A stretch of 57,480 bases of DNA from an uncultured Lachnospiraceae bacterium (GTDB lineage Bacteria > Bacillota > Clostridia > Lachnospirales > Lachnospiraceae): NCBI GenBank assembly GCA_944381575.1, contig CALWLS010000003.1:192760-250239 (forward strand), written 5' to 3'. The notes under the pieces are model-generated. The model ran no database searches and was not told the origin of the DNA. It was given only the letters and a program-made list of their open reading frames with translations. The position numbers and the translations under genes are program-made. Of the stretch, positions 1-57,480 are shown in pieces (position 1 is the stretch's first letter; each line of letters starts with the position of its first letter).

Positions 1-287
1 GCATAGAGTTTGAGCCTATAGATATATTTAAGGCTAAGGCAGACAGATTCATAATCACGGAAAACGGCAAAATAATGCCTTCCCTGGATTCCATAGCCGG
101 ACTTGGGGCAAACGCCGCAAAGAGCATAGAGGAGGACGCCGTAAACGGTCCTTACTTAAGCATGGAGGAATTTATCCAGAGGACAAAGGTATCAAAGACC
201 AACGCCCAGCAGCTTAAGAGCCTCGGCTTACTCGGCAGCATACCGGAGTCAAACCAGCTAAGCTTCTTCGACCTTGCGGGGATGTGA
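1..287 (+). CDS. polC: DNA polymerase III PolC, C-terminal end (partial)
   Basis: This is the 3' end of the gene for the Gram-positive replicative DNA polymerase PolC; its start lies outside the window. The frame is open from base 3. The visible tail carries the helix-hairpin-helix-like region typical of the family end (IAGLGANAAKSIEEDA, then KTNAQQLKSLGLLGSIPESNQLSFF). In complete PolC proteins the ESNQ-(L/I)-S-x-F sequence is the last conserved stretch. The stop codon falls at 285-287. The last bases of the gene are repeated 500 bp downstream (772-790), so the region after the stop has been rearranged. The internal methionine at 75 is not a real start. Confidence 0.9.
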   Translation, partial: IEFEPIDIFKAKADRFIITENGKIMPSLDSIAGLGANAAKSIEEDAVNGPYLSMEEFIQRTKVSKTNAQQLKSLGLLGSIPESNQLSFFDLAGM

Positions 288-288
288 G
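270..288 (+). repeat. 19-bp direct repeat, copy 1 (end of polC)
   Basis: GACCTTGCGGGGATGTGAG spans the last codons and stop of polC. An identical copy lies at 772-790. The DNA after both copies is also related, and both lead into AAAGGC(G/A)CTGACTT, so the duplicated unit probably included the polC terminator. Confidence 0.85.
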
Positions 289-377
289 TTCAATTATAAT
301 TAAAACGGTTTATGTGGAACTGGGTAAATTGGTAAAAGGCGCTGACTTCAGGCGTACACCCATAAGTAATGGATCCT

Positions 378-412
378 GCAGGGCAGCATGGTAGATCGCT
401 ATGCTGTCCTGC
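378..412. repeat. 12-bp inverted repeat (hairpin)
   Basis: GCAGGGCAGCAT (378-389) pairs with ATGCTGTCCTGC (401-412) around an 11-nt loop, with one G-T pair. No T run follows directly. The hairpin sits at the left edge of the nuclease remnant, so it could be an altered polC terminator or an element end. Confidence 0.6.
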
Positions 413-421
413 TTTATAAAA

Positions 422-715
422 ATGAATTATAAGGTACTTGCAGACAGAACAAGACAGTTTAAGGAAAATACGAAAGGAGTACGGAATATGAACAGCGTAG
501 TTGATGAGATCCGGGAAGAAGGACGTGCCATGGGGATTGAAGAAGGTAAAAAAGAAGGCATAGCTGAAACCAGCAGGCAGACAGCCATCAGAATGCTTAA
601 ACTCGGAAAACTTTCATACGAGGATATTACAGTTTATACTGATCTGCCGATGAATGAGATATTAAAGCTTGCAGAGCAGTTGAAAGATGGCAGCATCGCA
701 TCTGCCAAGTTATAA
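422..715 (+). pseudogene. C-terminal remnant of a PD-(D/E)XK nuclease family transposase (Rpn/PDDEXK_2-like)
   Basis: The 97 residues match only the tail of this large clostridial family. They show LADRTRQFKENTKGV, the acidic/basic stretch EEGRAMGIEEGKKEGIAE, and a closing helical region (AIRMLKLGKLSYEDI, then LPMNEILKLAEQLK) that usually ends these proteins. The roughly 200-residue N-terminal nuclease core is missing, so no catalytic residues remain. A reading frame can be extended to 401, but that ATG lies in a hairpin arm. The fragment sits between two copies of the polC end, and a weaker copy of its middle part occurs at 2284-2335. It is probably not functional, though the short frame is intact. 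Confidence 0.65.
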
Positions 716-771
716 TTTAGTAGTCGGCAAAGCATATATGGCTATGGATTTGTTGAATCTATGATTTTATT

Positions 772-790
772 GACCTTGCGGGGATGTGAG
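772..790 (+). repeat. 19-bp direct repeat, copy 2 (duplicated polC end)
   Basis: The sequence is identical to 270-288 but is not connected to a polC reading frame. Together the copies bracket the nuclease remnant. The bases before copy 2 (ATTTTATT) also resemble the codons before the polC end. Confidence 0.85.
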
Positions 791-834
791 GGCAGTAATA
801 ATCGAAATGTTTAGAGATAACAAGTTAAATTGTT

Positions 835-870
835 AAAAGGCACTGACTTTCGGGTTGGTGCCTTTTATGC
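835..870 (+). terminator. Rho-independent terminator, probably the original polC terminator
   Basis: AAAAGGCAC (835-843) pairs with GTGCCTTTT (858-866). The related but degraded sequence after the first polC end (about 334-352) has lost much of the stem. Confidence 0.75.
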
Positions 871-880
871 GAAATCAATC

Positions 881-916
881 AAAAAATCAATCGTAAATTT
901 TTACGATTGATTTTTT
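881..916. repeat. Perfect 16-bp inverted repeat
   Basis: AAAAAATCAATCGTAA (881-896) is mirrored by TTACGATTGATTTTTT (901-916) around the 4-nt loop ATTT. With A and T runs on both sides it can act as a bidirectional terminator. It also overlaps the likely -35 region of the next gene, whose -10 TATAAT is at 935-940, so it could be an operator for the AlbA-type regulator encoded there. The sequence alone does not decide between these. Confidence 0.75.
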
Positions 917-934
917 GCGTATTTCTACATACAA

Positions 935-940
935 TATAAT
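935..940 (+). promoter_or_regulatory. Likely -10 box for the AlbA-type gene
   Basis: A perfect TATAAT lies 30 bp before the start codon at 970. No good -35 is seen at 17 bp; that region is the T-rich arm of the inverted repeat at 881-916. Confidence 0.5.
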
Positions 941-969
941 CAATTAAAAATGAAAAGGATGTAAATAGT

Positions 970-2223
970 ATGCGTGAAACGAGAATATTAGAGTTTAAAG
1001 AAACGATTACAAATGCCTTTTTAAAAACAGTCAGTGCCTTTTCGAATTACGATGGTGGAACCATTCTTTTTGGAGTAGATGATGATGGAAATGTAAAAGG
1101 TTTGCCTGATGTAAAACAGGCGTGCCTGGATATCGAAAATAAAATCAATGATAGCATTTCGCCTCAACCGAATTATACTCTTGAGATACAGAATAATGAT
1201 CAGACAATAAAGCTCACTGTCACCAGCGGCCTTCAAAAGCCGTATTTATACAAATCAAAAGCATACAAACGCAATGATACGGCAACGATAGAGGTGGATA
1301 CTCTGGAATTTTCAAGACTTGTATTGGATGGAAAAAATATCAGATTTGAAGAATTACCATGTAAAGATCAGGAATTGTCATTCGAAATTTTACAGCGCAA
1401 GCTGAAAGATAGTATTCATATTGAAACTTTTAATCAGGATACATTGAAAACATTGAACTTGTATGACAATATAAATGGTTTTAATAACGCAGCCGGACTT
1501 TTGGCGGATAAAAATCATTTTCCGGGAATTGATATTGTTAAGTTCGGTGAAAACATCAGCATTATTCAAAAGAGAATAACTTTTGAAAACACATCTGTTT
1601 TGGATGAATACGAAAAGGCACTTTCTGTATTTAGAGATTACTACCAGTATGAAATAATTGAGGGTGCTGACAGAAAAAAAATCGAGAAGATACCGGAAGA
1701 GGCTTTCAGAGAGGCGATTGCCAACGCTCTGATACACAGGGCATGGGATGTAGATTCACACATCAGGGTTTCCATGTTCGATGACAGAATAGAGGTTGTA
1801 TCTCCTGGAGGATTGCCGTCTGGAATAACTGTAGAAGAATATTTGTCAGGTAAACTATCTATTCTCAGAAATAGAAATCTTGCCAACGTGTTTTATAGAT
1901 TAGGATTTGTCGAGATATCCGGAACTGGAATTACAAGAATAAAGCAACTGTATACAGAAGGTCTTATGAAACCGGATTTTGAAGTTTCAGATAATGCTAT
2001 AAAAATTGTACTTCCTTTACTTGAAAAGAATGCCAACTTGACCGAAGATGAAAAAGTGATTTATAAACTCTTGAGCAAAACAATGTTGAAACCAATAAGT
2101 GAAATTGCACCATATATGCCTTTTGGAAAATCAAAGACAACAAAGCTGCTGAAAGATATGGGTAAAAAAGGTATGATTACGATTGAAGGCAAAGGCAGAG
2201 GTACGAAATATATAATTAATTAA
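970..2223 (+). CDS. AlbA_2 (Schlafen-like) DNA-binding domain / RecG-like C-terminal ATPase-fold regulator
   Basis: This 417-residue protein belongs to a common accessory family often labelled putative transcriptional regulator or ATP-binding protein. The N-terminal part (about 1-115) has AlbA_2 hallmarks: LEFKETITNAFLKTVSAFSN, then DGGTILFGVDDDG and the V-x-GL stretch. The region at about 240-345 has the HATPase_c_4-like signature EAFREAIANALIHRAW, then DRIEVVSPGGLP and GFVEISGTGITRIK. A winged-helix-like end follows (SKTMLKPISEIAPYM, then LLKDMGKKGMI). The length is normal for the family. The ribosome binding site is AAGGAT. It stands alone between two remnants of the same nuclease family, which suggests an accessory insertion. 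Its role is unknown; a regulatory or defence role is an inference. Confidence 0.8.
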   Translation: MRETRILEFKETITNAFLKTVSAFSNYDGGTILFGVDDDGNVKGLPDVKQACLDIENKINDSISPQPNYTLEIQNNDQTIKLTVTSGLQKPYLYKSKAYKRNDTATIEVDTLEFSRLVLDGKNIRFEELPCKDQELSFEILQRKLKDSIHIETFNQDTLKTLNLYDNINGFNNAAGLLADKNHFPGIDIVKFGENISIIQKRITFENTSVLDEYEKALSVFRDYYQYEIIEGADRKKIEKIPEEAFREAIANALIHRAWDVDSHIRVSMFDDRIEVVSPGGLPSGITVEEYLSGKLSILRNRNLANVFYRLGFVEISGTGITRIKQLYTEGLMKPDFEVSDNAIKIVLPLLEKNANLTEDEKVIYKLLSKTMLKPISEIAPYMPFGKSKTTKLLKDMGKKGMITIEGKGRGTKYIIN

Positions 2224-2283
2224 CTGTACTGTAAAAGAGATTCATACATGAGACATAATTTAAAAGAGTGTGGAAAGTGCATT

Positions 2284-2335
2284 GTAGTTGATGAGATCCG
2301 GAAAGAAGAATGTGCCATAGGGATTGAAGAACGTA
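2284..2335 (+). pseudogene. Second, decayed remnant of the PD-(D/E)XK family gene
   Basis: GTAGTTGATGAGATCCGG and the next ~34 bases match 494-545 of the first remnant with about seven differences, several of them G to A. No useful frame survives. The rest of 2224-2599 shows no gene: it is AT-rich, and apart from the GAAGGGAG ribosome binding site of the next gene nothing further is recognised. Confidence 0.65.
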
Positions 2336-2599
2336 GAAATACTGTGAATTTTGCCTGTGGGCTATCGTAAAAATATATAATTTTTCGTCACAATTAGAAC
2401 ACACAAACTTAAAAATTTTGTATGAGAAATTTTATTGAGCTAAAGTGGGGAAGAATATATCATAGGTTTAGGATAAGGGGAGTTAAAAGATTTAACGATC
2501 TTTATTATCGTATATTTTTAAAATGTTCCCCGGCCTTACCGGAAATGATCACCAAGCGGATTTAAGGTCAGGGACAGACCACGAAGGGAGACAGACAGT

Positions 2600-3856
2600 A
2601 TGAAAAAGATGCTTTTAAAAACGGCAGCCGTATCATCTATCATGACTGCGGCTTTCGCATTCTCAGCATTTGCGGAGACACCGATCACATCGGTAAGCTT
2701 CTATGCAGAGATAAATGAAGACGATGCAGCAGCTGAAGGAGTAAACTCACCGGATTTCTACACGGATAATTCCGACATGTATGACCTTACCTGGGAAGAG
2801 ACCTCATCCTCAAGCTCGGCAAAGTCAGAGAAGTCCTACAGGCTTACATTCATAGCTAACGGAGATTATGTATTCCCGGAGAATGAGAACCAGATCACTG
2901 TTACCGGAACCGGCGTAACGGAGATAGGTACCAAGTCCACCAAGGATGACGGAACTACCCTTGAGGTAAGGGTAAAGGCATGGCCTTACTCAAAGCTTGA
3001 GAAACCTGAGGTAGAGAATGAAGGTGCTATCGGAGATTTAGAGACAAGTAAGATAGAATTCGATAAAAAGGGTGCGGGAACAGTTGAATACGTTATAACA
3101 TATGTAGATTATGACGGAGACACAAATACTAAGCACGGTACCACAACAAGTTCAAGTGTTTCAGTTTCAGCTTATAATAAGGCCTATAGTGGAAGTAATG
3201 AAGACTATGATCGAAGGAAAGTAACTGGCTTTGCTATAAGAGCGACAAAGCTTAGTTCCAGTTCCAACCCTAACATAGTACCGAGTGACTGGGTATGGGT
3301 AGGTGATGAGCCGGATTATGATATGACCAATTACGAGACCTGGGGTGACTGGATCGGACATTCTGGAAGCTCAAGCTCAAACCAGACCATCAATAACGTC
3401 GGAACTGCAGGCCCTGGCTCTGGAAGCACCTCAAGCGCAGGCTGGGCAGGCTCAGGCAATGACTGGTACTGGAGAAATGCTAACGGCACCAACCAGACAG
3501 GCTGGGTACAGGACGGCGGAAACTGGTACTACTGCGATCCTAACAACGGCGGCAAGATGGCTGCAGGCTGGATCTTTGACGGAGCTAACTGGTACTACCT
3601 CAACGAGGCTCATGACGGTACATACGGACGTATGATGTCAGGCTGGCTTAACCACGGCGGACACTGGTATTACTTAAATGAGTCCCATGACGGAACCTTC
3701 GGACGTATGATGACCAGCTGGCAGGTGATAAACGGGGTACAGTATTACTTCAGGCCTAACTCAGGCGGACCTCTTGGATCAATGGTATCCAACGCCACGG
3801 TAAGGATCAACAACGTGAACTATACCTTCAACGCCGACGGAGCGCTTGTAGGCTGA
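2600..3856 (+). CDS. Secreted cell-wall-binding repeat protein
   Basis: This 418-residue protein has a clear signal peptide (MKK, hydrophobic core, cleavage likely after AFA at about residue 25). The middle (about 26-255) has no recognised domain. A Gly/Ser-rich linker (about 255-290) leads into aromatic repeats of the cell-wall-binding/choline-binding type: WYWRNANG, GWVQDGGNWYYCD, GWIFDGANWYYLNEAHDG, GWLNHGGHWYYLNESHDG and a closing YYF unit with PLGSM. Such repeats bind wall teichoic or choline-type polymers non-covalently. The same repeat style ends the giant protein at 47014, so both are probably displayed the same way. The ribosome binding site is GAAGGGAG. No LPXTG motif is seen. The cargo function is unknown. 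Confidence 0.85.
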   Translation: MKKMLLKTAAVSSIMTAAFAFSAFAETPITSVSFYAEINEDDAAAEGVNSPDFYTDNSDMYDLTWEETSSSSSAKSEKSYRLTFIANGDYVFPENENQITVTGTGVTEIGTKSTKDDGTTLEVRVKAWPYSKLEKPEVENEGAIGDLETSKIEFDKKGAGTVEYVITYVDYDGDTNTKHGTTTSSSVSVSAYNKAYSGSNEDYDRRKVTGFAIRATKLSSSSNPNIVPSDWVWVGDEPDYDMTNYETWGDWIGHSGSSSSNQTINNVGTAGPGSGSTSSAGWAGSGNDWYWRNANGTNQTGWVQDGGNWYYCDPNNGGKMAAGWIFDGANWYYLNEAHDGTYGRMMSGWLNHGGHWYYLNESHDGTFGRMMTSWQVINGVQYYFRPNSGGPLGSMVSNATVRINNVNYTFNADGALVG

Positions 3857-3920
3857 TAACAGCCTGGACTGCTTAAGTTCACTAAACAATATAACAAAGT
3901 ACGGGATAGTGCATAAAATG

Positions 3921-3953
3921 ACGCCGCCGGGAGGAGCTTCTTCCCGGCGGCGT
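3921..3953 (+). terminator. GC-rich hairpin after the wall-binding protein gene
   Basis: ACGCCGCCGGGA (3921-3932) pairs perfectly with TCCCGGCGGCGT (3942-3953). No T run follows (ACTGATTTCC), so it may act as an mRNA-stabilising hairpin or a weak terminator. Confidence 0.6.
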
Positions 3954-3973
3954 ACTGATTTCCAAAATAACTT

Positions 3974-4013
3974 ATTAGCCGCGGCTAATTTTTGGACAAT
4001 TAGCATATGCTAA
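3974..4013. promoter_or_regulatory. Pair of matched palindromes, candidate metalloregulator operators
   Basis: ATTAGCCGCGGCTAAT (3974-3989) and TTAGCATATGCTAA (4000-4013) are both perfect palindromes and share the form TTAGC-N4-GCTAA. Their centres are 25 bp apart. They lie just upstream of the manganese riboswitch and mntP, which suggests binding by a dimeric metal sensor such as a DtxR/MntR-family protein; this identity is inferred. Confidence 0.6.
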
Positions 4014-4070
4014 CATTAGGCATATTTATTGAAAAATCCCTCATGTTCTGGTATCCTTTCAGGGTAATAT

Positions 4071-4203
4071 TTGGAATAAGGGAGTAGTCAGCGAGCTATT
4101 CGCGGAGTTGCCAACATACTGGAGATATTCCTGGCATCACCTTAATTGACGAGACTTATCTGCTAATCAATAGGCGGATGGGGCTTGTCTTTTTTTATCC
4201 GCC
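4071..4203 (+). promoter_or_regulatory. yybP-ykoY manganese riboswitch with downstream stem
   Basis: The aptamer is recognised by its two conserved loops. GGGAGTAG (4080-4087) follows the 5' strand of P1, ATAAG (4076-4080). CGAGACTTAT (4150-4159) holds the second metal-site loop and the matching strand CTTAT. Internal pairings such as GCGAGCTATTCGC and TGCCA/TGGCA fall between. A later stem, GGCGGAT (4173-4179) with ATCCGCC (4197-4203), encloses a T run and probably belongs to the expression platform. In this family Mn2+ binding raises expression of manganese export genes, which fits mntP 34 bp downstream. Confidence 0.8.
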
Positions 4204-4236
4204 GCCTACAAAATTTATATTTGCAGGAGGTAAAAA

Positions 4237-4797
4237 ATGAAATTTTACGAACTTGTTGTCCTTGCCATAGGCCTTTCCATGGACGCCTTTGCCATAGCCA
4301 TCTGCAAGGGTCTTTCCGTGCCCAAGATCGAGCCCAAGCACGCAGCCATAACGGGGCTTTGGTTCGGAGGCGGACAGGCGCTGATGCCGCTTATAGGATA
4401 TCTGCTGGGCATAGGCTTCCAGTCAACTATCGAGAGCGTGGATCACTGGATAGCCTTTATACTCCTTGGCCTCATAGGACTCAATATGATAAAGGAATCG
4501 AGAGAGGAGTCCAAGGCTTTGGATGTTTCATTCTCCCCTAAGGTAATGTTTCCACTGGCAGTGGCCGACAGCATAGATGCTCTTGCTGCCGGCGTCACCA
4601 TGGCGTTTTTAAATGTCAGCATCATACCTGCTATAGCCATGATAGGCTTTACGACCTTCTGGTTTTCCTACGCAGGGACTTTCATTGGAAACAAATTCGG
4701 AGAGAGATACCGCTCCAAGGCCGAGCTTTTCGGAGGAGTGGTCCTGATACTTATAGGCATCAACATACTTATAGAGCACCTTGGGCTTTTTGCCTGA
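4237..4797 (+). CDS. mntP: Manganese efflux pump MntP
   Basis: This 186-residue inner-membrane protein exports Mn2+. The sequence shows the six-helix MntP plan with its paired acidic motifs: GLSMDAFAIAICKGL near residue 14, and AVADSIDALAAGVTMAF near residue 110. The intramembrane aspartates that define the family are therefore both present. Length and start are standard, with AGGAGG 7 nt before the ATG. The Mn riboswitch directly upstream supports the assignment. A terminator follows at 4931. Expression probably rises with cytoplasmic Mn2+. Confidence 0.95.
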   Translation: MKFYELVVLAIGLSMDAFAIAICKGLSVPKIEPKHAAITGLWFGGGQALMPLIGYLLGIGFQSTIESVDHWIAFILLGLIGLNMIKESREESKALDVSFSPKVMFPLAVADSIDALAAGVTMAFLNVSIIPAIAMIGFTTFWFSYAGTFIGNKFGERYRSKAELFGGVVLILIGINILIEHLGLFA

Positions 4798-4930
4798 TAA
4801 GACTTGCGGCCTTACAGACCGGATCTCCGGTCAAAAAACATATATGGGAACGTAAATCGGTATTTATATACGCTGGACTTCAGGATATTAACATAACAGT
4901 TGATTAAACCGCATAAAATGGATTAAAATA

Positions 4931-4964
4931 AAATGCTGTAGGGAACATTTCCCGCAGCATTTTT
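4931..4964 (+). terminator. Rho-independent terminator after mntP
   Basis: AAATGCTG (4931-4938) pairs with CAGCATTT (4955-4962), with an inner GGGAA/TTCCC stem and a T run. It lies only 30 bp before the next start codon, so the glycerate kinase promoter must be close by, or readthrough occurs. Confidence 0.8.
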
Positions 4965-4993
4965 ATAATATCAAATATCGGGAGGATATTTTA

Positions 4994-6226
4994 ATGACAC
5001 TTAGACAGGATGCGGACAGGATTATCGCTGCTTCCATCAAGGCGGTTCTGCCTGATGAGGCTGTAGCTAAGGCGCTTAAGGGTAAGGATTTTGGCGACGG
5101 CAAGGTCGTTATGGTGGCAGCAGGAAAGGCTGCATGGCAGATGGCTAAGGCCGCTGCGGATATACTTGGTGACAGGCTTAATAAGGGAGTCGTGGTTACA
5201 AAGTATGACCATGTAAAGGGTGAGATACCTCACACGGACTGCTACGAGGCAGGCCATCCGGTACCTGATGCAAATTCCTTTAAGGCTACCCAGGCAGCTC
5301 TTGATCTTGTGAGCGGCCTCAGCGAAAAGGATACGGTGCTTTTCCTTGTATCCGGAGGCGGATCCGCCCTGTTTGAGAAGCCTCTGATACCTGAGGAGGA
5401 GCTTACGGATATCACCAAGCAGTTCCTTAACTGCGGCGCTGATATCACTGAGATCAACACCATAAGGAAGCGTATATCTGCGGTCAAGGGCGGAAAGTTT
5501 GCCATTGCCTGCAAGCCTGCTCATGTATTCAGCATAGTACTTAGCGATATCCTTGGAGATCCTCTGGACATGATTGCTTCAGGACCTGCATATCCTGACA
5601 GCTCCACCTGCGAGGATGCAGACAGGATAGTTAAGAAGTATGATCTTAAGCTCAGCGACCTTGCAAAGGAGCTTCTTACAAAGGAGACTCCAAAGGAGCT
5701 TGACAATGTGGAAACCATGATAAACGGCTCCGTGATCAATCTCTGCAGGGCGGCGGCAGCGGCAGCAGAGGAGCTTGGATATAAGCCTCAGATCCTTACG
5801 GATCAGCTGGTATGCGAGGCAAGGGAGGCCGGGTCATTCTTGGCATCCATAGGAAAGAGCCATCAGGATTCAAAGGAAAGCCTTGCATTTATTGCCGGAG
5901 GTGAGACGGTAGTACACATCACAGGTAAGGGCAAGGGAGGCCGCAATCAGGAGATCGCGCTTTCAGCTGCTGAAGGCCTTAACGGATTAAAGGATACGGC
6001 AGTATTTTCCATAGGCTCTGACGGAACTGACGGACCGACGGACGCTGCCGGAGGATATGCTGATCAGGATACGGCAGGCATCCTCAAAAAGGACGGAATT
6101 GCCATATACGACGTGCTTAAGGATAACGACGCGTATAATGCGCTCAAAAAGACCGGCGGTCTCATAATAACGGGAGCTACCGGAACAAATGTCAATGACG
6201 TTGCCGTACTTCTTATCAAGAGATAA
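4994..6226 (+). CDS. Glycerate 2-kinase (GckA/TtuD type, MOFRL family)
   Basis: This 410-residue cytoplasmic enzyme phosphorylates D-glycerate to 2-phosphoglycerate. It has the family's glycine-rich sequences: VMVAAGKAAWQMA near residue 40, GHPVPDANS near 88, and LFLVSGGGSALFEKP near 115. The C-terminal MOFRL domain shows FIAGGETVVHITGKGKGGRNQE, then GSDGTDGPTDAAGGYAD. The length is slightly short of the usual 420-450. The ribosome binding site is GGGAGGAT. trpS starts 31 bp downstream in the same direction, probably cotranscribed. The D-2-hydroxyacid dehydrogenase at 8124 could supply glycerate from hydroxypyruvate, but that link is only an inference. Confidence 0.9.
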   Translation: MTLRQDADRIIAASIKAVLPDEAVAKALKGKDFGDGKVVMVAAGKAAWQMAKAAADILGDRLNKGVVVTKYDHVKGEIPHTDCYEAGHPVPDANSFKATQAALDLVSGLSEKDTVLFLVSGGGSALFEKPLIPEEELTDITKQFLNCGADITEINTIRKRISAVKGGKFAIACKPAHVFSIVLSDILGDPLDMIASGPAYPDSSTCEDADRIVKKYDLKLSDLAKELLTKETPKELDNVETMINGSVINLCRAAAAAAEELGYKPQILTDQLVCEAREAGSFLASIGKSHQDSKESLAFIAGGETVVHITGKGKGGRNQEIALSAAEGLNGLKDTAVFSIGSDGTDGPTDAAGGYADQDTAGILKKDGIAIYDVLKDNDAYNALKKTGGLIITGATGTNVNDVAVLLIKR

Positions 6227-6257
6227 TCGGAAGTTATTTAATATTAGGAGCATTTAA

Positions 6258-7322
6258 ATGAAACAGATCATTTTGACTGGCGACCGCCCTACGGGGCGGC
6301 TCCATGTCGGGCATTATGTGGGCTCCCTCAAGGAAAGGGTGGAGCTGCAGGAATCCGGGCTGTATGATGAGATTTATATCATGATAGCGGACGCCCAGGC
6401 CCTTACCGATAATGCCGAGCACCCGGAAAAGGTGCGTCAGAATATTATGAATGTCGCCCTGGACTATCTTGGAGTGGGCATAGATCCTGAAAAGTCTACC
6501 ATATTTATACAGTCCATGGTCCCTGAGCTTACTGAGCTGACATTTTATTATATGAACCTGGTGACGGTATCGAGGGTACAGCGCAATCCTACCGTCAAGT
6601 CCGAGATACAGCAGAGGGGCTTTGAAACCAGCATCCCGGTGGGATTTTTCTGCTACCCGATAAGTCAGGCGGCGGATATCACGGCATTCCATGCGACCAA
6701 GGTGCCTGTAGGAGAGGACCAGCTTCCGATGCTGGAGCAGTGTAAGGAGATAGTTGCAAAATTCAATTCCGTATACGGGGAGACCCTTACGGAGCCGGAT
6801 ATCGTGCTTCCGGGAAATAAAGCCTGCTTAAGGCTTCCCGGCATAGACGGCAAGGCCAAGATGAGCAAGTCCCTCGGCAACTGCATTTACCTCTCGGATG
6901 AGCCTGAGGAGATAAAGAAAAAGATAATGTCCATGTATACGGACCCTAACCACATCAGGGTGGAGGATCCGGGAACCGTTGAGGGCAATCCGGTATTTAC
7001 CTACCTTGACGCGTTCTGCAGGCCTGAGTATTTTGAGGAATTCCTTCCGGACTACAAGTCTCTGGATGAGCTTAAGGACCATTACAGGAGAGGCGGTCTC
7101 GGCGACGTTAAGATCAAGAAGTTCTTAAATAACGTCATGCAGGAGGAGCTCCGCCCTATAAGGGAGCGGAGGAAGTCATGGGAAGCCAGACTTCCAGAGG
7201 TCTATGAGCTCTTAAAGGCCGGAAGCGAGAAGGCTGAGAGGAAGGCTGCTGAGACCCTTAAGGAAGTTAAGCATGCAATGCGCATAGATTACTTTGATGA
7301 CGGCAATCTCCTTAAGAGCTAA
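6258..7322 (+). CDS. trpS: Tryptophanyl-tRNA synthetase
   Basis: This 354-residue class I synthetase charges tRNA-Trp. It shows the HIGH-type motif as HVGH ([10 protein letters not shown] near residue 16) and a perfect KMSKS at residues 201-205 ([11 protein letters not shown]). The AQALTD stretch near residue 50 is characteristic of TrpRS. AGGAG precedes the ATG. The gene follows the glycerate kinase closely and has no room for its own T-box leader, unlike many clostridial trpS genes. A bidirectional terminator follows. The length is normal. Confidence 0.95.
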
Positions 7323-7334
7323 AACAAAACAAAG

Positions 7335-7404
7335 AAAGGCAGGAAAGCGGTTTCATCCGTCCTCGTTAATGAGAACGGTCCGATCACGCCCTCCTGTCTT
7401 TTTT
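7335..7404. terminator. Terminator between convergent trpS and the racemase gene
   Basis: AAAGGCAGGA (7335-7344) pairs with TCCTGTCTTT (7392-7401), followed by further Ts; A residues on the other side allow it to serve both strands. The long loop contains a second GC-rich hairpin. Confidence 0.7.
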
Positions 7405-7429
7405 ATGTGCTCGTCCGGCTGTCCGGTGC

Positions 7430-8080
7430 TCAACGATCCTCTGTGAGCATTTTCAGCATACGGAAGCCCGGGTCTATGATAGGAAATGTCAGGACGTCCT
7501 CAAGCTCTCCTGCGATATAAGGAAAATGCGTGCATCCGAGGATCAGGGCGTCGGGGTCCATTTTCTCAAAGGCCTCCATCAGCTTATGGATGCCAAGCTC
7601 CCTTACTATCTCGGCAGGCTCACGCTGCTTTTCAATGGCGGCCACAAGATTTAAAAGGCTTGCGCCAAAGGCAGTACAATCAGGATTTGCGCTGTATACT
7701 GCCTGTTCTATCGCGGCAAGGCTCTGGCCGTTTGCGGCGATGATGCAGAGCCTACGGTATTTTCCTGCGGCTTCCTTATATACGTCGAAGGGCGTTACTA
7801 TGTGGGGCGTGCGCACGTGTTCTCTTAAGTATTCAATGTCTATGGCAGCGGCCATGGAATTACAGTTAAGATATATACCCTCAGCGCCTTCATTTATCAT
7901 CTCATTGCAAAGGCATGTCACCTGCAGCGTGAGCTCCTTGGGGTGAAGCACCTGCATCTGAGTCTGGATCTCCGGCGTGGGGCTGGAATATCTGCTGACG
8001 GTACTGTGGCCGAAGCTTTCAATATAATCCACGCCCATACGGGTATCCACCGGGGTTCCTGCGATAACGCCTATCTTCAT
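7430..8080 (-). CDS. Aspartate/glutamate racemase family protein
   Basis: This 216-residue cofactor-independent racemase has both catalytic cysteines of the family: C73 in LNCNSMAA and C183 in LGCTHFPY. The N-terminus, MKIGVIAGTPVDTRMG, is the usual first beta strand and loop. I place the start at 8080 rather than 8086, because AGGAGG abuts the outer ATG and is 6 nt from the inner one. The substrate is uncertain. The protein is shorter than typical MurI (about 260-270), so an aspartate or broad-range racemase is more likely than the essential MurI. It is probably cotranscribed with the dehydrogenase upstream (43 bp gap). Confidence 0.8.
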   Translation of the reverse strand: MKIGVIAGTPVDTRMGVDYIESFGHSTVSRYSSPTPEIQTQMQVLHPKELTLQVTCLCNEMINEGAEGIYLNCNSMAAAIDIEYLREHVRTPHIVTPFDVYKEAAGKYRRLCIIAANGQSLAAIEQAVYSANPDCTAFGASLLNLVAAIEKQREPAEIVRELGIHKLMEAFEKMDPDALILGCTHFPYIAGELEDVLTFPIIDPGFRMLKMLTEDR

Positions 8081-8123
8081 GATCATCCTCCTATTCCGGG
8101 CTTACAGGATGCAGCTCTGCGGC

Positions 8124-9110
8124 TTACATAAGGATGTTGCCGGCAGTATTGTCGCGGTATCCGGTCTTCATATCCACCTTATTTTTAAGAGGGCTGCCGG
8201 AAACGTAGGCCCTGAGGTTTTCCATGACCATTATTTTTATGCGCTTAAGCGTTTCCGGGAGGTGATAATAACCGGATGCATGCGGAGTTATGATCAGGTG
8301 TTTCGCATCCCAGAGAGGATGGTCCGTTGGAAGGGGCTCCGGCTCCACCACATCCAGGCAGGCTCCGGCTATTACGTCATTATTGAGAGCATCGCAGAGG
8401 GCGTAGCTGTCTATAAGGGAGCCGCGTCCTACGTTGATTATGATGGCATTTGGATTCATTTTCCTAAAACGCTCAGCGTCAAACAGATGGTATGTTTCAG
8501 AAGAAGCCGGAAGACTGCAGGCAACGACATCAGCCTTTGCAAGCTCCTGATCAAGCTCGTCCATGCTCTTAAGCTCGTCAAGATACTCAGGCTTTTCGCC
8601 TAAATGGCGCTTTATGCCGACGGTATATGCTCCGAGGGCGTGGACCTTTTTAGCAAACTGGCCTCCTATGTCTCCCAGGCCTACTATAAGTATGCGGGAG
8701 CTGTAGATGGATCTTACCTGTCCGCGGTCGGCCCAGTTTTTATTAAGCTGTTCAACGTAATACCTGTCCAGCTTTTTCATCATCATGAGCAGCATTCCGA
8801 TCATGTGCTCGGAGATATTGAGGCCATAGGCTCCGCTGGAATTTGTAAGGATAGTGCCGGGAGCGAGCACTCCGGGCTTTGTGTATATATCGGCGCCGGC
8901 GTTACTCAGATGTATCCATTTTAAACGCGGCGATTCTTTTATAAGCGAAACCTCAGCGTTCCCGAGTATAATGTCAGCGGCGGCTATAAGAGCCTCGTCG
9001 GCGTCATCCTGGTCGCAGTATGTAAATGATGCGTCAGGGCAGATCGCTTCAAGCTCAGGCTTTTCTGTTTCGTCAAAGGGTATGGTCACTAAAATATTTA
9101 ATTCTGACAT
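8124..9110 (-). CDS. D-2-hydroxyacid dehydrogenase, NAD(P)-dependent
   Basis: This 328-residue oxidoreductase has the Rossmann motif GLGDIGGQFAKK (near residue 145) and the catalytic Arg/Glu/His set of the family: NVGRGSLID, ACLDVVEPEPLP and ITPHASGYYH. The N-terminal catalytic domain has a SNAGAD stretch and the family's SEHMIGMLL helix. It reduces 2-oxoacids such as hydroxypyruvate or glyoxylate to D-hydroxyacids; the exact substrate cannot be read from the sequence. The ribosome binding site is AGAAAGG. It lies first in a minus-strand pair with the racemase, which hints at amino-acid or hydroxyacid metabolism. Confidence 0.85.
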   Translation of the reverse strand: MSELNILVTIPFDETEKPELEAICPDASFTYCDQDDADEALIAAADIILGNAEVSLIKESPRLKWIHLSNAGADIYTKPGVLAPGTILTNSSGAYGLNISEHMIGMLLMMMKKLDRYYVEQLNKNWADRGQVRSIYSSRILIVGLGDIGGQFAKKVHALGAYTVGIKRHLGEKPEYLDELKSMDELDQELAKADVVACSLPASSETYHLFDAERFRKMNPNAIIINVGRGSLIDSYALCDALNNDVIAGACLDVVEPEPLPTDHPLWDAKHLIITPHASGYYHLPETLKRIKIMVMENLRAYVSGSPLKNKVDMKTGYRDNTAGNILM

Positions 9111-9434
9111 GGTTTTCCTTTCTTAAATCTAAAATTTATCTGGATAATGTAAGGGTGAAATATGTAAGAACAGGATCTCACCCCTATAAGGTTGATAGTC
9201 AAATAAATACAATATATAAGCCACTATACATAAGCTGATGGAAAACTGTCAAGGATACATTGACACATTGATGACCGCGTAATATCTGATTGCGGAAGCG
9301 AGCTGTAATTATATATAATGATGGTCGGTATCATGTGCGGTGAAACATGATGCGGCAGACGTAAAAACAAATATAAAAAGATATTTTGACAGACCATAAA
9401 AGACAATAGGACTGATAGCAAAAGGAACTTATAT
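9111..9434. other. Divergent intergenic region
   Basis: This AT-rich stretch separates the minus-strand dehydrogenase from the plus-strand ABC-F gene and must hold both promoters. A TTGACA is seen at 9386-9391, but no convincing -10 follows at 17-18 bp. No gene or structured RNA is recognised. Confidence 0.5.
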
Positions 9435-10988
9435 ATGAGCATACTCAATGTGGAACATGTAAATCACGGCTTTGGAGACCGGGCGATACTTAAGGACGTT
9501 TCCTTCAGGCTGTTAAAGGGAGAGCACGTAGGTTTCATTGGAGCAAACGGAGAAGGAAAGTCCACTTTCATGAATATCATCACCGGAAAACGTCAGCCGG
9601 ATGAAGGAAAGGTGGAGTGGGCCAGAAACGTAAGAGTGGGCTACCTGGACCAGCATGCGGTACTGGAGAAGGGCATGACCATCGCAGACGTGCTCAAAAG
9701 CGCTTACGCCTGGCTCTTTGATCTTGAAAATAAAATGAATGAGATATGCGACGCCATGGGGAATGCTTCGGAGGACGAGCTTACCGCTATGATGGAGGAG
9801 CTCGGAGAAATACAGGAGCTTTTGGATGCCCATGATTTCTATCTGATAGATTCAAAGGTGGAGGAGATCGCAAGGGCCTTCGGACTTATGGAGCTGGGGC
9901 TTGACAGGGACGTGACGGAGCTTTCCGGAGGCCAGAGGACCAAAATACTTTTAGCAAAGCTTCTTTTGGAAAAGCCGGACATACTGCTTTTGGACGAGCC
10001 TACCAACTATCTTGACGCGGTACATATAGAGTGGCTTAAGCGCTACCTTATAGATTATGAAAATGCCTTTATCCTGATTTCCCATGATATTCCTTTCCTT
10101 AACAGCGTGGTAAATCTCATATACCATATCGAGGACGGAGTGCTCTCAAGATATGTGGGAAATTATGAGGATTTTGAAAAGGTCTATGCCATGAAGCGTT
10201 CCCAGCTTGAGGCGGCTTACAGGAAGCAGCAGCAGGAGATCAGCGAGCTTAAGGATTTCGTGGCAAGGAATAAGGCAAGAGTGGCTACGAGAAATATGGC
10301 CATGTCCAGACAGAAAAAGCTGGATAAGATGGAGATAATAGAGCTGCAGTCGGAAAAACCGAAGCCGGAATTTAATTTTAAAACGGCAAGGACATCAGGT
10401 AAGATCATCTTTGAGACCCATGATCTTGTGATAGGCTATGATGAACCGTTATCACGGCCTTTAAATCTCAAGATGGAACGCGGCCAGAAGATAGCCATGA
10501 TCGGAGCTAACGGTATAGGAAAGACCACTCTGTTAAAGAGTATAATGGGATATATCAAACCGATCAGCGGGGAGTCCGTACTGGGAGATTATCTGTATCC
10601 GGGATATTTTGAGCAGGAAAAAAAGTACGAGACAAATATAAGCTGTATAGATGAGCTCTGGGCGGAGTTCCCGTCCTTTACCCAGTATGAGGTGAGGTCA
10701 GCCCTTGCAAAATGCGGACTAATGACAAAGCACATCGAGAGCCTGATGAAGGTTTTAAGCGGCGGAGAGCAGGCGAAGGTAAGGCTATGCAAGCTTATAA
10801 ATCATGAAACGAATGTATTGCTTTTGGACGAGCCTACAAACCATCTGGACGTGGACGCAAAGGATGAGCTTAAGCGCGCTCTTAAGGAGTATAAGGGAAG
10901 CATTCTCCTCATATGCCATGAGCCGGAATTTTATGAGGACATAGTTACCGACGTTTGGAACTGCGAGGACTGGTCGCTTAGGCTGTAA
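9435..10988 (+). CDS. ABC-F family ATPase (ribosome-associated)
   Basis: This 517-residue soluble protein has two ABC domains and no membrane segment. Domain 1 shows Walker A GANGEGKST, signature LSGGQRTK and Walker B DILLLDEPTN. Domain 2 shows GANGIGKTT, LSGGEQAK and NVLLLDEPTN. The linker between them (about 240-310) is charged and helical (QLEAAYRKQQQEISELK), like the P-site tRNA-interaction motif region. ABC-F proteins bind the ribosomal E site and act in translation or antibiotic protection; which role applies here is unknown. No antibiotic-resistance signature is evident. The gene stands alone, with AAAGGAAC as ribosome binding site. Confidence 0.9.
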   Translation: MSILNVEHVNHGFGDRAILKDVSFRLLKGEHVGFIGANGEGKSTFMNIITGKRQPDEGKVEWARNVRVGYLDQHAVLEKGMTIADVLKSAYAWLFDLENKMNEICDAMGNASEDELTAMMEELGEIQELLDAHDFYLIDSKVEEIARAFGLMELGLDRDVTELSGGQRTKILLAKLLLEKPDILLLDEPTNYLDAVHIEWLKRYLIDYENAFILISHDIPFLNSVVNLIYHIEDGVLSRYVGNYEDFEKVYAMKRSQLEAAYRKQQQEISELKDFVARNKARVATRNMAMSRQKKLDKMEIIELQSEKPKPEFNFKTARTSGKIIFETHDLVIGYDEPLSRPLNLKMERGQKIAMIGANGIGKTTLLKSIMGYIKPISGESVLGDYLYPGYFEQEKKYETNISCIDELWAEFPSFTQYEVRSALAKCGLMTKHIESLMKVLSGGEQAKVRLCKLINHETNVLLLDEPTNHLDVDAKDELKRALKEYKGSILLICHEPEFYEDIVTDVWNCEDWSLRL

Positions 10989-11180
10989 GCAATAGATATC
11001 AGGGACTTACGCAATATTTAATCAATTCAATGGTGTACAAGCGTGCTTCATTCTTGAAAAATCGGCCTGACGATTTATGGATATATTATATATTCTGTAC
11101 TGGAAAAAAGGGACGGCATACCTTGGTAAATGATAAGATAGAGTGCACGCATTGCTGAGTTCAGTGTCTGGAAATATAAC

Positions 11181-11951
11181 ATGATGGCAGATCGGAACAT
11201 TGATATAAATAACAGAAATACTGATAAGCTGTTTTTTATTACCGGCATTATTATGCTTATTTCCGAGATCATAAAACAGCTTCTGCTGACATTTATAATA
11301 GGAGGAGGAAAATATAACTGGTGGTATTTCCCCTTCCAGCTCTGCAGTATTCCGATGTATATGCTGCTGATATACCCATGGATAAAGCGCAGGATGGCAA
11401 AGCTTTCGATGCTTTGCTTCCTCATGAGTTACACTCTGCTTTCAGGGATGATGGCCTTTGCGGATACGTCGGGCATGCACTATCCGCTCATCATACTGAC
11501 GGTGCACTCCTATGTCTGGCACATACTGCTCATCCTCATCGGGATAGCCTCAGGTATTATATATTTAAGTATAGAAAAGGAACGGCCAAGGCATGGCGAT
11601 GTATATAAGCGCGGCACGCATATACGCGGAAACTTAAATGTTGGTGATTCAGACATCGATCGCGGAAGCCTGGATCTTTCATTTTGTCCCTTTATATATG
11701 CTACGGTCATTTACTTATCCTGCTGCCTTATAGCTGAGCTGCTTGACCATGCTCTTGACGGCTTTGGCACCATCAATATGTTTTATATCAATACTGATTA
11801 TCTCATGCAGCAGGTGGTTTTCAGGGAGCTTATACCCCTTACCGGCAATACGGCAGCCATAATTATATATATAGCTGCGACAGTGCTCGGTGCATTTATA
11901 TTATTTAATATATGGGCTTTTATTTTTAAGAGGTCCGCATTCGGAAAATGA
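11181..11951 (+). CDS. YwaF/TMEM164-like integral membrane protein
   Basis: This 256-residue protein is mostly hydrophobic, with about six to seven predicted membrane helices. The conserved-looking sequences WWYFPFQLCSIPMYMLL (near residue 45) and VHSYVWHILLILIG (near 108) resemble the YwaF family, which is related to the acyltransferase TMEM164. A charged loop near residues 130-160 is unusually long and basic. There is no clear Shine-Dalgarno before the ATG; a stop lies 14 codons upstream in frame, so the protein could start slightly earlier at a non-ATG codon. The function in bacteria is not established. Confidence 0.65.
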   Translation: MMADRNIDINNRNTDKLFFITGIIMLISEIIKQLLLTFIIGGGKYNWWYFPFQLCSIPMYMLLIYPWIKRRMAKLSMLCFLMSYTLLSGMMAFADTSGMHYPLIILTVHSYVWHILLILIGIASGIIYLSIEKERPRHGDVYKRGTHIRGNLNVGDSDIDRGSLDLSFCPFIYATVIYLSCCLIAELLDHALDGFGTINMFYINTDYLMQQVVFRELIPLTGNTAAIIIYIAATVLGAFILFNIWAFIFKRSAFGK

Positions 11952-12221
11952 TAAAAGAAGGCCGCATTTGGAAAATGATATTTGAGAGCCGGTGCCAGAG
12001 GGGACGTGGAATCTCCTATATTAGGGTTGGTTTTATGTGGAGTTATGATATAATGAGCCTTGCAGAGCTCTGTGCTTGCACAGGAAGCTCTATAAGGCGA
12101 ATGCCCTCACCGAACCGCCAGGCGAGGTGATATAATTGAGATCAAAGAAACGGGTTTTTAATGGGTCAGCTGTTTAAAAAGCAGCGGATTCCCATCGTTG
12201 GCATGCTGAAGAGGTGATTTT

Positions 12222-12569
12222 ATGCTCCTTGTTGTTTCAATTATATTATCTTTTGCCATACTTGCAGCAATACCAATATTGATCATGGGTATTGCGGGAC
12301 GTATCTGCGGGCGTTTTGCGAGAAAGCATGAGACCAGGGAGTCTATCAAGGCTGATCTTAAAAAGCAAAGCCAACGCTTTGGGTTTGATATAAGCGACGA
12401 GGAGCTTGATAAGGTGATGGACAAGGCTTATGAGGCTGCCGAAAATGGAGAATGTATAAAAAGCCCTGTGGAGGAGACATTGGAAGAAGGCAGGCGCAGG
12501 GCCAATGAGTATGCGGCAAGCAAATACTGGTTTGAGATGTTTAATAACAAAACGGATAGCAGGAGATAA
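12222..12569 (+). CDS. Small single-pass membrane protein, unknown function
   Basis: This 115-residue protein has an N-terminal hydrophobic helix (about residues 2-26) followed by a charged cytoplasmic-type region rich in Lys/Arg/Glu. That region includes an amphipathic helix (SDEELDKVMDKAYEAAENGE). GAGGTGA precedes the ATG. I recognise no domain. The ribosome binding site and coding character support a real gene. It is isolated, between the YwaF-like gene and the tRNA pair. Confidence 0.6.
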   Translation: MLLVVSIILSFAILAAIPILIMGIAGRICGRFARKHETRESIKADLKKQSQRFGFDISDEELDKVMDKAYEAAENGECIKSPVEETLEEGRRRANEYAASKYWFEMFNNKTDSRR

Positions 12570-12681
12570 ACAGTAAAAAATGGTCCTTATTTAAAGCAGA
12601 AAAAATGGCCATCATTAAAGCAGAGAGAAAATGGTATATCCTTAAAAATGAAAAAATTGATAAAAAAATTCATTTTTCCGC

Positions 12682-12710
12682 TTGACACTTTTAAATGCTT
12701 CATGTAATAT
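12682..12710 (+). promoter_or_regulatory. Strong sigma-A promoter for the tRNA pair
   Basis: TTGACA (12682-12687), a 17-bp spacer and TAATAT (12705-12710) lie about 28 bp before tRNA-Pro. Confidence 0.85.
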
Positions 12711-12737
12711 AAGGGAGTCGCTTCGAACGGAACCTGA

Positions 12738-12811
12738 CGAGGTGTGGCTCAGTTTGGTAGAGCGCTGCGTTCGGGACGCAGAGGTCGCAAGTTCGAATCT
12801 TGTCACCTCGA
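12738..12811 (+). tRNA. tRNA-Pro (anticodon CGG)
   Basis: The 74-nt cloverleaf has acceptor arm CGAGGTG/CACCTCG, anticodon stem CTGCG/CGCAG with loop TTCGGGA giving CGG, and T loop TTCGAAT. CCA is not encoded. It is followed 7 nt later by tRNA-Glu. Confidence 0.95.
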
Positions 12812-12818
12812 TTCATAT

Positions 12819-12890
12819 GGCCTTGTAGTCAAGCGGCTAAGACGTCGCCCTCTCACGGCGAAGGCCCGGGTTCGATTCCCGGCAAGGTCA
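12819..12890 (+). tRNA. tRNA-Glu (anticodon CTC)
   Basis: The 72-nt cloverleaf has acceptor GGCCTTG/CAAGGTC, anticodon stem TCGCC/GGCGA with loop CTCTCAC giving CTC, and T arm CCGGG-TTCGATT-CCCGG. CCA is not encoded. Confidence 0.95.
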
Positions 12891-12895
12891 CTTCT

Positions 12896-12924
12896 AAGAT
12901 CACGCAATGGCGTGATCTTCTTTA
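12896..12924 (+). terminator. Rho-independent terminator of the tRNA pair
   Basis: AAGATCACGC (12896-12905) pairs perfectly with GCGTGATCTT (12910-12919) around AATG, followed by CTTTATTT. Confidence 0.85.
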
Positions 12925-13365
12925 TTTCATGAAGATTTTAGCAATTTCAGCAATTTTCCGATATAAGAACGAGAATTCCGATAAAAGAGCGCTTTTTCCG
13001 GCAAAGTATCATACGAAATATCACACGAAATCAGAACATCTCACCTGAAATATGGCAGACCTCAGTCTTATCCTAATAATTTAAGTAAATTTTACGGACA
13101 TGATCCACAAATTTAAATTTTAGTAGTATTTGGAGTCAATTCGGGCGGATAAAATTACAGAATATAAAAATCTGGATGCATAAAATGATCTCTTTATGCG
13201 GATAAGATTCTATAAAGTCAATAAATGGATGATATATGTCACTTCATACAGATAAAATTCAAATAATCCCCCAAAAGGGTGACATTAATTTCCACATATC
13301 TTTTCTGTGGCGCGCGCCCCATGTATATGCACGGTACATTTCCTGGCAAAATACAAAAATTCCTG
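12925..13365. other. Gene-free AT-rich stretch before the arginine operon
   Basis: No credible gene is seen. The stretch contains degenerate repeats of the type TTCCGATA(T/A)AA (two between 12956 and 12990) and GATAA(A/G)ATT (several between 13148 and 13262), and a small hairpin GCATAAA/TTTATGC (13178-13199). It may be decayed sequence. A short open frame at 13236-13421 lacks a ribosome binding site and overlaps the argG promoter. Confidence 0.5.
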
Positions 13366-13394
13366 TTGACATACGCCGGGCATGTGATTATTAT
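13366..13394 (+). promoter_or_regulatory. Sigma-A promoter of the arginine operon
   Basis: TTGACA (13366-13371), a 17-bp spacer and TATTAT (13389-13394) give a near-consensus promoter. Transcription would start near 13401, leaving a leader of about 120 nt before argG. Confidence 0.8.
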
Positions 13395-13397
13395 ATA

Positions 13398-13413
13398 CAC
13401 ATAATTATTCATA
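13398..13413 (-). promoter_or_regulatory. Candidate ArgR/AhrC operator (ARG box)
   Basis: Read on the minus strand, TATGAATAATTATGTG matches the consensus WNTGAATWWWWATTCA in 13 of 16 positions, with a perfect TGAAT half-site. It overlaps the predicted transcription start of the operon, a typical repressor position. The flanking AT-rich DNA could hold a second weak box. Confidence 0.45.
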
Positions 13414-13519
13414 AAAATTAATAATTATACAAAAAGATAACATTGAACTGAGACCCTCAAAGGGCTTGGAACAATACTGGAATAATTGTATGATTTTATA
13501 AATTCGGAGGTTTGGCATT

Positions 13520-14740
13520 ATGGAAAAGAAAGATATCAAAAAGATAGTTCTCGCTTATTCTGGAGGACTTGATACATCTATAATAATCCCTTGGTTAAAG
13601 GAAAATTACAATGATCCGGAGATCATAGCCGTTTCAGGAAATGTTGGACAGGGGGACGAGCTTGAGGGACTGGAGGAAAAGGCCATAAAGACCGGAGCTT
13701 CTAAGCTTATAGTCGCTGATCTTGTTGACGAGATGGTGGATGACATCATCATTCCGGCGTTAAAGATGGGCGCAAAGTATGAAACTTATCTGCTTGGCAC
13801 GGCCTTCGCCCGTCCTGTTATAGGAAAGAAGCTGGCTGAGATAGCTCTCGCTGAAGGAGCTGACGCCATAGCTCACGGCGCAACGGGAAAGGGCAACGAT
13901 CAGGTGCGTTTCGAGCTTGCCATCAAGAGGTTCGCTCCTGATATGAAGATCATAGCTCCTTGGAGGGAATGGGATATCAAGTCCCGTGACGAGGAGATAG
14001 ATTACGCAGAGGCTCACAACGTGCCGTTAAAGATAAGCAGGGAGACCAACTATTCCAAGGATAAGAATCTCTGGCACTTAAGCCACGAGGGTCTGGATCT
14101 TGAGGATCCGGCAAATGAGCCTCAGTATGAAAAGGAAGGCTTCCTTGAGATGGGAGTATCCCCTATACAGGCGCCGGATGAGCCTACATATATCAGCATC
14201 GATTTTGAAGCTGGCGCACCTGTGGCATTTAATGGGGAAAAGATGAAGGCCTCAAAGATTATTGAAAAGCTGAATGAGGTTGGAGGCGCAAACGGCATCG
14301 GTATCATTGATATCGTTGAAAACAGGCTTGTCGGCATGAAGGACCGCGGAGTATACGAGACTCCTGGAGGAACCATCCTTTATAAGGCCCATGAGCAGCT
14401 GGAAATGCTCACGGTGGATAAGGAGGTGCTCCACGAAAAGGAGAAGTTAGCGGTGGACTACGCTGATCTTATTTATAACGGAAAATGGTACACTCCGCTT
14501 CAGGAGGCGCTTACCGCTTTTGCAAACGAGGCTAACAAGTATGTTACCGGAACCGTTAAGCTTAAGCTTTATAAGGGCAATATAATCCCTGCGGGAACTA
14601 CCTCTCCTTACTCACTGTATTCTGAGAATCTCGTTACCTTCGGTGAGAGCGACTATGATCAGAAGCAGGCTGAGGGCTTCATAAATCTCTGGGGACTTCC
14701 TACCAAGGTACAGGCCTTAAGGGAGCAGGGACGTCTCTGA
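13520..14740 (+). CDS. argG: Argininosuccinate synthase
   Basis: This 406-residue ATP-dependent enzyme joins citrulline and aspartate. The N-terminal ATP-pyrophosphatase loop is clear ([16 protein letters not shown]), followed by [15 protein letters not shown] and [14 protein letters not shown], which are characteristic of ArgG. Its length is standard. GGAGG lies 10 nt before the ATG. It is the first gene of a nine-gene arginine/carbamoyl-phosphate operon and follows the promoter at 13366. argH comes 104 bp later, after a hairpin at 14783-14814 that lacks a T run and may allow readthrough. Confidence 0.97.
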
Positions 14741-14782
14741 TAGGCTTTATATATTTCAGGATACTTTCAAAACGGATAAGCA

Positions 14783-14814
14783 GTGCAGTCCGGGCAGACC
14801 CCGGGCTGTATTGC
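14783..14814 (+). other. Hairpin in the argG-argH gap
   Basis: GTGCAGTCCGGG and CCCGGGCTGTATTGC form a GC-rich stem. There is no following T run, so it is more likely an intra-operon processing or attenuating hairpin than a full terminator. Confidence 0.5.
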
Positions 14815-14844
14815 ATTAAACAGCTTTAATGGAGCTTTTTGATT

Positions 14845-16221
14845 ATGGCAAAGATGTGGGCCGGAAGGACTGCCGGCAGTACCGATAAGATAGCGGATGA
14901 TTTCAACTCCTCAATACATTTTGATAAGAGGATGTACAGACAGGATATAGAGGGCAGCATGGCCCATGCGGCGATGCTCGCAAAATGCGGCATTATAACG
15001 CCGGAGGATGCGGACATGCTCACAGAAGGGCTTAAAGGCATACTTAATGACCTTGAAAGCGGGGAGCTTCAGTTTGACCTAAGCTGTGAGGACATTCACA
15101 TGTTCGTAGAGCAGGTGCTTACGGAGAGGATCGGCGATACGGGTAAAAAGCTGCATACAGCAAGGAGCCGCAACGATCAGGTGGCGCTGGACTTAAGGAT
15201 GTATCTGAGGGACGAGGCCTCTGACATAATGAGTCTCATAAGGGAGCTTACAGAAACACTTACGGCTGTGGCTGAGAAAAACATGGGGCTTGTAATGCCG
15301 GGATACACACATATGCAGAGGGCACAGCCGATACTTTTTTCCCACCACATCATGGCCTACGCCATGATGCTCTTAAGGGATAATGGAAGGCTGAAAGATA
15401 CCGTCAAAAGGATGAATGTTTCTCCAATAGGCTCCTGCGCCCTTGCCGGAACCACCTATGAAACGGACAGAGTTTTTGAGGCGGAAAGGCTCGGATTTGG
15501 TGAAGTGGCAATGAACAGTCTTGACGGAGTCTCCGACAGGGATTTCTGCCTTGAATTCATGAGTGCCTTATCCATACTCATGATGCATCTGTCGAGATTT
15601 TCCGAGGAGCTGGTGCTCTGGTCCAGCTGGGAATTTAAATTCATAGAGCTTTCCGACAGCTTTACTACGGGCTCATCGATCATGCCTCAGAAAAAAAATC
15701 CAGACATGGCAGAGCTCATCCGCGGCAAGACCGGAAGGGTATATGGAGACCTGATGGCTCTCCTTACCACATTAAAGGGACTCCCACTGGCATACAATAA
15801 GGATATGCAGGAGGATAAGGAGGCCGTATTTGATTCCGTGGATACGGTAAAGATGTGCCTTAAGGTCATGATACCTATGATAAAGACCATGAAGGCCATA
15901 CCTGAAAACATGAGAAAGGCAGCGGGGGAGGGCTTTATAAACGCCACGGACCTGGCCGATTATCTCGTAAAAAAGGGTCTGCCTTTCAGGACGGCTTATA
16001 AGATATCCGGGGAAATTGTCGCTGAATGCATTAAAAAGGGCTGTGTACTTGAAACATTCCCTTTGGAGGATTATAAAAAATACAGCGGGCTTTTTGAATC
16101 GGACGTATATGACGATATCAACATAGAAAACTGCGTTGAAAAGCGTATCTCACTGGGAGGCACGTCTAAGGCCTCAGTCCTGGAGGAGATAAAATACGTA
16201 AAAAAGGAGCTTTCGAAATGA
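14845..16221 (+). CDS. argH: Argininosuccinate lyase
   Basis: This 458-residue enzyme splits argininosuccinate into arginine and fumarate. The family signature GSSIMPQKKNPD is present near residue 280, with HTARSRNDQVALDLR near 110 and GYTHMQRAQP near 158. I use the ATG at 14845 (MAKMWAGRTAGSTD), which matches where ArgH proteins begin; a TTG at 14839 in the same frame is also possible but sits only 4 nt from GGAG. It overlaps argC by 4 bp (ATGA), so the two are probably translationally coupled. Confidence 0.96.
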   Translation: MAKMWAGRTAGSTDKIADDFNSSIHFDKRMYRQDIEGSMAHAAMLAKCGIITPEDADMLTEGLKGILNDLESGELQFDLSCEDIHMFVEQVLTERIGDTGKKLHTARSRNDQVALDLRMYLRDEASDIMSLIRELTETLTAVAEKNMGLVMPGYTHMQRAQPILFSHHIMAYAMMLLRDNGRLKDTVKRMNVSPIGSCALAGTTYETDRVFEAERLGFGEVAMNSLDGVSDRDFCLEFMSALSILMMHLSRFSEELVLWSSWEFKFIELSDSFTTGSSIMPQKKNPDMAELIRGKTGRVYGDLMALLTTLKGLPLAYNKDMQEDKEAVFDSVDTVKMCLKVMIPMIKTMKAIPENMRKAAGEGFINATDLADYLVKKGLPFRTAYKISGEIVAECIKKGCVLETFPLEDYKKYSGLFESDVYDDINIENCVEKRISLGGTSKASVLEEIKYVKKELSK

Positions 16222-17144
16222 CGAAGGTATTTATAGACGGAAGTTCGGGAACCACGGGCTTAAGGATATACGAGAGGATAGAGGCAAGAACGGACATAGA
16301 GCTGATAAAGCTTCCGGAGGAAAAAAGAAAGGATGAGGCCGCAAGGAAGGAAGCTCTTCATGAGGCGGATATCGCATTTTTATGTCTTCCGGATGAGGCT
16401 GCAAGAGAGGCGGTAAAGCTTGCGGAAGGCTCCGATACCGTGATCATAGACACCTCTACCGCCCACAGGACGGATCCGGGCTGGGCTTACGGATTTCCAG
16501 AGCTTAAGGGCTTAAGGGATAAGATTGCTTCGTCAAAAAGGATAGCAAACCCGGGCTGCCACGCCAGCGGGTTCATTGCTCTTATAGAGCCCCTTGTGGC
16601 GGAGGGCGTCATATCAAAGGATACGGCTCTTACATGTCTGTCCCTTACGGGCTACTCCGGGGGCGGGAAAAAGATGATAGCCGAGTATGAGGCACCGGAA
16701 AGGGACAGCCTGCTCATGGCTCCGAGAGTCTACGGGATAAGCCAGTCCCATAAGCATTTAAAGGAAATGAAGCTGATACCCGGCCTTGATATAGAGCCGG
16801 CGTTTTATCCGGTAGTAGCTGATTTTTATTCCGGCATGGAGACAAATATCTCTCTATTTAAAAAGGACATAAAAGGTACTGCCGAGGATATCAGGAGTAT
16901 ATACAGGGAAAGGTATTCCGGAAAGATAGTGCATTATGAGGAAAGCCTTGATGATGCAGGCTTCATCTCCGCAGCAAAATTAAAGGACAGGGACGATATG
17001 GCTGTTTCCGTCAGTGGAAATGAGGAAAGGATAACCCTTATCGCCCTGTTTGACAACCTTGGAAAGGGAGCGTCAGGGGCTGCGGTCCAGAACATGAACA
17101 TAGTGCTCGGCATAGATGAGGCCGCCGGCCTTGTAACGGAATAA
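16218..17144 (+). CDS. argC: N-acetyl-gamma-glutamyl-phosphate reductase (short type)
   Basis: This 308-residue enzyme makes N-acetylglutamate semialdehyde with NADPH. It belongs to the shorter ArgC type (about 310 residues) rather than the 340-350 residue form. The N-terminal nucleotide-binding loop is DGSSGTTGLRIYER, and the catalytic cysteine is C114 in NPGCHASGF. GKGASGAAVQNMN near the end is also typical. The start overlaps the argH stop, and AAGGAG lies within the end of argH. argJ follows after 38 bp. Confidence 0.93.
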   Translation: MTKVFIDGSSGTTGLRIYERIEARTDIELIKLPEEKRKDEAARKEALHEADIAFLCLPDEAAREAVKLAEGSDTVIIDTSTAHRTDPGWAYGFPELKGLRDKIASSKRIANPGCHASGFIALIEPLVAEGVISKDTALTCLSLTGYSGGGKKMIAEYEAPERDSLLMAPRVYGISQSHKHLKEMKLIPGLDIEPAFYPVVADFYSGMETNISLFKKDIKGTAEDIRSIYRERYSGKIVHYEESLDDAGFISAAKLKDRDDMAVSVSGNEERITLIALFDNLGKGASGAAVQNMNIVLGIDEAAGLVTE

Positions 17145-17182
17145 TTTAATGACAGTTTCTGATTAAAAAAGAGGCGGATGAA

Positions 17183-18400
17183 ATGATAAAGATAATAGAA
17201 GGCGGCGTATGCGCCGCAAAGGGATTTAAGGCAAACGGCATACACTGCGGCATACGCCATAATAACACTAAAAAGGATCTTTCCCTTATCGTTAGCGATG
17301 TGCCAGCAAAGGCTGCAGGGGTATATACCTCAAATCTTGTAAAGGGAGCGCCGATCTACGTCACAAAAGCTCACTTAGCTGACGGCATGGCGCAGGCGGT
17401 CATAGTAAACAGCGGAAACGCCAATACCTGCAATGCTGACGGGATCGAGATAGCTGAGAAGATGTGCGGGCTTACCGCAGACGCCCTCGGCATAGATAAG
17501 GATGATGTTATAGTAGCCTCTACAGGTGTCATTGGACAGCCGTTAAACATCAAGCCGATAGCCGACGGCATGGAGGAGCTTGTAAAGGGACTCTCGTATG
17601 AGGGAAATAAGGCCGCTGCCGAAGCCATAATGACTACTGATACGGCGATGAAGGAGGTTGCCTGCGAATTTGAGATAGGCGGAAAGATCTGCCGTATGGG
17701 AGCCATGGGAAAGGGAAGCGGAATGATCCACCCTAACCTTGCCACCATGCTTGTATTCATCACAACCGATGCCGCAATTTCCGCCGGAATGCTGGAAAAG
17801 GCTCTTAAGACGGATGTGGTAAAGAGCTTCAACATGGTTTCCATAGACGGCGATACCTCCACCAATGATACGGTCAATATACTTGCCAACGGGCTTGCGG
17901 GAAATGCCGAGATCACTGAGGAAGGCGAGGACTTTAAGGCGTTTATGGAAGCCTTAAATACCGTTACCGTAAGTCTCTGCAGGATGATAGCCGCCGACGG
18001 CGAGGGAGCCACAAAATTCCTTGAATGCGACGTGAACGGGGCAGCAGATGAAAAGACTGCAAAGACAGTGGCTAAAAGTGTAATATGCTCATCCCTTTTA
18101 AAGGCGGCCATGTTCGGGGCCGACGCCAACTGGGGCCGCGTGCTCTGCGCCATAGGTTACTCGGGAGCCGATGTGGATATCTCAAAGGTGGACGTAAGCT
18201 TCAGATCTGGTAAGGGTGAGATAGAAGTCTGCAGGGATGGAGCCGGAGTGGCATTTTCAGAGGAAAAGGCCAAGGAGATCCTTTTGGAAAAGGAGATATA
18301 CATCCTTGTGGGGCTTAACAGCGGAAGCTCATCGGCAAGCGCCTGGGGCTGCGATCTTACCTATGACTACGTAAAGATCAACGGTGACTACAGAAGCTGA
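17183..18400 (+). CDS. argJ: Bifunctional glutamate N-acetyltransferase / ornithine acetyltransferase
   Basis: This 405-residue enzyme transfers acetyl groups between acetylornithine and glutamate, the cyclic route to ornithine. It is made as a precursor that cleaves itself before the catalytic threonine, here T188 in LATMLVFITTDA. Other family sequences are NSGNANTCNA near residue 75, KGSGMIHPN before the cleavage site, and GADANWGR near 315. The presence of ArgJ explains why no argA or argE is found in the operon. The ribosome binding site is GAGGCGGATG. A 260-codon open frame on the opposite strand is a shadow. Confidence 0.96.
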   Translation: MIKIIEGGVCAAKGFKANGIHCGIRHNNTKKDLSLIVSDVPAKAAGVYTSNLVKGAPIYVTKAHLADGMAQAVIVNSGNANTCNADGIEIAEKMCGLTADALGIDKDDVIVASTGVIGQPLNIKPIADGMEELVKGLSYEGNKAAAEAIMTTDTAMKEVACEFEIGGKICRMGAMGKGSGMIHPNLATMLVFITTDAAISAGMLEKALKTDVVKSFNMVSIDGDTSTNDTVNILANGLAGNAEITEEGEDFKAFMEALNTVTVSLCRMIAADGEGATKFLECDVNGAADEKTAKTVAKSVICSSLLKAAMFGADANWGRVLCAIGYSGADVDISKVDVSFRSGKGEIEVCRDGAGVAFSEEKAKEILLEKEIYILVGLNSGSSSASAWGCDLTYDYVKINGDYRS

Positions 18401-18418
18401 AAAAAGGAGTGATTTAAG

Positions 18419-19291
18419 ATGGACGCATCACTTTCAAACATAGACAGGGCCGAAGTGCTCGCCAAGGCGCTTCCCTATATCAGGAAGTACAATAATAAGA
18501 TCGTAGTTGTAAAATACGGCGGAAACGCCATGGTCAGCGAGGAGCTTAAGCAGCAGGTCATGGAGGACATAGTCCTTTTGTGGCTGATAGGCGTAAAGGT
18601 AGTCCTCGTTCACGGAGGCGGGCCTGAGATAAATGAAATGCTCGGAAAGATAGGCAAAAAGAGCGAATTTGTCGGAGGCTTAAGGGTCACGGATAAGGAG
18701 ACAGTGGATGTAGCGGAGATGGTCCTTGCCGGAAAGGTCAATAAGGGGCTGGTAAACCTCCTTGAGGTAAAGGGCGGAAACGCCATGGGCATTTCCGGAA
18801 TGGACGGCAGGCTCATAGAGGCCAGGATAAAGGATGATAACTTAGGTTATGTGGGGGAGATAACTAATATCAACAAAAAGCCTATAATGGACCTTTTGGC
18901 AAACGGCTATATACCTGTGGTTTCCACCATAGGCTGTGACAGGGACGGCAATATATATAACATTAACGGAGACACGGCAGCCGCCCACATAGCGGGAGCC
19001 TTAAACGCCGAGAGGCTCATAATGATGACCGATATCTCGGGCATACTTAAGGATAAGTATGATCCGTCGTCTCTTATACCGGAGCTTACAACCGAGGAGG
19101 CAGTGGGCTTATACGATAAGGGAGTTATATCAGGAGGCATGATACCTAAGGTAGATTCCTGCATAAAGGCCATAGACATGGGAGTCAAAAACTGTGTTAT
19201 AATGAACGGCTGCCTGCCGCACGCCATACTCATCGAGCTCCTTACCGAGGAGGGCGCAGGCACCATGATAAAGGCTCCGGCATCAAGATAA
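18419..19291 (+). CDS. argB: Acetylglutamate kinase
   Basis: This 290-residue kinase phosphorylates N-acetylglutamate, usually the arginine-inhibited step. The family sequences are VVKYGGNAMVSEELK near residue 28, VLVHGGGPEINEML near 61, and INGDTAAAHIAGALNAERL near 180. GGMIPKVDSCIKAIDMGV near the end completes the set. GGAGTGA precedes the ATG, and the gene is 18 bp from argJ. The length is close to the arginine-sensitive class, so feedback control is plausible but not proven from sequence. Confidence 0.96.
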   Translation: MDASLSNIDRAEVLAKALPYIRKYNNKIVVVKYGGNAMVSEELKQQVMEDIVLLWLIGVKVVLVHGGGPEINEMLGKIGKKSEFVGGLRVTDKETVDVAEMVLAGKVNKGLVNLLEVKGGNAMGISGMDGRLIEARIKDDNLGYVGEITNINKKPIMDLLANGYIPVVSTIGCDRDGNIYNINGDTAAAHIAGALNAERLIMMTDISGILKDKYDPSSLIPELTTEEAVGLYDKGVISGGMIPKVDSCIKAIDMGVKNCVIMNGCLPHAILIELLTEEGAGTMIKAPASR

Positions 19292-19319
19292 GGATAGTGA
19301 AAGGCAGGGTAAGATTAAG

Positions 19320-20489
19320 ATGAATTTAATGGAAAAAGACAAAAAATACGTTGCCAATACCTATAAGAGATTCCCAGTATGTCTTGTAAGGGGAGAGGGC
19401 TCGGTCGTTTATGATGAAAATGGTAAAAGGTATATAGACATGGGCTCAGGCATAGGCGTCACATCCTTTGGAATAGCCGATGCAAAATGGCAGGAGGCTG
19501 TGACAAAGCAGCTTGGAACGCTGCAGCATTCCTCCAATCTTTATTATACGGAGCCCTGCGTAAGGCTTGCGGAGCTTTTATGCGAAAAGACCGGCATGAA
19601 AAAGGTGTTCTACGCCAACTCCGGAGCCGAGGCAAATGAAAACGGCATAAAGGCCATAAGAAAATACGCCGCAGAGCATAAGGGAAAGGAATATTATACG
19701 ATAATAACTTTGGAAAACAGCTTCCACGGAAGGACTCTTACCACCCTTGCGGCAACCGGCCAGGATGTATTCCATAAGCTTTATCAGCCGCTTACGCCGG
19801 GATTCATTTCCGTACCTGTGGATCTCAATGCGGTGGAGGAAGCCGTAAGGGATAACAAAGTCGCCGGCATAATGATGGAATGCATACAGGGCGAGGGCGG
19901 AGTAAAGGCCCTCGATGAGGATTTCGTAAAGGGAGTGGCAGAGCTCTGCAGGAGAGAGGATCTCGTACTGCTCTGCGATGAGGTGCAGAGCGGAAACGGC
20001 AGGAGCGGATATATGTATTCGTATATGCATTACGGCATAGAGCCTGACGTTGTGACCACGGCCAAGGGGCTTGCCGGAGGTATTCCAATAGGAGCCTGCC
20101 TATTAAATACAAGATTAAAGGATATCTTCGGACCCGGGGATCTGGGTTCCACATTTGGAGGAAATCCTGTTGCCTGCGCCGGCGGCGTAAGCATAGTGGA
20201 GAGGATAGATGATGATTTCCTTAAGGAAGTTACAGAAAAGGGAAAGTATCTTTTTGACACATTCAGTAATGCCGAAGGCATAAAGAATGTATCGGGCATG
20301 GGGCTCATGATGGGCCTTGAGACTGAAAAACCTGCGGGAGAGCTGGCTTCAGAGCTTATTGAAAAGGGAGTCCTGGTGCTTACGGCAAAGGATAAGCTGA
20401 GACTGCTTCCGGCGCTCAACATTCCTATGGAGCTTTTGAAGGAGGCAGCAGAAATAATAATCGAGGCCTGCAGGCCTGAGGCTGAGTAA
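19320..20489 (+). CDS. argD: Acetylornithine aminotransferase
   Basis: This 389-residue pyridoxal-phosphate enzyme converts N-acetylglutamate semialdehyde to N-acetylornithine. The PLP lysine is K249 in TTAKGLAGGIPIGA, preceded by LLCDEVQSGNGRSG. FYANSGAEANENGIK near residue 98 and SFHGRTLTTLAATGQ near 136 are class III transaminase landmarks. It follows argB by 28 bp. Length and start (MNLMEKDKKYVANTY) are standard. Confidence 0.95.
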   Translation: MNLMEKDKKYVANTYKRFPVCLVRGEGSVVYDENGKRYIDMGSGIGVTSFGIADAKWQEAVTKQLGTLQHSSNLYYTEPCVRLAELLCEKTGMKKVFYANSGAEANENGIKAIRKYAAEHKGKEYYTIITLENSFHGRTLTTLAATGQDVFHKLYQPLTPGFISVPVDLNAVEEAVRDNKVAGIMMECIQGEGGVKALDEDFVKGVAELCRREDLVLLCDEVQSGNGRSGYMYSYMHYGIEPDVVTTAKGLAGGIPIGACLLNTRLKDIFGPGDLGSTFGGNPVACAGGVSIVERIDDDFLKEVTEKGKYLFDTFSNAEGIKNVSGMGLMMGLETEKPAGELASELIEKGVLVLTAKDKLRLLPALNIPMELLKEAAEIIIEACRPEAE

Positions 20490-20510
20490 GGATATATAAG
20501 GAGATATGCA

Positions 20511-21515
20511 ATGTATTTTATAATCGGAAATAAATTTAAGGGAAGGAGCTTCCTTAAGCTCTTGGATTTTACGCCGGAGGAGATCAGCCTGCTTTTAGAT
20601 ATGGCAGCGGAGCTCAAAGACCAGAAAAAGCGTCACGAGTCCCACAAGGTATTTGCCGGAAGGAATATCGCGCTGATATTTGAAAAAACCTCCACCAGGA
20701 CGAGATGCTCCTTTGAGGTGGCGGCAGCCGACCTTGGCATCCATCCTGTTTATCTTGATCCAAAGAGCTCTCAGATAGGCAAAAAGGAATCCATAGCAGA
20801 TACCGCGAGGGTCCTTGGCAGGATGTTCGACGGCATAGAATACAGGGGCTTTGAGCAGGAAAGAGTGGAGGCCCTTGCAAAGTATGCTGGGGTTCCGGTG
20901 TGGAACGGGCTTACAAATGAGTCCCATCCGACGCAGATATTGGCGGATTTTCTGACTATTCGTGAGCATTTTGGCAAACTTAGCGGTATCAAGCTTGTTT
21001 ATATGGGCGATGCAAGATATAATATGGGTAACTCATTAATGGTAGGGTGTGCACTCATGGGAATGCACTTCGTGGCATGTGCGCCGGAAAAGTATCTGCC
21101 TGAGAGCTGGCTCATTGAAAAATGCAGGTCCATTGCGTCGGAAACGGGGGCAAGGATAGAGTTTGAGGAGGATCCTGTAAAGGCTACAAAGGGAGCCGAT
21201 GTGATCTATACCGACGTCTGGGTATCAATGGGAGAGCCGGATGAGATCTGGGAGGAACGTATCAGGGATCTCATGCCGTATCAGGTCAATCAGAGGATAA
21301 TGGATAACGCCGGACCTCAGTGCCGGTTCATGCATTGCCTGCCGGCATTCCACGATCTCGGAACGGAGATAGGCAAGGAGATAAGCTCCAAGTTCGGCAT
21401 AGACGCCATAGAAGTGACCAATGAGGTGTTTGAGGGCCCAAGCTCAATAGTATTTGACGAGGCTGAAAACCGTATGCATACCATTAAGGCTGTGATAGCA
21501 GCGACAATCCAATAA
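20511..21515 (+). CDS. argF: Ornithine carbamoyltransferase
   Basis: This 334-residue enzyme makes citrulline from ornithine and carbamoyl phosphate. The carbamoyl-phosphate loop is STRTR ([14 protein letters not shown] near residue 60), with [11 protein letters not shown] near 142 and [12 protein letters not shown] near 278 holding the catalytic cysteine. AAGGAG lies 9 nt before the ATG. The first ten residues ([10 protein letters not shown]) extend slightly beyond the common start of [10 protein letters not shown]. It lies directly before the carbamoyl-phosphate synthase genes that supply its substrate. Confidence 0.96.
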
Positions 21516-21539
21516 GACTGGGACGAAAGAAGAGAACTT

Positions 21540-22610
21540 ATGGAGAAAGCATACCTTGTTTTAAGCAATGGAAAAATATTTGAAGGATTTCGTATTGGAG
21601 CCGAGCATGACTCCATTGGTGAAATCGTTTTTACGACCGGTATGGAAGGGTATTTGGAAACGTTGACCGACCCCAGCTATGCCGGTCAAATTATTACCCA
21701 GACCTTTCCTCTCATAGGAAATTACGGAGTTATCGAGGAGGATTTCGAGGGTAAGGTCTGCGCTAAGGGATATGTGGTAAGGGAGCTCTGCGAGGAGCCT
21801 TCAAACTTCAGATGCCAGTATCCTCTCGATAAATTCCTTAAGGATCATTCCATACCGGGTATCTGCGGTATAGATACCAGGGAGCTCACGAGGATAATCA
21901 GGGAAGAAGGAGTAATGAATGCCAAGATCTGCAGCTCCATCCCGTCCGATATAGCGGACATCAGGGATTACGCCGTGAGCAGGGTGGTGGAGATCGCCGG
22001 CAGGACTGAGACAGAGGTGTTCCCTGCGGAGGGTGAGGAAAAATACAAGGTCACCCTTATAGACTACGGCGCTAAGCTCAATATAATACGCTGTCTGCAG
22101 AAGCGCGGATGTACCGTGACGGCGGTGCCGTATAACATTTCGGCAGAGGCTGTGCTTGAGGCGCAGCCTGACGGAGTCATGCTTTCAAACGGACCTGGAG
22201 ATCCGGCAGAAAATACCTACTGCATAGAGCAGATCAGGAAAATGATCGGAAAGGTCCCGATATTCGGTATCTGTCTCGGACATCAGCTTACGGCCCTCGC
22301 CATGGGCGGAAAGTCCGTGAAGCTTAAGTACGGCCATCACGGAGCAAACCAGCCGGTTAAGATGGATGACGGCAGCCGTACCTTTGTCACGAGCCAGAAC
22401 CATAACTATGCCGTGCTTTCCGAGAGCCTTAAGGGTAAGGGCAGGGAGATATTCTTTAACGCCAACGACTTAAGCTGCGAGGGCATGGAGTACGCCGACG
22501 TGAACTGCTTTACGGTGCAGTTCCATCCTGAGGCCTGCGGAGGGCCTAAGGATACGGAATTTTTATTTGACAGATTCCTTAAGATGATGGGAGGAGAACG
22601 TAATGCCTAA
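21540..22610 (+). CDS. carA: Carbamoyl-phosphate synthase, small (glutaminase) subunit
   Basis: This 356-residue class I glutamine amidotransferase delivers ammonia to CarB. The catalytic cysteine is C245 in FGICLGHQLTALA, with the His/Glu pair in VQFHPEACGGP. The N-terminal domain has FTTGMEGYLETLTDPSY near residue 31. The stop overlaps the carB start by 8 bp, giving translational coupling. Because it sits at the end of an arginine operon, this copy is probably controlled by arginine; whether it also serves pyrimidine synthesis cannot be told here. Confidence 0.96.
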   Translation: MEKAYLVLSNGKIFEGFRIGAEHDSIGEIVFTTGMEGYLETLTDPSYAGQIITQTFPLIGNYGVIEEDFEGKVCAKGYVVRELCEEPSNFRCQYPLDKFLKDHSIPGICGIDTRELTRIIREEGVMNAKICSSIPSDIADIRDYAVSRVVEIAGRTETEVFPAEGEEKYKVTLIDYGAKLNIIRCLQKRGCTVTAVPYNISAEAVLEAQPDGVMLSNGPGDPAENTYCIEQIRKMIGKVPIFGICLGHQLTALAMGGKSVKLKYGHHGANQPVKMDDGSRTFVTSQNHNYAVLSESLKGKGREIFFNANDLSCEGMEYADVNCFTVQFHPEACGGPKDTEFLFDRFLKMMGGERNA

Positions 22611-25600
22611 GGATTTGAGTATAAAAAAGGTCCTGATGATAGGTTCGGGCCCGATAGTTATCGGACAGGCTGCCGAGTTTGACTATGCGGGAGCCCAGGC
22701 GTGCCGTGTCTTAAGGGATGAGGGCATCAATGTAGTGCTCGTAAATTCCAATCCTGCCACTATCATGACGGATAAGGATCTTGCGGATGAGATATATCTT
22801 GAGCCGTTAAATGCTGAAACGGTGGAGCGTATCATAGCAAAGGAAAAGCCAGACGGGCTTCTGGCAGGTCTTGGAGGACAGACGGGCCTTACCATAGCCA
22901 TGCAGCTTAAAAAGGCCGGAGTCCTGGATAAGTATAACGTAAGGCTTCTCGGTTCGCCGGTGGAGGCCATAGATAAGGCGGAGGACAGGGAGCTGTTCAA
23001 GGAGACCATGGAGTCGATAGGACAGCCTGTGGTGCCTTCGGAGATAGCGAACACCATAGAGGAGGCTCTTTCGGTAGCCGCAAAGATCGGATATCCGGTA
23101 ATAGTAAGGCCGGCCTTTACTCTTGGCGGAAGCGGCGGCGGAATAGCGGCCGACGCCGAGGAGCTTAAGGTCATCGCAAAGAGCGGACTGGACATGTCCC
23201 CTATCACTCAGATCCTTGTTGAAAGATGCATATCCGGATGGAAGGAGATAGAGTTTGAGACCATGAGGGATTCCCTCGGCAACGTCATAGCGGTCTGCTC
23301 CATGGAAAACTTTGATCCCGTGGGAGTACATACCGGAGATTCTATAGTCGTAGCTCCGGCGCTCACTCTTTCTGATAAGGAATATCAGATGCTAAGGAGC
23401 GCGGCCCTCGACATGATCACTGCCCTCGGCATAGTGGGAGGCTGCAACTGCCAGTTTGCCCTTAACCCGGACAGCTTCGAGTACGCCGTAATAGAGGTCA
23501 ACCCTCGAGTATCCCGTTCTTCAGCCCTTGCAAGTAAGGCTACGGGATATCCTATCGCAAAGATAACTACCAAGATAGCTCTTGGCTATACTCTTGATGA
23601 GATACAGAATGACATAACAAAGAAGACCTGCGCCTGCTTTGAGCCTACCCTCGATTATGTGGTAGTCAAATTCCCTAAGTGGCCGTTCGATAAATTTGCA
23701 GGCTCTTCAAGGACCATAGGCACGCAGATGAAGGCTACCGGTGAGGTCATGGCCATAGCCAACAGCTTTGAGATGGCCCTCATGAAGGCAGTGCGCGGAG
23801 CCGAGATCGGGGCGGACACCTTGAACCTTCCACCGCTTTCGGATAAGCCGGTGATGGAGAGAGTTGCAGAGCAGAACGACAGAAGGCTGTTCTCCATATT
23901 TGAGGCAATCAAGGCTGGGCATTCCTTAGAGGAGATCCATGAGGTCACGAAGATCGACATGTGGTTCCTTCACAAGGTAAAGAACCTGGCGGACTATGAA
24001 CAGCACATAGCCTCTCTTGGACAGGACACACTGCCGGCTGCGGACTATGAGAGAGGAAAGAAGCTGGGCTATACCGATGCCGCCATTTCAAGGATCAGCG
24101 GCGTTGCCATGGATAAGCTTCCGGGATGGAAGTTCAGCTATAAGATGGTAGATACCTGCGGCGCGGAGTTTGATGCTGAAACGCCGTATTTCTACTCGAC
24201 CTGTGATGAAACCTGCGAGTCAAGGACCTTCGAGAGAAGCGGCAAAGACGTTATCATCGTCCTTGGATCTGGCCCTATACGTATAGGACAGGGTATAGAG
24301 TTCGATTACTCTTCCGTGCACTGCGTATGGACGCTCCGTAAGATGGGCTACGACGTGGTCATCATAAATAATAACCCTGAGACCGTATCCACGGACTATG
24401 ATACGGCGGACAGGCTGTATTTTGAGGCCCTTACACCTGAGGATGTCATGAACATCATAGAGGTGGAAAAGCCGGTGGGCGTCGTTGTGGCCTTCGGTGG
24501 ACAGACGGCCATCAAGCTTACCAATTACCTTGATTCACATGGAATAAGGATCCTCGGTACTTCTGCAGAAGGCATAGACGTGGCCGAGGACAGGGCAAAG
24601 TTTGACGCCCTCCTTGAGCAGTTCGGCATTTCAAGGCCTAAGGGATTTGGAGTAAGAACCGTCGAGGAAGCGGTAAAGGCTGCAGACACCCTGGGATATC
24701 CGGTTCTCTTACGCCCGAGCTATGTCATAGGCGGACAGAACATGACCATATCCCATGACGATGAGCATACCATCAAGTACATGAATACCATACTTGCCGG
24801 TGGAATAGATAACCCTGTGCTGGTGGATAAATACATGGAGGGTCCGGAGCTTGAGGTAGATGTTATTTCCGACGGAGAGGACGTTCTCATACCGGGAATA
24901 ATGGAGCATATAGAGAGGGCCGGAGTACATTCCGGAGACTCCATAGCGGTCTATCCTCCATATAATCTTACGGACAAGTTCCTTAAGATCATATGTGACA
25001 GCTCCGAAAAGCTTGCTCTTGCCCTTGGCACCAAGGGACTTGTAAATATACAGTACCTTATCTACCATGATAAGCTCTATGTAATAGAGGTTAACCCGAG
25101 GGCTTCACGTACGATTCCTTACATTAGCAAGGTAACGAACGTGCCTATGGTGGATCTTGCCACAAGGGTAATGCTCGGAGCCAAGTTAAAGGATCTGGGA
25201 TACGGCACCGGACTTTATAAGACCCCGCCTTACAGTGCGGTAAAGGTACCGGTATTCTCCTTTGAAAAGCTTAACGACGCAAACTCCATATTAGGCCCTG
25301 AGATGAAGTCCACCGGTGAGGTGCTTGGCATAGGCAAGACTCTTGTAGAGGCGCTCTATAAGGGACTTACGGCTGCGGGATTTACAGTGCCGTCCTCGGA
25401 AACCGAGGATATGCCGGCGGTATTTATATCTGTCCATGACAAGGACTACGACGAGGTGCTGTCCCTTGCCAAGAGGTTCTATGACCTGAGGATGCAGCTT
25501 ATCGCTACCTTCGGTACGGCCGAGGCCATCAGCAGGATGGGGTATCCTGTAATGAGCGTGCAGAACGCCACTGAGAGTTCAGAGATATATGATCTCATGG

Positions 25601-26670
25601 AAGCAGGCAAGATCGGATACATAATCTATACCGGCGCAGCTCTTGATGAGACCACAGAGGATTACATCAAGCTCCACAGAAAGGCCATGCAGTTAGGCAT
25701 ACCTTGCCTTACGAGCCTGGATACCGCGGGAGCCTTAGCTGAGATCATAGAGAGCCATTATACGATAAATAATACTGAGCTTGTGGATATCAACCACATG
25801 CGTTCGGAAAAGAGCAAGGTGCATTTTACAAAGATGCACTCCTGCGGAAATGACTATATATTCATAGAGAACTTTGACAATGCCATAACCTGTCCTGAGT
25901 CGCTGTGCATCAATCTCTGCGCGCCTCACTACGGCATCGGTGCGGACGGCATAGTCCTCATTGAAAAGCCTGACGTGGAGGGCTCGGACGTAAGGATGAG
26001 ATCCTTTAACAAGGATGGCTCGGAGGGCAAGATGGCCGGAAACAACATCCGCTGCGTCGCAAAGTATATCTATGATAACGGGCTTGTGGATAAGGACAGG
26101 GATACCGTCAAGATAGACATGGACGGACATCAGCATACGCTTTCACTGTTCACAAGGGACGGAAAGGTAAGCTCAGTCACCGTGGACATGGGCAAGGTAA
26201 GCTTTATGGCCAAGGATATCCCGGCGGTTTCAAAGGATCCTGCGGCAAAGCTTATCAATCAGCCTATAAAGGTCATAGGAGACGAGTTCAACGTCACCTG
26301 CCTTACAGTGGGCAATCCGCACTGTGTAATATTCGTAAACGTGCTGGATACCCTGTGGCTGGAAAAGATAGGACCTGAGTTTGAATATCATCCTATGTTC
26401 CCTGAGAGGACCAATACCGAGTTCGTAAGGGTCGTAAACAGGGATACGCTTAGAATGAGAGTCTGGGAGCGCGGTAACGGAGAGACTCTTGCCTGCGGAA
26501 CCGGAGCCTGCGCAGCAGTTGCGGCAGCAGTAGTAAACGGACTCTGCGACAAGGGCACGGACGTCACGGTAAAGCTTCTTGGAGGCGATCTTGTAGTAAA
26601 TTACACGGACGAGAGAGTTACCCTTACCGGTTCCGTAACAACGGTATTCGAGGGTGAATTCGAGTATTGA
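22603..26670 (+). CDS. carB: CarB-DapF fusion: carbamoyl-phosphate synthase large subunit with C-terminal diaminopimelate epimerase domain
   Basis: One uninterrupted frame of 1355 residues encodes two enzymes. Residues 1 to about 1060 are a complete CarB: the first ATP-grasp half (GQAAEFDYAGAQACRVL, GGSGGGIA), an oligomerisation region, the second half (GQGIEFDYSSVHCVWTL, RPSYVIGGQNM) and the C-terminal allosteric domain (KIGYIIYTGAALDE). From residue 1066 (HMRSEKSKVHFTKMHSCGNDYI) a full-length DapF of about 290 residues follows. It keeps FNKDGSEG, GNPHCVIFV, WERGNGET and C1298 in ACGTGACAA. The other catalytic cysteine position is alanine (A1145 in KMAGNNIRC). No stop and no strong ribosome binding site lies at the junction. 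DapF normally converts LL- to meso-diaminopimelate for lysine and peptidoglycan. The CarB assignment is certain; activity of the DapF part is not. A terminator follows at 26711. Confidence 0.95.
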   Translation: MPKDLSIKKVLMIGSGPIVIGQAAEFDYAGAQACRVLRDEGINVVLVNSNPATIMTDKDLADEIYLEPLNAETVERIIAKEKPDGLLAGLGGQTGLTIAMQLKKAGVLDKYNVRLLGSPVEAIDKAEDRELFKETMESIGQPVVPSEIANTIEEALSVAAKIGYPVIVRPAFTLGGSGGGIAADAEELKVIAKSGLDMSPITQILVERCISGWKEIEFETMRDSLGNVIAVCSMENFDPVGVHTGDSIVVAPALTLSDKEYQMLRSAALDMITALGIVGGCNCQFALNPDSFEYAVIEVNPRVSRSSALASKATGYPIAKITTKIALGYTLDEIQNDITKKTCACFEPTLDYVVVKFPKWPFDKFAGSSRTIGTQMKATGEVMAIANSFEMALMKAVRGAEIGADTLNLPPLSDKPVMERVAEQNDRRLFSIFEAIKAGHSLEEIHEVTKIDMWFLHKVKNLADYEQHIASLGQDTLPAADYERGKKLGYTDAAISRISGVAMDKLPGWKFSYKMVDTCGAEFDAETPYFYSTCDETCESRTFERSGKDVIIVLGSGPIRIGQGIEFDYSSVHCVWTLRKMGYDVVIINNNPETVSTDYDTADRLYFEALTPEDVMNIIEVEKPVGVVVAFGGQTAIKLTNYLDSHGIRILGTSAEGIDVAEDRAKFDALLEQFGISRPKGFGVRTVEEAVKAADTLGYPVLLRPSYVIGGQNMTISHDDEHTIKYMNTILAGGIDNPVLVDKYMEGPELEVDVISDGEDVLIPGIMEHIERAGVHSGDSIAVYPPYNLTDKFLKIICDSSEKLALALGTKGLVNIQYLIYHDKLYVIEVNPRASRTIPYISKVTNVPMVDLATRVMLGAKLKDLGYGTGLYKTPPYSAVKVPVFSFEKLNDANSILGPEMKSTGEVLGIGKTLVEALYKGLTAAGFTVPSSETEDMPAVFISVHDKDYDEVLSLAKRFYDLRMQLIATFGTAEAISRMGYPVMSVQNATESSEIYDLMEAGKIGYIIYTGAALDETTEDYIKLHRKAMQLGIPCLTSLDTAGALAEIIESHYTINNTELVDINHMRSEKSKVHFTKMHSCGNDYIFIENFDNAITCPESLCINLCAPHYGIGADGIVLIEKPDVEGSDVRMRSFNKDGSEGKMAGNNIRCVAKYIYDNGLVDKDRDTVKIDMDGHQHTLSLFTRDGKVSSVTVDMGKVSFMAKDIPAVSKDPAAKLINQPIKVIGDEFNVTCLTVGNPHCVIFVNVLDTLWLEKIGPEFEYHPMFPERTNTEFVRVVNRDTLRMRVWERGNGETLACGTGACAAVAAAVVNGLCDKGTDVTVKLLGGDLVVNYTDERVTLTGSVTTVFEGEFEY

Positions 26671-26710
26671 TACATAAACCCGGGCTGATCATAAAAGCAC
26701 ATATTCGGTT

Positions 26711-26754
26711 CTGCCGTATCATAGGGGCGCATGCTCATATGGTACGGCAGTTTT
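26711..26754 (+). terminator. Terminator of the arginine operon
   Basis: CTGCCGTA (26711-26718) pairs with TACGGCAG (26743-26750), followed by TTTTG; further inner pairing is possible (CAT/ATG). Confidence 0.8.
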
Positions 26755-26817
26755 GCATGATATTCTTTATGAAAATAAAAACATACATGATATATACTCT
26801 TTAACAAAATGTAAAAC

Positions 26818-26834
26818 ATAAGTTGATAACTTAT
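26818..26834. promoter_or_regulatory. Palindrome upstream of the EamA transporter gene
   Basis: ATAAGTT-GAT-AACTTAT has perfect 7-bp arms. A second imperfect palindrome, TTAGTTAACCTAA (26882-26894), lies closer to the gene. Either could be an operator for the transporter at 26951; no regulator is encoded nearby. Confidence 0.4.
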
Positions 26835-26950
26835 ATATTTACAATCATCTTGAAAGTCATTAATATTAGTTACATTCTATTTTAGTTAACCTAAGCTTAC
26901 AGCAATATATGGACTGTGGAAATTAGCGTTTAAGGAGGTAGACTTTCGAT

Positions 26951-27844
26951 ATGAAATTCAAACCGGATACGAGTTATGCGGGGCTTATACTGGGAGTGCT
27001 TGCACTCTCCGCTTCGGCCATATTCGTAAGGATAGCCAATGCTCCTTCATCAGTCATCGCATTTTACAGACTGCTCATTACAGGCATAGTACTGCTTCCT
27101 TTTTTACTGTTTGTTAAGTCCAACAGGGATGAGCTTAAGACAATAAATGCCAAAAAATACGGGCTTTTCGTACTTTCCGGCCTGCTGCTCGCAGTGCACT
27201 ATGTGATGTGGTTTGAGTCATTAAGATTTACATCCACCTCCAGCGCAACAGTGCTTGTGGCGCTGCAGCCTTTATTTTCCATACTCTGGGCATTCATATT
27301 CCTGCATGAAAAGGCGGCAAAGAGCTCTCTGGTCGGCTGTATCATAGCCATAATCGGAAGTGCCGTCATAGGCTGGGGAGACCTCGGCATCAGCATGATG
27401 GCTCTGTTTGGCGATGTGCTGGCAGTAGTAGCGGCAGGCATCATAAGCCTTTATTTCCTTGTGGGACAGGTGGTAAGAAGGGATACCGGGGTCGTCACAT
27501 ATTCGGTGTTCAGCTATTTTTCAAGCAGCGTGCTGTTGGCTTTGTATATCCTTATCATGGGCGACAGCTTTACCGGCTATAACGCCGTGACGTGGGGAGC
27601 CTTTCTTGGGCTTGCCCTTATTTCCACCATTGGCGGACAGTTCATTTTCAATATACTGTTAAAAAAGCTTTCCGCTACGGCGGTCTCCATGAGCATACTC
27701 GGAGAGCCGATAGGCACATGCATACTGGCTTACTTTATTTTAAGTGAGAGGATAGTATTGAGACAGTTTATCGGTATAGTCATCATACTTATCGGCCTCG
27801 GAATTTATTTCTTCTATCCTATATATAAGGCGAAGAAATCTTAA
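26951..27844 (+). CDS. EamA/DMT-superfamily transporter
   Basis: This 297-residue membrane protein has about ten predicted helices in two repeated halves, the pattern of drug/metabolite transporters. The family's first-helix pattern SASAIFVRIANAPSSVIAFYR and the MWFESLRFTSTSSATVLVALQPLF stretch support EamA. The substrate is unknown; amino acids or other metabolites are typical. AAGGAGG lies 11 nt before the ATG. It is a single-gene unit after the arginine operon terminator, so a link to arginine is possible only by position. Confidence 0.85.
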   Translation: MKFKPDTSYAGLILGVLALSASAIFVRIANAPSSVIAFYRLLITGIVLLPFLLFVKSNRDELKTINAKKYGLFVLSGLLLAVHYVMWFESLRFTSTSSATVLVALQPLFSILWAFIFLHEKAAKSSLVGCIIAIIGSAVIGWGDLGISMMALFGDVLAVVAAGIISLYFLVGQVVRRDTGVVTYSVFSYFSSSVLLALYILIMGDSFTGYNAVTWGAFLGLALISTIGGQFIFNILLKKLSATAVSMSILGEPIGTCILAYFILSERIVLRQFIGIVIILIGLGIYFFYPIYKAKKS

Positions 27845-28209
27845 AAGAGAATCGTTAAAAAACATTAAGCCTGATATTTCCATATTGCTTTGGACTAATA
27901 CAGCCATGATGCTATAGATGTATTTGATTAGCTATGTGCTATTCACCTTTTATAGGAAAATATGTATTTCTATCTGTATAAAACTGCTCCGGGAGACACC
28001 TATATTTGAGGCATTTAAAATTATATCTGTCGAAAATTTATTTCAGGTCACCCGTATAGACAGTTTTACGATCTCATCCGTACCAGTTGACGTTTTGTTG
28101 CAGATAAAATCTGTAAAATAGAAAAAAAGGTGACGCTATTACTGGTCATGATGATTTTCACCTGAAAATGATCTGACATCCTGATCGTTAGCGGGATATG
28201 CGCATTAAC
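27845..28209. other. Gene-free region
   Basis: No supported gene is found. An open frame at 27918-28121 starts at ATG without a ribosome binding site and has no family resemblance. Only weak inverted repeats, such as AGGTGA (about 28129) with TCACCT (about 28158), are seen. Confidence 0.4.
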
Positions 28210-28255
28210 AAAAACTCTCCCACCTGATATCGTGATATCAAGTGAGAGAGTTTTT
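28210..28255 (-). terminator. Long-stem terminator of tRNA-Thr (probably bidirectional)
   Basis: A stem of about 20 bp with a few mismatches is formed by AAAAACTCTCCCACCTGATA and its opposite arm ending GTGAGAGAGTTTTT (28242-28255). A and T runs lie on both sides, so it can stop transcription from either strand. Confidence 0.8.
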
Positions 28256-28263
28256 AATGTTCG

Positions 28264-28336
<73 letters not shown>

Positions 28337-28367
28337 TTGAGCTGTCTTTCTTAGCTCTGACTTGTAG

Positions 28368-28396
28368 ATTTTAGCATAATTAAAGTCGGCAATCAA
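28368..28396 (-). promoter_or_regulatory. Sigma-A promoter of tRNA-Thr
   Basis: On the minus strand TTGATT (28396-28391), a 17-bp spacer and TAAAAT (28373-28368) lie about 32 bp before the tRNA. Confidence 0.75.
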
Positions 28397-28743
28397 GAAG
28401 TATTTGCACCGAATGCAGGGGCTGTCTGTGCCTGAAAAGAATCGAATATGCACTGAATATGAGCCGATTATGGATATACTTTACTTGATTATTTGGCGGA
28501 TAAAGGATAAAATCAAAGTTCAGGCAACTATATATTGTAGTGGCCGTAAAAAATATGCTAAATCAAGATGCTTTATGGCCGGCTCCAAGGCTTTAATATC
28601 TTTGAGAGCTTTCATATTTTTATGATTTTAAGAGTCTTCAAGTCCTTCATAAATTTCAGGACTTTGTATGCGGGATGCCGGTACTGAATACACATATATA
28701 ACAAATTGACCATATTTGAATCAAAAAGAAACGGTGGGATATC
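28397..28743. other. Intergenic region before the thioredoxin-reductase-like gene
   Basis: No gene is supported; a frame at 28404-28625 lacks a ribosome binding site and family signals. A small hairpin AAGTCCT/AGGACTT (28640-28664) lies 80 bp before the next start. TTGACC (28706) has no good -10 partner. Confidence 0.4.
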
Positions 28744-29694
28744 ATGAAGGATATTTATGATGTTATTATCATAGGAGCAGGGCCGGCTGGGCTTGCGGCA
28801 GGTATATATGCCGGAAGGTACAGGCTCAGCACGCTCATACTGGAAAAGTCAGCTTACGGCGGACAGGCGGTGCTGACCTCCGAGATAGAAAATTATCCCG
28901 GGGTTTTCAATGAGGGGCCGGTGGGCGGACAGGAGCTTACGGAAAGGATGAGGGCTCAGGCTGCGCATTTCGGAGCAGAGTTTGAGACAGCGGAGATAGT
29001 ATCGGCAGAGTTTGACAGCACTGTAAAAAAACTTAAGGCCCAGGATGGCAGAGAGTTTTCTGCCCGTACGGTGATAATTGCCGGAGGCGCCCATTACAGG
29101 CCTATCGGCTGCAAAAATGAAGAAAGATTTGTGGGCTGCGGTATTTCCTACTGCGCTACCTGCGACGCCAATTTCTTTGCCGGGCTCGATGTTTACGTTG
29201 CCGGAGGCGGAGAGTCGGCCTTGGAGGAGGCCATGTATCTTGCAAGAGTGGCAAGGAGAGTATATATAGTCCACAGGAGAGATAAGTTCAGGGCCTCAGC
29301 CTATACTGTGGAGAGAGCCTCACGCATCGATAACATAAGCTTTATCATGGATTCTGTGGTAGAGGAAGCGGATGGGGAGGACGTTCTTGATACCCTCAGG
29401 ATCAGAAATGTCAAAACAGGGGAGATAAGCGTCGTAACAGCGGACGAGGAGGATGGAATGCTGGGACTGTTTGGCTTTGTGGGAATGGAGCCGGAGACCG
29501 GGATCTACGAGGCCGCAGGCATTGAGTTAAAGGACGGATATATAAATGCAGGCGAAGATACCCACACCAATAAGGACGGGGTATACGCAGCGGGAGACAT
29601 TAGGATAAAGAGCCTGAGGCAGATAGTAACTGCAGCAGCCGACGGGGCAGTGGCGGCCTTTGAGGCTGAAAGGTATTTGAGCAGCATCGGCTGA
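28744..29694 (+). CDS. trxB: Thioredoxin reductase-like NAD(P)H/FAD oxidoreductase
   Basis: This 316-residue flavoprotein has the FAD loop GAGPAGLAAGIYAGR at the N-terminus, the redox-active pair C137-A-T-C140 (SYCATCDANFF), a second nucleotide-binding loop (VAGGGESALEEA) and the C-terminal VYAAGDIRIKSLRQIVTAAADGA typical of TrxB. It would pass electrons from NAD(P)H to a thioredoxin. The second nucleotide loop reads GGGESA, where many NADPH-dependent TrxB have GGGxSA followed by a downstream basic motif; here RVYIVHRRDKFRA keeps the HRR, favouring NADPH. No thioredoxin gene is adjacent. GGTGGGAT precedes the ATG. Confidence 0.88.
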   Translation: MKDIYDVIIIGAGPAGLAAGIYAGRYRLSTLILEKSAYGGQAVLTSEIENYPGVFNEGPVGGQELTERMRAQAAHFGAEFETAEIVSAEFDSTVKKLKAQDGREFSARTVIIAGGAHYRPIGCKNEERFVGCGISYCATCDANFFAGLDVYVAGGGESALEEAMYLARVARRVYIVHRRDKFRASAYTVERASRIDNISFIMDSVVEEADGEDVLDTLRIRNVKTGEISVVTADEEDGMLGLFGFVGMEPETGIYEAAGIELKDGYINAGEDTHTNKDGVYAAGDIRIKSLRQIVTAAADGAVAAFEAERYLSSIG

Positions 29695-29737
29695 CGCATA
29701 TAGAACTGATATTAACTTACATCGACGGAAAGAATAT

Positions 29738-31786
29738 ATGACAAAGAACACGCAAAATTATAATGCTGACAGCATAACCGTACTTGAGGGGCTTGAGCCG
29801 GTCAGGAAAAGGCCGGGCATGTATATAGGCGGAGTGGGCACGAAGGGACTCAACCACCTGGTTTACGAGATCCTTGACAACGCCGTGGACGAGCACCTTG
29901 CGGGATATTGCAGCGAGGTATGGGTGACTCTTGAAAATGACGGCTCCTGTACGGTGGAGGATAACGGAAGGGGACTTCCGGTAGATCTCCATCAAAAAGG
30001 AGTTTCGGCGGAAAGAGTCATAATGACCACTCTTCATGCCGGCGGAAAGTTTGACGATAAGGCTTACAAGACCTCCGGCGGACTGCACGGAGTTGGATCT
30101 TCCGTTGTAAATGCTCTCTCAAAGAGCATGACCGTTGAAGTGGCAAGAAACGGGAAGATCTACAGGGACTCCTATTCGAGGGGCATACCGGTCACCGAGC
30201 TTAAGAACGGACTTCTTCCTGTTGTGGGAAAGGCCGACCATACAGGCACAAAGATCAATTTCCTTCCTGATGATGAGATATTTGAGAAAACCGTATTTAA
30301 GAGCGAATGGATTAAGTCAAGACTCCATGAAACAGCCTATCTTAATCCTGAACTTACCATACATTTCAGTGATCTGAGGGAACTCAATCAGCAGCCTAAG
30401 GCTGAGAGCTTTTCCCTTGGTGACGACGGACAGCTCTCCTTCGGACTGGACACTGAATCGTTAAGCCGTTCTGAGGAGATCACGGAAAAGGCAAGGACCG
30501 GGGGAGAACAGATCACCTACCATGAGCCGGAGGGGCTTAAGGCCTATGTCGCAGAGCTCAATAAGGGGCAGAACGCGGTGACTCCGATCATATATTTTAA
30601 GGATACGGCAGGGGATTCCGAGGTGGAATGCTGCTTCCAGTATGTTGACGCCTTTGAGGAAAACATACACGGGTTCTGTAATAATATATTCACCCAGGAG
30701 GGCGGCACCCATATAACCGGTTTTAAGACCAAGTATACCCAGCTGATAAATACATATGCGAGGCAGCTTGGTATCTTAAAGGAAAAGGACACCAATTTCA
30801 CAGGAGCGGATACAAGAAACGGCATGACCTGCGTCATAGCCATAAAGTACAGGGATCCGATATTTGAGGGACAGACCAAGACAAAGCTTGCAAGCGCTGA
30901 GGCTGCCCAGGATGTGGCCATGGTCACCGGGGAAAAGTTAGAGCATTACTTTGACAGAAATGTTGAGACCGTAAAGAGCATCATTTCCTGTGCTGAGAAA
31001 TCCGCAAAGATCAGAAAGGCGGAGGAAAAAGCCAAGACCAACCTCCTTTCAAAGAGCCGTTTTTCCTTTGATTCCAATGGAAAGCTTAAAGCCTGCACCT
31101 CCAAGGATCCTTCAAGGTGCGAGATATTCATAGTTGAAGGAGATTCCGCAGGCGGCTCCGCGGGAACCGCAAGGAACAGGGAATTCCAGGCCATACTTCC
31201 CATCAGGGGAAAGATCTTAAACGTTGAAAAGGCTACCATAGATAAGGTGCTTGCAAACGCGGAGATCAAGACCATGATCAACAGCTTCGGCTGCGGATTT
31301 TCCGAGGGCTACGGCAATGATTTTGACATTACCAAGCTGAACTACGACAAGATAATCCTTATGACGGATGCCGATGTGGATGGAAGCCATATAGATACCC
31401 TGCTGCTTACATTTTTCTACAGATTTATGCCGGAGCTGATATATAACGGGCATATCTACGTTTCCATGCCTCCGCTCTATCAGGTGACCCCAAAGGGAAA
31501 AAAGAAGGATCCGATATATCTGTACGACGACAGGGAATTAAAGAAATACCAGAAGGACCACGAGTCATCGACCTATGAGCTTAAAAGGTTCAAGGGGCTT
31601 GGAGAGATGGACCCGCCGGATCTCTGGGCGACCACCCTGGATCCTGAGCGAAGGGTATTAAAGAGGGTCGAGATAGAGGATGCAAGGCTTGCCTCCGAGG
31701 TGACAGAGCTGCTGATGGGATCAGAGGTCGGCCCAAGGCGTGAGTTTATATACAGCCATGCAGACGAGGCGGATCTGGATATATAA
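29738..31786 (+). CDS. parE: Type II topoisomerase subunit B (topoisomerase IV ParE-like)
   Basis: This 682-residue ATPase subunit has the GHKL fold: YEILDNAVDEHLAG near residue 42, DNGRGLPVDLHQKGVSAERVIM, and GGLHGVGSSVVNALS. The TOPRIM region follows with EIFIVEGDSAGGSAG near 465 and LMTDADVDGSHI. Gyrase B and ParE are hard to separate by eye. The adjacent A subunit lacks a GyrA box and the pair sits away from dnaA/recF, so a topoisomerase IV-like second enzyme is favoured. It starts 44 bp after trxB, with only a weak GGAAAG ribosome binding site, and the A subunit follows 91 bp later. Confidence 0.85.
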   Translation: MTKNTQNYNADSITVLEGLEPVRKRPGMYIGGVGTKGLNHLVYEILDNAVDEHLAGYCSEVWVTLENDGSCTVEDNGRGLPVDLHQKGVSAERVIMTTLHAGGKFDDKAYKTSGGLHGVGSSVVNALSKSMTVEVARNGKIYRDSYSRGIPVTELKNGLLPVVGKADHTGTKINFLPDDEIFEKTVFKSEWIKSRLHETAYLNPELTIHFSDLRELNQQPKAESFSLGDDGQLSFGLDTESLSRSEEITEKARTGGEQITYHEPEGLKAYVAELNKGQNAVTPIIYFKDTAGDSEVECCFQYVDAFEENIHGFCNNIFTQEGGTHITGFKTKYTQLINTYARQLGILKEKDTNFTGADTRNGMTCVIAIKYRDPIFEGQTKTKLASAEAAQDVAMVTGEKLEHYFDRNVETVKSIISCAEKSAKIRKAEEKAKTNLLSKSRFSFDSNGKLKACTSKDPSRCEIFIVEGDSAGGSAGTARNREFQAILPIRGKILNVEKATIDKVLANAEIKTMINSFGCGFSEGYGNDFDITKLNYDKIILMTDADVDGSHIDTLLLTFFYRFMPELIYNGHIYVSMPPLYQVTPKGKKKDPIYLYDDRELKKYQKDHESSTYELKRFKGLGEMDPPDLWATTLDPERRVLKRVEIEDARLASEVTELLMGSEVGPRREFIYSHADEADLDI

Positions 31787-31877
31787 AAATGCCGGATATG
31801 GATATTAAGCGCATAAGGATAACGATCCTGAAAATGCAGGTTCATGCAGCGCTTGGATAAGCTTTTGGAGAATATAA

Positions 31878-34118
31878 ATGCCTGAAAAGATACTTAGAAC
31901 AGAATACAGCGAGGAGATGCAGAAATCCTATCTGGATTACAGCATGTCCGTCATTACAGCAAGAGCCGTGCCTGATATCAGGGACGGACTCAAGCCTGTA
32001 CAGAGAAGACTGCTCTACGATATGGATGACTTAAATGTCAACCATGACAAAAAAGAAATGAAGTCGGCCCGTATCGCAGGCGACTGCATGGGACGCTTTC
32101 ATCCCCACGGGGATTCTTCCATATATGAAACCATGGTGGTCATGGCGCAGGATTTTAAGCGTTCCGTACCGCTGGTGGACGGCAAGGGCAACTTCGGTTC
32201 GATAGAAGGAGACCCTGCCGCTGCTCACAGATATACTGAGGCAAAGCTCAGGGAATTTACTGACGAGGTTTTCCTTAAGGACATAGATAAGTCAGTGAAT
32301 TTTGTGCCGACCTACGCCAACACCGAGACGGAGCCGGAGGTGCTTCCGGTCCGCATACCTAACTTCCTGTTAAACGGTTCCGAGGGAATAGCCGTGGGAA
32401 TGACCACATCCACGCCATGCCATAACCTTACGGAGCTGTGCAGGCTGTGTCTTGCGTATGTGGATAACAGGGAAATGAGCATAGATGAGATGCTTGAGAT
32501 AATGCCGGGACCGGACTTTCCTACCGGAGGGATCATTGCCAACGGATCGGAGCTTAAGAGCATCTATGAGACCGGATCCGGAAGGATACGCTTAAGAGGC
32601 AGGCTCAAGTTTGAAAAGGCGGCAAAAAGAGGTGAAAAGGATAAGCTTATAGTCACGGAGATCCCTTATACCATGATCGGAGCCGGCATAGGCAAATTTA
32701 TGCAGGATACGGCGGATTTGGTGGAGGCCAAAAAGCTCCCGGAGATCACCGACATAGGAAATGCTTCTGACGCAAGCGGAATAAGCATTTTCATGGAGCT
32801 TAAAAAGGACAGCGACATTGACCGCATTTCCAACATGCTCTATAAAAAGACCAGGCTCGAGGATACCTTTGGCGTAAACATGCTTGCCATATCCGACGGA
32901 AGGCCTGAGGTCATGAGCCTTAGGGACATACTGAACGCCTGGTACCGCTTCCAGCATGAGATAATAGAGAGGAAATACGCAGCCCTGCTCCGTAAGGAAG
33001 AGGACAAAAAGGAGATAGAAGAGGGGCTTATCGCTGCCTGCAGCATCATTGATCTTGTAATAGCTGTCATAAGGGGCGCAAAGAACAGGAAGGACGCCGA
33101 GGCCTGCCTTATAAACGGAGATACCACCAACATAGCCTTTAAGGAAAAGAGCTTTGAGGAGGATGCAAAGCACCTGAGATTTACGCCGCGTCAGGCAAAG
33201 GCCATACTTGAGATGCAGCTCTATAAGCTCATAGGCCTTGAGCTGATGGAGTTAAACAGGTCCTATAAGGCGACCTTGAAGGCAATAAAGGAATATAAGG
33301 GACTGATAGATGACAGCACAAAAAGGGACGACGTCATCAGGGAGGACCTTAGGCATATCATTGAAAAATACGGCTATCCGAGGAAGACCGTCATTGAGGA
33401 TATAGGGGAAACGATAGTTGAGGAAACTAAGGAGCCGGCGTCCGAATGCGTATTTGTCATGGACAGACTCGGTTACTGCAAGCTCATCGACAGGAATACC
33501 TATGACAGGAACAGGGAAACGGTGGATACGGATAACAGATATGTGCTGGAGTGCATGACTGACAGCCGCATACTTATATTTACAGATACCGGAGAGCTGC
33601 ACATGATAAAGTGCGGCGACGTCCCGATGAAGAAGCTTAAGGATAAGGGAGTACCGGTAGACAACATCTCGGGCTTTGAGGCGGCAAGGGAGGAGATACT
33701 GTTTTTAAGCGACAGGGAGAAGCTTAAAGATAGGAATCTCATATTCCTGACAAAGGAGGGAATGGTAAAACAGGTCGGATCCGCAGAATTTGAGACCAGT
33801 AAGAAAAATGTGGCGGCTACCAAGCTTAAGGACGGAGACAGCTTAAGGACTATCGTTTTAGTGAGCGAGATAGGTGAAAATACAGTGGCCGTATGGACTA
33901 AGGACGGATACGCATTAAGATTCGCTCTCGACGACGTGCCTGTGCTTAAAAAGAACAGTATGGGAGTGCGCGCCATCAGGCTTCATAAGGGAGATGAGTG
34001 CGCGGGCCTTGTCATAGTGGAGCCTTCCTCAATGGTGAAATTCGGAAAAAGAGAGGTTAAGCTTTCCAATTTAAAGACGGCTGTGCGGGGAGGAAGCGGT
34101 ACTAAGCAGAGGACCTGA
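31878..34118 (+). CDS. parC: Type II topoisomerase subunit A (topoisomerase IV ParC-like)
   Basis: This 746-residue subunit cuts and rejoins DNA. It has YSMSVITARAVPDIRDGLKPVQRRLLY near residue 18 and the catalytic tyrosine Y119 in AAAHRYTEAKL. The quinolone-region residues appear as GRFHPHGDSSIYE, with Ser at the usual key place and Ser again one residue later. The C-terminal beta-pinwheel part (from about 500) is shorter than in GyrA and has no QRRGGKG-type GyrA box, which supports ParC. TGGAG precedes the ATG. It is probably cotranscribed with parE. Confidence 0.87.
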   Translation: MPEKILRTEYSEEMQKSYLDYSMSVITARAVPDIRDGLKPVQRRLLYDMDDLNVNHDKKEMKSARIAGDCMGRFHPHGDSSIYETMVVMAQDFKRSVPLVDGKGNFGSIEGDPAAAHRYTEAKLREFTDEVFLKDIDKSVNFVPTYANTETEPEVLPVRIPNFLLNGSEGIAVGMTTSTPCHNLTELCRLCLAYVDNREMSIDEMLEIMPGPDFPTGGIIANGSELKSIYETGSGRIRLRGRLKFEKAAKRGEKDKLIVTEIPYTMIGAGIGKFMQDTADLVEAKKLPEITDIGNASDASGISIFMELKKDSDIDRISNMLYKKTRLEDTFGVNMLAISDGRPEVMSLRDILNAWYRFQHEIIERKYAALLRKEEDKKEIEEGLIAACSIIDLVIAVIRGAKNRKDAEACLINGDTTNIAFKEKSFEEDAKHLRFTPRQAKAILEMQLYKLIGLELMELNRSYKATLKAIKEYKGLIDDSTKRDDVIREDLRHIIEKYGYPRKTVIEDIGETIVEETKEPASECVFVMDRLGYCKLIDRNTYDRNRETVDTDNRYVLECMTDSRILIFTDTGELHMIKCGDVPMKKLKDKGVPVDNISGFEAAREEILFLSDREKLKDRNLIFLTKEGMVKQVGSAEFETSKKNVAATKLKDGDSLRTIVLVSEIGENTVAVWTKDGYALRFALDDVPVLKKNSMGVRAIRLHKGDECAGLVIVEPSSMVKFGKREVKLSNLKTAVRGGSGTKQRT

Positions 34119-34180
34119 AGCTCAAGATTTTAAATGATGCGGTTTAGACCGGGTAAATATAGTTTTAGGATATGAATATT

Positions 34181-34206
34181 TTCAGGAGAGACTATTTCAG
34201 GAGAGA
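34181..34206 (+). repeat. Tandemly duplicated Shine-Dalgarno segment
   Basis: TTCAGGAGAGA occurs at 34181-34191 and again at 34196-34206, 15 bp apart. Only the second, ending 2 nt before the ATG at 34209, overlaps the usual position. Confidence 0.7.
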
Positions 34207-34208
34207 TC

Positions 34209-34880
34209 ATGAAGAAAACGGACGCAGCTACTGAAAAAATACTTGACCTTTCCCATACGGCGGCAGCAGATATCTTCAGCCAGGTGAGCTATCCCTGGGA
34301 AGCGCTTCCGCTCATAAAGGAATTTATAATAAAATACGGTTCAGGCCTAAGCCCTGAGGAATACGACCATCCTGAGGAGGACGTATGGATACATAAAAGC
34401 GCCAATGTCTACCCCTCGGCTTATATAGAGGGCCCCTGCATCATAGGCGCGGGGACAGAGGTAAGGCACTGTGCGTTTATAAGAGGCTCGGCATTTATAG
34501 GAGAGAACTGTGTCGTGGGGAATTCCACGGAGCTTAAAAATGTTATCCTCTTCGATAAGGTGCAGGTACCACATTATAATTATGTGGGAGATTCCATATT
34601 AGGTTACGGGTCGCATATGGGAGCCGGCAGCATAACCAGCAATGTGAAAAGCGATAAGAAAAATGTCAAAGTGCATTTTGAGGAGGGAGATGTGGAAACA
34701 GGGCTTAAAAAGTTCGGAGCCGTTTTAGGGGATCACGTTGAGATAGGCTGCGGCTCGATACTTAACCCGGGAAGCGTCATAGGCAGTAACTCCACGGTAT
34801 ATCCTCTCTCAAGCGTGCGCGAGGCAGTGGATAACGGAAGCATTTACAAGCGGCAGGGAGAGGTCGCAAGGAAAATATAA
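34209..34880 (+). CDS. Left-handed beta-helix acyltransferase-like protein
   Basis: This 223-residue protein has hexapeptide repeats (I/V/A-G-x4) from about residue 60 to 200: [36 protein letters not shown], then [33 protein letters not shown]. These form the beta-helix of the GlmU-C/LpxA type. Proteins of this size in clostridia are often labelled UDP-N-acetylglucosamine pyrophosphorylase-like, but there is no N-terminal nucleotidyltransferase domain here. The acyl-acceptor is unknown. [21 protein letters not shown] closely resembles the GlmU acetyltransferase region. It lies 11 bp before upp. Confidence 0.75.
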
Positions 34881-34891
34881 GGAAATCGACC

Positions 34892-35533
34892 ATGAAAAAG
34901 CTTTATGAAAAAGTTTATGAGATGGATCATCCCCTGATACAGCATAAGATAACACTGCTCAGGGACAGGCACACAGGGACCAACGAGTTCAGGAAGATAG
35001 TCGAGGAGCTGGGAATGCTCATGGGCTTTGAGGCTCTCCATGATCTTCCTGTGGAAAACGTAGAGGTGGAAACGCCCATAGAGAAATGCTTAAGCCCTGT
35101 GATTTCCGGGCGAAAGCTTGCGGTCGTTCCGATCTTAAGGGCAGGGCTCGGACTTGTTCCGGGGATACTTTCACTGACGCCTTCCGCCAAGGTGGGACAT
35201 ATTGGAATGTACAGGGACGAGGAAACTCATGAACCTCACGAGTATTTCTGCAAGCTTCCGGAACCGATCTCTGAAAGGATCATAGTGGTAACGGATCCCA
35301 TGCTTGCCACAGGAAGTTCGGCCGTAGACGCCGTAGATCTCATTAAGCAAAGGGGCGGCAAAAAGATCAAGTTTATCTGCATCATAGCCGCGCCTGAGGG
35401 AGTAAAGCGTTTTAATGAGGCGCATCCTGACGTGGAATTATATATCGGACATCTGGACAGGGAACTGAACGGGGATGCTTATATATGTCCAGGTCTTGGG
35501 GATGCCGGAGACAGGATATTCGGTACACAGTAA
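34892..35533 (+). CDS. upp: Uracil phosphoribosyltransferase
   Basis: This 213-residue enzyme salvages uracil to UMP using PRPP. It shows [15 protein letters not shown] near residue 72, the PRPP loop [16 protein letters not shown] near 130, and the family's end [17 protein letters not shown]. The length is standard. There is no good Shine-Dalgarno beyond AAGGAAAT, so coupling with the upstream gene (11 bp gap) is likely. A terminator follows at 35576. Confidence 0.96.
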
Positions 35534-35575
35534 CGGGTTGAAGCAGAGAAGACATAACGGAGTAGCATATCTTAA

Positions 35576-35612
35576 AGCGGGCTTGGGGACAGAGACCTAA
35601 GCCCGTTTTGGC
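35576..35612 (+). terminator. Terminator after upp
   Basis: CGGGCTTGGG (35578-35587) pairs with CCTAAGCCCG (35596-35605), followed by TTTTGGCTTTT. Confidence 0.85.
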
Positions 35613-35620
35613 TTTTATAT

Positions 35621-35677
35621 CTTAATGTGTCTTTATACATCTTTACGCATCTTAACACGCCTTTATATAATCTTAAT
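35621..35677 (+). promoter_or_regulatory. Array of six phased CTTWAY boxes, candidate KdpE-like response-regulator site
   Basis: CTTAAT, CTTTAT, CTTTAC, CTTAAC, CTTTAT and CTTAAT begin at 35621, 35631, 35641, 35651, 35661 and 35672, one helical turn apart. OmpR/PhoB-family regulators bind direct repeats of such hexamers (for example TTAACA boxes) on one face of DNA. The array lies upstream of the K+ operon that encodes such a regulator, and about 43 bp before a possible -10 TATGAT (35720-35725). Confidence 0.6.
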
Positions 35678-35762
35678 ATCACACACTATTTCTTATTATC
35701 TTTTTTAGCCTGTTTGTACTATGATATAGACTTGATTTAAGAAAGAAGGAGTGTATGCTCAT

Positions 35763-37103
35763 ATGAACGAGCTGCCGTCAATAAACATTAAAAAGAGACT
35801 TACGACATTTCAGATAATTGCGATAGGGTTTTTAGGAGTCATACTGCTGGGAGCAATTATCCTGATGCTTCCTTTCTCCACCAGCGGGAATGAGACTCCG
35901 GGATTTATAGACGCTCTGTTTACGGCCACATCGGCTGTGTGCGTGACGGGGCTCGTGGTACAGGATACGGGTACATACTGGTCGTATTTTGGGCAGTTTA
36001 TCATCATAACGCTAATACAGATAGGAGGGCTTGGCGTTATAACGGTAGCGGCGGCTTTTACTATCATATCAGGAAGAAAGATATCCCTGATGCAGCGAAG
36101 CACTATGCAGGAGGCCATAGCCGCGCCGAAGGTGGGAGGCATAGTCAGGCTGACGGGATTCATAATAAAGACGACTTTCCTTATAGAGCTGCTTGGCGCA
36201 GCGGTGATGGCGCCGGTATTTGTCAGGGATTTCGGGCTCAATGGGATATGGATGGCTGTGTTCCACTCCATATCGGCTTTCTGCAACGCGGGATTTGACC
36301 TGCTCGGAGTAAGAGAACATTTTTCATCACTTACAAGCTACAGCGCGGATCCGGTGATAAATATCACCATTATGCTGCTCATCATAATAGGCGGCATAGG
36401 CTTCCTTACCTGGGACGATATACGTACTAACGGCATAAAGTTCCATATATACAGGATGCAGTCAAAGGTAATATTTGTAACGACTGCCATACTGATCCTG
36501 CTCCCTGCTCTGTTTTTCTATTTTCATGATTTTACGGAGCTTAAGGGAATGGAAAGAGTGCTGGTGTCATTTTTTCAGTCGGTGACACCGAGAACTGCGG
36601 GATATAACACGATAGACTTAGGACTCATAAGCGAAGCAGGACTGTTTATAATGATCGTCCTGATGCTTATAGGAGGTTCGCCGGGATCGACAGCCGGAGG
36701 AATGAAGACCACTACCATAGCCGTGCTGTTTGCAAACGCGGCGGCTACTTTCAAAAGGAAGGAAAACGCCCACTTCTTCGGCAGGAGGATAGACGATGAT
36801 GTGGTAAAAAACGCGGCCACAATATTGATCATGTATATCGTTCTCTGCCTTACGGGAGCCTTTATAATAAGCGTAAAAGAGGATCTGCCGATACTCACCT
36901 GCATGTATGAGGCGGCTTCGGCAGTGGGTACAGTAGGACTTACCCTTGGCATTACGCCTACTTTAAGCACCCTTTCAAAGATAGTCCTCATAATCCTGAT
37001 GTTCCTCGGCAGGGTAGGAGGCCTCACACTGATATTTGCAGCCATGTCAGGAGTGAGCATAAATGTTTCAAGGCTGCCTAAGGAAAAGATAACTGTCGGT
37101 TAA
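35763..37103 (+). CDS. ktrB: K+ uptake membrane subunit, KtrB/TrkH type
   Basis: This 446-residue membrane protein has the four-fold M1-P-M2 layout of the family. The pore filters can be seen as SAVCVTGLV near residue 60, SAFCNAGFD near 178, TPRTAGYNT near 285 and SAVGTVGLT near 387, with the conserved glycine in each loop. The length fits KtrB rather than the longer TrkH. I use ATG 35763 because AAGGAG (35746-35751) overlaps the alternative GTG at 35751. It heads a four-gene operon with its RCK subunit and a two-component system. Confidence 0.9.
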   Translation: MNELPSINIKKRLTTFQIIAIGFLGVILLGAIILMLPFSTSGNETPGFIDALFTATSAVCVTGLVVQDTGTYWSYFGQFIIITLIQIGGLGVITVAAAFTIISGRKISLMQRSTMQEAIAAPKVGGIVRLTGFIIKTTFLIELLGAAVMAPVFVRDFGLNGIWMAVFHSISAFCNAGFDLLGVREHFSSLTSYSADPVINITIMLLIIIGGIGFLTWDDIRTNGIKFHIYRMQSKVIFVTTAILILLPALFFYFHDFTELKGMERVLVSFFQSVTPRTAGYNTIDLGLISEAGLFIMIVLMLIGGSPGSTAGGMKTTTIAVLFANAAATFKRKENAHFFGRRIDDDVVKNAATILIMYIVLCLTGAFIISVKEDLPILTCMYEAASAVGTVGLTLGITPTLSTLSKIVLIILMFLGRVGGLTLIFAAMSGVSINVSRLPKEKITVG

Positions 37104-37174
37104 ACATCAGGGATAAATTTAATCTGTAAATTTTTAGGCTATATTTTAAGGATATAAAACGGAGAGATAAAAAT

Positions 37175-37825
37175 ATGAAATCCATACTTCTTATAGGACT
37201 CGGAAGATTCGGAAAACACATCGCGCTTGAACTTAACAGGATGGGACATGAGGTCATGGCCGTGGATACGGTGGAGGACAGGGTGGAAGCCCTGCTTCCA
37301 TTTGTGACAAACGCCCAGATAGGAGACAGCACGAATGAGGACTTTTTAAAGTCCCTTGGCATAAGGAATTATGATGTCTGCATAGTAGCGATAGGAAGCG
37401 ACTTCCAGAGCTCGCTGGAAACGACATCTCTGTTAAAGGAGCTGGGAGCTAAAAAGGTGGTATCGAGGGCCGCAAGGGATGTCCAGGCAAAATTCCTCTT
37501 AAGGAACGGAGCCGACGAGGTGGTATATCCGGAAAGGATGCTTGCCAAGTGGACCGCCTTAAGATGTACGGCCGATAACCTGCTCGACTACCTTGAGCTC
37601 GACGGGGACCACGCTCTGATGGAGGTGGCAATACCTGATTCATGGATAGGAAAGACCATAGGAGAGCTGGATATAAGAAAGAGATTCCATTTGAACGTTG
37701 TCGCCATCAAACGCGGAGGGAAGCTTGGGCCTGCAACCGCAGCAGATACGGAATTTGAGGCGGGAGAGACCATGCTTGTGCTTGGAAGCAATAAAGACCT
37801 TCAGAAATGCTTCCATATAGACTGA
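37175..37825 (+). CDS. ktrA: K+ uptake regulatory RCK subunit, KtrA/TrkA type
   Basis: This 216-residue cytoplasmic protein gates the KtrB channel. The N-terminal Rossmann domain starts LLIGLGRFGKHIALEL, with the acidic VDTVEDRVEAL strand end and GDSTNEDFLKSLGI. A C-terminal TrkA_C domain (about 135-216) includes WIGKTIGELDIRKRFHLNVVAIKR. The length is normal for KtrA. GGAGAG precedes the ATG. It is 71 bp after ktrB and 28 bp before the kinase gene. Confidence 0.92.
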   Translation: MKSILLIGLGRFGKHIALELNRMGHEVMAVDTVEDRVEALLPFVTNAQIGDSTNEDFLKSLGIRNYDVCIVAIGSDFQSSLETTSLLKELGAKKVVSRAARDVQAKFLLRNGADEVVYPERMLAKWTALRCTADNLLDYLELDGDHALMEVAIPDSWIGKTIGELDIRKRFHLNVVAIKRGGKLGPATAADTEFEAGETMLVLGSNKDLQKCFHID

Positions 37826-37853
37826 ATCAAAGTCAGATAAATTAACTGAGCAA

Positions 37854-39443
37854 ATGAGTAATTTTAATATTAAAGAGGCATTTAAAAATAAAACAAAGCT
37901 CGGTACTATGGACGTTTTAAAGAGTTTTGTCATTTTAACGGCGGCGACGGGCATAGGTTTTATCTTTGAATCCTTAAACATTAACGAATATAACATAATA
38001 GACGTATATATATTCGGAGTCTTGGTGATCTCCATAATAACCTACTCCAACTATATGTGCGGCATAGTGTCGTCGCTTGTGAGCGTTCTGACATTCAACT
38101 TTTTCTTTACGGTACCGAAATATACCCTAAAGATATATAACTCAGGCTATTTCATAACCTTTGTAATAATGTTTATCGCCGCAGTACTTTCAGCGTCACT
38201 TGCTGCAAAGCTCAGGGAAAATGCAAGGCAGGCTTCGATAGCGGAGAGAAAGACCAAGATACTCTTAAGCATAAACAGGCTGCTCCAAAGGCAGAGCGAC
38301 GTGCGTTCCGTCACCGATGCGGTGGCAGGGGAGCTTTCAAAGCTGTTAAAGAGAGACGTAGCCGTATACCTCGTTGATGCCAATGACAGCACAAAGCTTC
38401 AGGAACCGGTCATATACAGGTCTGAGGACAGTACCGGCGGGGACCTTACGGCGGACGTGGAGCGGCATACCGCGGAATGGACCTTCAGGAATAAGGCCTG
38501 TGCAGGAGCCACTACCCATAAATATCCTGAGGCTGAGTGCCTCTATAATGTCATAGCGCTGGGCAGCCATGTTTACGGAGTTGTGGGCATAAAGGCCGAC
38601 GGCGGAGATACGGATTATTTTGAGGATGATATGCTCATGTCGCTTCTTGGCGAGTGTGCCATGGCCATTGAAAGTATCAAGAATTCACGCGAAAAGGAGG
38701 AGGCTGCGGTACTTGCCAAAAATGAGCAGCTGAGGGCCAATCTCTTAAGTACCATATCCCATGACCTAAGGACGCCGCTTACCTCAATCTCCGGAAGCGC
38801 CGGCAACCTGCTTGCCAACTACAAAAACATGGATGACGAGGACAGGGTCCAGACATTTACGGACATATATAATGACTCGATGTGGCTGATAAACCTTGTG
38901 GAAAACATCCTGTCAATAACGAGGATCAAGTCCGGTAAGTTAGGGGTCGAGCTGAGCCTTGAGCTGGTGGACGACGTGATGGACGAGGCCATGAGGCATA
39001 TAGACAGGCAGAAGTCGGAGCATGTCATCAAGGTGACGGAGGAGGATAAATTCACCCTTGCAAGGATGGATCCGAGGCTCATAGTTCAGGTGATCATCAA
39101 TCTTGTCAATAACGCCATCAAATATACGCCAAAGGGGTCGGTAATAGAGATACATACGGCAAAAAAGGACGGCATGGTGGAGATATCTGTTACGGATAAC
39201 GGTCCAGGCATCCCGGACGAGCAGAAAAATAGCGTATTTGAGATGTTCTACAGCGGAAGCCGCAAGGTGGCTGACAGCCGCAGGAGCATGGGCCTTGGCC
39301 TTGCATTGTGCAGGTCGATAGTGACGGCCCACGGCGGGACCATCAGGGTAGAGGACAATGTGCCGCACGGCGCTAAATTTATATTTACATTACAGGCAGG
39401 GGAGGTCGAAAATTATGAACAGGAACTTGATACTGGTTACTGA
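37854..39443 (+). CDS. KdpD-like sensor histidine kinase lacking the KdpD N-terminal domain
   Basis: This 529-residue kinase starts with a DUF4118-type four-helix membrane region (about 22-125; FNFFFTVPKYTLKI is characteristic), followed by a GAF-like segment (about 145-280). Next comes the dimerisation box with H303 (TISHDLRTPLTSISGSAGNLL) and a HATPase domain (VIINLVNNAIKYTPKG, then DNGPGIPDEQ and GLGLALCRSIVTAHGG). Full KdpD proteins are about 900 residues and begin with a Walker-containing KdpD domain plus a USP domain, both missing here. This short form probably senses K+ or turgor for KtrAB rather than KdpFABC. The ribosome binding site is poor, suggesting coupling. It overlaps the regulator gene by 29 bp. 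Confidence 0.88.
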   Translation: MSNFNIKEAFKNKTKLGTMDVLKSFVILTAATGIGFIFESLNINEYNIIDVYIFGVLVISIITYSNYMCGIVSSLVSVLTFNFFFTVPKYTLKIYNSGYFITFVIMFIAAVLSASLAAKLRENARQASIAERKTKILLSINRLLQRQSDVRSVTDAVAGELSKLLKRDVAVYLVDANDSTKLQEPVIYRSEDSTGGDLTADVERHTAEWTFRNKACAGATTHKYPEAECLYNVIALGSHVYGVVGIKADGGDTDYFEDDMLMSLLGECAMAIESIKNSREKEEAAVLAKNEQLRANLLSTISHDLRTPLTSISGSAGNLLANYKNMDDEDRVQTFTDIYNDSMWLINLVENILSITRIKSGKLGVELSLELVDDVMDEAMRHIDRQKSEHVIKVTEEDKFTLARMDPRLIVQVIINLVNNAIKYTPKGSVIEIHTAKKDGMVEISVTDNGPGIPDEQKNSVFEMFYSGSRKVADSRRSMGLGLALCRSIVTAHGGTIRVEDNVPHGAKFIFTLQAGEVENYEQELDTGY

Positions 39444-40116
39444 AGATGATCAGGCGGTACGCAACCTTATCACCACAACGCTTAAGACCAACGGATACCG
39501 CTTTCTCACTGCCGCAGACGGGGACGAGGCGGTGCTGCAGGCTTCGACCCATAATCCGGATATAGTGCTTTTGGACCTTGGACTTCCGGACATGGACGGC
39601 GTGGATGTGATAAAGAGCATCCGCTCCTGGTCCAACATGCCTATCATAGTTATAAGCGCAAGGTGCGAGGACAGGGACAAGATCACGGCCCTTGATGCAG
39701 GAGCGGACGACTATCTTACCAAGCCGTTTTCGGTGGAGGAACTGCTGGCAAGACTGAGGGTCGCCCAGAGAAGGTTGAGCTTTATGGGGGCGGAGGGCGG
39801 CCAGAGCTCTCCGGTATTTGTAAACGGCAAGCTTAAGATAGATTATTCCGGAGGATGCACCTATCTTGACGGAAAGGAGCTGCATCTTACGCCTATCGAA
39901 TATAAGCTTTTATGCCTGCTCTCCAAAAATGTTGGGAAGGTCCTTACCCACACCTATATAATGCAGAATATATGGGGCAGAGGCTGGGAGAACAACGTAG
40001 CCTCCTTAAGGGTGTTTATGGCCACATTAAGGAAAAAACTTGAGATCGAGGGCGACAATACCCAGTATATACAGACTCATGTGGGCATAGGCTACCGCAT
40101 GATGAGGGTGGAATAA
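39415..40116 (+). CDS. kdpE: KdpE-like OmpR-family response regulator
   Basis: This 233-residue regulator has a receiver domain with phospho-acceptor D54 (IVLLDLGLPDMDG), VTEDDQAVRNL at the N-terminus and KPFSVEELLARL at the end of the receiver. The C-terminal winged helix shows HLTPIEYKLLCLLSKNVGKVLTH and SLRVFMATLRKKLE. The start is ATG 39415, preceded by GGGGAGG; a longer upstream frame has no ribosome binding site. It probably controls its own operon through the phased hexamers at 35621. A strong terminator follows. Confidence 0.9.
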   Translation: MNRNLILVTEDDQAVRNLITTTLKTNGYRFLTAADGDEAVLQASTHNPDIVLLDLGLPDMDGVDVIKSIRSWSNMPIIVISARCEDRDKITALDAGADDYLTKPFSVEELLARLRVAQRRLSFMGAEGGQSSPVFVNGKLKIDYSGGCTYLDGKELHLTPIEYKLLCLLSKNVGKVLTHTYIMQNIWGRGWENNVASLRVFMATLRKKLEIEGDNTQYIQTHVGIGYRMMRVE

Positions 40117-40142
40117 AAATTTAAAATAGCATACAGGATGTC

Positions 40143-40206
40143 ATAAGATCCATATCACTTCAGGAAAACCAGCTTCCGGAGGATATGGATCTTATTTTAT
40201 GTTTTG
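40143..40206 (+). terminator. Strong terminator of the K+ operon
   Basis: ATAAGATCCATATC (40143-40156) pairs perfectly over 14 bp with GATATGGATCTTAT (40182-40195), followed by TTTATGTTTTG. Confidence 0.85.
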
Positions 40207-40315
40207 TAGCATGCACATAAAGAATTTACGCTCCCTTTACAACAATATTACCGAAACAGTATAGAAGGCGGGACAAAAAAAAGATTATAGTTTGTATCTG
40301 GAGTGAATGTAAAAA

Positions 40316-41281
40316 ATGGAAATAAGACTTAAGGGAATAACTAAATCCTACAGGGATAAGGAGGTCATAAAGCCGACTGATCTGACCATATCAAGCGGCA
40401 GCTTCACGACACTGCTCGGGCCGTCAGGCTGCGGAAAGACCACCATATTGAGAATGATAGCGGGACTGGAGACGCCGGACAGCGGTGAGATATGGTTTAA
40501 TGACAGCTGCATTTTTTCGTCAGATAAAAAAATAAACGTACCTCCGGAAAAAAGAGGGCTCGGCTTTGTGTTTCAGGATTTCGCGCTTTGGCCGCATATG
40601 ACAGTGTTTGAAAATGTGGCATTCGGACTAAGGGCGAGAAAAGATACGGAAGATCTTGATAACAGAGTCAAAGAAGCCTTAAGGGCTGTGCATCTGGAAG
40701 AATTTGCCGTACGCTACCCGCATCAGCTATCGGGCGGACAGCAGCAGAGAGTTGCATTTGCAAGGGCCATAGTCATAAAGTCAAGCTGCATACTTTTCGA
40801 TGAGCCGCTTTCAGCTCTGGATGCAATACTGAGGGACGAGATGAGGCATGAGTTAAAGGAGCTGGTATCGGCACTGCATGTCACTGCAGTATTCGTCACT
40901 CATGATCAGACCGAGGCAATGAGTATGAGCGACAGGATAGCTGTACTTAACGGCGGCATCGTAGAGCAGTACGCAGCGCCTGAGGACATATACCACCACC
41001 CGGCGACGGTATTTGCAGCGCACTTCGTGGGCAAATCAGACTGGATAGACGGGCATACGTTATTCAGGCCTGAGGCAATGTCAGGCAGAGCTGTGGAAGG
41101 ATTTATCAAGTATGAGCTTCCTGTAGAAAGCGTGCAGTACCTTGGAGACGGCTATGAGATAACTCTTAAATACAAAGATGATAAATGGATATATCACAGT
41201 TCCGCAAAGCCGGAACCGGGAGACATGCTATCCGTTTACATAGATCCAAAACAAATCATAGAAATCAGAGGAGGAAGATAG
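40316..41281 (+). CDS. ABC importer ATPase, Fe3+/polyamine (FbpC/PotA-like) type
   Basis: This 321-residue ATPase has Walker A GPSGCGKTT near residue 37, the Q loop VFQDFALWPH, signature LSGGQQQRVAFARA, Walker B SCILFDEPLSALD and switch VFVTHDQTEAMSMSD. A C-terminal TOBE-like domain (about 240-321) is present but shorter than usual. Neighbours are a lipoprotein and a fused double permease, the arrangement of ferric-iron type importers. Substrate identity (iron, thiamine, phosphonate or polyamine) cannot be fixed. GGAG lies upstream of the ATG. Confidence 0.88.
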   Translation: MEIRLKGITKSYRDKEVIKPTDLTISSGSFTTLLGPSGCGKTTILRMIAGLETPDSGEIWFNDSCIFSSDKKINVPPEKRGLGFVFQDFALWPHMTVFENVAFGLRARKDTEDLDNRVKEALRAVHLEEFAVRYPHQLSGGQQQRVAFARAIVIKSSCILFDEPLSALDAILRDEMRHELKELVSALHVTAVFVTHDQTEAMSMSDRIAVLNGGIVEQYAAPEDIYHHPATVFAAHFVGKSDWIDGHTLFRPEAMSGRAVEGFIKYELPVESVQYLGDGYEITLKYKDDKWIYHSSAKPEPGDMLSVYIDPKQIIEIRGGR

Positions 41282-41283
41282 TT

Positions 41284-42384
41284 ATGAAAAGAAGGTTAGC
41301 AGCGCTTTTTATGGCAGGCGTGATGTGCGCAGGCCTTGCCGCATGCGGACAGTCTGCGGAGACTGAGACTACTGCCGCAGCAGCTGAGACAGAGACAGCT
41401 GCTGAATCAAAAACGGAGGCTGAGACCGAGGCGGAAACTACTGAGGCAGCAGAGGAAAATGAAGCATCGGAGGAGGAAACTGAGCTTTCGGGAAAGGTTA
41501 CCGTATATATGCCGAGCCCTGCAGGACTGGCAGATAATCTTGCAGCTCTCTTTACTGAGCAGACAGGCGTTGAGGTAGAGCAGTTTCAGGGTACGACGGG
41601 TGAGATACTTGCACGTCTTGAAACTGAAGAGGCAAATCCTGTTGCTGATGTAGTAATACTTGCATCATGGTCAGACGGACTTTCCATGAAGGCTGAAGAT
41701 AAGATAGAGAGCTATACGCCTGCAAATGCAGACAAGGCCAACTGGATAGACGATGACAGCATGCTTTTCGGAACCAGCGCATCAGCAGTAGGCGTCATCT
41801 ACAATACAACTGTTTATCCGGAGCTTTCAGTTGACTGGGACGGACTTTCAGCAGGCGACTATACCGACGACATTGCCATCCCTGATCCGGAAAAATCAGG
41901 AGCATGCAAGGATTTCCTTGCAGGACTTGTTACCGGAGTCGAGGACGGCGAGGCTATAATGGAGTCCTGGGCTGAAAACGGCCTTACGGTACCGGGAGCA
42001 AATGCAGCTGCGCTCGAGGCAGTTACAACAGGCGAAAAGGGCATCCTTATCGCAGGCGTAGACTACAATGCTTATTCTTCCATCAATAAGGGTGAGCCTA
42101 TCAACATATACTATCCTGAAACAGGAACTGTCGTAAATCCTCGCCCAGCAATGATAATGAAGACAGCACCTAACATGGACAACGCCAAGGCGTTCATAGA
42201 CTTCCTTTACAGCGATGAAGCTCAGCAGCTTGTGGCTGACGCATACCTCCTTCCCGGCAGAGAGGACATAAAGTGCGAGAACCGTACAAATCTTGAGGAT
42301 ATACCTCAGATCGAGACCGATTGGGATGCCATGATGGAGGTGGCTGACGATACCGCTGCAAAGCTTAACGAGCTCTGCCAGTGA
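41284..42384 (+). CDS. Substrate-binding lipoprotein of the ABC importer (FbpA/FutA-like)
   Basis: This 366-residue lipoprotein has the lipobox L18-A-A-C21 after a hydrophobic leader. A Thr/Glu/Ala low-complexity stretch (about 24-64; TETAAESKTEAETEAETTEA) follows and probably acts as a tether. The binding fold starts at GKVTVYMPSPAGLADNL and has EVEQFQGTTGEILARLE, typical of iron/thiamine-type class F binding proteins. I use the ATG at 41284, 2 nt after the ATPase stop and behind GAGGAGG. The longer frame back to 41185 overlaps the ATPase gene and would spoil the signal peptide. Confidence 0.88.
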   Translation: MKRRLAALFMAGVMCAGLAACGQSAETETTAAAAETETAAESKTEAETEAETTEAAEENEASEEETELSGKVTVYMPSPAGLADNLAALFTEQTGVEVEQFQGTTGEILARLETEEANPVADVVILASWSDGLSMKAEDKIESYTPANADKANWIDDDSMLFGTSASAVGVIYNTTVYPELSVDWDGLSAGDYTDDIAIPDPEKSGACKDFLAGLVTGVEDGEAIMESWAENGLTVPGANAAALEAVTTGEKGILIAGVDYNAYSSINKGEPINIYYPETGTVVNPRPAMIMKTAPNMDNAKAFIDFLYSDEAQQLVADAYLLPGREDIKCENRTNLEDIPQIETDWDAMMEVADDTAAKLNELCQ

Positions 42385-42424
42385 TGCGAGGCAGATGATC
42401 AAAAATACGGATAAATATTGAAAC

Positions 42425-44092
42425 ATGAAGACAGATATCGACCTGAAAAATAATACAGTGATGTGGGCGTTGCTGATATTTCTCGGTTTCCTGATAATAT
42501 GTCCCGTGATAACAGTATTTGCAAGGGCGGTCATTATTGATGGCCGCCTTGATCTTTATCAGGCATGGAGCATAATATCGGACAGTGAAAATATCAGGAC
42601 CATCATCAATTCACTTATACTCGGAGTAAGCGTGGTGCTGTGCTCCACGGTGATAGCCGCACCGACTGCCTATCTGCTTGCCCGCACAAGTCTCATGGAG
42701 CATAGATGGCTGGATATAGTATTTATGGTGCCCTTTATGACACCTCCTTATATAGCCTCCATGGGCTGGATACTGTTCATGCAGAAAAGAGGCCTGTTTC
42801 AGCAGCTGTTTCCGTTTACGGGATCATTTTCAGAAGGCTTTTTCTCATTCTTTGGACTGGTGCTGGTGATGAGCCTGCATGTCTTTCCGTTTATGATGAC
42901 CATATTAAAAAACGCCATGCTCAATATACCGGCAAGCCTTGAGGAGAGCGGAGCCGTATTTGGCGCAGACTTTAAGATGCGCCTTGCAAAGATATTTGCG
43001 CCGCTGCTTACGGGAAATTATGCAATAGGAGCCCTGCTGGTATTTGTAAAGACGCTTTCCGAATACGGTACGCCATATACGCTTGGAAGACGCATAGGCT
43101 TTTATGTATTTACCACGGATATACACAGGTATTCGACGACCTCGCCGATAGATTTTGGTCGGTCTGCAAGCCTTTCCTCCGTGCTGATATGCATATGCAT
43201 GGGCATGTGGTTTTTACAAAATTACATTACGGATAAAAACAGCTATAAGCTCATCAGCGGCAAGGGCTCAAGGAGCGTGGAAAGGGATCTGAAGGGGGCA
43301 GGCAGGATATTTGCAACGATATGGATAGGACTTGTCCTTATCATAGCTATAGGAGTGCCGTACTTTTCCATTATATCCACATCCCTTATAAACCTGAGGG
43401 GCTACGGCCTTGCTCCGGGCAATTTCACCTTTGCGCATTACGCAGAGCTTTTTTCAACAGAAAAGAGCTTAAGTGCAATACGTAACAGCATTTTCCTTGC
43501 AGTTTCCTCAGCTACCATATGCTCAGTCATAGGAACTGCAGTGGTGCTTACCGTGAGAAAGGGGAGAGGGCCGGTGAAAAAATTACTGGAGGGAGTGAGC
43601 CTGCTGCCTGAAATGCTTCCGGGCATAGTGCTCATAATAGGCATCATGCTGTTCTGGAACGCCATTTACAAAGTTCTGCCGCTTTATAATACAATAGGCA
43701 TAATGGTACTGGCATATGTGGTGCTTTATCTGCCGTATACCGTGCAGTATGTGACGTCGGCCTTTACCCAGATAAATGATAATCTCATACAGGCTGGAAG
43801 GATATTTGGCGGTACGCCTTCATATGTATTCAGAAAGGTGACATTTCCGATGATCTCAAAGGGCATAGTTGCCGGATGGATGATGATATTTATTATAGCC
43901 TTCAGGGAGCTGGTGACTGCCAGTCTCATTGCGCCGCCGAATACTTTAGTGGTATCCACATATATCAACAGGGAATTTGAGCAGGGCAGCGTATCCCTCG
44001 GCATGGCAATGGCAGTACTGTGCGTGCTTATAACCACGACTACACTGCTTATAATGAATGCTGCATCTGACAGAAAGAAAGGATCATTATAA
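42425..44092 (+). CDS. ABC importer permease, two fused permease domains (FbpB-like)
   Basis: This 555-residue membrane protein has two BPD_transp_1 domains in one chain, about 12 helices, with EAA-type loops. The first is near residue 178 (ASLEESGAVFGADFKMRLAKIFAPLL) and the second near 455 (DNLIQAGRIFGGTPSYVFRKVTFPM). Fused double permeases are usual in ferric-iron and thiamine type importers. The Shine-Dalgarno is weak. The next gene starts within the stop codon (TAATG), so it is tightly coupled. Confidence 0.88.
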   Translation: MKTDIDLKNNTVMWALLIFLGFLIICPVITVFARAVIIDGRLDLYQAWSIISDSENIRTIINSLILGVSVVLCSTVIAAPTAYLLARTSLMEHRWLDIVFMVPFMTPPYIASMGWILFMQKRGLFQQLFPFTGSFSEGFFSFFGLVLVMSLHVFPFMMTILKNAMLNIPASLEESGAVFGADFKMRLAKIFAPLLTGNYAIGALLVFVKTLSEYGTPYTLGRRIGFYVFTTDIHRYSTTSPIDFGRSASLSSVLICICMGMWFLQNYITDKNSYKLISGKGSRSVERDLKGAGRIFATIWIGLVLIIAIGVPYFSIISTSLINLRGYGLAPGNFTFAHYAELFSTEKSLSAIRNSIFLAVSSATICSVIGTAVVLTVRKGRGPVKKLLEGVSLLPEMLPGIVLIIGIMLFWNAIYKVLPLYNTIGIMVLAYVVLYLPYTVQYVTSAFTQINDNLIQAGRIFGGTPSYVFRKVTFPMISKGIVAGWMMIFIIAFRELVTASLIAPPNTLVVSTYINREFEQGSVSLGMAMAVLCVLITTTTLLIMNAASDRKKGSL

Positions 44093-45192
44093 TGCGGTTC
44101 AAAATAGCCGGCGGAGTAGGAGAACATGGAAGGAACTCATTTCTGATAGAGTCAGAGAACCTGAACGTACTCCTGGATTGCGGACTTATGCCATGTGGGG
44201 ATAAGCCATACCCGAGACTTGACAGGAAAGAGATAAAAAGAATAAAATATCTCTTCCTTACTCATTCCCATGCTGATCATACGGGAGCCATAGGATGGCT
44301 TATTGAAAATGGATTTAACGGTACGGTTGCTGCCACAGAGGAGACTCTTTTGCAGATAGGCCATGACCTAAAAAACGTCGTCAGGATTCAGGATTTCAGA
44401 AGCACCGGAGACATAAGGTTAAGATGGGGCCGTACGGGGCACTGCATGGGAAGCGTCTGGTATCTTGTGGAGATACAAGGCAGGAATATATTTTACAGCG
44501 GCGATTATACGGAATGCTCGGATGTATATGAGACTGATCTTATAAGAGGTATATATGCGGACATCGCCGTGCTGGACAGCACTTACGGCCCGGAAACAAG
44601 AAGCGATGCTGAAATGAAGGCTGACTTTTTGGATGCGGCCGGCAGAGCGCTTTGCGGGAGTGGAAGGCTGCTGCTTCCGGTTCCAAAATACGGAAGGGGA
44701 CAAGAACTGCTCTGCATGCTGAAGGATAAATATCCGGGGGCAGCCGTATATGCCGACAGCAAATTTATAAGTCAGATGGAGATAATGAAAAACGACAGGC
44801 TGTGGATAAAAAAAGAGGCGGCTGAAATACTTAAAGGTATAAATATATCAGGTCAACTTGATACGGCGAAAGCTGCGTCTGGCCTTAAAGAAGAAACGTC
44901 GGAATACCCGGAGATATACTTCATAAGTGATCCCCAGCTAAAGTACCTGAAGGATGCGGCGTTTGCTGAAGGGATAGCGGAGCTTGGCGGCAGTATCATA
45001 CTTACCGGTACGGTGGATGATGGAAGCGGCAGCAGCAGACTGCTTAAGGATGGAAAGGCTGAGTTTCACAGATTTCCGGTACACTGCACTGACAGGGACA
45101 GAACAAGGCTTGAAAATAAAAATTATTTCAAAAGGGTTATACCGTTCCATTCATCTGATTCACGAGTTTTAAGCCGTGAGATAGAGCTTTGA
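44092..45192 (+). CDS. Metallo-beta-lactamase fold hydrolase, beta-CASP-like
   Basis: This 366-residue protein has motif II THSHADHTGAIGWL near residue 60, GHCMGSVWYLVE near 115 and the metal-bridging aspartate in FYSGDYTECSD. It then shows DSTYGPE and a VPKYGRGQELLCML stretch that resembles the beta-CASP inserts of RNase J/CPSF73 nucleases. The histidine near the end (VHCTDRD, PFHSSD) fits motifs B/C. At 366 residues it is shorter than most beta-CASP nucleases (430 or more). It overlaps the permease stop by one base, so it is the last gene of the importer operon. Why a nuclease-like protein is tied to a metal-type importer is unclear. Confidence 0.75.
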   Translation: MRFKIAGGVGEHGRNSFLIESENLNVLLDCGLMPCGDKPYPRLDRKEIKRIKYLFLTHSHADHTGAIGWLIENGFNGTVAATEETLLQIGHDLKNVVRIQDFRSTGDIRLRWGRTGHCMGSVWYLVEIQGRNIFYSGDYTECSDVYETDLIRGIYADIAVLDSTYGPETRSDAEMKADFLDAAGRALCGSGRLLLPVPKYGRGQELLCMLKDKYPGAAVYADSKFISQMEIMKNDRLWIKKEAAEILKGINISGQLDTAKAASGLKEETSEYPEIYFISDPQLKYLKDAAFAEGIAELGGSIILTGTVDDGSGSSRLLKDGKAEFHRFPVHCTDRDRTRLENKNYFKRVIPFHSSDSRVLSREIEL

Positions 45193-45237
45193 ATTTTTGT
45201 CTGGTACATTTTTGTTAATCATAATAATACAATGTGG

Positions 45238-45311
45238 CTGAATGTATTTCAGAAAATGACTGAATGAAAACACTGAATTCGACTGAATGAAATTGCCAAA
45301 TCTCACTGAAT
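45238..45311 (+). repeat. Five direct CTGAAT repeats upstream of the AAA-protein gene
   Basis: CTGAAT(G) occurs at 45238, 45260, 45273, 45283 and 45306, four of the five preceded by A. The spacings are 22, 13, 10 and 23 bp. They fill the gap between the importer operon and the next start codon, where a promoter should lie. Confidence 0.6.
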
Positions 45312-45346
45312 AAGCTAAAATATACTTATCCGAAAGAGGTGAGTAT

Positions 45347-46624
45347 ATGGAACATAGTGATTATAAACCACGTATTATTGATAAAAAGGTAGAAGAGTAT
45401 CTCAAAGCATTCGGTGCGGTATGCATTGAAGGTCCAAAGTGGTGCGGCAAAACCTGGACATCCTCTTATCATTGCAGGAGTGAAATATATATTGGTGATC
45501 CAAATAATAACTTTCAGAACCGCAAATTGGCTGAATTATCACCAGATCTCGTACTTGAAGGAGAAACTCCTCGGCTTATAGATGAATGGCAGGAAGTACC
45601 TGCCATTTGGGATGCAGTCAGGTACAGGGTAGATCAGAGAACTGAAAAAGGCCAGTTTATACTTACTGGTTCAGCTACTCCAAACCATAAAGGTATACTT
45701 CACAGTGGAGCTGGACGTATCGCCAAATTGAGGATGAGGCCAATGTCGCTGTTCGAGTCAGGAGATTCGAGTGGGCTGGTATCTCTTGAGTGTATATGCA
45801 AAGGCGAAATGAAGCCGGTAATGACCGGAGATGTGGATCTGCGCAGGCTGATCAGATATATCATCAGGGGAGGATGGCCGGGCAGTCTTATGCTTGACAT
45901 TGAACAGGCAGCACTGCTTCCAGCGGAATATCTCAAAGCGGTAATAGATGATGATGTATTCCGCATGGACGGAATAAGGAGAGATACACGTAAGATGATG
46001 CAGCTGCTGCGTTCCCTTGCAAGGAATGAAAGCACTACAGCGACAAACAGAGTATTGGTAAGAGACATCAAAGATGTAGATGATGAAGATGTGGACAGCA
46101 ATACTGTATCGGCCTATCTGGATATTTTTAAACGTTTATTTATTACGGACAACATACCTGCATTTTCAATATGGGTCAGGTCATCGGTACGGATAAAGCA
46201 GTCTGAAAAAAGACATTTAGCGGATCCGTCTCTTGCATGTGCATTGCTAAATGTTACAGCTTCCGGACTTATAAATGATCTGGAGACTCTTGGATTTTTG
46301 TTTGAATCATTATGTGAACGGGATCTGCGTATATATGCGGAGTCGTTCGGCGCAAGCCTGTATCATTATCAAAACTATAATAATCAGGAGATAGATGCAG
46401 TAATCGAGCTTTCAGACGGACGCTGGTGCGCATTTGAGATAAAACTGGGAGCAAATCAGATAGATGCTGCAGCTGACAATCTCCTTAAGATAAAACATCA
46501 AATGGAAAATGATCCAAAGGGACAGCCGCCGTCAGTTTGCTGTGTACTGTGCGGGATGTCAAACGCTGCATACATAAGGCCGGACGGAGTGTTTGTAATA
46601 CCTGTAACGGCCTTGAAAAATTAA
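45347..46624 (+). CDS. AAA_14/DUF4143-type ATP-binding protein
   Basis: This 425-residue protein has an N-terminal P-loop, GPKWCGKTW (near residue 29), and a Walker B-like RLIDEWQEVP. The sensor-like stretch FILTGSATPNH and the arginine-rich LRMRPMSLFESG are typical of AAA_14. The C-terminal DUF4143 part (about 200-400) contains a PD-(D/E)XK-like core: EIDAVIELSDGRWCAFEIKLG. This family is widespread and largely uncharacterised, often mobile, and sometimes toxin- or defence-linked. AGAGGTGAG precedes the ATG. It stands alone, with CTGAAT repeats upstream. Confidence 0.88.
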   Translation: MEHSDYKPRIIDKKVEEYLKAFGAVCIEGPKWCGKTWTSSYHCRSEIYIGDPNNNFQNRKLAELSPDLVLEGETPRLIDEWQEVPAIWDAVRYRVDQRTEKGQFILTGSATPNHKGILHSGAGRIAKLRMRPMSLFESGDSSGLVSLECICKGEMKPVMTGDVDLRRLIRYIIRGGWPGSLMLDIEQAALLPAEYLKAVIDDDVFRMDGIRRDTRKMMQLLRSLARNESTTATNRVLVRDIKDVDDEDVDSNTVSAYLDIFKRLFITDNIPAFSIWVRSSVRIKQSEKRHLADPSLACALLNVTASGLINDLETLGFLFESLCERDLRIYAESFGASLYHYQNYNNQEIDAVIELSDGRWCAFEIKLGANQIDAAADNLLKIKHQMENDPKGQPPSVCCVLCGMSNAAYIRPDGVFVIPVTALKN

Positions 46625-46760
46625 ATGTTCAAGTTAACAGTTAAAATCAGCTGTCATGATAACTATGGACGCAGCGACAAAGAAAAATATCCAGTGGAAT
46701 TTACAAATATATATAAATTACCTTAATTTATTTATAATATAGAAGAAATAATATTGTTTT

Positions 46761-46790
46761 TTGACAAAAAACTATAGTATAAAGTAAAAA
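46761..46790 (+). promoter_or_regulatory. Upstream promoter of the giant surface protein leader
   Basis: A perfect TTGACA (46761-46766) is followed at 17-18 bp by GTAAAA/TAAAAA. Transcription would start near 46800 and meet the hairpin at 46831. Confidence 0.5.
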
Positions 46791-46830
46791 TAATAAATAT
46801 AATTGGTGGATAAGATCCAGTCTGATTCAG

Positions 46831-46870
46831 GCATCGGTCATGTGGGAACTACATGGCAGATGCTTTTTTT
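46831..46870 (+). terminator. Leader terminator (attenuator-like) upstream of the giant gene
   Basis: GCATC (46831-46835) pairs with GATGC (46859-46863), with an inner GTCATGT/ACATGGC stem, and seven Ts follow directly. It lies about 30 nt into the predicted transcript and 143 bp before the start codon. Confidence 0.75.
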
Positions 46871-46922
46871 ACTAATCATTTTGGGCGGATTTTGTATAAA
46901 TTGATATTATGGACACAAAATG

Positions 46923-46950
46923 TTGACTATAAAAATAAATGAATTAAAAT
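46923..46950 (+). promoter_or_regulatory. Second promoter candidate of the giant gene
   Basis: TTGACT (46923-46928), a 16-bp spacer and TAAAAT (46945-46950) lie after the leader terminator and 64 bp before the start codon. Confidence 0.5.
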
Positions 46951-47013
46951 AATAGATATTCAAAACATTCTAACGGCAGAGTGTGCAAAAACTAAAAAGG
47001 CGGGGGTATAAGA

Positions 47014-50000
47014 ATGAAGAGAACATTCAAAAAGAGCCTTGCATTGTTTTTGTCAGCAGCACTGCTTCTTAGTAATTCATTAGTGACTGTGGCCGATAGT
47101 TCAAGGCCTGCAGAATCCTCCGTAGAGAACACGGGGGGGACTGAAAACATAGATAGTACCTCCGCTGATGTTACCGAGACAGGGTCTGACGATAACAAGA
47201 GCACGGACGCAACCATCGGTAACGATGTTCAGGAAGAAAATTCCAACGAGAACAAAACTGAACAGGGAGAGCAGGAAACAGAGTTAGAGGATAATGGGAC
47301 AGTAAAGGATGAGGAAGACCTCAACGGCACTGGCTCTGGTTTTGATGTCAAAGAGGACGGAACTGAGACTGGCTCAGAGGAGATTTCAGGCGATGAGTCA
47401 GGAGAAATTCCGTCCGGTACAGATGATGTAACAGAGGATGGCTCAGAGGACGAGACCGGTGATGAGAATAAGGAAGAAATACCGGAGGAGGATACTGAGT
47501 CTGATGAAGTTACCGAGGATACTACGGTAACTGTTACAGACAGCACCACATCCAATACTGTAACTTCTGCCGGTGATAACAATTTGATTCCAAAAGAAGA
47601 GACGGAACTTGAGGAAGCAATATATGAGATCAACACTATCCTTGAGCCGGAGGACGGCGGTTCCATCGACATCGCTAATGAGATAAAAGAAGGCGAAGAC
47701 CTTGAGTTTACCGTTACGGTAAATGAGGGCTACGCACTTCCTATCGTAAGTGTCAACGGAGATGAGATCGAGGCAAATGAAGAAGATCTGGAAAATGCTG
47801 AGTTCTCTTATTTTGTCAGTGACATCTATTCGGATACGGATACCATTGACATAAATGTAATGTTTATGCCGTCGAATGATGTTCTCATGATGCTTAATGA
47901 GAAAAATATCACTAATGTTTATGAAGTTGATATTGAGCCTAATGAAACAAAGCGCCTTGAAGGAGAAAGTGGGTTTGCTATAAATGATGACAACTGGTAC
48001 TTCTCCGATAGCGAAGGAAATGAAATAGATAATAATATAGATGGTATAAGGTTAAGCCATGATGGAATTGTGCTTGACCACCGGGAAGATGTCGTAATTG
48101 ATAAAAATCTTGCACTTATAAATCCAGATTTATTTAGGGATGGTTTTTATGTTGCTCATGATTTTAAAGATAACTCATGGAGTGGCGTAAAAACTGAACT
48201 TTTCCACATAAATATAACAAATACGAATGCTTACTTTTATGTCAAGAAAAAGCCTAATTTACCGGATTCTGATTCGTCCGCAGATTATATGTTCTGGGGC
48301 ACAGGAAGTGTTCCGTTTGGGGATGCGTCTAATTATGATGTAAAGCATGATTATATAGATGATGATTGGAAAGATCTTATTGTCTGGCCTGAGGATCCCG
48401 GCTTTTCTGATTATGAAGGATATGATCCAGATGATGGGTATCCGATTCTTACGGATGGAGAATATGACTACCATTACTGGAATGAAGAAGGGGAGGAACC
48501 TGAGGAAGCTTACTATACAATAGAATGGGAAATATACACAGTTGCTAATGGTGCGTTAGGTCCGGATGGAGAAACTCCTTTAGAGGGATCATATTCTGAT
48601 AAACATGAAGAATGGGTACAGACAGGCTATTGGCCTTGGGAAGGACATTATGAAACCGTCTATGATAACATTCCTACGTGGCATGTGGATGCTAATGTAG
48701 AATTCCACAAAGAAGACAGTGTCCATATAATACCTAAAATTCAAGATTTTGAAAGAGTAAATTCGGATAATTTTGTAGAGAAATATTATAAGGATCTTCC
48801 TGGTGGTGAGATACTTCCAAAGGACACTGCCGGAGACGAAGCGATAACATATCTTGAAAACTGGTCAGATATTCAGGCAATAGCGGATGATATTTCTCTT
48901 GCAGAAGAGGCTGGCTATGAGTTTGCATGGTATCTTGATGAAACAGGAACTACACTGGCTACAGCAGATGCAATAGATGCACTCGTGGCTGGAGGTGAAG
49001 ATGTCATCTATGTATATGGATTATATACAGATGAAGAGCCTCCTGTAACTGAAAACATTTATGTAAACTACAACTCTAATGGTGGAGTCGGCACAATAGA
49101 ACCAGCAGAACTCAGGGCTGACTATACAGGGGCATATAGTCTTTTAAGTATAGATGAAGCAAATAACGCATTTACAAGAGAAAATGCTACGGTAATTGGC
49201 TGGAGTGAAAATCCTGTTCTTGACATAGTAGACAGTGACGATGAGTATGCAGGTATTAAAGATAGCGTCATCAACAGCATTAACATAAATGCTGAAAGTG
49301 TAATTGTATATGCTGTTTGGGCAGAAGATTTAAATGGTGATGACACTCCGGATTATCAGCAACTTCATATAGTGTTTGACCTTGTTAATGATCAAGATGC
49401 TAAATTTAATGAACTTGATGGAGCGTACATAAGTACTGATGGAACAAGGGCATATTATTTCTATGATAGCAGTGCCGAAAAATTTGATGCACCACTTCCT
49501 ATAGAAGACGTAGATTTTACCTGTGTAAGAGTTTTTGATGGCTGGTCAAAATATGCTAATCAATATAGCTACGAGCAGTTCATTACAATGTTCACACCGG
49601 CTTCTTGGCTTGAGGTGATGGGCGAAGAGGGATACACTATTACATTTACAGCTAAATTCTCCGATCCAACGGTCAACAATACGCTTACATTTAACGCAAA
49701 TGATCTTGGCAAAGCTGTAACGGGAAGTGTACCTGCTGAAAAGACGTATGCTGCTGGAACTGAAGTTGACCTTACATCTATTGGTAATGAGGGCAATCTT
49801 GATATACCTTATGCGGTATTTGCTGGTTGGAGCACTATTCAGGTTCCTAAGACATTAGATACAGAACAGCAGATCCGTGATGCTATTGATCGCTACAGCA
49901 AGGTAATAATGGATTCAAATAAGACTGTCTATGCTGTTTGGGCTACAGATAGTGATAATGACGGCATTCCTGAATATCTTGAATCCAAGGAAATAACAGT

Positions 50001-52749
50001 TGAGTTTGAAATAGGTGATGTTTCTGGAGTTACATTTGATGATGATACAGAAGCAAAGGGATATACGATAGATGTTGGAACCGGAAATGCTTACAAGGTA
50101 TATGACAAAGAAAAAGATGAAGCATTTGATTCGGCACCGACGCTTAATATAAATGATCCGTATCTGGAATTTGCGGGCTGGTATTACGGCGGAGAATCAC
50201 TTAATCCTGATATTGAAACAAAGGTTGTAAGTTATGATGACATGCTCAAAATAAAGCCTGCGGACTGGGATAACATGAGCAATGTCAAATTCAGGGCAAA
50301 GTTCAATAAGCTCGCAGATTATACTGTAAGATACATTTATGATGGAGTGGAAGGCAGCATGCCTGACACTGAATTCCCTGCAGGTGGAAAGGCAGCTATA
50401 GGATCGACAGTCACTGTAGAGCTTCCGGATAATAGTAAAGATATTATTTATGAAGGAGTAAGGTATACACTATATCCGGCTGACCAGACATTTACTATTA
50501 ATGCAATATCAGATGACCCAGAACAAAATATAATAGAAGTAAAATATGCTAAGGACGATAATGCGGATCATATCCCGGATTCACAGCAGAGATTACTTGT
50601 ATTTGATTTGGGCACGGAGTATGGAGCAGAATACAGTTTAATGCCAACAGGCAATCAGACGCTTGTAAATGACACTATACTTATTTACAGCTACGGCAGT
50701 GAGTCTGATATAGTATACGCTGCTGCGCCTGACATGGAAGATATATACATAGATCCGGCATATGGAGTTGTAATATCTGACTGGGTAAACATAGCAGATG
50801 GAACAAGTTATGATCCTGAAACTGTAGATGTTGCTGTCGGAAGCAAGGCCGTATATAAAGCCGTATATGATAAAGACGAAAATGATGATGGTATTCCTGA
50901 CGGTCAGCAGACCAAAGTCTACATGAGGCCTTTCGCAACTACCATCTATTCGGGCGGTAACAGCGGATATGATCATTATGATGGTACAGGTTTCCCTGAG
51001 CTGGAGCTTGAAGTAAAGCTTGGCGAAGCATTTACAGGGGAAGAAGACCGTGGAGACAGAGGAGCAAGGAATGATCTTGTGACTGAGGTCAACATCAATG
51101 GAACATGGCTTTCATGTGATGACAGCACCGAAGGAATCAATGAATACCTTGAGGCAATATACGTATATCCTACGGAATCTGGAGATTATGAGATCATAAG
51201 CGATGACTCTGAATACAGAGATGGAGGATACCGAGCTGTTGTTGCTGTTAAGGAAACTGCACTAAGTGCCTTTAACAGCGCCGATTATTATTCAGATCCT
51301 GATACTCACCTTATAAGGAACAGAGCTAACGGCGACAAGTATGTGACTATAAGTGATCAGAGTGCTGAAGGACTTGCTTCAATAGGCATAAGGGCATACG
51401 AATCAGAGGAAAGCAATAATATCATCAACTACTTTGTAACATTTACAACAAGCTCCCTTAAGATCAGAGAAACGGTCGGAGATGAAGCTGAAATTTACAA
51501 GGATGTTGAGGTAAGGGAATCCGATGTAAACGTAGCCGAGGACCAGGAAGCGACAGCTTATGTTCCAGCTGATGATAACGGTGATCAGGTTTATTACACT
51601 AACGGCGATGAGTTCAGGGTCGTTGACGATGATCTTGGAATCACATTACTTGAGGATAATGTAAGAACTGATGATAACCGTATAGACCTTATTGAGGATA
51701 AGGGATATAAGGCTGCATACCAGATGTCTGCTGAGGAAGCGGAAGCAGCAGGATATAAGTCAATACTTAAGTATTACGACCTTATAGATAACTTGAATGG
51801 TAATGCCTGGGTACAGAGTGCAACCGGAACATACGTATATATCCCGTATCCGGAAGGAACGGATCAGGATACAGAATTTGAGCTCATGCACTTTAAGGGA
51901 CTTCATAGAGATACTAATTATGAAGGAGAAGAAGTGGCAGCGGCAATAGAAGCCTCTGTGCTTGAGGATGGAACAGAACTGCAGCTTGAAAACACGCCTC
52001 AGGGAATAAAGTTCTTTACGAGCGGTGATGATGCATTCAGCCCGTTCATGCTTATGTGGAAGACAGACAATACAGGTGATAACGGAAATACCGGAAACAC
52101 GGGTACCGGCAGTGCAGGCGGACGTAATGAGTCTGACAGGAATTCCATAGGAGGAACCTATTACACTGTAGGTGTAAACGGCAACTGGCGTCACATGGAC
52201 AATGTGGATGTCAACGCACCGCTTGACGAGGCAGTACCTGCCGGAGCAACTGCAATGGCAGCCCCTGAGTGGCACAGATGGAAATTCTTCAGAAATGACG
52301 GATCCAACATCAGAAGCCAGTGGGCTCATATCGCTAACCCTTATGCGGTAGATGATCAGCCAAAGACCGGATGGTTCTACTTTGACGCTGAAGGACTCAT
52401 GCAGTATGGCTGGTTCCTTGATACGGCGACCGGAAAGTGGTACTACCTGCATGCTGAGTCTGATGGAATGCTTGGAACGATGATGACAGGCTGGCATTAT
52501 GACTTAAATGACGGAAGATGGTACTATCTCGACACTGTAACGGGAGAGATGCTTCTCGGCTGGCAGAACATTGGCGGTAAGTGGTATTACTTCAATACCG
52601 CGCCTAACGAGCAGACCTGGAACCTTGACAGCGTAGCCGGACTCTGGAGATTCAACAACAGTACGGCAAGGCCGCTTGGTTCCATGTACATAAACGAAAC
52701 GACCCCTGACGGCTATCAGGTGGACGGAAGCGGAGCATGGATTCAGTAA
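47014..52749 (+). CDS. Giant cell-surface protein with InlB-type repeats and cell-wall-binding C-terminus
   Basis: This 1911-residue protein starts with a signal peptide (cleavage near residue 27), then an acidic Thr/Ser/Glu/Gly-rich stalk (about 28-195). A region rich in Asp, Tyr and Trp (about 400-620) matches no domain I know. From about 680 to 1300 there are modules of the Listeria-Bacteroides (InlB B-repeat) type, each ending in VYAVWA-like strands. They are separated by calcium-loop-like linkers: DLNGDDTPDYQQ (near 772), DSDNDGIPEY (978), DDNADHIPDSQQ (1181), DENDDGIPDGQQ (1288). A Gly/Asn/Thr linker (near 1690) leads to aromatic cell-wall-binding repeats (about 1710-1911), like those of the protein at 2600. 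There is no LPXTG. It is probably an adhesin or matrix protein. The ribosome binding site is GGCGGGGG. Confidence 0.88.
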   Translation: MKRTFKKSLALFLSAALLLSNSLVTVADSSRPAESSVENTGGTENIDSTSADVTETGSDDNKSTDATIGNDVQEENSNENKTEQGEQETELEDNGTVKDEEDLNGTGSGFDVKEDGTETGSEEISGDESGEIPSGTDDVTEDGSEDETGDENKEEIPEEDTESDEVTEDTTVTVTDSTTSNTVTSAGDNNLIPKEETELEEAIYEINTILEPEDGGSIDIANEIKEGEDLEFTVTVNEGYALPIVSVNGDEIEANEEDLENAEFSYFVSDIYSDTDTIDINVMFMPSNDVLMMLNEKNITNVYEVDIEPNETKRLEGESGFAINDDNWYFSDSEGNEIDNNIDGIRLSHDGIVLDHREDVVIDKNLALINPDLFRDGFYVAHDFKDNSWSGVKTELFHINITNTNAYFYVKKKPNLPDSDSSADYMFWGTGSVPFGDASNYDVKHDYIDDDWKDLIVWPEDPGFSDYEGYDPDDGYPILTDGEYDYHYWNEEGEEPEEAYYTIEWEIYTVANGALGPDGETPLEGSYSDKHEEWVQTGYWPWEGHYETVYDNIPTWHVDANVEFHKEDSVHIIPKIQDFERVNSDNFVEKYYKDLPGGEILPKDTAGDEAITYLENWSDIQAIADDISLAEEAGYEFAWYLDETGTTLATADAIDALVAGGEDVIYVYGLYTDEEPPVTENIYVNYNSNGGVGTIEPAELRADYTGAYSLLSIDEANNAFTRENATVIGWSENPVLDIVDSDDEYAGIKDSVINSININAESVIVYAVWAEDLNGDDTPDYQQLHIVFDLVNDQDAKFNELDGAYISTDGTRAYYFYDSSAEKFDAPLPIEDVDFTCVRVFDGWSKYANQYSYEQFITMFTPASWLEVMGEEGYTITFTAKFSDPTVNNTLTFNANDLGKAVTGSVPAEKTYAAGTEVDLTSIGNEGNLDIPYAVFAGWSTIQVPKTLDTEQQIRDAIDRYSKVIMDSNKTVYAVWATDSDNDGIPEYLESKEITVEFEIGDVSGVTFDDDTEAKGYTIDVGTGNAYKVYDKEKDEAFDSAPTLNINDPYLEFAGWYYGGESLNPDIETKVVSYDDMLKIKPADWDNMSNVKFRAKFNKLADYTVRYIYDGVEGSMPDTEFPAGGKAAIGSTVTVELPDNSKDIIYEGVRYTLYPADQTFTINAISDDPEQNIIEVKYAKDDNADHIPDSQQRLLVFDLGTEYGAEYSLMPTGNQTLVNDTILIYSYGSESDIVYAAAPDMEDIYIDPAYGVVISDWVNIADGTSYDPETVDVAVGSKAVYKAVYDKDENDDGIPDGQQTKVYMRPFATTIYSGGNSGYDHYDGTGFPELELEVKLGEAFTGEEDRGDRGARNDLVTEVNINGTWLSCDDSTEGINEYLEAIYVYPTESGDYEIISDDSEYRDGGYRAVVAVKETALSAFNSADYYSDPDTHLIRNRANGDKYVTISDQSAEGLASIGIRAYESEESNNIINYFVTFTTSSLKIRETVGDEAEIYKDVEVRESDVNVAEDQEATAYVPADDNGDQVYYTNGDEFRVVDDDLGITLLEDNVRTDDNRIDLIEDKGYKAAYQMSAEEAEAAGYKSILKYYDLIDNLNGNAWVQSATGTYVYIPYPEGTDQDTEFELMHFKGLHRDTNYEGEEVAAAIEASVLEDGTELQLENTPQGIKFFTSGDDAFSPFMLMWKTDNTGDNGNTGNTGTGSAGGRNESDRNSIGGTYYTVGVNGNWRHMDNVDVNAPLDEAVPAGATAMAAPEWHRWKFFRNDGSNIRSQWAHIANPYAVDDQPKTGWFYFDAEGLMQYGWFLDTATGKWYYLHAESDGMLGTMMTGWHYDLNDGRWYYLDTVTGEMLLGWQNIGGKWYYFNTAPNEQTWNLDSVAGLWRFNNSTARPLGSMYINETTPDGYQVDGSGAWIQ

Positions 52750-52843
52750 TGACAGGCAATAGCCTGATGGATCCATGATAGATCAGCTATCCCCTCACCA
52801 TATGGAGGTTGTCAGGTGGCAGCAGCTATATGGCATAAAATAG

Positions 52844-52879
52844 AAGAGCGGAGCAGTGTAACAGCTGCCCGCTCTTTTT
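52844..52879 (+). terminator. Terminator of the giant gene
   Basis: AAGAGCGG (52844-52851) pairs with CCGCTCTT (52869-52876), with an inner CAG/CTG stem, and further Ts follow. Confidence 0.85.
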
Positions 52880-53019
52880 ATTGAGAAAATAACTACGCAG
52901 TTTTTCTTTTTCAAATTTGACTGTAGATGGATTTATTACTATACTTTAAAAACAAATCTATAAAATAAAACCCCGATAAGAGAAATAAAATTAAATGTAC
53001 ATAAGAGCCGGATTTTCTG

Positions 53020-53053
53020 TTGAGTCATTAATACTGAATGATTAAAATATAAT
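53020..53053 (+). promoter_or_regulatory. Promoter immediately before the antiporter (possible leaderless start)
   Basis: TTGAGT (53020-53025), a 17-bp spacer and TAAAAT (53043-53048) put the transcription start within a few bases of the ATG at 53056. An imperfect inverted repeat AGTCATT (53023-53029)/AATGATT (53037-53043) overlaps it. The whole block is repeated before the remnant at 55086. Confidence 0.5.
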
Positions 53054-53055
53054 AT

Positions 53056-54297
53056 ATGGATATTTTATTTGGATTATTAAGACTCATAGCCGCCATTGCC
53101 ATTGCATTTACGGCTGGCAGGCTTATATCTAAGCTCAGGCTGCCGGATATACTCGGGTGGCTTATAGCCGGCATGATCATGGGTCCCCACGCACTTAAGC
53201 TCCTTAGCCAGCCGATAATAGATTCGGGCTGGTTTTCATCGGTTGAGAGCCTGTTTGAGTGTGTTTTCGGCCTTATGATCGGCACAGAGATGGTGTTTGG
53301 CAAAATGAAAAAATCAGGTCCCCAGATACTCGTAACGACGCTTACGGAATCCCTTGGGACCTTTATCGTGGTGAGCGCTGTATTTGCAGCAGTTTTCTAT
53401 TTTAGCGGAGTCCCGGTATATCTCGCCTTCGTGCTTGGCAGCATTGCCCTTGCGACTGCACCGGCGCCATCGCTTTCTGTGGTCAACAGCTTCAGGACGG
53501 AAGGCCCGGTGACAAGGACTTTGATACCAATGGCCGCCCTTGACGATATGGTGGGAGGAATAGTATTTTTCCTTGTCATAGTCATGGTGGCGGCGGGGAC
53601 ATTTAACGGAGGCGTTCCGATAGGGCTGGTGCTGTTAGTGGTACTCCTGCCTCTTGTGCTTGGAGCCGTAATGGGAGCGCTATCAGGTCTGATCATGAGG
53701 AAAATGACGGACAGGCGGAAAGTAAGCGCCATCATGCTCATGATGCTTGTGCTGGCCTGGGGAGCGGGAGCTTTGGTCAACTCCGCGCTGCCTGCACCGG
53801 TAATCAACTTTATGCTGATAGGGCTTTCATATTCAGCAGTATTTGCCAATATAATCAGCAGGAAACAGCTTGATGAGCTTAACGACGTCATGCATCCGGT
53901 GATAGGCTTTGCCATGATAGTTGTAATACTTAATCTTGCAGTCCCGCTGGACTATCATCTGATATTCGGAGCAGGTACGTACACCGCGGTCTACATCATT
54001 TCAAGGGCTATTGGAAAGTATGGCGGTGCATATTTCGGGTCGGCGGTGACTCATGCGCCTGAAACTGTTAAAAAATATCTTGGATTCACGCTGCTTCCTC
54101 ATTCCGGAGTATCCCTTGTATTTACCGGGATAGCGGTGTCGGTACTTGGCGCAACGGCTCCGGAGTGCGCAGGCATAGTGCAGGGGACCATAGCTGCGGC
54201 TGCGGTCATAAACGAGATCATAGCAGTATTCATGGCCAAAAAGGGTTTTGAATGGGCCGGAGAGCTCGGCAGGGCCGGCAGGGCTTCAGATAAATAA
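53056..54297 (+). CDS. Cation:proton antiporter, CPA2 (KefB-like) family
   Basis: This 413-residue membrane protein has about 12 helices. The N-terminal signature RLPDILGWLIAGMIMGPH is typical of CPA2 exchangers, as are the GSIALATAPAP discontinuous-helix region and the ion-site residues in AALDDMVGGIVFF (double aspartate). The RCK/TrkA-N domain of full Kef proteins is missing, so it is a stand-alone membrane subunit. No Shine-Dalgarno precedes the ATG, and the promoter sits almost on the start, so translation may be leaderless. It is followed by an FMN-reductase gene, 21 bp away; Kef systems are often paired with a flavoprotein partner. Confidence 0.87.
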   Translation: MDILFGLLRLIAAIAIAFTAGRLISKLRLPDILGWLIAGMIMGPHALKLLSQPIIDSGWFSSVESLFECVFGLMIGTEMVFGKMKKSGPQILVTTLTESLGTFIVVSAVFAAVFYFSGVPVYLAFVLGSIALATAPAPSLSVVNSFRTEGPVTRTLIPMAALDDMVGGIVFFLVIVMVAAGTFNGGVPIGLVLLVVLLPLVLGAVMGALSGLIMRKMTDRRKVSAIMLMMLVLAWGAGALVNSALPAPVINFMLIGLSYSAVFANIISRKQLDELNDVMHPVIGFAMIVVILNLAVPLDYHLIFGAGTYTAVYIISRAIGKYGGAYFGSAVTHAPETVKKYLGFTLLPHSGVSLVFTGIAVSVLGATAPECAGIVQGTIAAAAVINEIIAVFMAKKGFEWAGELGRAGRASDK

Positions 54298-54318
54298 TAT
54301 TATATGGAGGAAAATATA

Positions 54319-54861
54319 ATGGGTAAAAATGTACTTATCATAACTTCAAGTTTAAGGGATAACAGTAATTCGGACACGCTTGCCGCGTCTTTTGCGGAGG
54401 GAGCGAGGGAGGCTGGAAATAATGTTGAAACCATAAGCCTCAAGGATAAGACTATCAATTTCTGTATGGGCTGCATGGTCTGTCAGGAAACTTTGGAGTG
54501 CGTCATAGAGGATGACGCCATCAGTATAGCAGAGAAGGTAAAGGCCGCAGATGTTTTAGTATTTGTTTCTCCTGTGTATTATTACAGCATATCAGGTCAG
54601 CTTAAGACTCTGCTTGACCGGCTTAATCCGCTTTATCCTTCGGATTATAATTTCAGGGACGTGTATTTCCTTGCAACCGCTGCCGATGAGGATGAAAGCG
54701 CCGTGGAAGGTCCGGTAAAAGCTATCGAAGGCTGGGTGGAGTGCTTTGAAAAGGCCCGCCTTGCAGAAACGGTATTTTGCGGAGGAGTAGACGGGGAAGG
54801 CGAGATAAAGGGGCATAAGGCTCTGGATAAAGCCCGTGAAATGGGAAAAGCCATAGGCTGA
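54319..54861 (+). CDS. Flavodoxin-like NAD(P)H-dependent FMN reductase
   Basis: This 180-residue flavoprotein has the FMN loop ITSSLRDNSNSDTLAASF at the start. A cysteine cluster (CMGCMVCQETLEC) near residues 50-62 is often seen in iron-sulfur flavoprotein-like reductases. The second FMN loop is VFVSPVYYYSISGQLKTLLDR. I use ATG 54319, because the upstream ATG at 54304 overlaps the GGAGG ribosome binding site. It is cotranscribed with the antiporter. KefF-type flavoproteins activate Kef exchangers, so a similar partnership is possible, though this protein is not clearly KefF. Confidence 0.85.
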   Translation: MGKNVLIITSSLRDNSNSDTLAASFAEGAREAGNNVETISLKDKTINFCMGCMVCQETLECVIEDDAISIAEKVKAADVLVFVSPVYYYSISGQLKTLLDRLNPLYPSDYNFRDVYFLATAADEDESAVEGPVKAIEGWVECFEKARLAETVFCGGVDGEGEIKGHKALDKAREMGKAIG

Positions 54862-54921
54862 TGGCTGAGGCCGTAAGAAAAATGGAATCTAAATTAAAAG
54901 CCTCTAATAAATAAAAATACG

Positions 54922-54957
54922 ATGCCCATGGAATGATGCTCCATGGGCATTGCATTT
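54922..54957 (+). terminator. Terminator after the antiporter/reductase operon
   Basis: ATGCCCATGG (54922-54931) pairs perfectly with CCATGGGCAT (54941-54950), followed by TGCATTTT. Confidence 0.85.
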
Positions 54958-55085
54958 TACAATATATAGGCTCTCTTAAATCATATCTATTCAAATCTAT
55001 AAAAAAATTATCAATAAAATAAAATGTATGTAAGTTCAGGGATTTTCTGTTGAGTCATAAATACTGAGTGATTAAAATATAATAT

Positions 55086-55226
55086 GTGGATATATTATTT
55101 GGATTATTAAGACTTATAATCGCCATCTTTATTGAATTTACAGCGTCCATTAACGAGGTTATAGCAGTATTTATGGTGAAAAATGCTTGCGAATGGGCTG
55201 GAGAGTTCGGGAAAAATGATCGTTAA
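55086..55226 (+). pseudogene. Internally deleted remnant copy of the antiporter gene
   Basis: A GTG-started frame of 46 codons reads like the first ~20 residues of the antiporter (DILFGLLRLIIAIFIEFTA) joined directly to its last ~26 (SINEVIAVFMVKNACEWAGE). About 365 codons are missing, yet the frame is kept. The upstream 65 bp (55021-55085) also match the antiporter promoter region, with TTTTCTGTTGAGTCAT shared exactly. It follows the operon of the full copy, so a duplication and later deletion is the simplest explanation. Confidence 0.8.
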
Positions 55227-55248
55227 TACTTAAAGAGGAGGATAAGTC

Positions 55249-56322
55249 ATGGAAGAAAACCGCACAGACCTCAATGGTAAAGATGACTGTGAAGAGTACA
55301 GTCATGATGATCAGGAGATGTGGCAGCTTGAGGGCATGGAACAGCAGTCTGGGCATGGTGATCGCGGCCCTAATATGACCGGCTATATCGGGTTGTTACT
55401 GCTGATAGGCGGTATTTTCATCCGTGACTCGGGACTTAGCAGATCGCTTATTATTGCTGCGCTTATACTTGGCATATTTGGATTTATCATGAATGTCAGG
55501 CAGAAATTTATCTCATTTATACTGATAACAGCATCTGCAGTGGTGATAGCCTCGTCAATGATCGGATTTGGAGGATATCAGGGACAGGGAGCCGTGGGGG
55601 ATTTTGCCGGAATGTTTCAGACGGAAGACCGGGAGGAAACGACTGATGATATGACAGTCTATGAAGAGGAGCTTTCCGCTGAGGAGGTTGATGCTGAAAT
55701 TGAGTATGAAACGGAGGAAGAGACCGAAGAAGAGGCTGAAGAGATCGTTGAAAACCTTAATGAGCTTGTGACACTTACTGACTGGCTTACGGAGAGGGAT
55801 CTTGTGATCATATGCGGAAATAATGCGGAGGTTCCTGTCAATATTGAGATAAAGGCTGTTTTCTATGATGCTGAAGGTGAGATGATCAATGTGGGAGAGG
55901 CTTCCATGTACTACTGTGCAGCGGGACATAGGGATGTTGCTGTCATAGGACTGCCTAAAAACACCAATTATGATTTTGTGGATTTTGATCATTATGAGTT
56001 CAGATACAGCGTCACTGCAGCGTATGAAAATGAAGCTTATACATATTACGGTGATGAGCTTATTATAGATTCCAATGTCGGGGCCAATGGCGGCGTGCTG
56101 ATGAATGTACAGAACCCTACGGGGATAGATTTTGATTCAGTCGTTTATTACTGCATCTTCTATAATCAGGGCAGTGTTGTAGGAGTGAGGCAGGATGTGA
56201 GCACAGGCCTGTCCTCGGCAGGAGACGTGCTTGATATCGGCTATCCCGTAGATAAAGCGTATAAAGCTGTAAGCTTCGATGATTATGAGATCATAGTGGC
56301 AAACACGATGAATTACACTTAA
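55249..56322 (+). CDS. Membrane-anchored protein with acidic hinge, unknown function
   Basis: This 357-residue protein has a polar acidic N-terminus (1-42), then two to three hydrophobic helices (about 43-120). A very acidic hinge (YEEELSAEEVDAEIEYETEEETEEEAEE region, about 135-170) leads to a beta-rich outer domain with many Tyr and Val (about 175-357). The outer part resembles FxLYD-type domains in style (VPVNIEIKAVFYDAEGEMINVGEA), but I do not recognise it securely. AGAGGAGGATAAG precedes the ATG. It lies right after the antiporter remnant. Confidence 0.7.
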   Translation: MEENRTDLNGKDDCEEYSHDDQEMWQLEGMEQQSGHGDRGPNMTGYIGLLLLIGGIFIRDSGLSRSLIIAALILGIFGFIMNVRQKFISFILITASAVVIASSMIGFGGYQGQGAVGDFAGMFQTEDREETTDDMTVYEEELSAEEVDAEIEYETEEETEEEAEEIVENLNELVTLTDWLTERDLVIICGNNAEVPVNIEIKAVFYDAEGEMINVGEASMYYCAAGHRDVAVIGLPKNTNYDFVDFDHYEFRYSVTAAYENEAYTYYGDELIIDSNVGANGGVLMNVQNPTGIDFDSVVYYCIFYNQGSVVGVRQDVSTGLSSAGDVLDIGYPVDKAYKAVSFDDYEIIVANTMNYT

Positions 56323-56375
56323 ATAATAATATATGGTTTATCCGATAAGAGTTATCCTACAGTTATGGAGCTTAT

Positions 56376-56633
56376 ATGGACATGGCAAGGATTTCAAGTA
56401 AAGGACAAATGACATTACCTATTTCCGTCAGAAAGGCTCTGAATTTAAAAAGTGGGGATAAAGTAATAATACTTGAGGAAAATGGCAGGTATTATATAGA
56501 AAATGCTTCTATGTTAGCTTTTAACGGAGTGGAGGAAGCATTTTCCGGGGACGTAGAGAAAGCTGGCTTTAAAACTGAGGAAGAACTTCAAAAGTATGCT
56601 TATGAGATCAGAAAGGAAGTAAGAGGATATTGA
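56376..56633 (+). CDS. AbrB/MazE-type antitoxin
   Basis: This 85-residue protein starts with a SpoVT/AbrB swapped-hairpin domain: ARISSKGQMTLPISVRKALNLKSGDKVIILEENGRYYIE. The C-terminal half (about 50-85) is charged and helical, as expected for toxin binding. The start may be ATG 56376 or 56382; GGAG fits the first at 5 nt and the second at 11 nt. A broken PIN-type toxin gene follows, 1 bp after the stop. Confidence 0.85.
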   Translation: MDMARISSKGQMTLPISVRKALNLKSGDKVIILEENGRYYIENASMLAFNGVEEAFSGDVEKAGFKTEEELQKYAYEIRKEVRGY

Positions 56634-56634
56634 T

Positions 56635-56742
56635 ATGAGAGTTATGCTTGATACAAATCTTAAAGTGAGCTGATTAAAGATGAAGCATTTATAAAACTGT
56701 ATCCCCCAAAAATGCAAATATGGTAAAAAAAAGCGATGACTG
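56635..56742 (+). pseudogene. Truncated PIN-domain toxin gene
   Basis: The frame begins MRVMLDTN, the standard first strand of PIN toxins with the catalytic aspartate, then stops after 12 codons (LKVS, TGA at 56671-56673). A short related-looking coding piece (SELIKDEAFIKLYPP) follows in another frame to a stop near 56721. The rest of the toxin is lost, so the antitoxin is now without a partner here. Confidence 0.6.
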
Positions 56743-56776
56743 ATATTCATGAGAGGAATTGAAATGCCGGAGATAA

Positions 56777-57265
56777 GTAGATTTTACGGAACAGGCCATG
56801 AAGGACGCCGATGCGTTCTACCAGCGGCTCAGCAGCCAGATGGAGCGCCGGTATCTGGTGGACGCTTCCCAGACCGAGAAGGAACGCCAGCGGCTGGAAG
56901 CCAGAAATCAGGAAATTGACGGGATGTTCCTGAGTCTGTACACCGACAAGGCCAAAGGTATTCTGACGGAGCAGCGGTTTATGAAGCTGACGGCAGCGCT
57001 GGAGCAGGAGCAGGAATCCAACCAGAAGCGTCTGCATGACCTGGCAATGATGCAGAGCCGGGCTGACGCTCAGGAGAGCGAAGTCCGCACCTTCATCAAG
57101 GAAATCCGGCGCTATGCCACCATCGAAGAACTGGACGAGGCGGTGCTGAACCGGCTCATCAGCCGGATTCTGATCGGCGAAGTCAAAAAGGTGGACGGCC
57201 AGAAGGTGCAAGAAGTCAGAATTGTTTATAACTTTGTTGGGGAAATCCCGGAAATTGCAGCATAA
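56777..57265 (+). pseudogene. C-terminal fragment of a large serine recombinase
   Basis: The open frame (from DFTEQAMKDADAFYQRL) matches the coiled-coil and C-terminal DUF4368 part of transposon-type large serine recombinases: RRLEARNQEIDGMF-like sequence, DKAKGILTEQRFMKL, RRYATIEELDEAVLNRLI, then GEVKKVDGQKVQEVRIVYNFVGEIP. The catalytic resolvase domain is absent. A stop lies at 56774-56776, just upstream. Its GC content is clearly higher than the surrounding DNA, so it came from elsewhere. The nearest ATG is 56798, but no ribosome binding site precedes it. It is probably the scar of an excised or broken mobile element. Confidence 0.75.
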
Positions 57266-57274
57266 AGACGGCGA

Positions 57275-57299
57275 AGCCCTCCCTATGTAGGGGAGGGCT
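57275..57299 (+). terminator. Hairpin after the recombinase fragment
   Basis: AGCCCTCCC (57275-57283) pairs with GGGAGGGCT (57291-57299) around a 7-nt loop. No T run follows (AATTATATAC). Confidence 0.6.
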
Positions 57300-57369
57300 A
57301 ATTATATACTAAATCACAAAACGGAAATTCCTGACAAATATGGGAAATTGATATAAAATCCAAAAAGAG

Positions 57370-57399
57370 TTGGCAAAGGATATTCCTATATAGTATAAT
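57370..57399 (+). promoter_or_regulatory. Sigma-A promoter of the last gene
   Basis: TTGGCA (57370-57375), an 18-bp spacer and a perfect TATAAT (57394-57399) precede the ATG at 57432. Confidence 0.7.
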
Positions 57400-57431
57400 C
57401 CTGAATGAAATCAAACAAGGAGGTTTCTACA

Positions 57432-57480
57432 ATGAACAAAATCAATATCAGCAATGCGCCTGCTTACACTTCTCCCAATT
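57432..57480 (+). CDS. Start of an unidentified gene (partial)
   Basis: Only 16 codons are present (MNKINISNAPAYTSPN). AAGGAGG (57418-57424) and a good promoter show that this is a true start. The APxYTSPN pattern resembles the beginning of some flavin-reductase-family proteins, but this is too short to call. Confidence 0.6.
   Translation, partial: MNKINISNAPAYTSPN

Follow-up and report, generated by a model that had tools for sequence, protein, structure and literature searches.

A carbamoyl-phosphate synthase with a C-terminal DapF-derived domain, usually lacking a catalytic cysteine, in uncultured gut bacteria

The pathways to arginine and to pyrimidines part at carbamoyl phosphate, and a gene of an uncultured Lachnospiraceae bacterium raises the question of why the large subunit of carbamoyl-phosphate synthase (CPSase), CarB, should continue into a diaminopimelate (DAP) epimerase, DapF. 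We studied this gene within a window of 57,480 nucleotides, the whole stretch of DNA analyzed (contig CALWLS010000003.1; all features below lie on the + strand). A first-pass annotation had read the frame as two biosynthetic enzymes in one chain, with a full-length DapF, and had suggested a possible coupling of carbamoyl phosphate supply, or of its allosteric control, to wall precursor metabolism. Here, we ask whether the fusion is real, whether its DapF half can be an enzyme, and what else the domain might do.

Results

The Fusion Gene and Its Operon

The carB::dapF fusion gene (22603..26670) encodes 1,355 amino acids in one open frame, starting with ATG and free of internal stops, in which a complete CarB is followed by a complete DapF. 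Residues 1–1053 (22603..25761) match the profiles of the CPSase large subunit, PRK05294 with 1439 bits and TIGR01369 with 1413 bits (curated cut-off 1027), and include the MGS-like allosteric domain at residues 952–1037 (25456..25713; PF02142). Residues 1074–1353 (25822..26661) match the DapF model TIGR00652 with 261 bits (curated cut-off 115); both matches thus exceed curated cut-offs and are near full length. The predicted fold of the DapF domain resembles DAP epimerases, the best Foldseek match being 9mro_A (TM score by target length 0.91), and the predicted structure as a whole (pTM 0.66) is too low in confidence to fix the domain orientation. By its sequence, the gene product is a CPSase large subunit with a C-terminal DapF-derived domain, and CPSase activity is predicted; the fused copy is the sole CarB found in the source genome.

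The fusion gene closes an argGHCJBDF-carA operon consisting of argG (13520..14740; TIGR00032), argH (14839..16221; TIGR00838), argC (16218..17144; TIGR01851), argJ (17183..18400; PRK05388), argB (18419..19291; TIGR00761), argD (19320..20489; TIGR00707), argF for ornithine carbamoyltransferase (20511..21515; TIGR00658) and carA for the partner small subunit (21540..22610; PRK12838, 433 bits), the last overlapping the fusion start by eight bases. An imperfect inverted repeat with 18-nt arms, 83% complementary and followed by TTTT (26711..26750), is a possible, weak candidate for the operon terminator; a terminator scan called none in this stretch. The fusion shares with Escherichia coli CarAB all CarB domains (TIGR01369), the adjoining carA and the arginine operon context, but its allosteric domain is followed by a further DapF domain, about 280 residues long.

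The Same Frame Recurs in Independent Assemblies

A sample of one order yielded the fusion in at least 88 of its 247 genomes and a sample of the phylum in at least 19 of 398, both lower bounds as the figures come from the matches listed and one search was made at E <= 1e-70. Within the same genus, 5 of 25 genomes carry it, the source genome included, with frames of 1,358–1,363 amino acids. Among the best 80 loci, the DapF domain lies inside an open stretch of at least 1,200 amino acids in 68, 11 end at a contig edge and one (L064) is an interrupted frame of 943 amino acids; no stop codons were seen inside the fused matches listed. Six second carB loci (L273–L278) were included because the listings placed carB close to dapF. 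As the same frame appears in many independent assemblies, chance, a frameshift or a chimera in the source assembly can be excluded and the claim of a fusion in one frame is borne out: the fusion is present in many uncultured gut bacteria. Our literature searches found no paper on a CarB–DapF fusion.

We considered an internal translation start at a conserved Met in the junction (25762..25821), a low-confidence linker in the structural model. The mean Shine–Dalgarno duplex energy at this Met, which a pattern located in 76 of 81 sequences (the window's own possibly being among the other five), was −2.8 kcal/mol, whereas 52 carB starts averaged −9.9 and 799 internal Met codons −3.2. Duplexes of −5 kcal/mol or better were found at 22 of the 76 junction Mets, 26% of the internal Mets and 46 of the 52 carB starts. 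With no excess over internal Met codons, the junction gives no suggestion of a separate DapF product.

A Catalytic Cysteine Is Usually Lost

Aligned to E. coli DapF, the window chain has an Ala codon, GCC (26035..26037), in place of catalytic Cys73 and retains Cys217 as TGC (26494..26496), so that the catalytic pair reads Ala/Cys. The claim of a full-length DapF thus holds for length and profile match, and fails for the active site. Residue 73 is Ala in all of the 80 nearest loci, and in alignment A2 it is invariant (40/40) and encoded by four synonymous codons. Across the 134 fused genomes, a catalytic Cys is lost in 112 and both are present in 22. The Cys-lost lineages differ in the residue at position 73 (A, G, S, F, P or T); Cys217 is retained in 109 of the 112 genomes, with Ser in the other three, which is more than plain ligand binding seems to need and is a point against the reading that we favor below. 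In the family coded f114, both cysteines are gone (S73, A217) and the pocket is kept in all three fused genomes read. A relocated catalytic Cys was sought at positions 9 and 76, and neither is fixed (65 and 9 of the 112, respectively). Unfused DapFs, taken as best-scoring or chosen matches rather than as a random sample, have both cysteines in 83 of 86 distinct rows, the others being two contig-edge pieces (L085, L251) and an S/S sequence (L021).

On a tree built without L085 and L251, without G857 (same genome as G387) and without four long-branch unfused rows (L021, L023, L024 and L025) that an earlier analysis had retained, the state of the fused domains switches between Cys/Cys and lost 10 times, and at least five of these switches are forced by well-supported branches. 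According to two reports, substitution of either Cys leaves DapF-type enzymes nearly dead or greatly weakened (PMC8225329; PMC11602996). We consider the DapF half of the window chain very unlikely to be an epimerase, since one of the two cysteines for the two-base mechanism is missing and the other DapF of the genome has both. This separate dapF, whose presence the first-pass annotation had left to be looked for, lies on contig C14 and encodes 354 amino acids.

The DAP Pocket Is Kept in a Domain Under Selection

The window domain retains N11, N64, G74, N75, N157, N190, R209, G218 and S/T219, and its Gly at position 44 is shared with the unfused clostridial rows. Throughout the 112 Cys-lost genomes, N64, N190, E208 and T219 are retained in 112, N157, H159, R209 and G218 in 111, G74 in 110, N75 in 107 and N11 in 99, H159 and E208 also counting among the DapF contacts. 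Most of the retained residues are named as ligand contacts of Haemophilus influenzae DapF (PMC8225329). In alignment A2 (40 sequences), 13 of 14 ligand contacts are invariant, compared with 65 of 283 DapF columns. The dN/dS of the Ala73 DapF domain is 0.07–0.14 (14 close pairs, sharing members), so that selection on it is purifying. With the catalytic Cys usually lost and the DAP-binding pocket kept, the fused domain looks more like a DAP sensor than a second enzyme. Compared with DapF as modeled by TIGR00652, it has the fold, the DAP contacts and Cys217 in common but is joined to CarB and has Ala for Cys73.

The Nucleotide-Effector Site Is Dismantled in One Clade

The MGS nucleotide site is a regulatory feature and is not required for calling CarB. 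Unlike E. coli CarB, the window chain lacks its residues K954, K993, N1015 and T1017, which are replaced by Y, N, Y and G. K993 is present in all 22 both-Cys fusions but in 10 of 89 Ala73 fusions, and residue 1015 is Ser in all of the former and Tyr in 82 of the latter; in the other Cys-lost lineages, K993 is retained in 18 of 23. The site is thus dismantled in the main Ala73 clade, essentially as a single clade's event. A second CarB is found in 29 of 44 Ala73 genomes searched but is not the whole cause of the loss, as residue 1015 is Tyr also in 14 of the 15 in which the fused CarB stands alone. The loss may represent specialization for arginine, given that it is mostly confined to one clade, that a second CarB is frequent and that the fused gene is close to argF in 50 of the best 80 loci.

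Other Routes to meso-DAP

Another route to meso-DAP, an unfused dapF or Ddh, was found among the matches listed in 100 of the 112 Cys-lost genomes and in 14 of the 22 both-Cys genomes; the eight remaining both-Cys genomes showed none, and seven of them have DapB. Both another DapF and a clear Ddh are missing among the matches listed in 12 Cys-lost genomes, whose assemblies may be incomplete: five also lack DapB, and the seven with DapB may need the fused domain. A PLP-dependent DapF2 (PMC9026213) may also serve in some of these genomes. An unfused DapF was scored as present at four or more PF01678 matches (two per DapF), with frames listed for a part of them. One route search covered 50 of the best 80 loci, and the others 80 of 85 genomes, leaving out G484, G487, G395 and G598 (contig edge) and G402 (degenerate domain). 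The loss of Cys was associated with an unfused dapF (P = 1e-4, Fisher's test) and with either route (P = 0.005) when kinship was ignored. With kinship corrected for, a pair test of whether Cys loss goes with another route had only three to five pairs and showed no tendency (on average, 0.6 the same way and 0.4 the other).

Discussion

The reading that we prefer, at a probability of roughly one half, is that an ancestral bifunctional CarB–DapF had its DapF domain repeatedly turned into a non-epimerase, ligand-binding and probably allosteric domain of CPSase. The fused DapF would first have been an active epimerase, and the chain is probably still bifunctional in some relatives. A catalytic Cys was then lost here and separately in several other lineages, mostly where the genome has another route to meso-DAP, with the pocket staying in place. 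Today, the ligand of the domain is most likely DAP or a closely related compound, and the domain, from its position directly behind the allosteric domain, would adjust carbamoyl-phosphate synthesis, a control replacing the nucleotide (UMP/IMP) site lost by the clade. We infer the absence of epimerase activity, DAP as the ligand, and the allosteric effect and its sign from patterns of conservation. The proposed tie between CPSase, or its allosteric control, and wall precursors is favored by the same patterns, namely the kept DAP pocket, the lost catalytic Cys and the lost native nucleotide site. Two precedents can be named. E. coli DapF(C73&217A) has no epimerase activity and still binds and stimulates RppH (PMC4227774). 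That complex and the fusion would have in common a regulatory DapF independent of epimerase activity; the E. coli protein is a free-standing, active enzyme that works in trans, whereas here the domain is covalently attached and by nature lacks the catalytic pair, and its regulation is putative. Human CPS1 retains a glutaminase-like domain that is no longer active, and it responds to a different effector, NAG (PMC4655335). Both CPSases would combine a dead enzyme domain with a change of effector, but in CPS1 the dead domain is the glutaminase and NAG acts on the allosteric domain itself, whereas in the fusion the DapF domain would take the role. The picture of two biosynthetic enzymes in one chain keeps its architecture but very probably not its second activity, with Cys73 absent and another DapF with both cysteines in the genome.

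Of the alternatives, the one surviving best, which we nevertheless hold to be unlikely, is that Cys217 alone carries out a different reaction, such as proton exchange or elimination, with DAP or a comparable amino acid as the substrate. The trans-3-hydroxy-L-proline dehydratases of the related proline racemase family offer a model of such a one-base mechanism. They occur among the fold neighbors of the domain (4k7g, 6r76), and the frequent retention of Cys217, H159 and E208 and the fixation, rather than drift, of Ala73 in the nearest relatives would agree with it. However, residue 73 varies among lineages, and some have lost Cys217 and kept the pocket, so binding fits better than one new chemistry.

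Next comes the idea, to which we give little credence, that the DapF fold is a scaffold, determining how CPSase oligomerizes or serving as a docking site for a partner, without sensing a ligand. Normal DAP epimerases are dimers, and selection on the domain would suit such a scaffold, which would, however, not need the ligand contacts that are among its most conserved positions. The binding of RppH by catalytically dead E. coli DapF (PMC4227774) is a precedent for this idea too.

That the window chain is a working bifunctional enzyme, the literal sense of the first-pass annotation, is highly improbable. Fused copies with both cysteines do exist, most of the eight such genomes showing no other DapF or Ddh among the matches listed have DapB, and the seven Cys-lost genomes that have DapB but lack a clear alternative route stay unexplained. 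Against this, the window chain is without a Cys whose substitution cripples DapF-type enzymes, no substitute is fixed at positions 9 or 76, and its genome holds an intact DapF. Finally, a passive passenger decaying after redundancy is scarcely credible: Cys loss does accompany other routes in most genomes (kinship ignored) and 1 of 80 loci has an interrupted frame, but the low dN/dS, the kept pocket and the absence of stops in the fused matches listed all speak against it.

Returning to conversion into a ligand-binding domain, its fullest version, that a widespread gut lineage swapped UMP/IMP control of CPSase for a DAP sensor derived from a disabled DapF, through several conversions and with all stages extant, is tentative and rather doubtful. 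If the conversion is true, intact, one-Cys and no-Cys forms in living lineages would make a rare natural series from enzyme to allosteric domain after fusion. For annotation, the family model TIGR00652, an "equivalog", credits genomes with an epimerase on account of a domain that most likely has no such activity. If the sensor reading is true, the amount of a wall building block would determine how much carbamoyl phosphate goes toward arginine and pyrimidines, and with the latter toward the UDP-sugars that the same wall requires; in uncultured bacteria of the gut and rumen, carbamoyl phosphate would then be directly wired to the level of a peptidoglycan precursor.

Structure and Spread of the Fused Gene

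The carB::dapF frame (window 22603–26670) runs for 1355 residues without a stop, with CarB domains at residues 1–1053 and a near-complete DapF at residues 1074–1353. Both parts exceed the curated Pfam and NCBIfam cut-offs, bearing out the uninterrupted passage from CarB into DapF described in the first-pass annotation. The fusion gene is the last of an arginine operon with the order argG, argH, argC, argJ, argB, argD, argF, carA, and carB::dapF, and it encodes the sole CarB found in its genome (2.0 Mb, 18 contigs, completeness 97.4%). A search for a separate dapF elsewhere in this genome was successful: contig C14 carries an unfused gene (locus L003, positions 865–1929) for a 354-aa protein with both catalytic cysteines. 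This divergent DapF type, with its ERGVEDFTYACGTG motif, is common to several genomes of the same genus.

Similar fused chains turned out to be numerous. The frame is present in 5 of 25 same-genus genomes, the window's own included, and the fusion was found in at least 19 of the 398 genomes of a phylum sample (E ≤ 1e-70), representing nine family codes. In an order sample of 247 genomes, centered on one of the 80 best loci of the contig search, the DapF match of at least 88 lay within a 705–1573-aa frame. Of the 80 best loci themselves, 68 had fused DapF in a stretch open for 1200 aa or more, 11 were truncated at a contig end, and a single one had an interrupted frame; the latter (L064, 4132–6960) is broken inside the CarB part, by assembly error or in reality, and retains 943 aa in frame with DapF. 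All 80 source titles refer to metagenome-assembled or uncultured organisms, the commonest labels being Oscillospiraceae, Ruminococcaceae, and Clostridia or Clostridiales. A search of 5.39 million open papers yielded no description of a CarB–DapF fusion.

Origin of the Fusion

In a quick tree of 223 DapF domains, a single branch separates fused from unfused domains (SH-aLRT 94), and rooting with E. coli DapF places the fused domains among the unfused. With more fused rows (236 domains, also a quick tree), the fused/unfused label takes two changes, at least one of them forced, and these sequences therefore suggest one or two fusion events. Because DapF is unfused in other genera of the family, among the genomes with frames listed, the genus may have gained the fused gene, together with the arg–car cluster, via horizontal transfer. 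The restriction of the fusion to a minority of the same-genus genomes would also fit such a gain.

An adjacency of carB and dapF is a plausible source of the fusion. In six of six loci (L273–L278), chosen because second carB and dapF matches stood together, an unfused carB lies immediately 5′ of an unfused dapF. The second carB is preceded by carA in four of these, and the other two stretches start inside or just before carB; an LL-DAP aminotransferase gene then follows in the two loci with downstream genes scanned (L273 and L276), giving the order carAB–dapF–dapL. The carB–dapF order is not universal: in other genomes, e.g., G597, the unfused dapF is on a different contig from the second carB.

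Two loci (L279, 2403–7518; L280, 1724–8804) have a second, unfused dapF close downstream of the fused gene on the same strand. Three others (L048, 2425–6960; L050, 2452–6960; L058, 2437–6960) contain triple fusions of 1503–1512 aa, where a putative CarA small-domain fragment of about 150–170 aa, as judged by eye, continues in frame into CarB–DapF and the chain has no glutaminase part. If served by no separate glutaminase, their CPSase would use free ammonia. In these three genomes, the dehydrogenase Ddh is present and no unfused DapF was seen.

Catalytic Cysteines and Other Routes to meso-DAP

Catalysis by DapF employs a cysteine pair, numbered Cys73 and Cys217 in E. coli. The earlier description of the fused DapF as full-length holds for the domain but not for this pair: Cys217 is retained, whereas KMAGNNIRC in the window, compared with AQCGNGARC in E. 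coli (reference identical to PDB 5ygu), has Ala in place of Cys73. Ala73 and Cys217 recur in all 80 best loci. Among 134 fused genomes, counted with one row per genome, the 73/217 pair was Ala/Cys in 89, Cys/Cys in 22, Gly/Cys in 9, Ser/Cys and Phe/Cys in 5 each, and Gly/Ser, Pro/Cys, Cys/Ser, and Thr/Ser in 1 each. Of the 19 fused genomes of the phylum sample, 6 had both cysteines and 13, the window's own included, did not; in all three from one family (code f114), Ser73 and Ala217 leave neither. According to the accessible text of two studies, replacing either cysteine costs DapF-type enzymes most or nearly all activity (PMC8225329; PMC11602996).

Among fused domains of the 236-domain tree, the residue pair changes 20 times and the intact or lost state 10 times, at least five of the latter being forced by well-supported branches. 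Both cysteines were present in all but three of the unfused DapF rows (85 of 88 in total; 83 of 86 with duplicates removed), the exceptions being two contig-edge pieces (L085 and L251), which are probably cut fusions, and L021. This last, a stand-alone DapF of genome G028, has Ser at both positions and keeps the remaining active-site residues.

The 112 genomes lacking one or both cysteines in the fused domain included 82 with unfused DapF, 18 more with Ddh, 2 with weak Ddh-like matches, and 10 with neither. Five of the 12 without a clear other route have no DapB and thus probably lack the pathway; the other seven have DapB and are unexplained. Of the 22 intact fused genomes, 6 had unfused DapF, 8 more had Ddh, and 8 had neither, 7 of these 8 with DapB. 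The difference between lost and intact genomes is marked when kinship is ignored (Fisher, P = 1e-4 for unfused dapF and 0.005 for either route), but a kinship-corrected pair test, with only 3–5 independent pairs, showed no tendency. Cysteine loss as a possible release from catalytic duty therefore fits these sequence comparisons.

Constraint on the Domain after Cysteine Loss

Where a cysteine has been lost (112 genomes), the fused domain almost always retains the DAP-contact residues named for H. influenzae DapF in the accessible part of PMC8225329. Of 14 pocket positions, 13 do not vary across 40 close relatives, compared with 65 of 283 DapF columns overall, and Ala73 is unchanged although encoded by four synonymous codons. 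The dN/dS of the Ala73 DapF domain was 0.07–0.14 in fourteen close pairs, some with shared members, and that of the CarB core 0.03–0.11; silent sites were saturated in two further pairs involving the window. The predicted model has a complete DapF fold (mean pLDDT 85, pTM 0.66), its best match among solved structures being a cyanobacterial DapF with a bound DAP analogue (9mro_A, TM by target 0.91).

Nucleotide-Effector Site of CarB

In E. coli, UMP inhibits CPSase at its C-terminal domain, where IMP and ornithine activate the enzyme, with Lys993 and Thr977 mattering for UMP and Thr1042 for ornithine, according to the part of PMC6245113 available. Lys993 is present in all 22 intact fusions and 18 of 23 other lost fusions but in only 10 of 89 Ala73 fusions, whereas Thr977 is kept in 88 of the 89, as in E. 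coli. The window has Thr at the place of 1042, read by eye from the alignment. Among residues that we take to be further parts of the E. coli nucleotide site (K954, N1015, and T1017), Ala73 fusions have Tyr at 1015 in 82 of 89 and Gly at 1017 in 85 of 89, and all 22 intact fusions have the loop Ser-Thr-Ser. As a second CarB occurs in 29 of 44 Ala73 genomes searched vs. 7 of 22 intact ones, and argF is in the flank, as covered, of 50 of the 80 best loci, specialization for arginine is an alternative cause of this change. Tyr1015 is also found in 14 of 15 Ala73 genomes whose only CarB is the fused one.

Possible Role of the Fused DapF

Several observations speak against a bifunctional ancestor whose DapF domain lost its epimerase chemistry and came to set CPSase activity: Cys217 is retained in 109 of 112 lost genomes, the nucleotide-site change is mainly limited to one clade, the seven genomes with DapB have no evident other route, and cysteine loss showed no tendency to accompany another route in the 3–5 kinship-corrected pairs. 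There are precedents, as far as the accessible texts go, for a DapF still able to regulate another enzyme with both catalytic cysteines replaced (PMC4227774) and, in CPS1, for CPSases able to switch effectors and retain dead domains (PMC4655335). The simplest account of the sequences would be that the ancestral CarB–DapF chain was bifunctional, that epimerase chemistry was lost repeatedly with the binding pocket retained, and that the ligand-bound state of the DapF domain may have been recruited to set CPSase activity.
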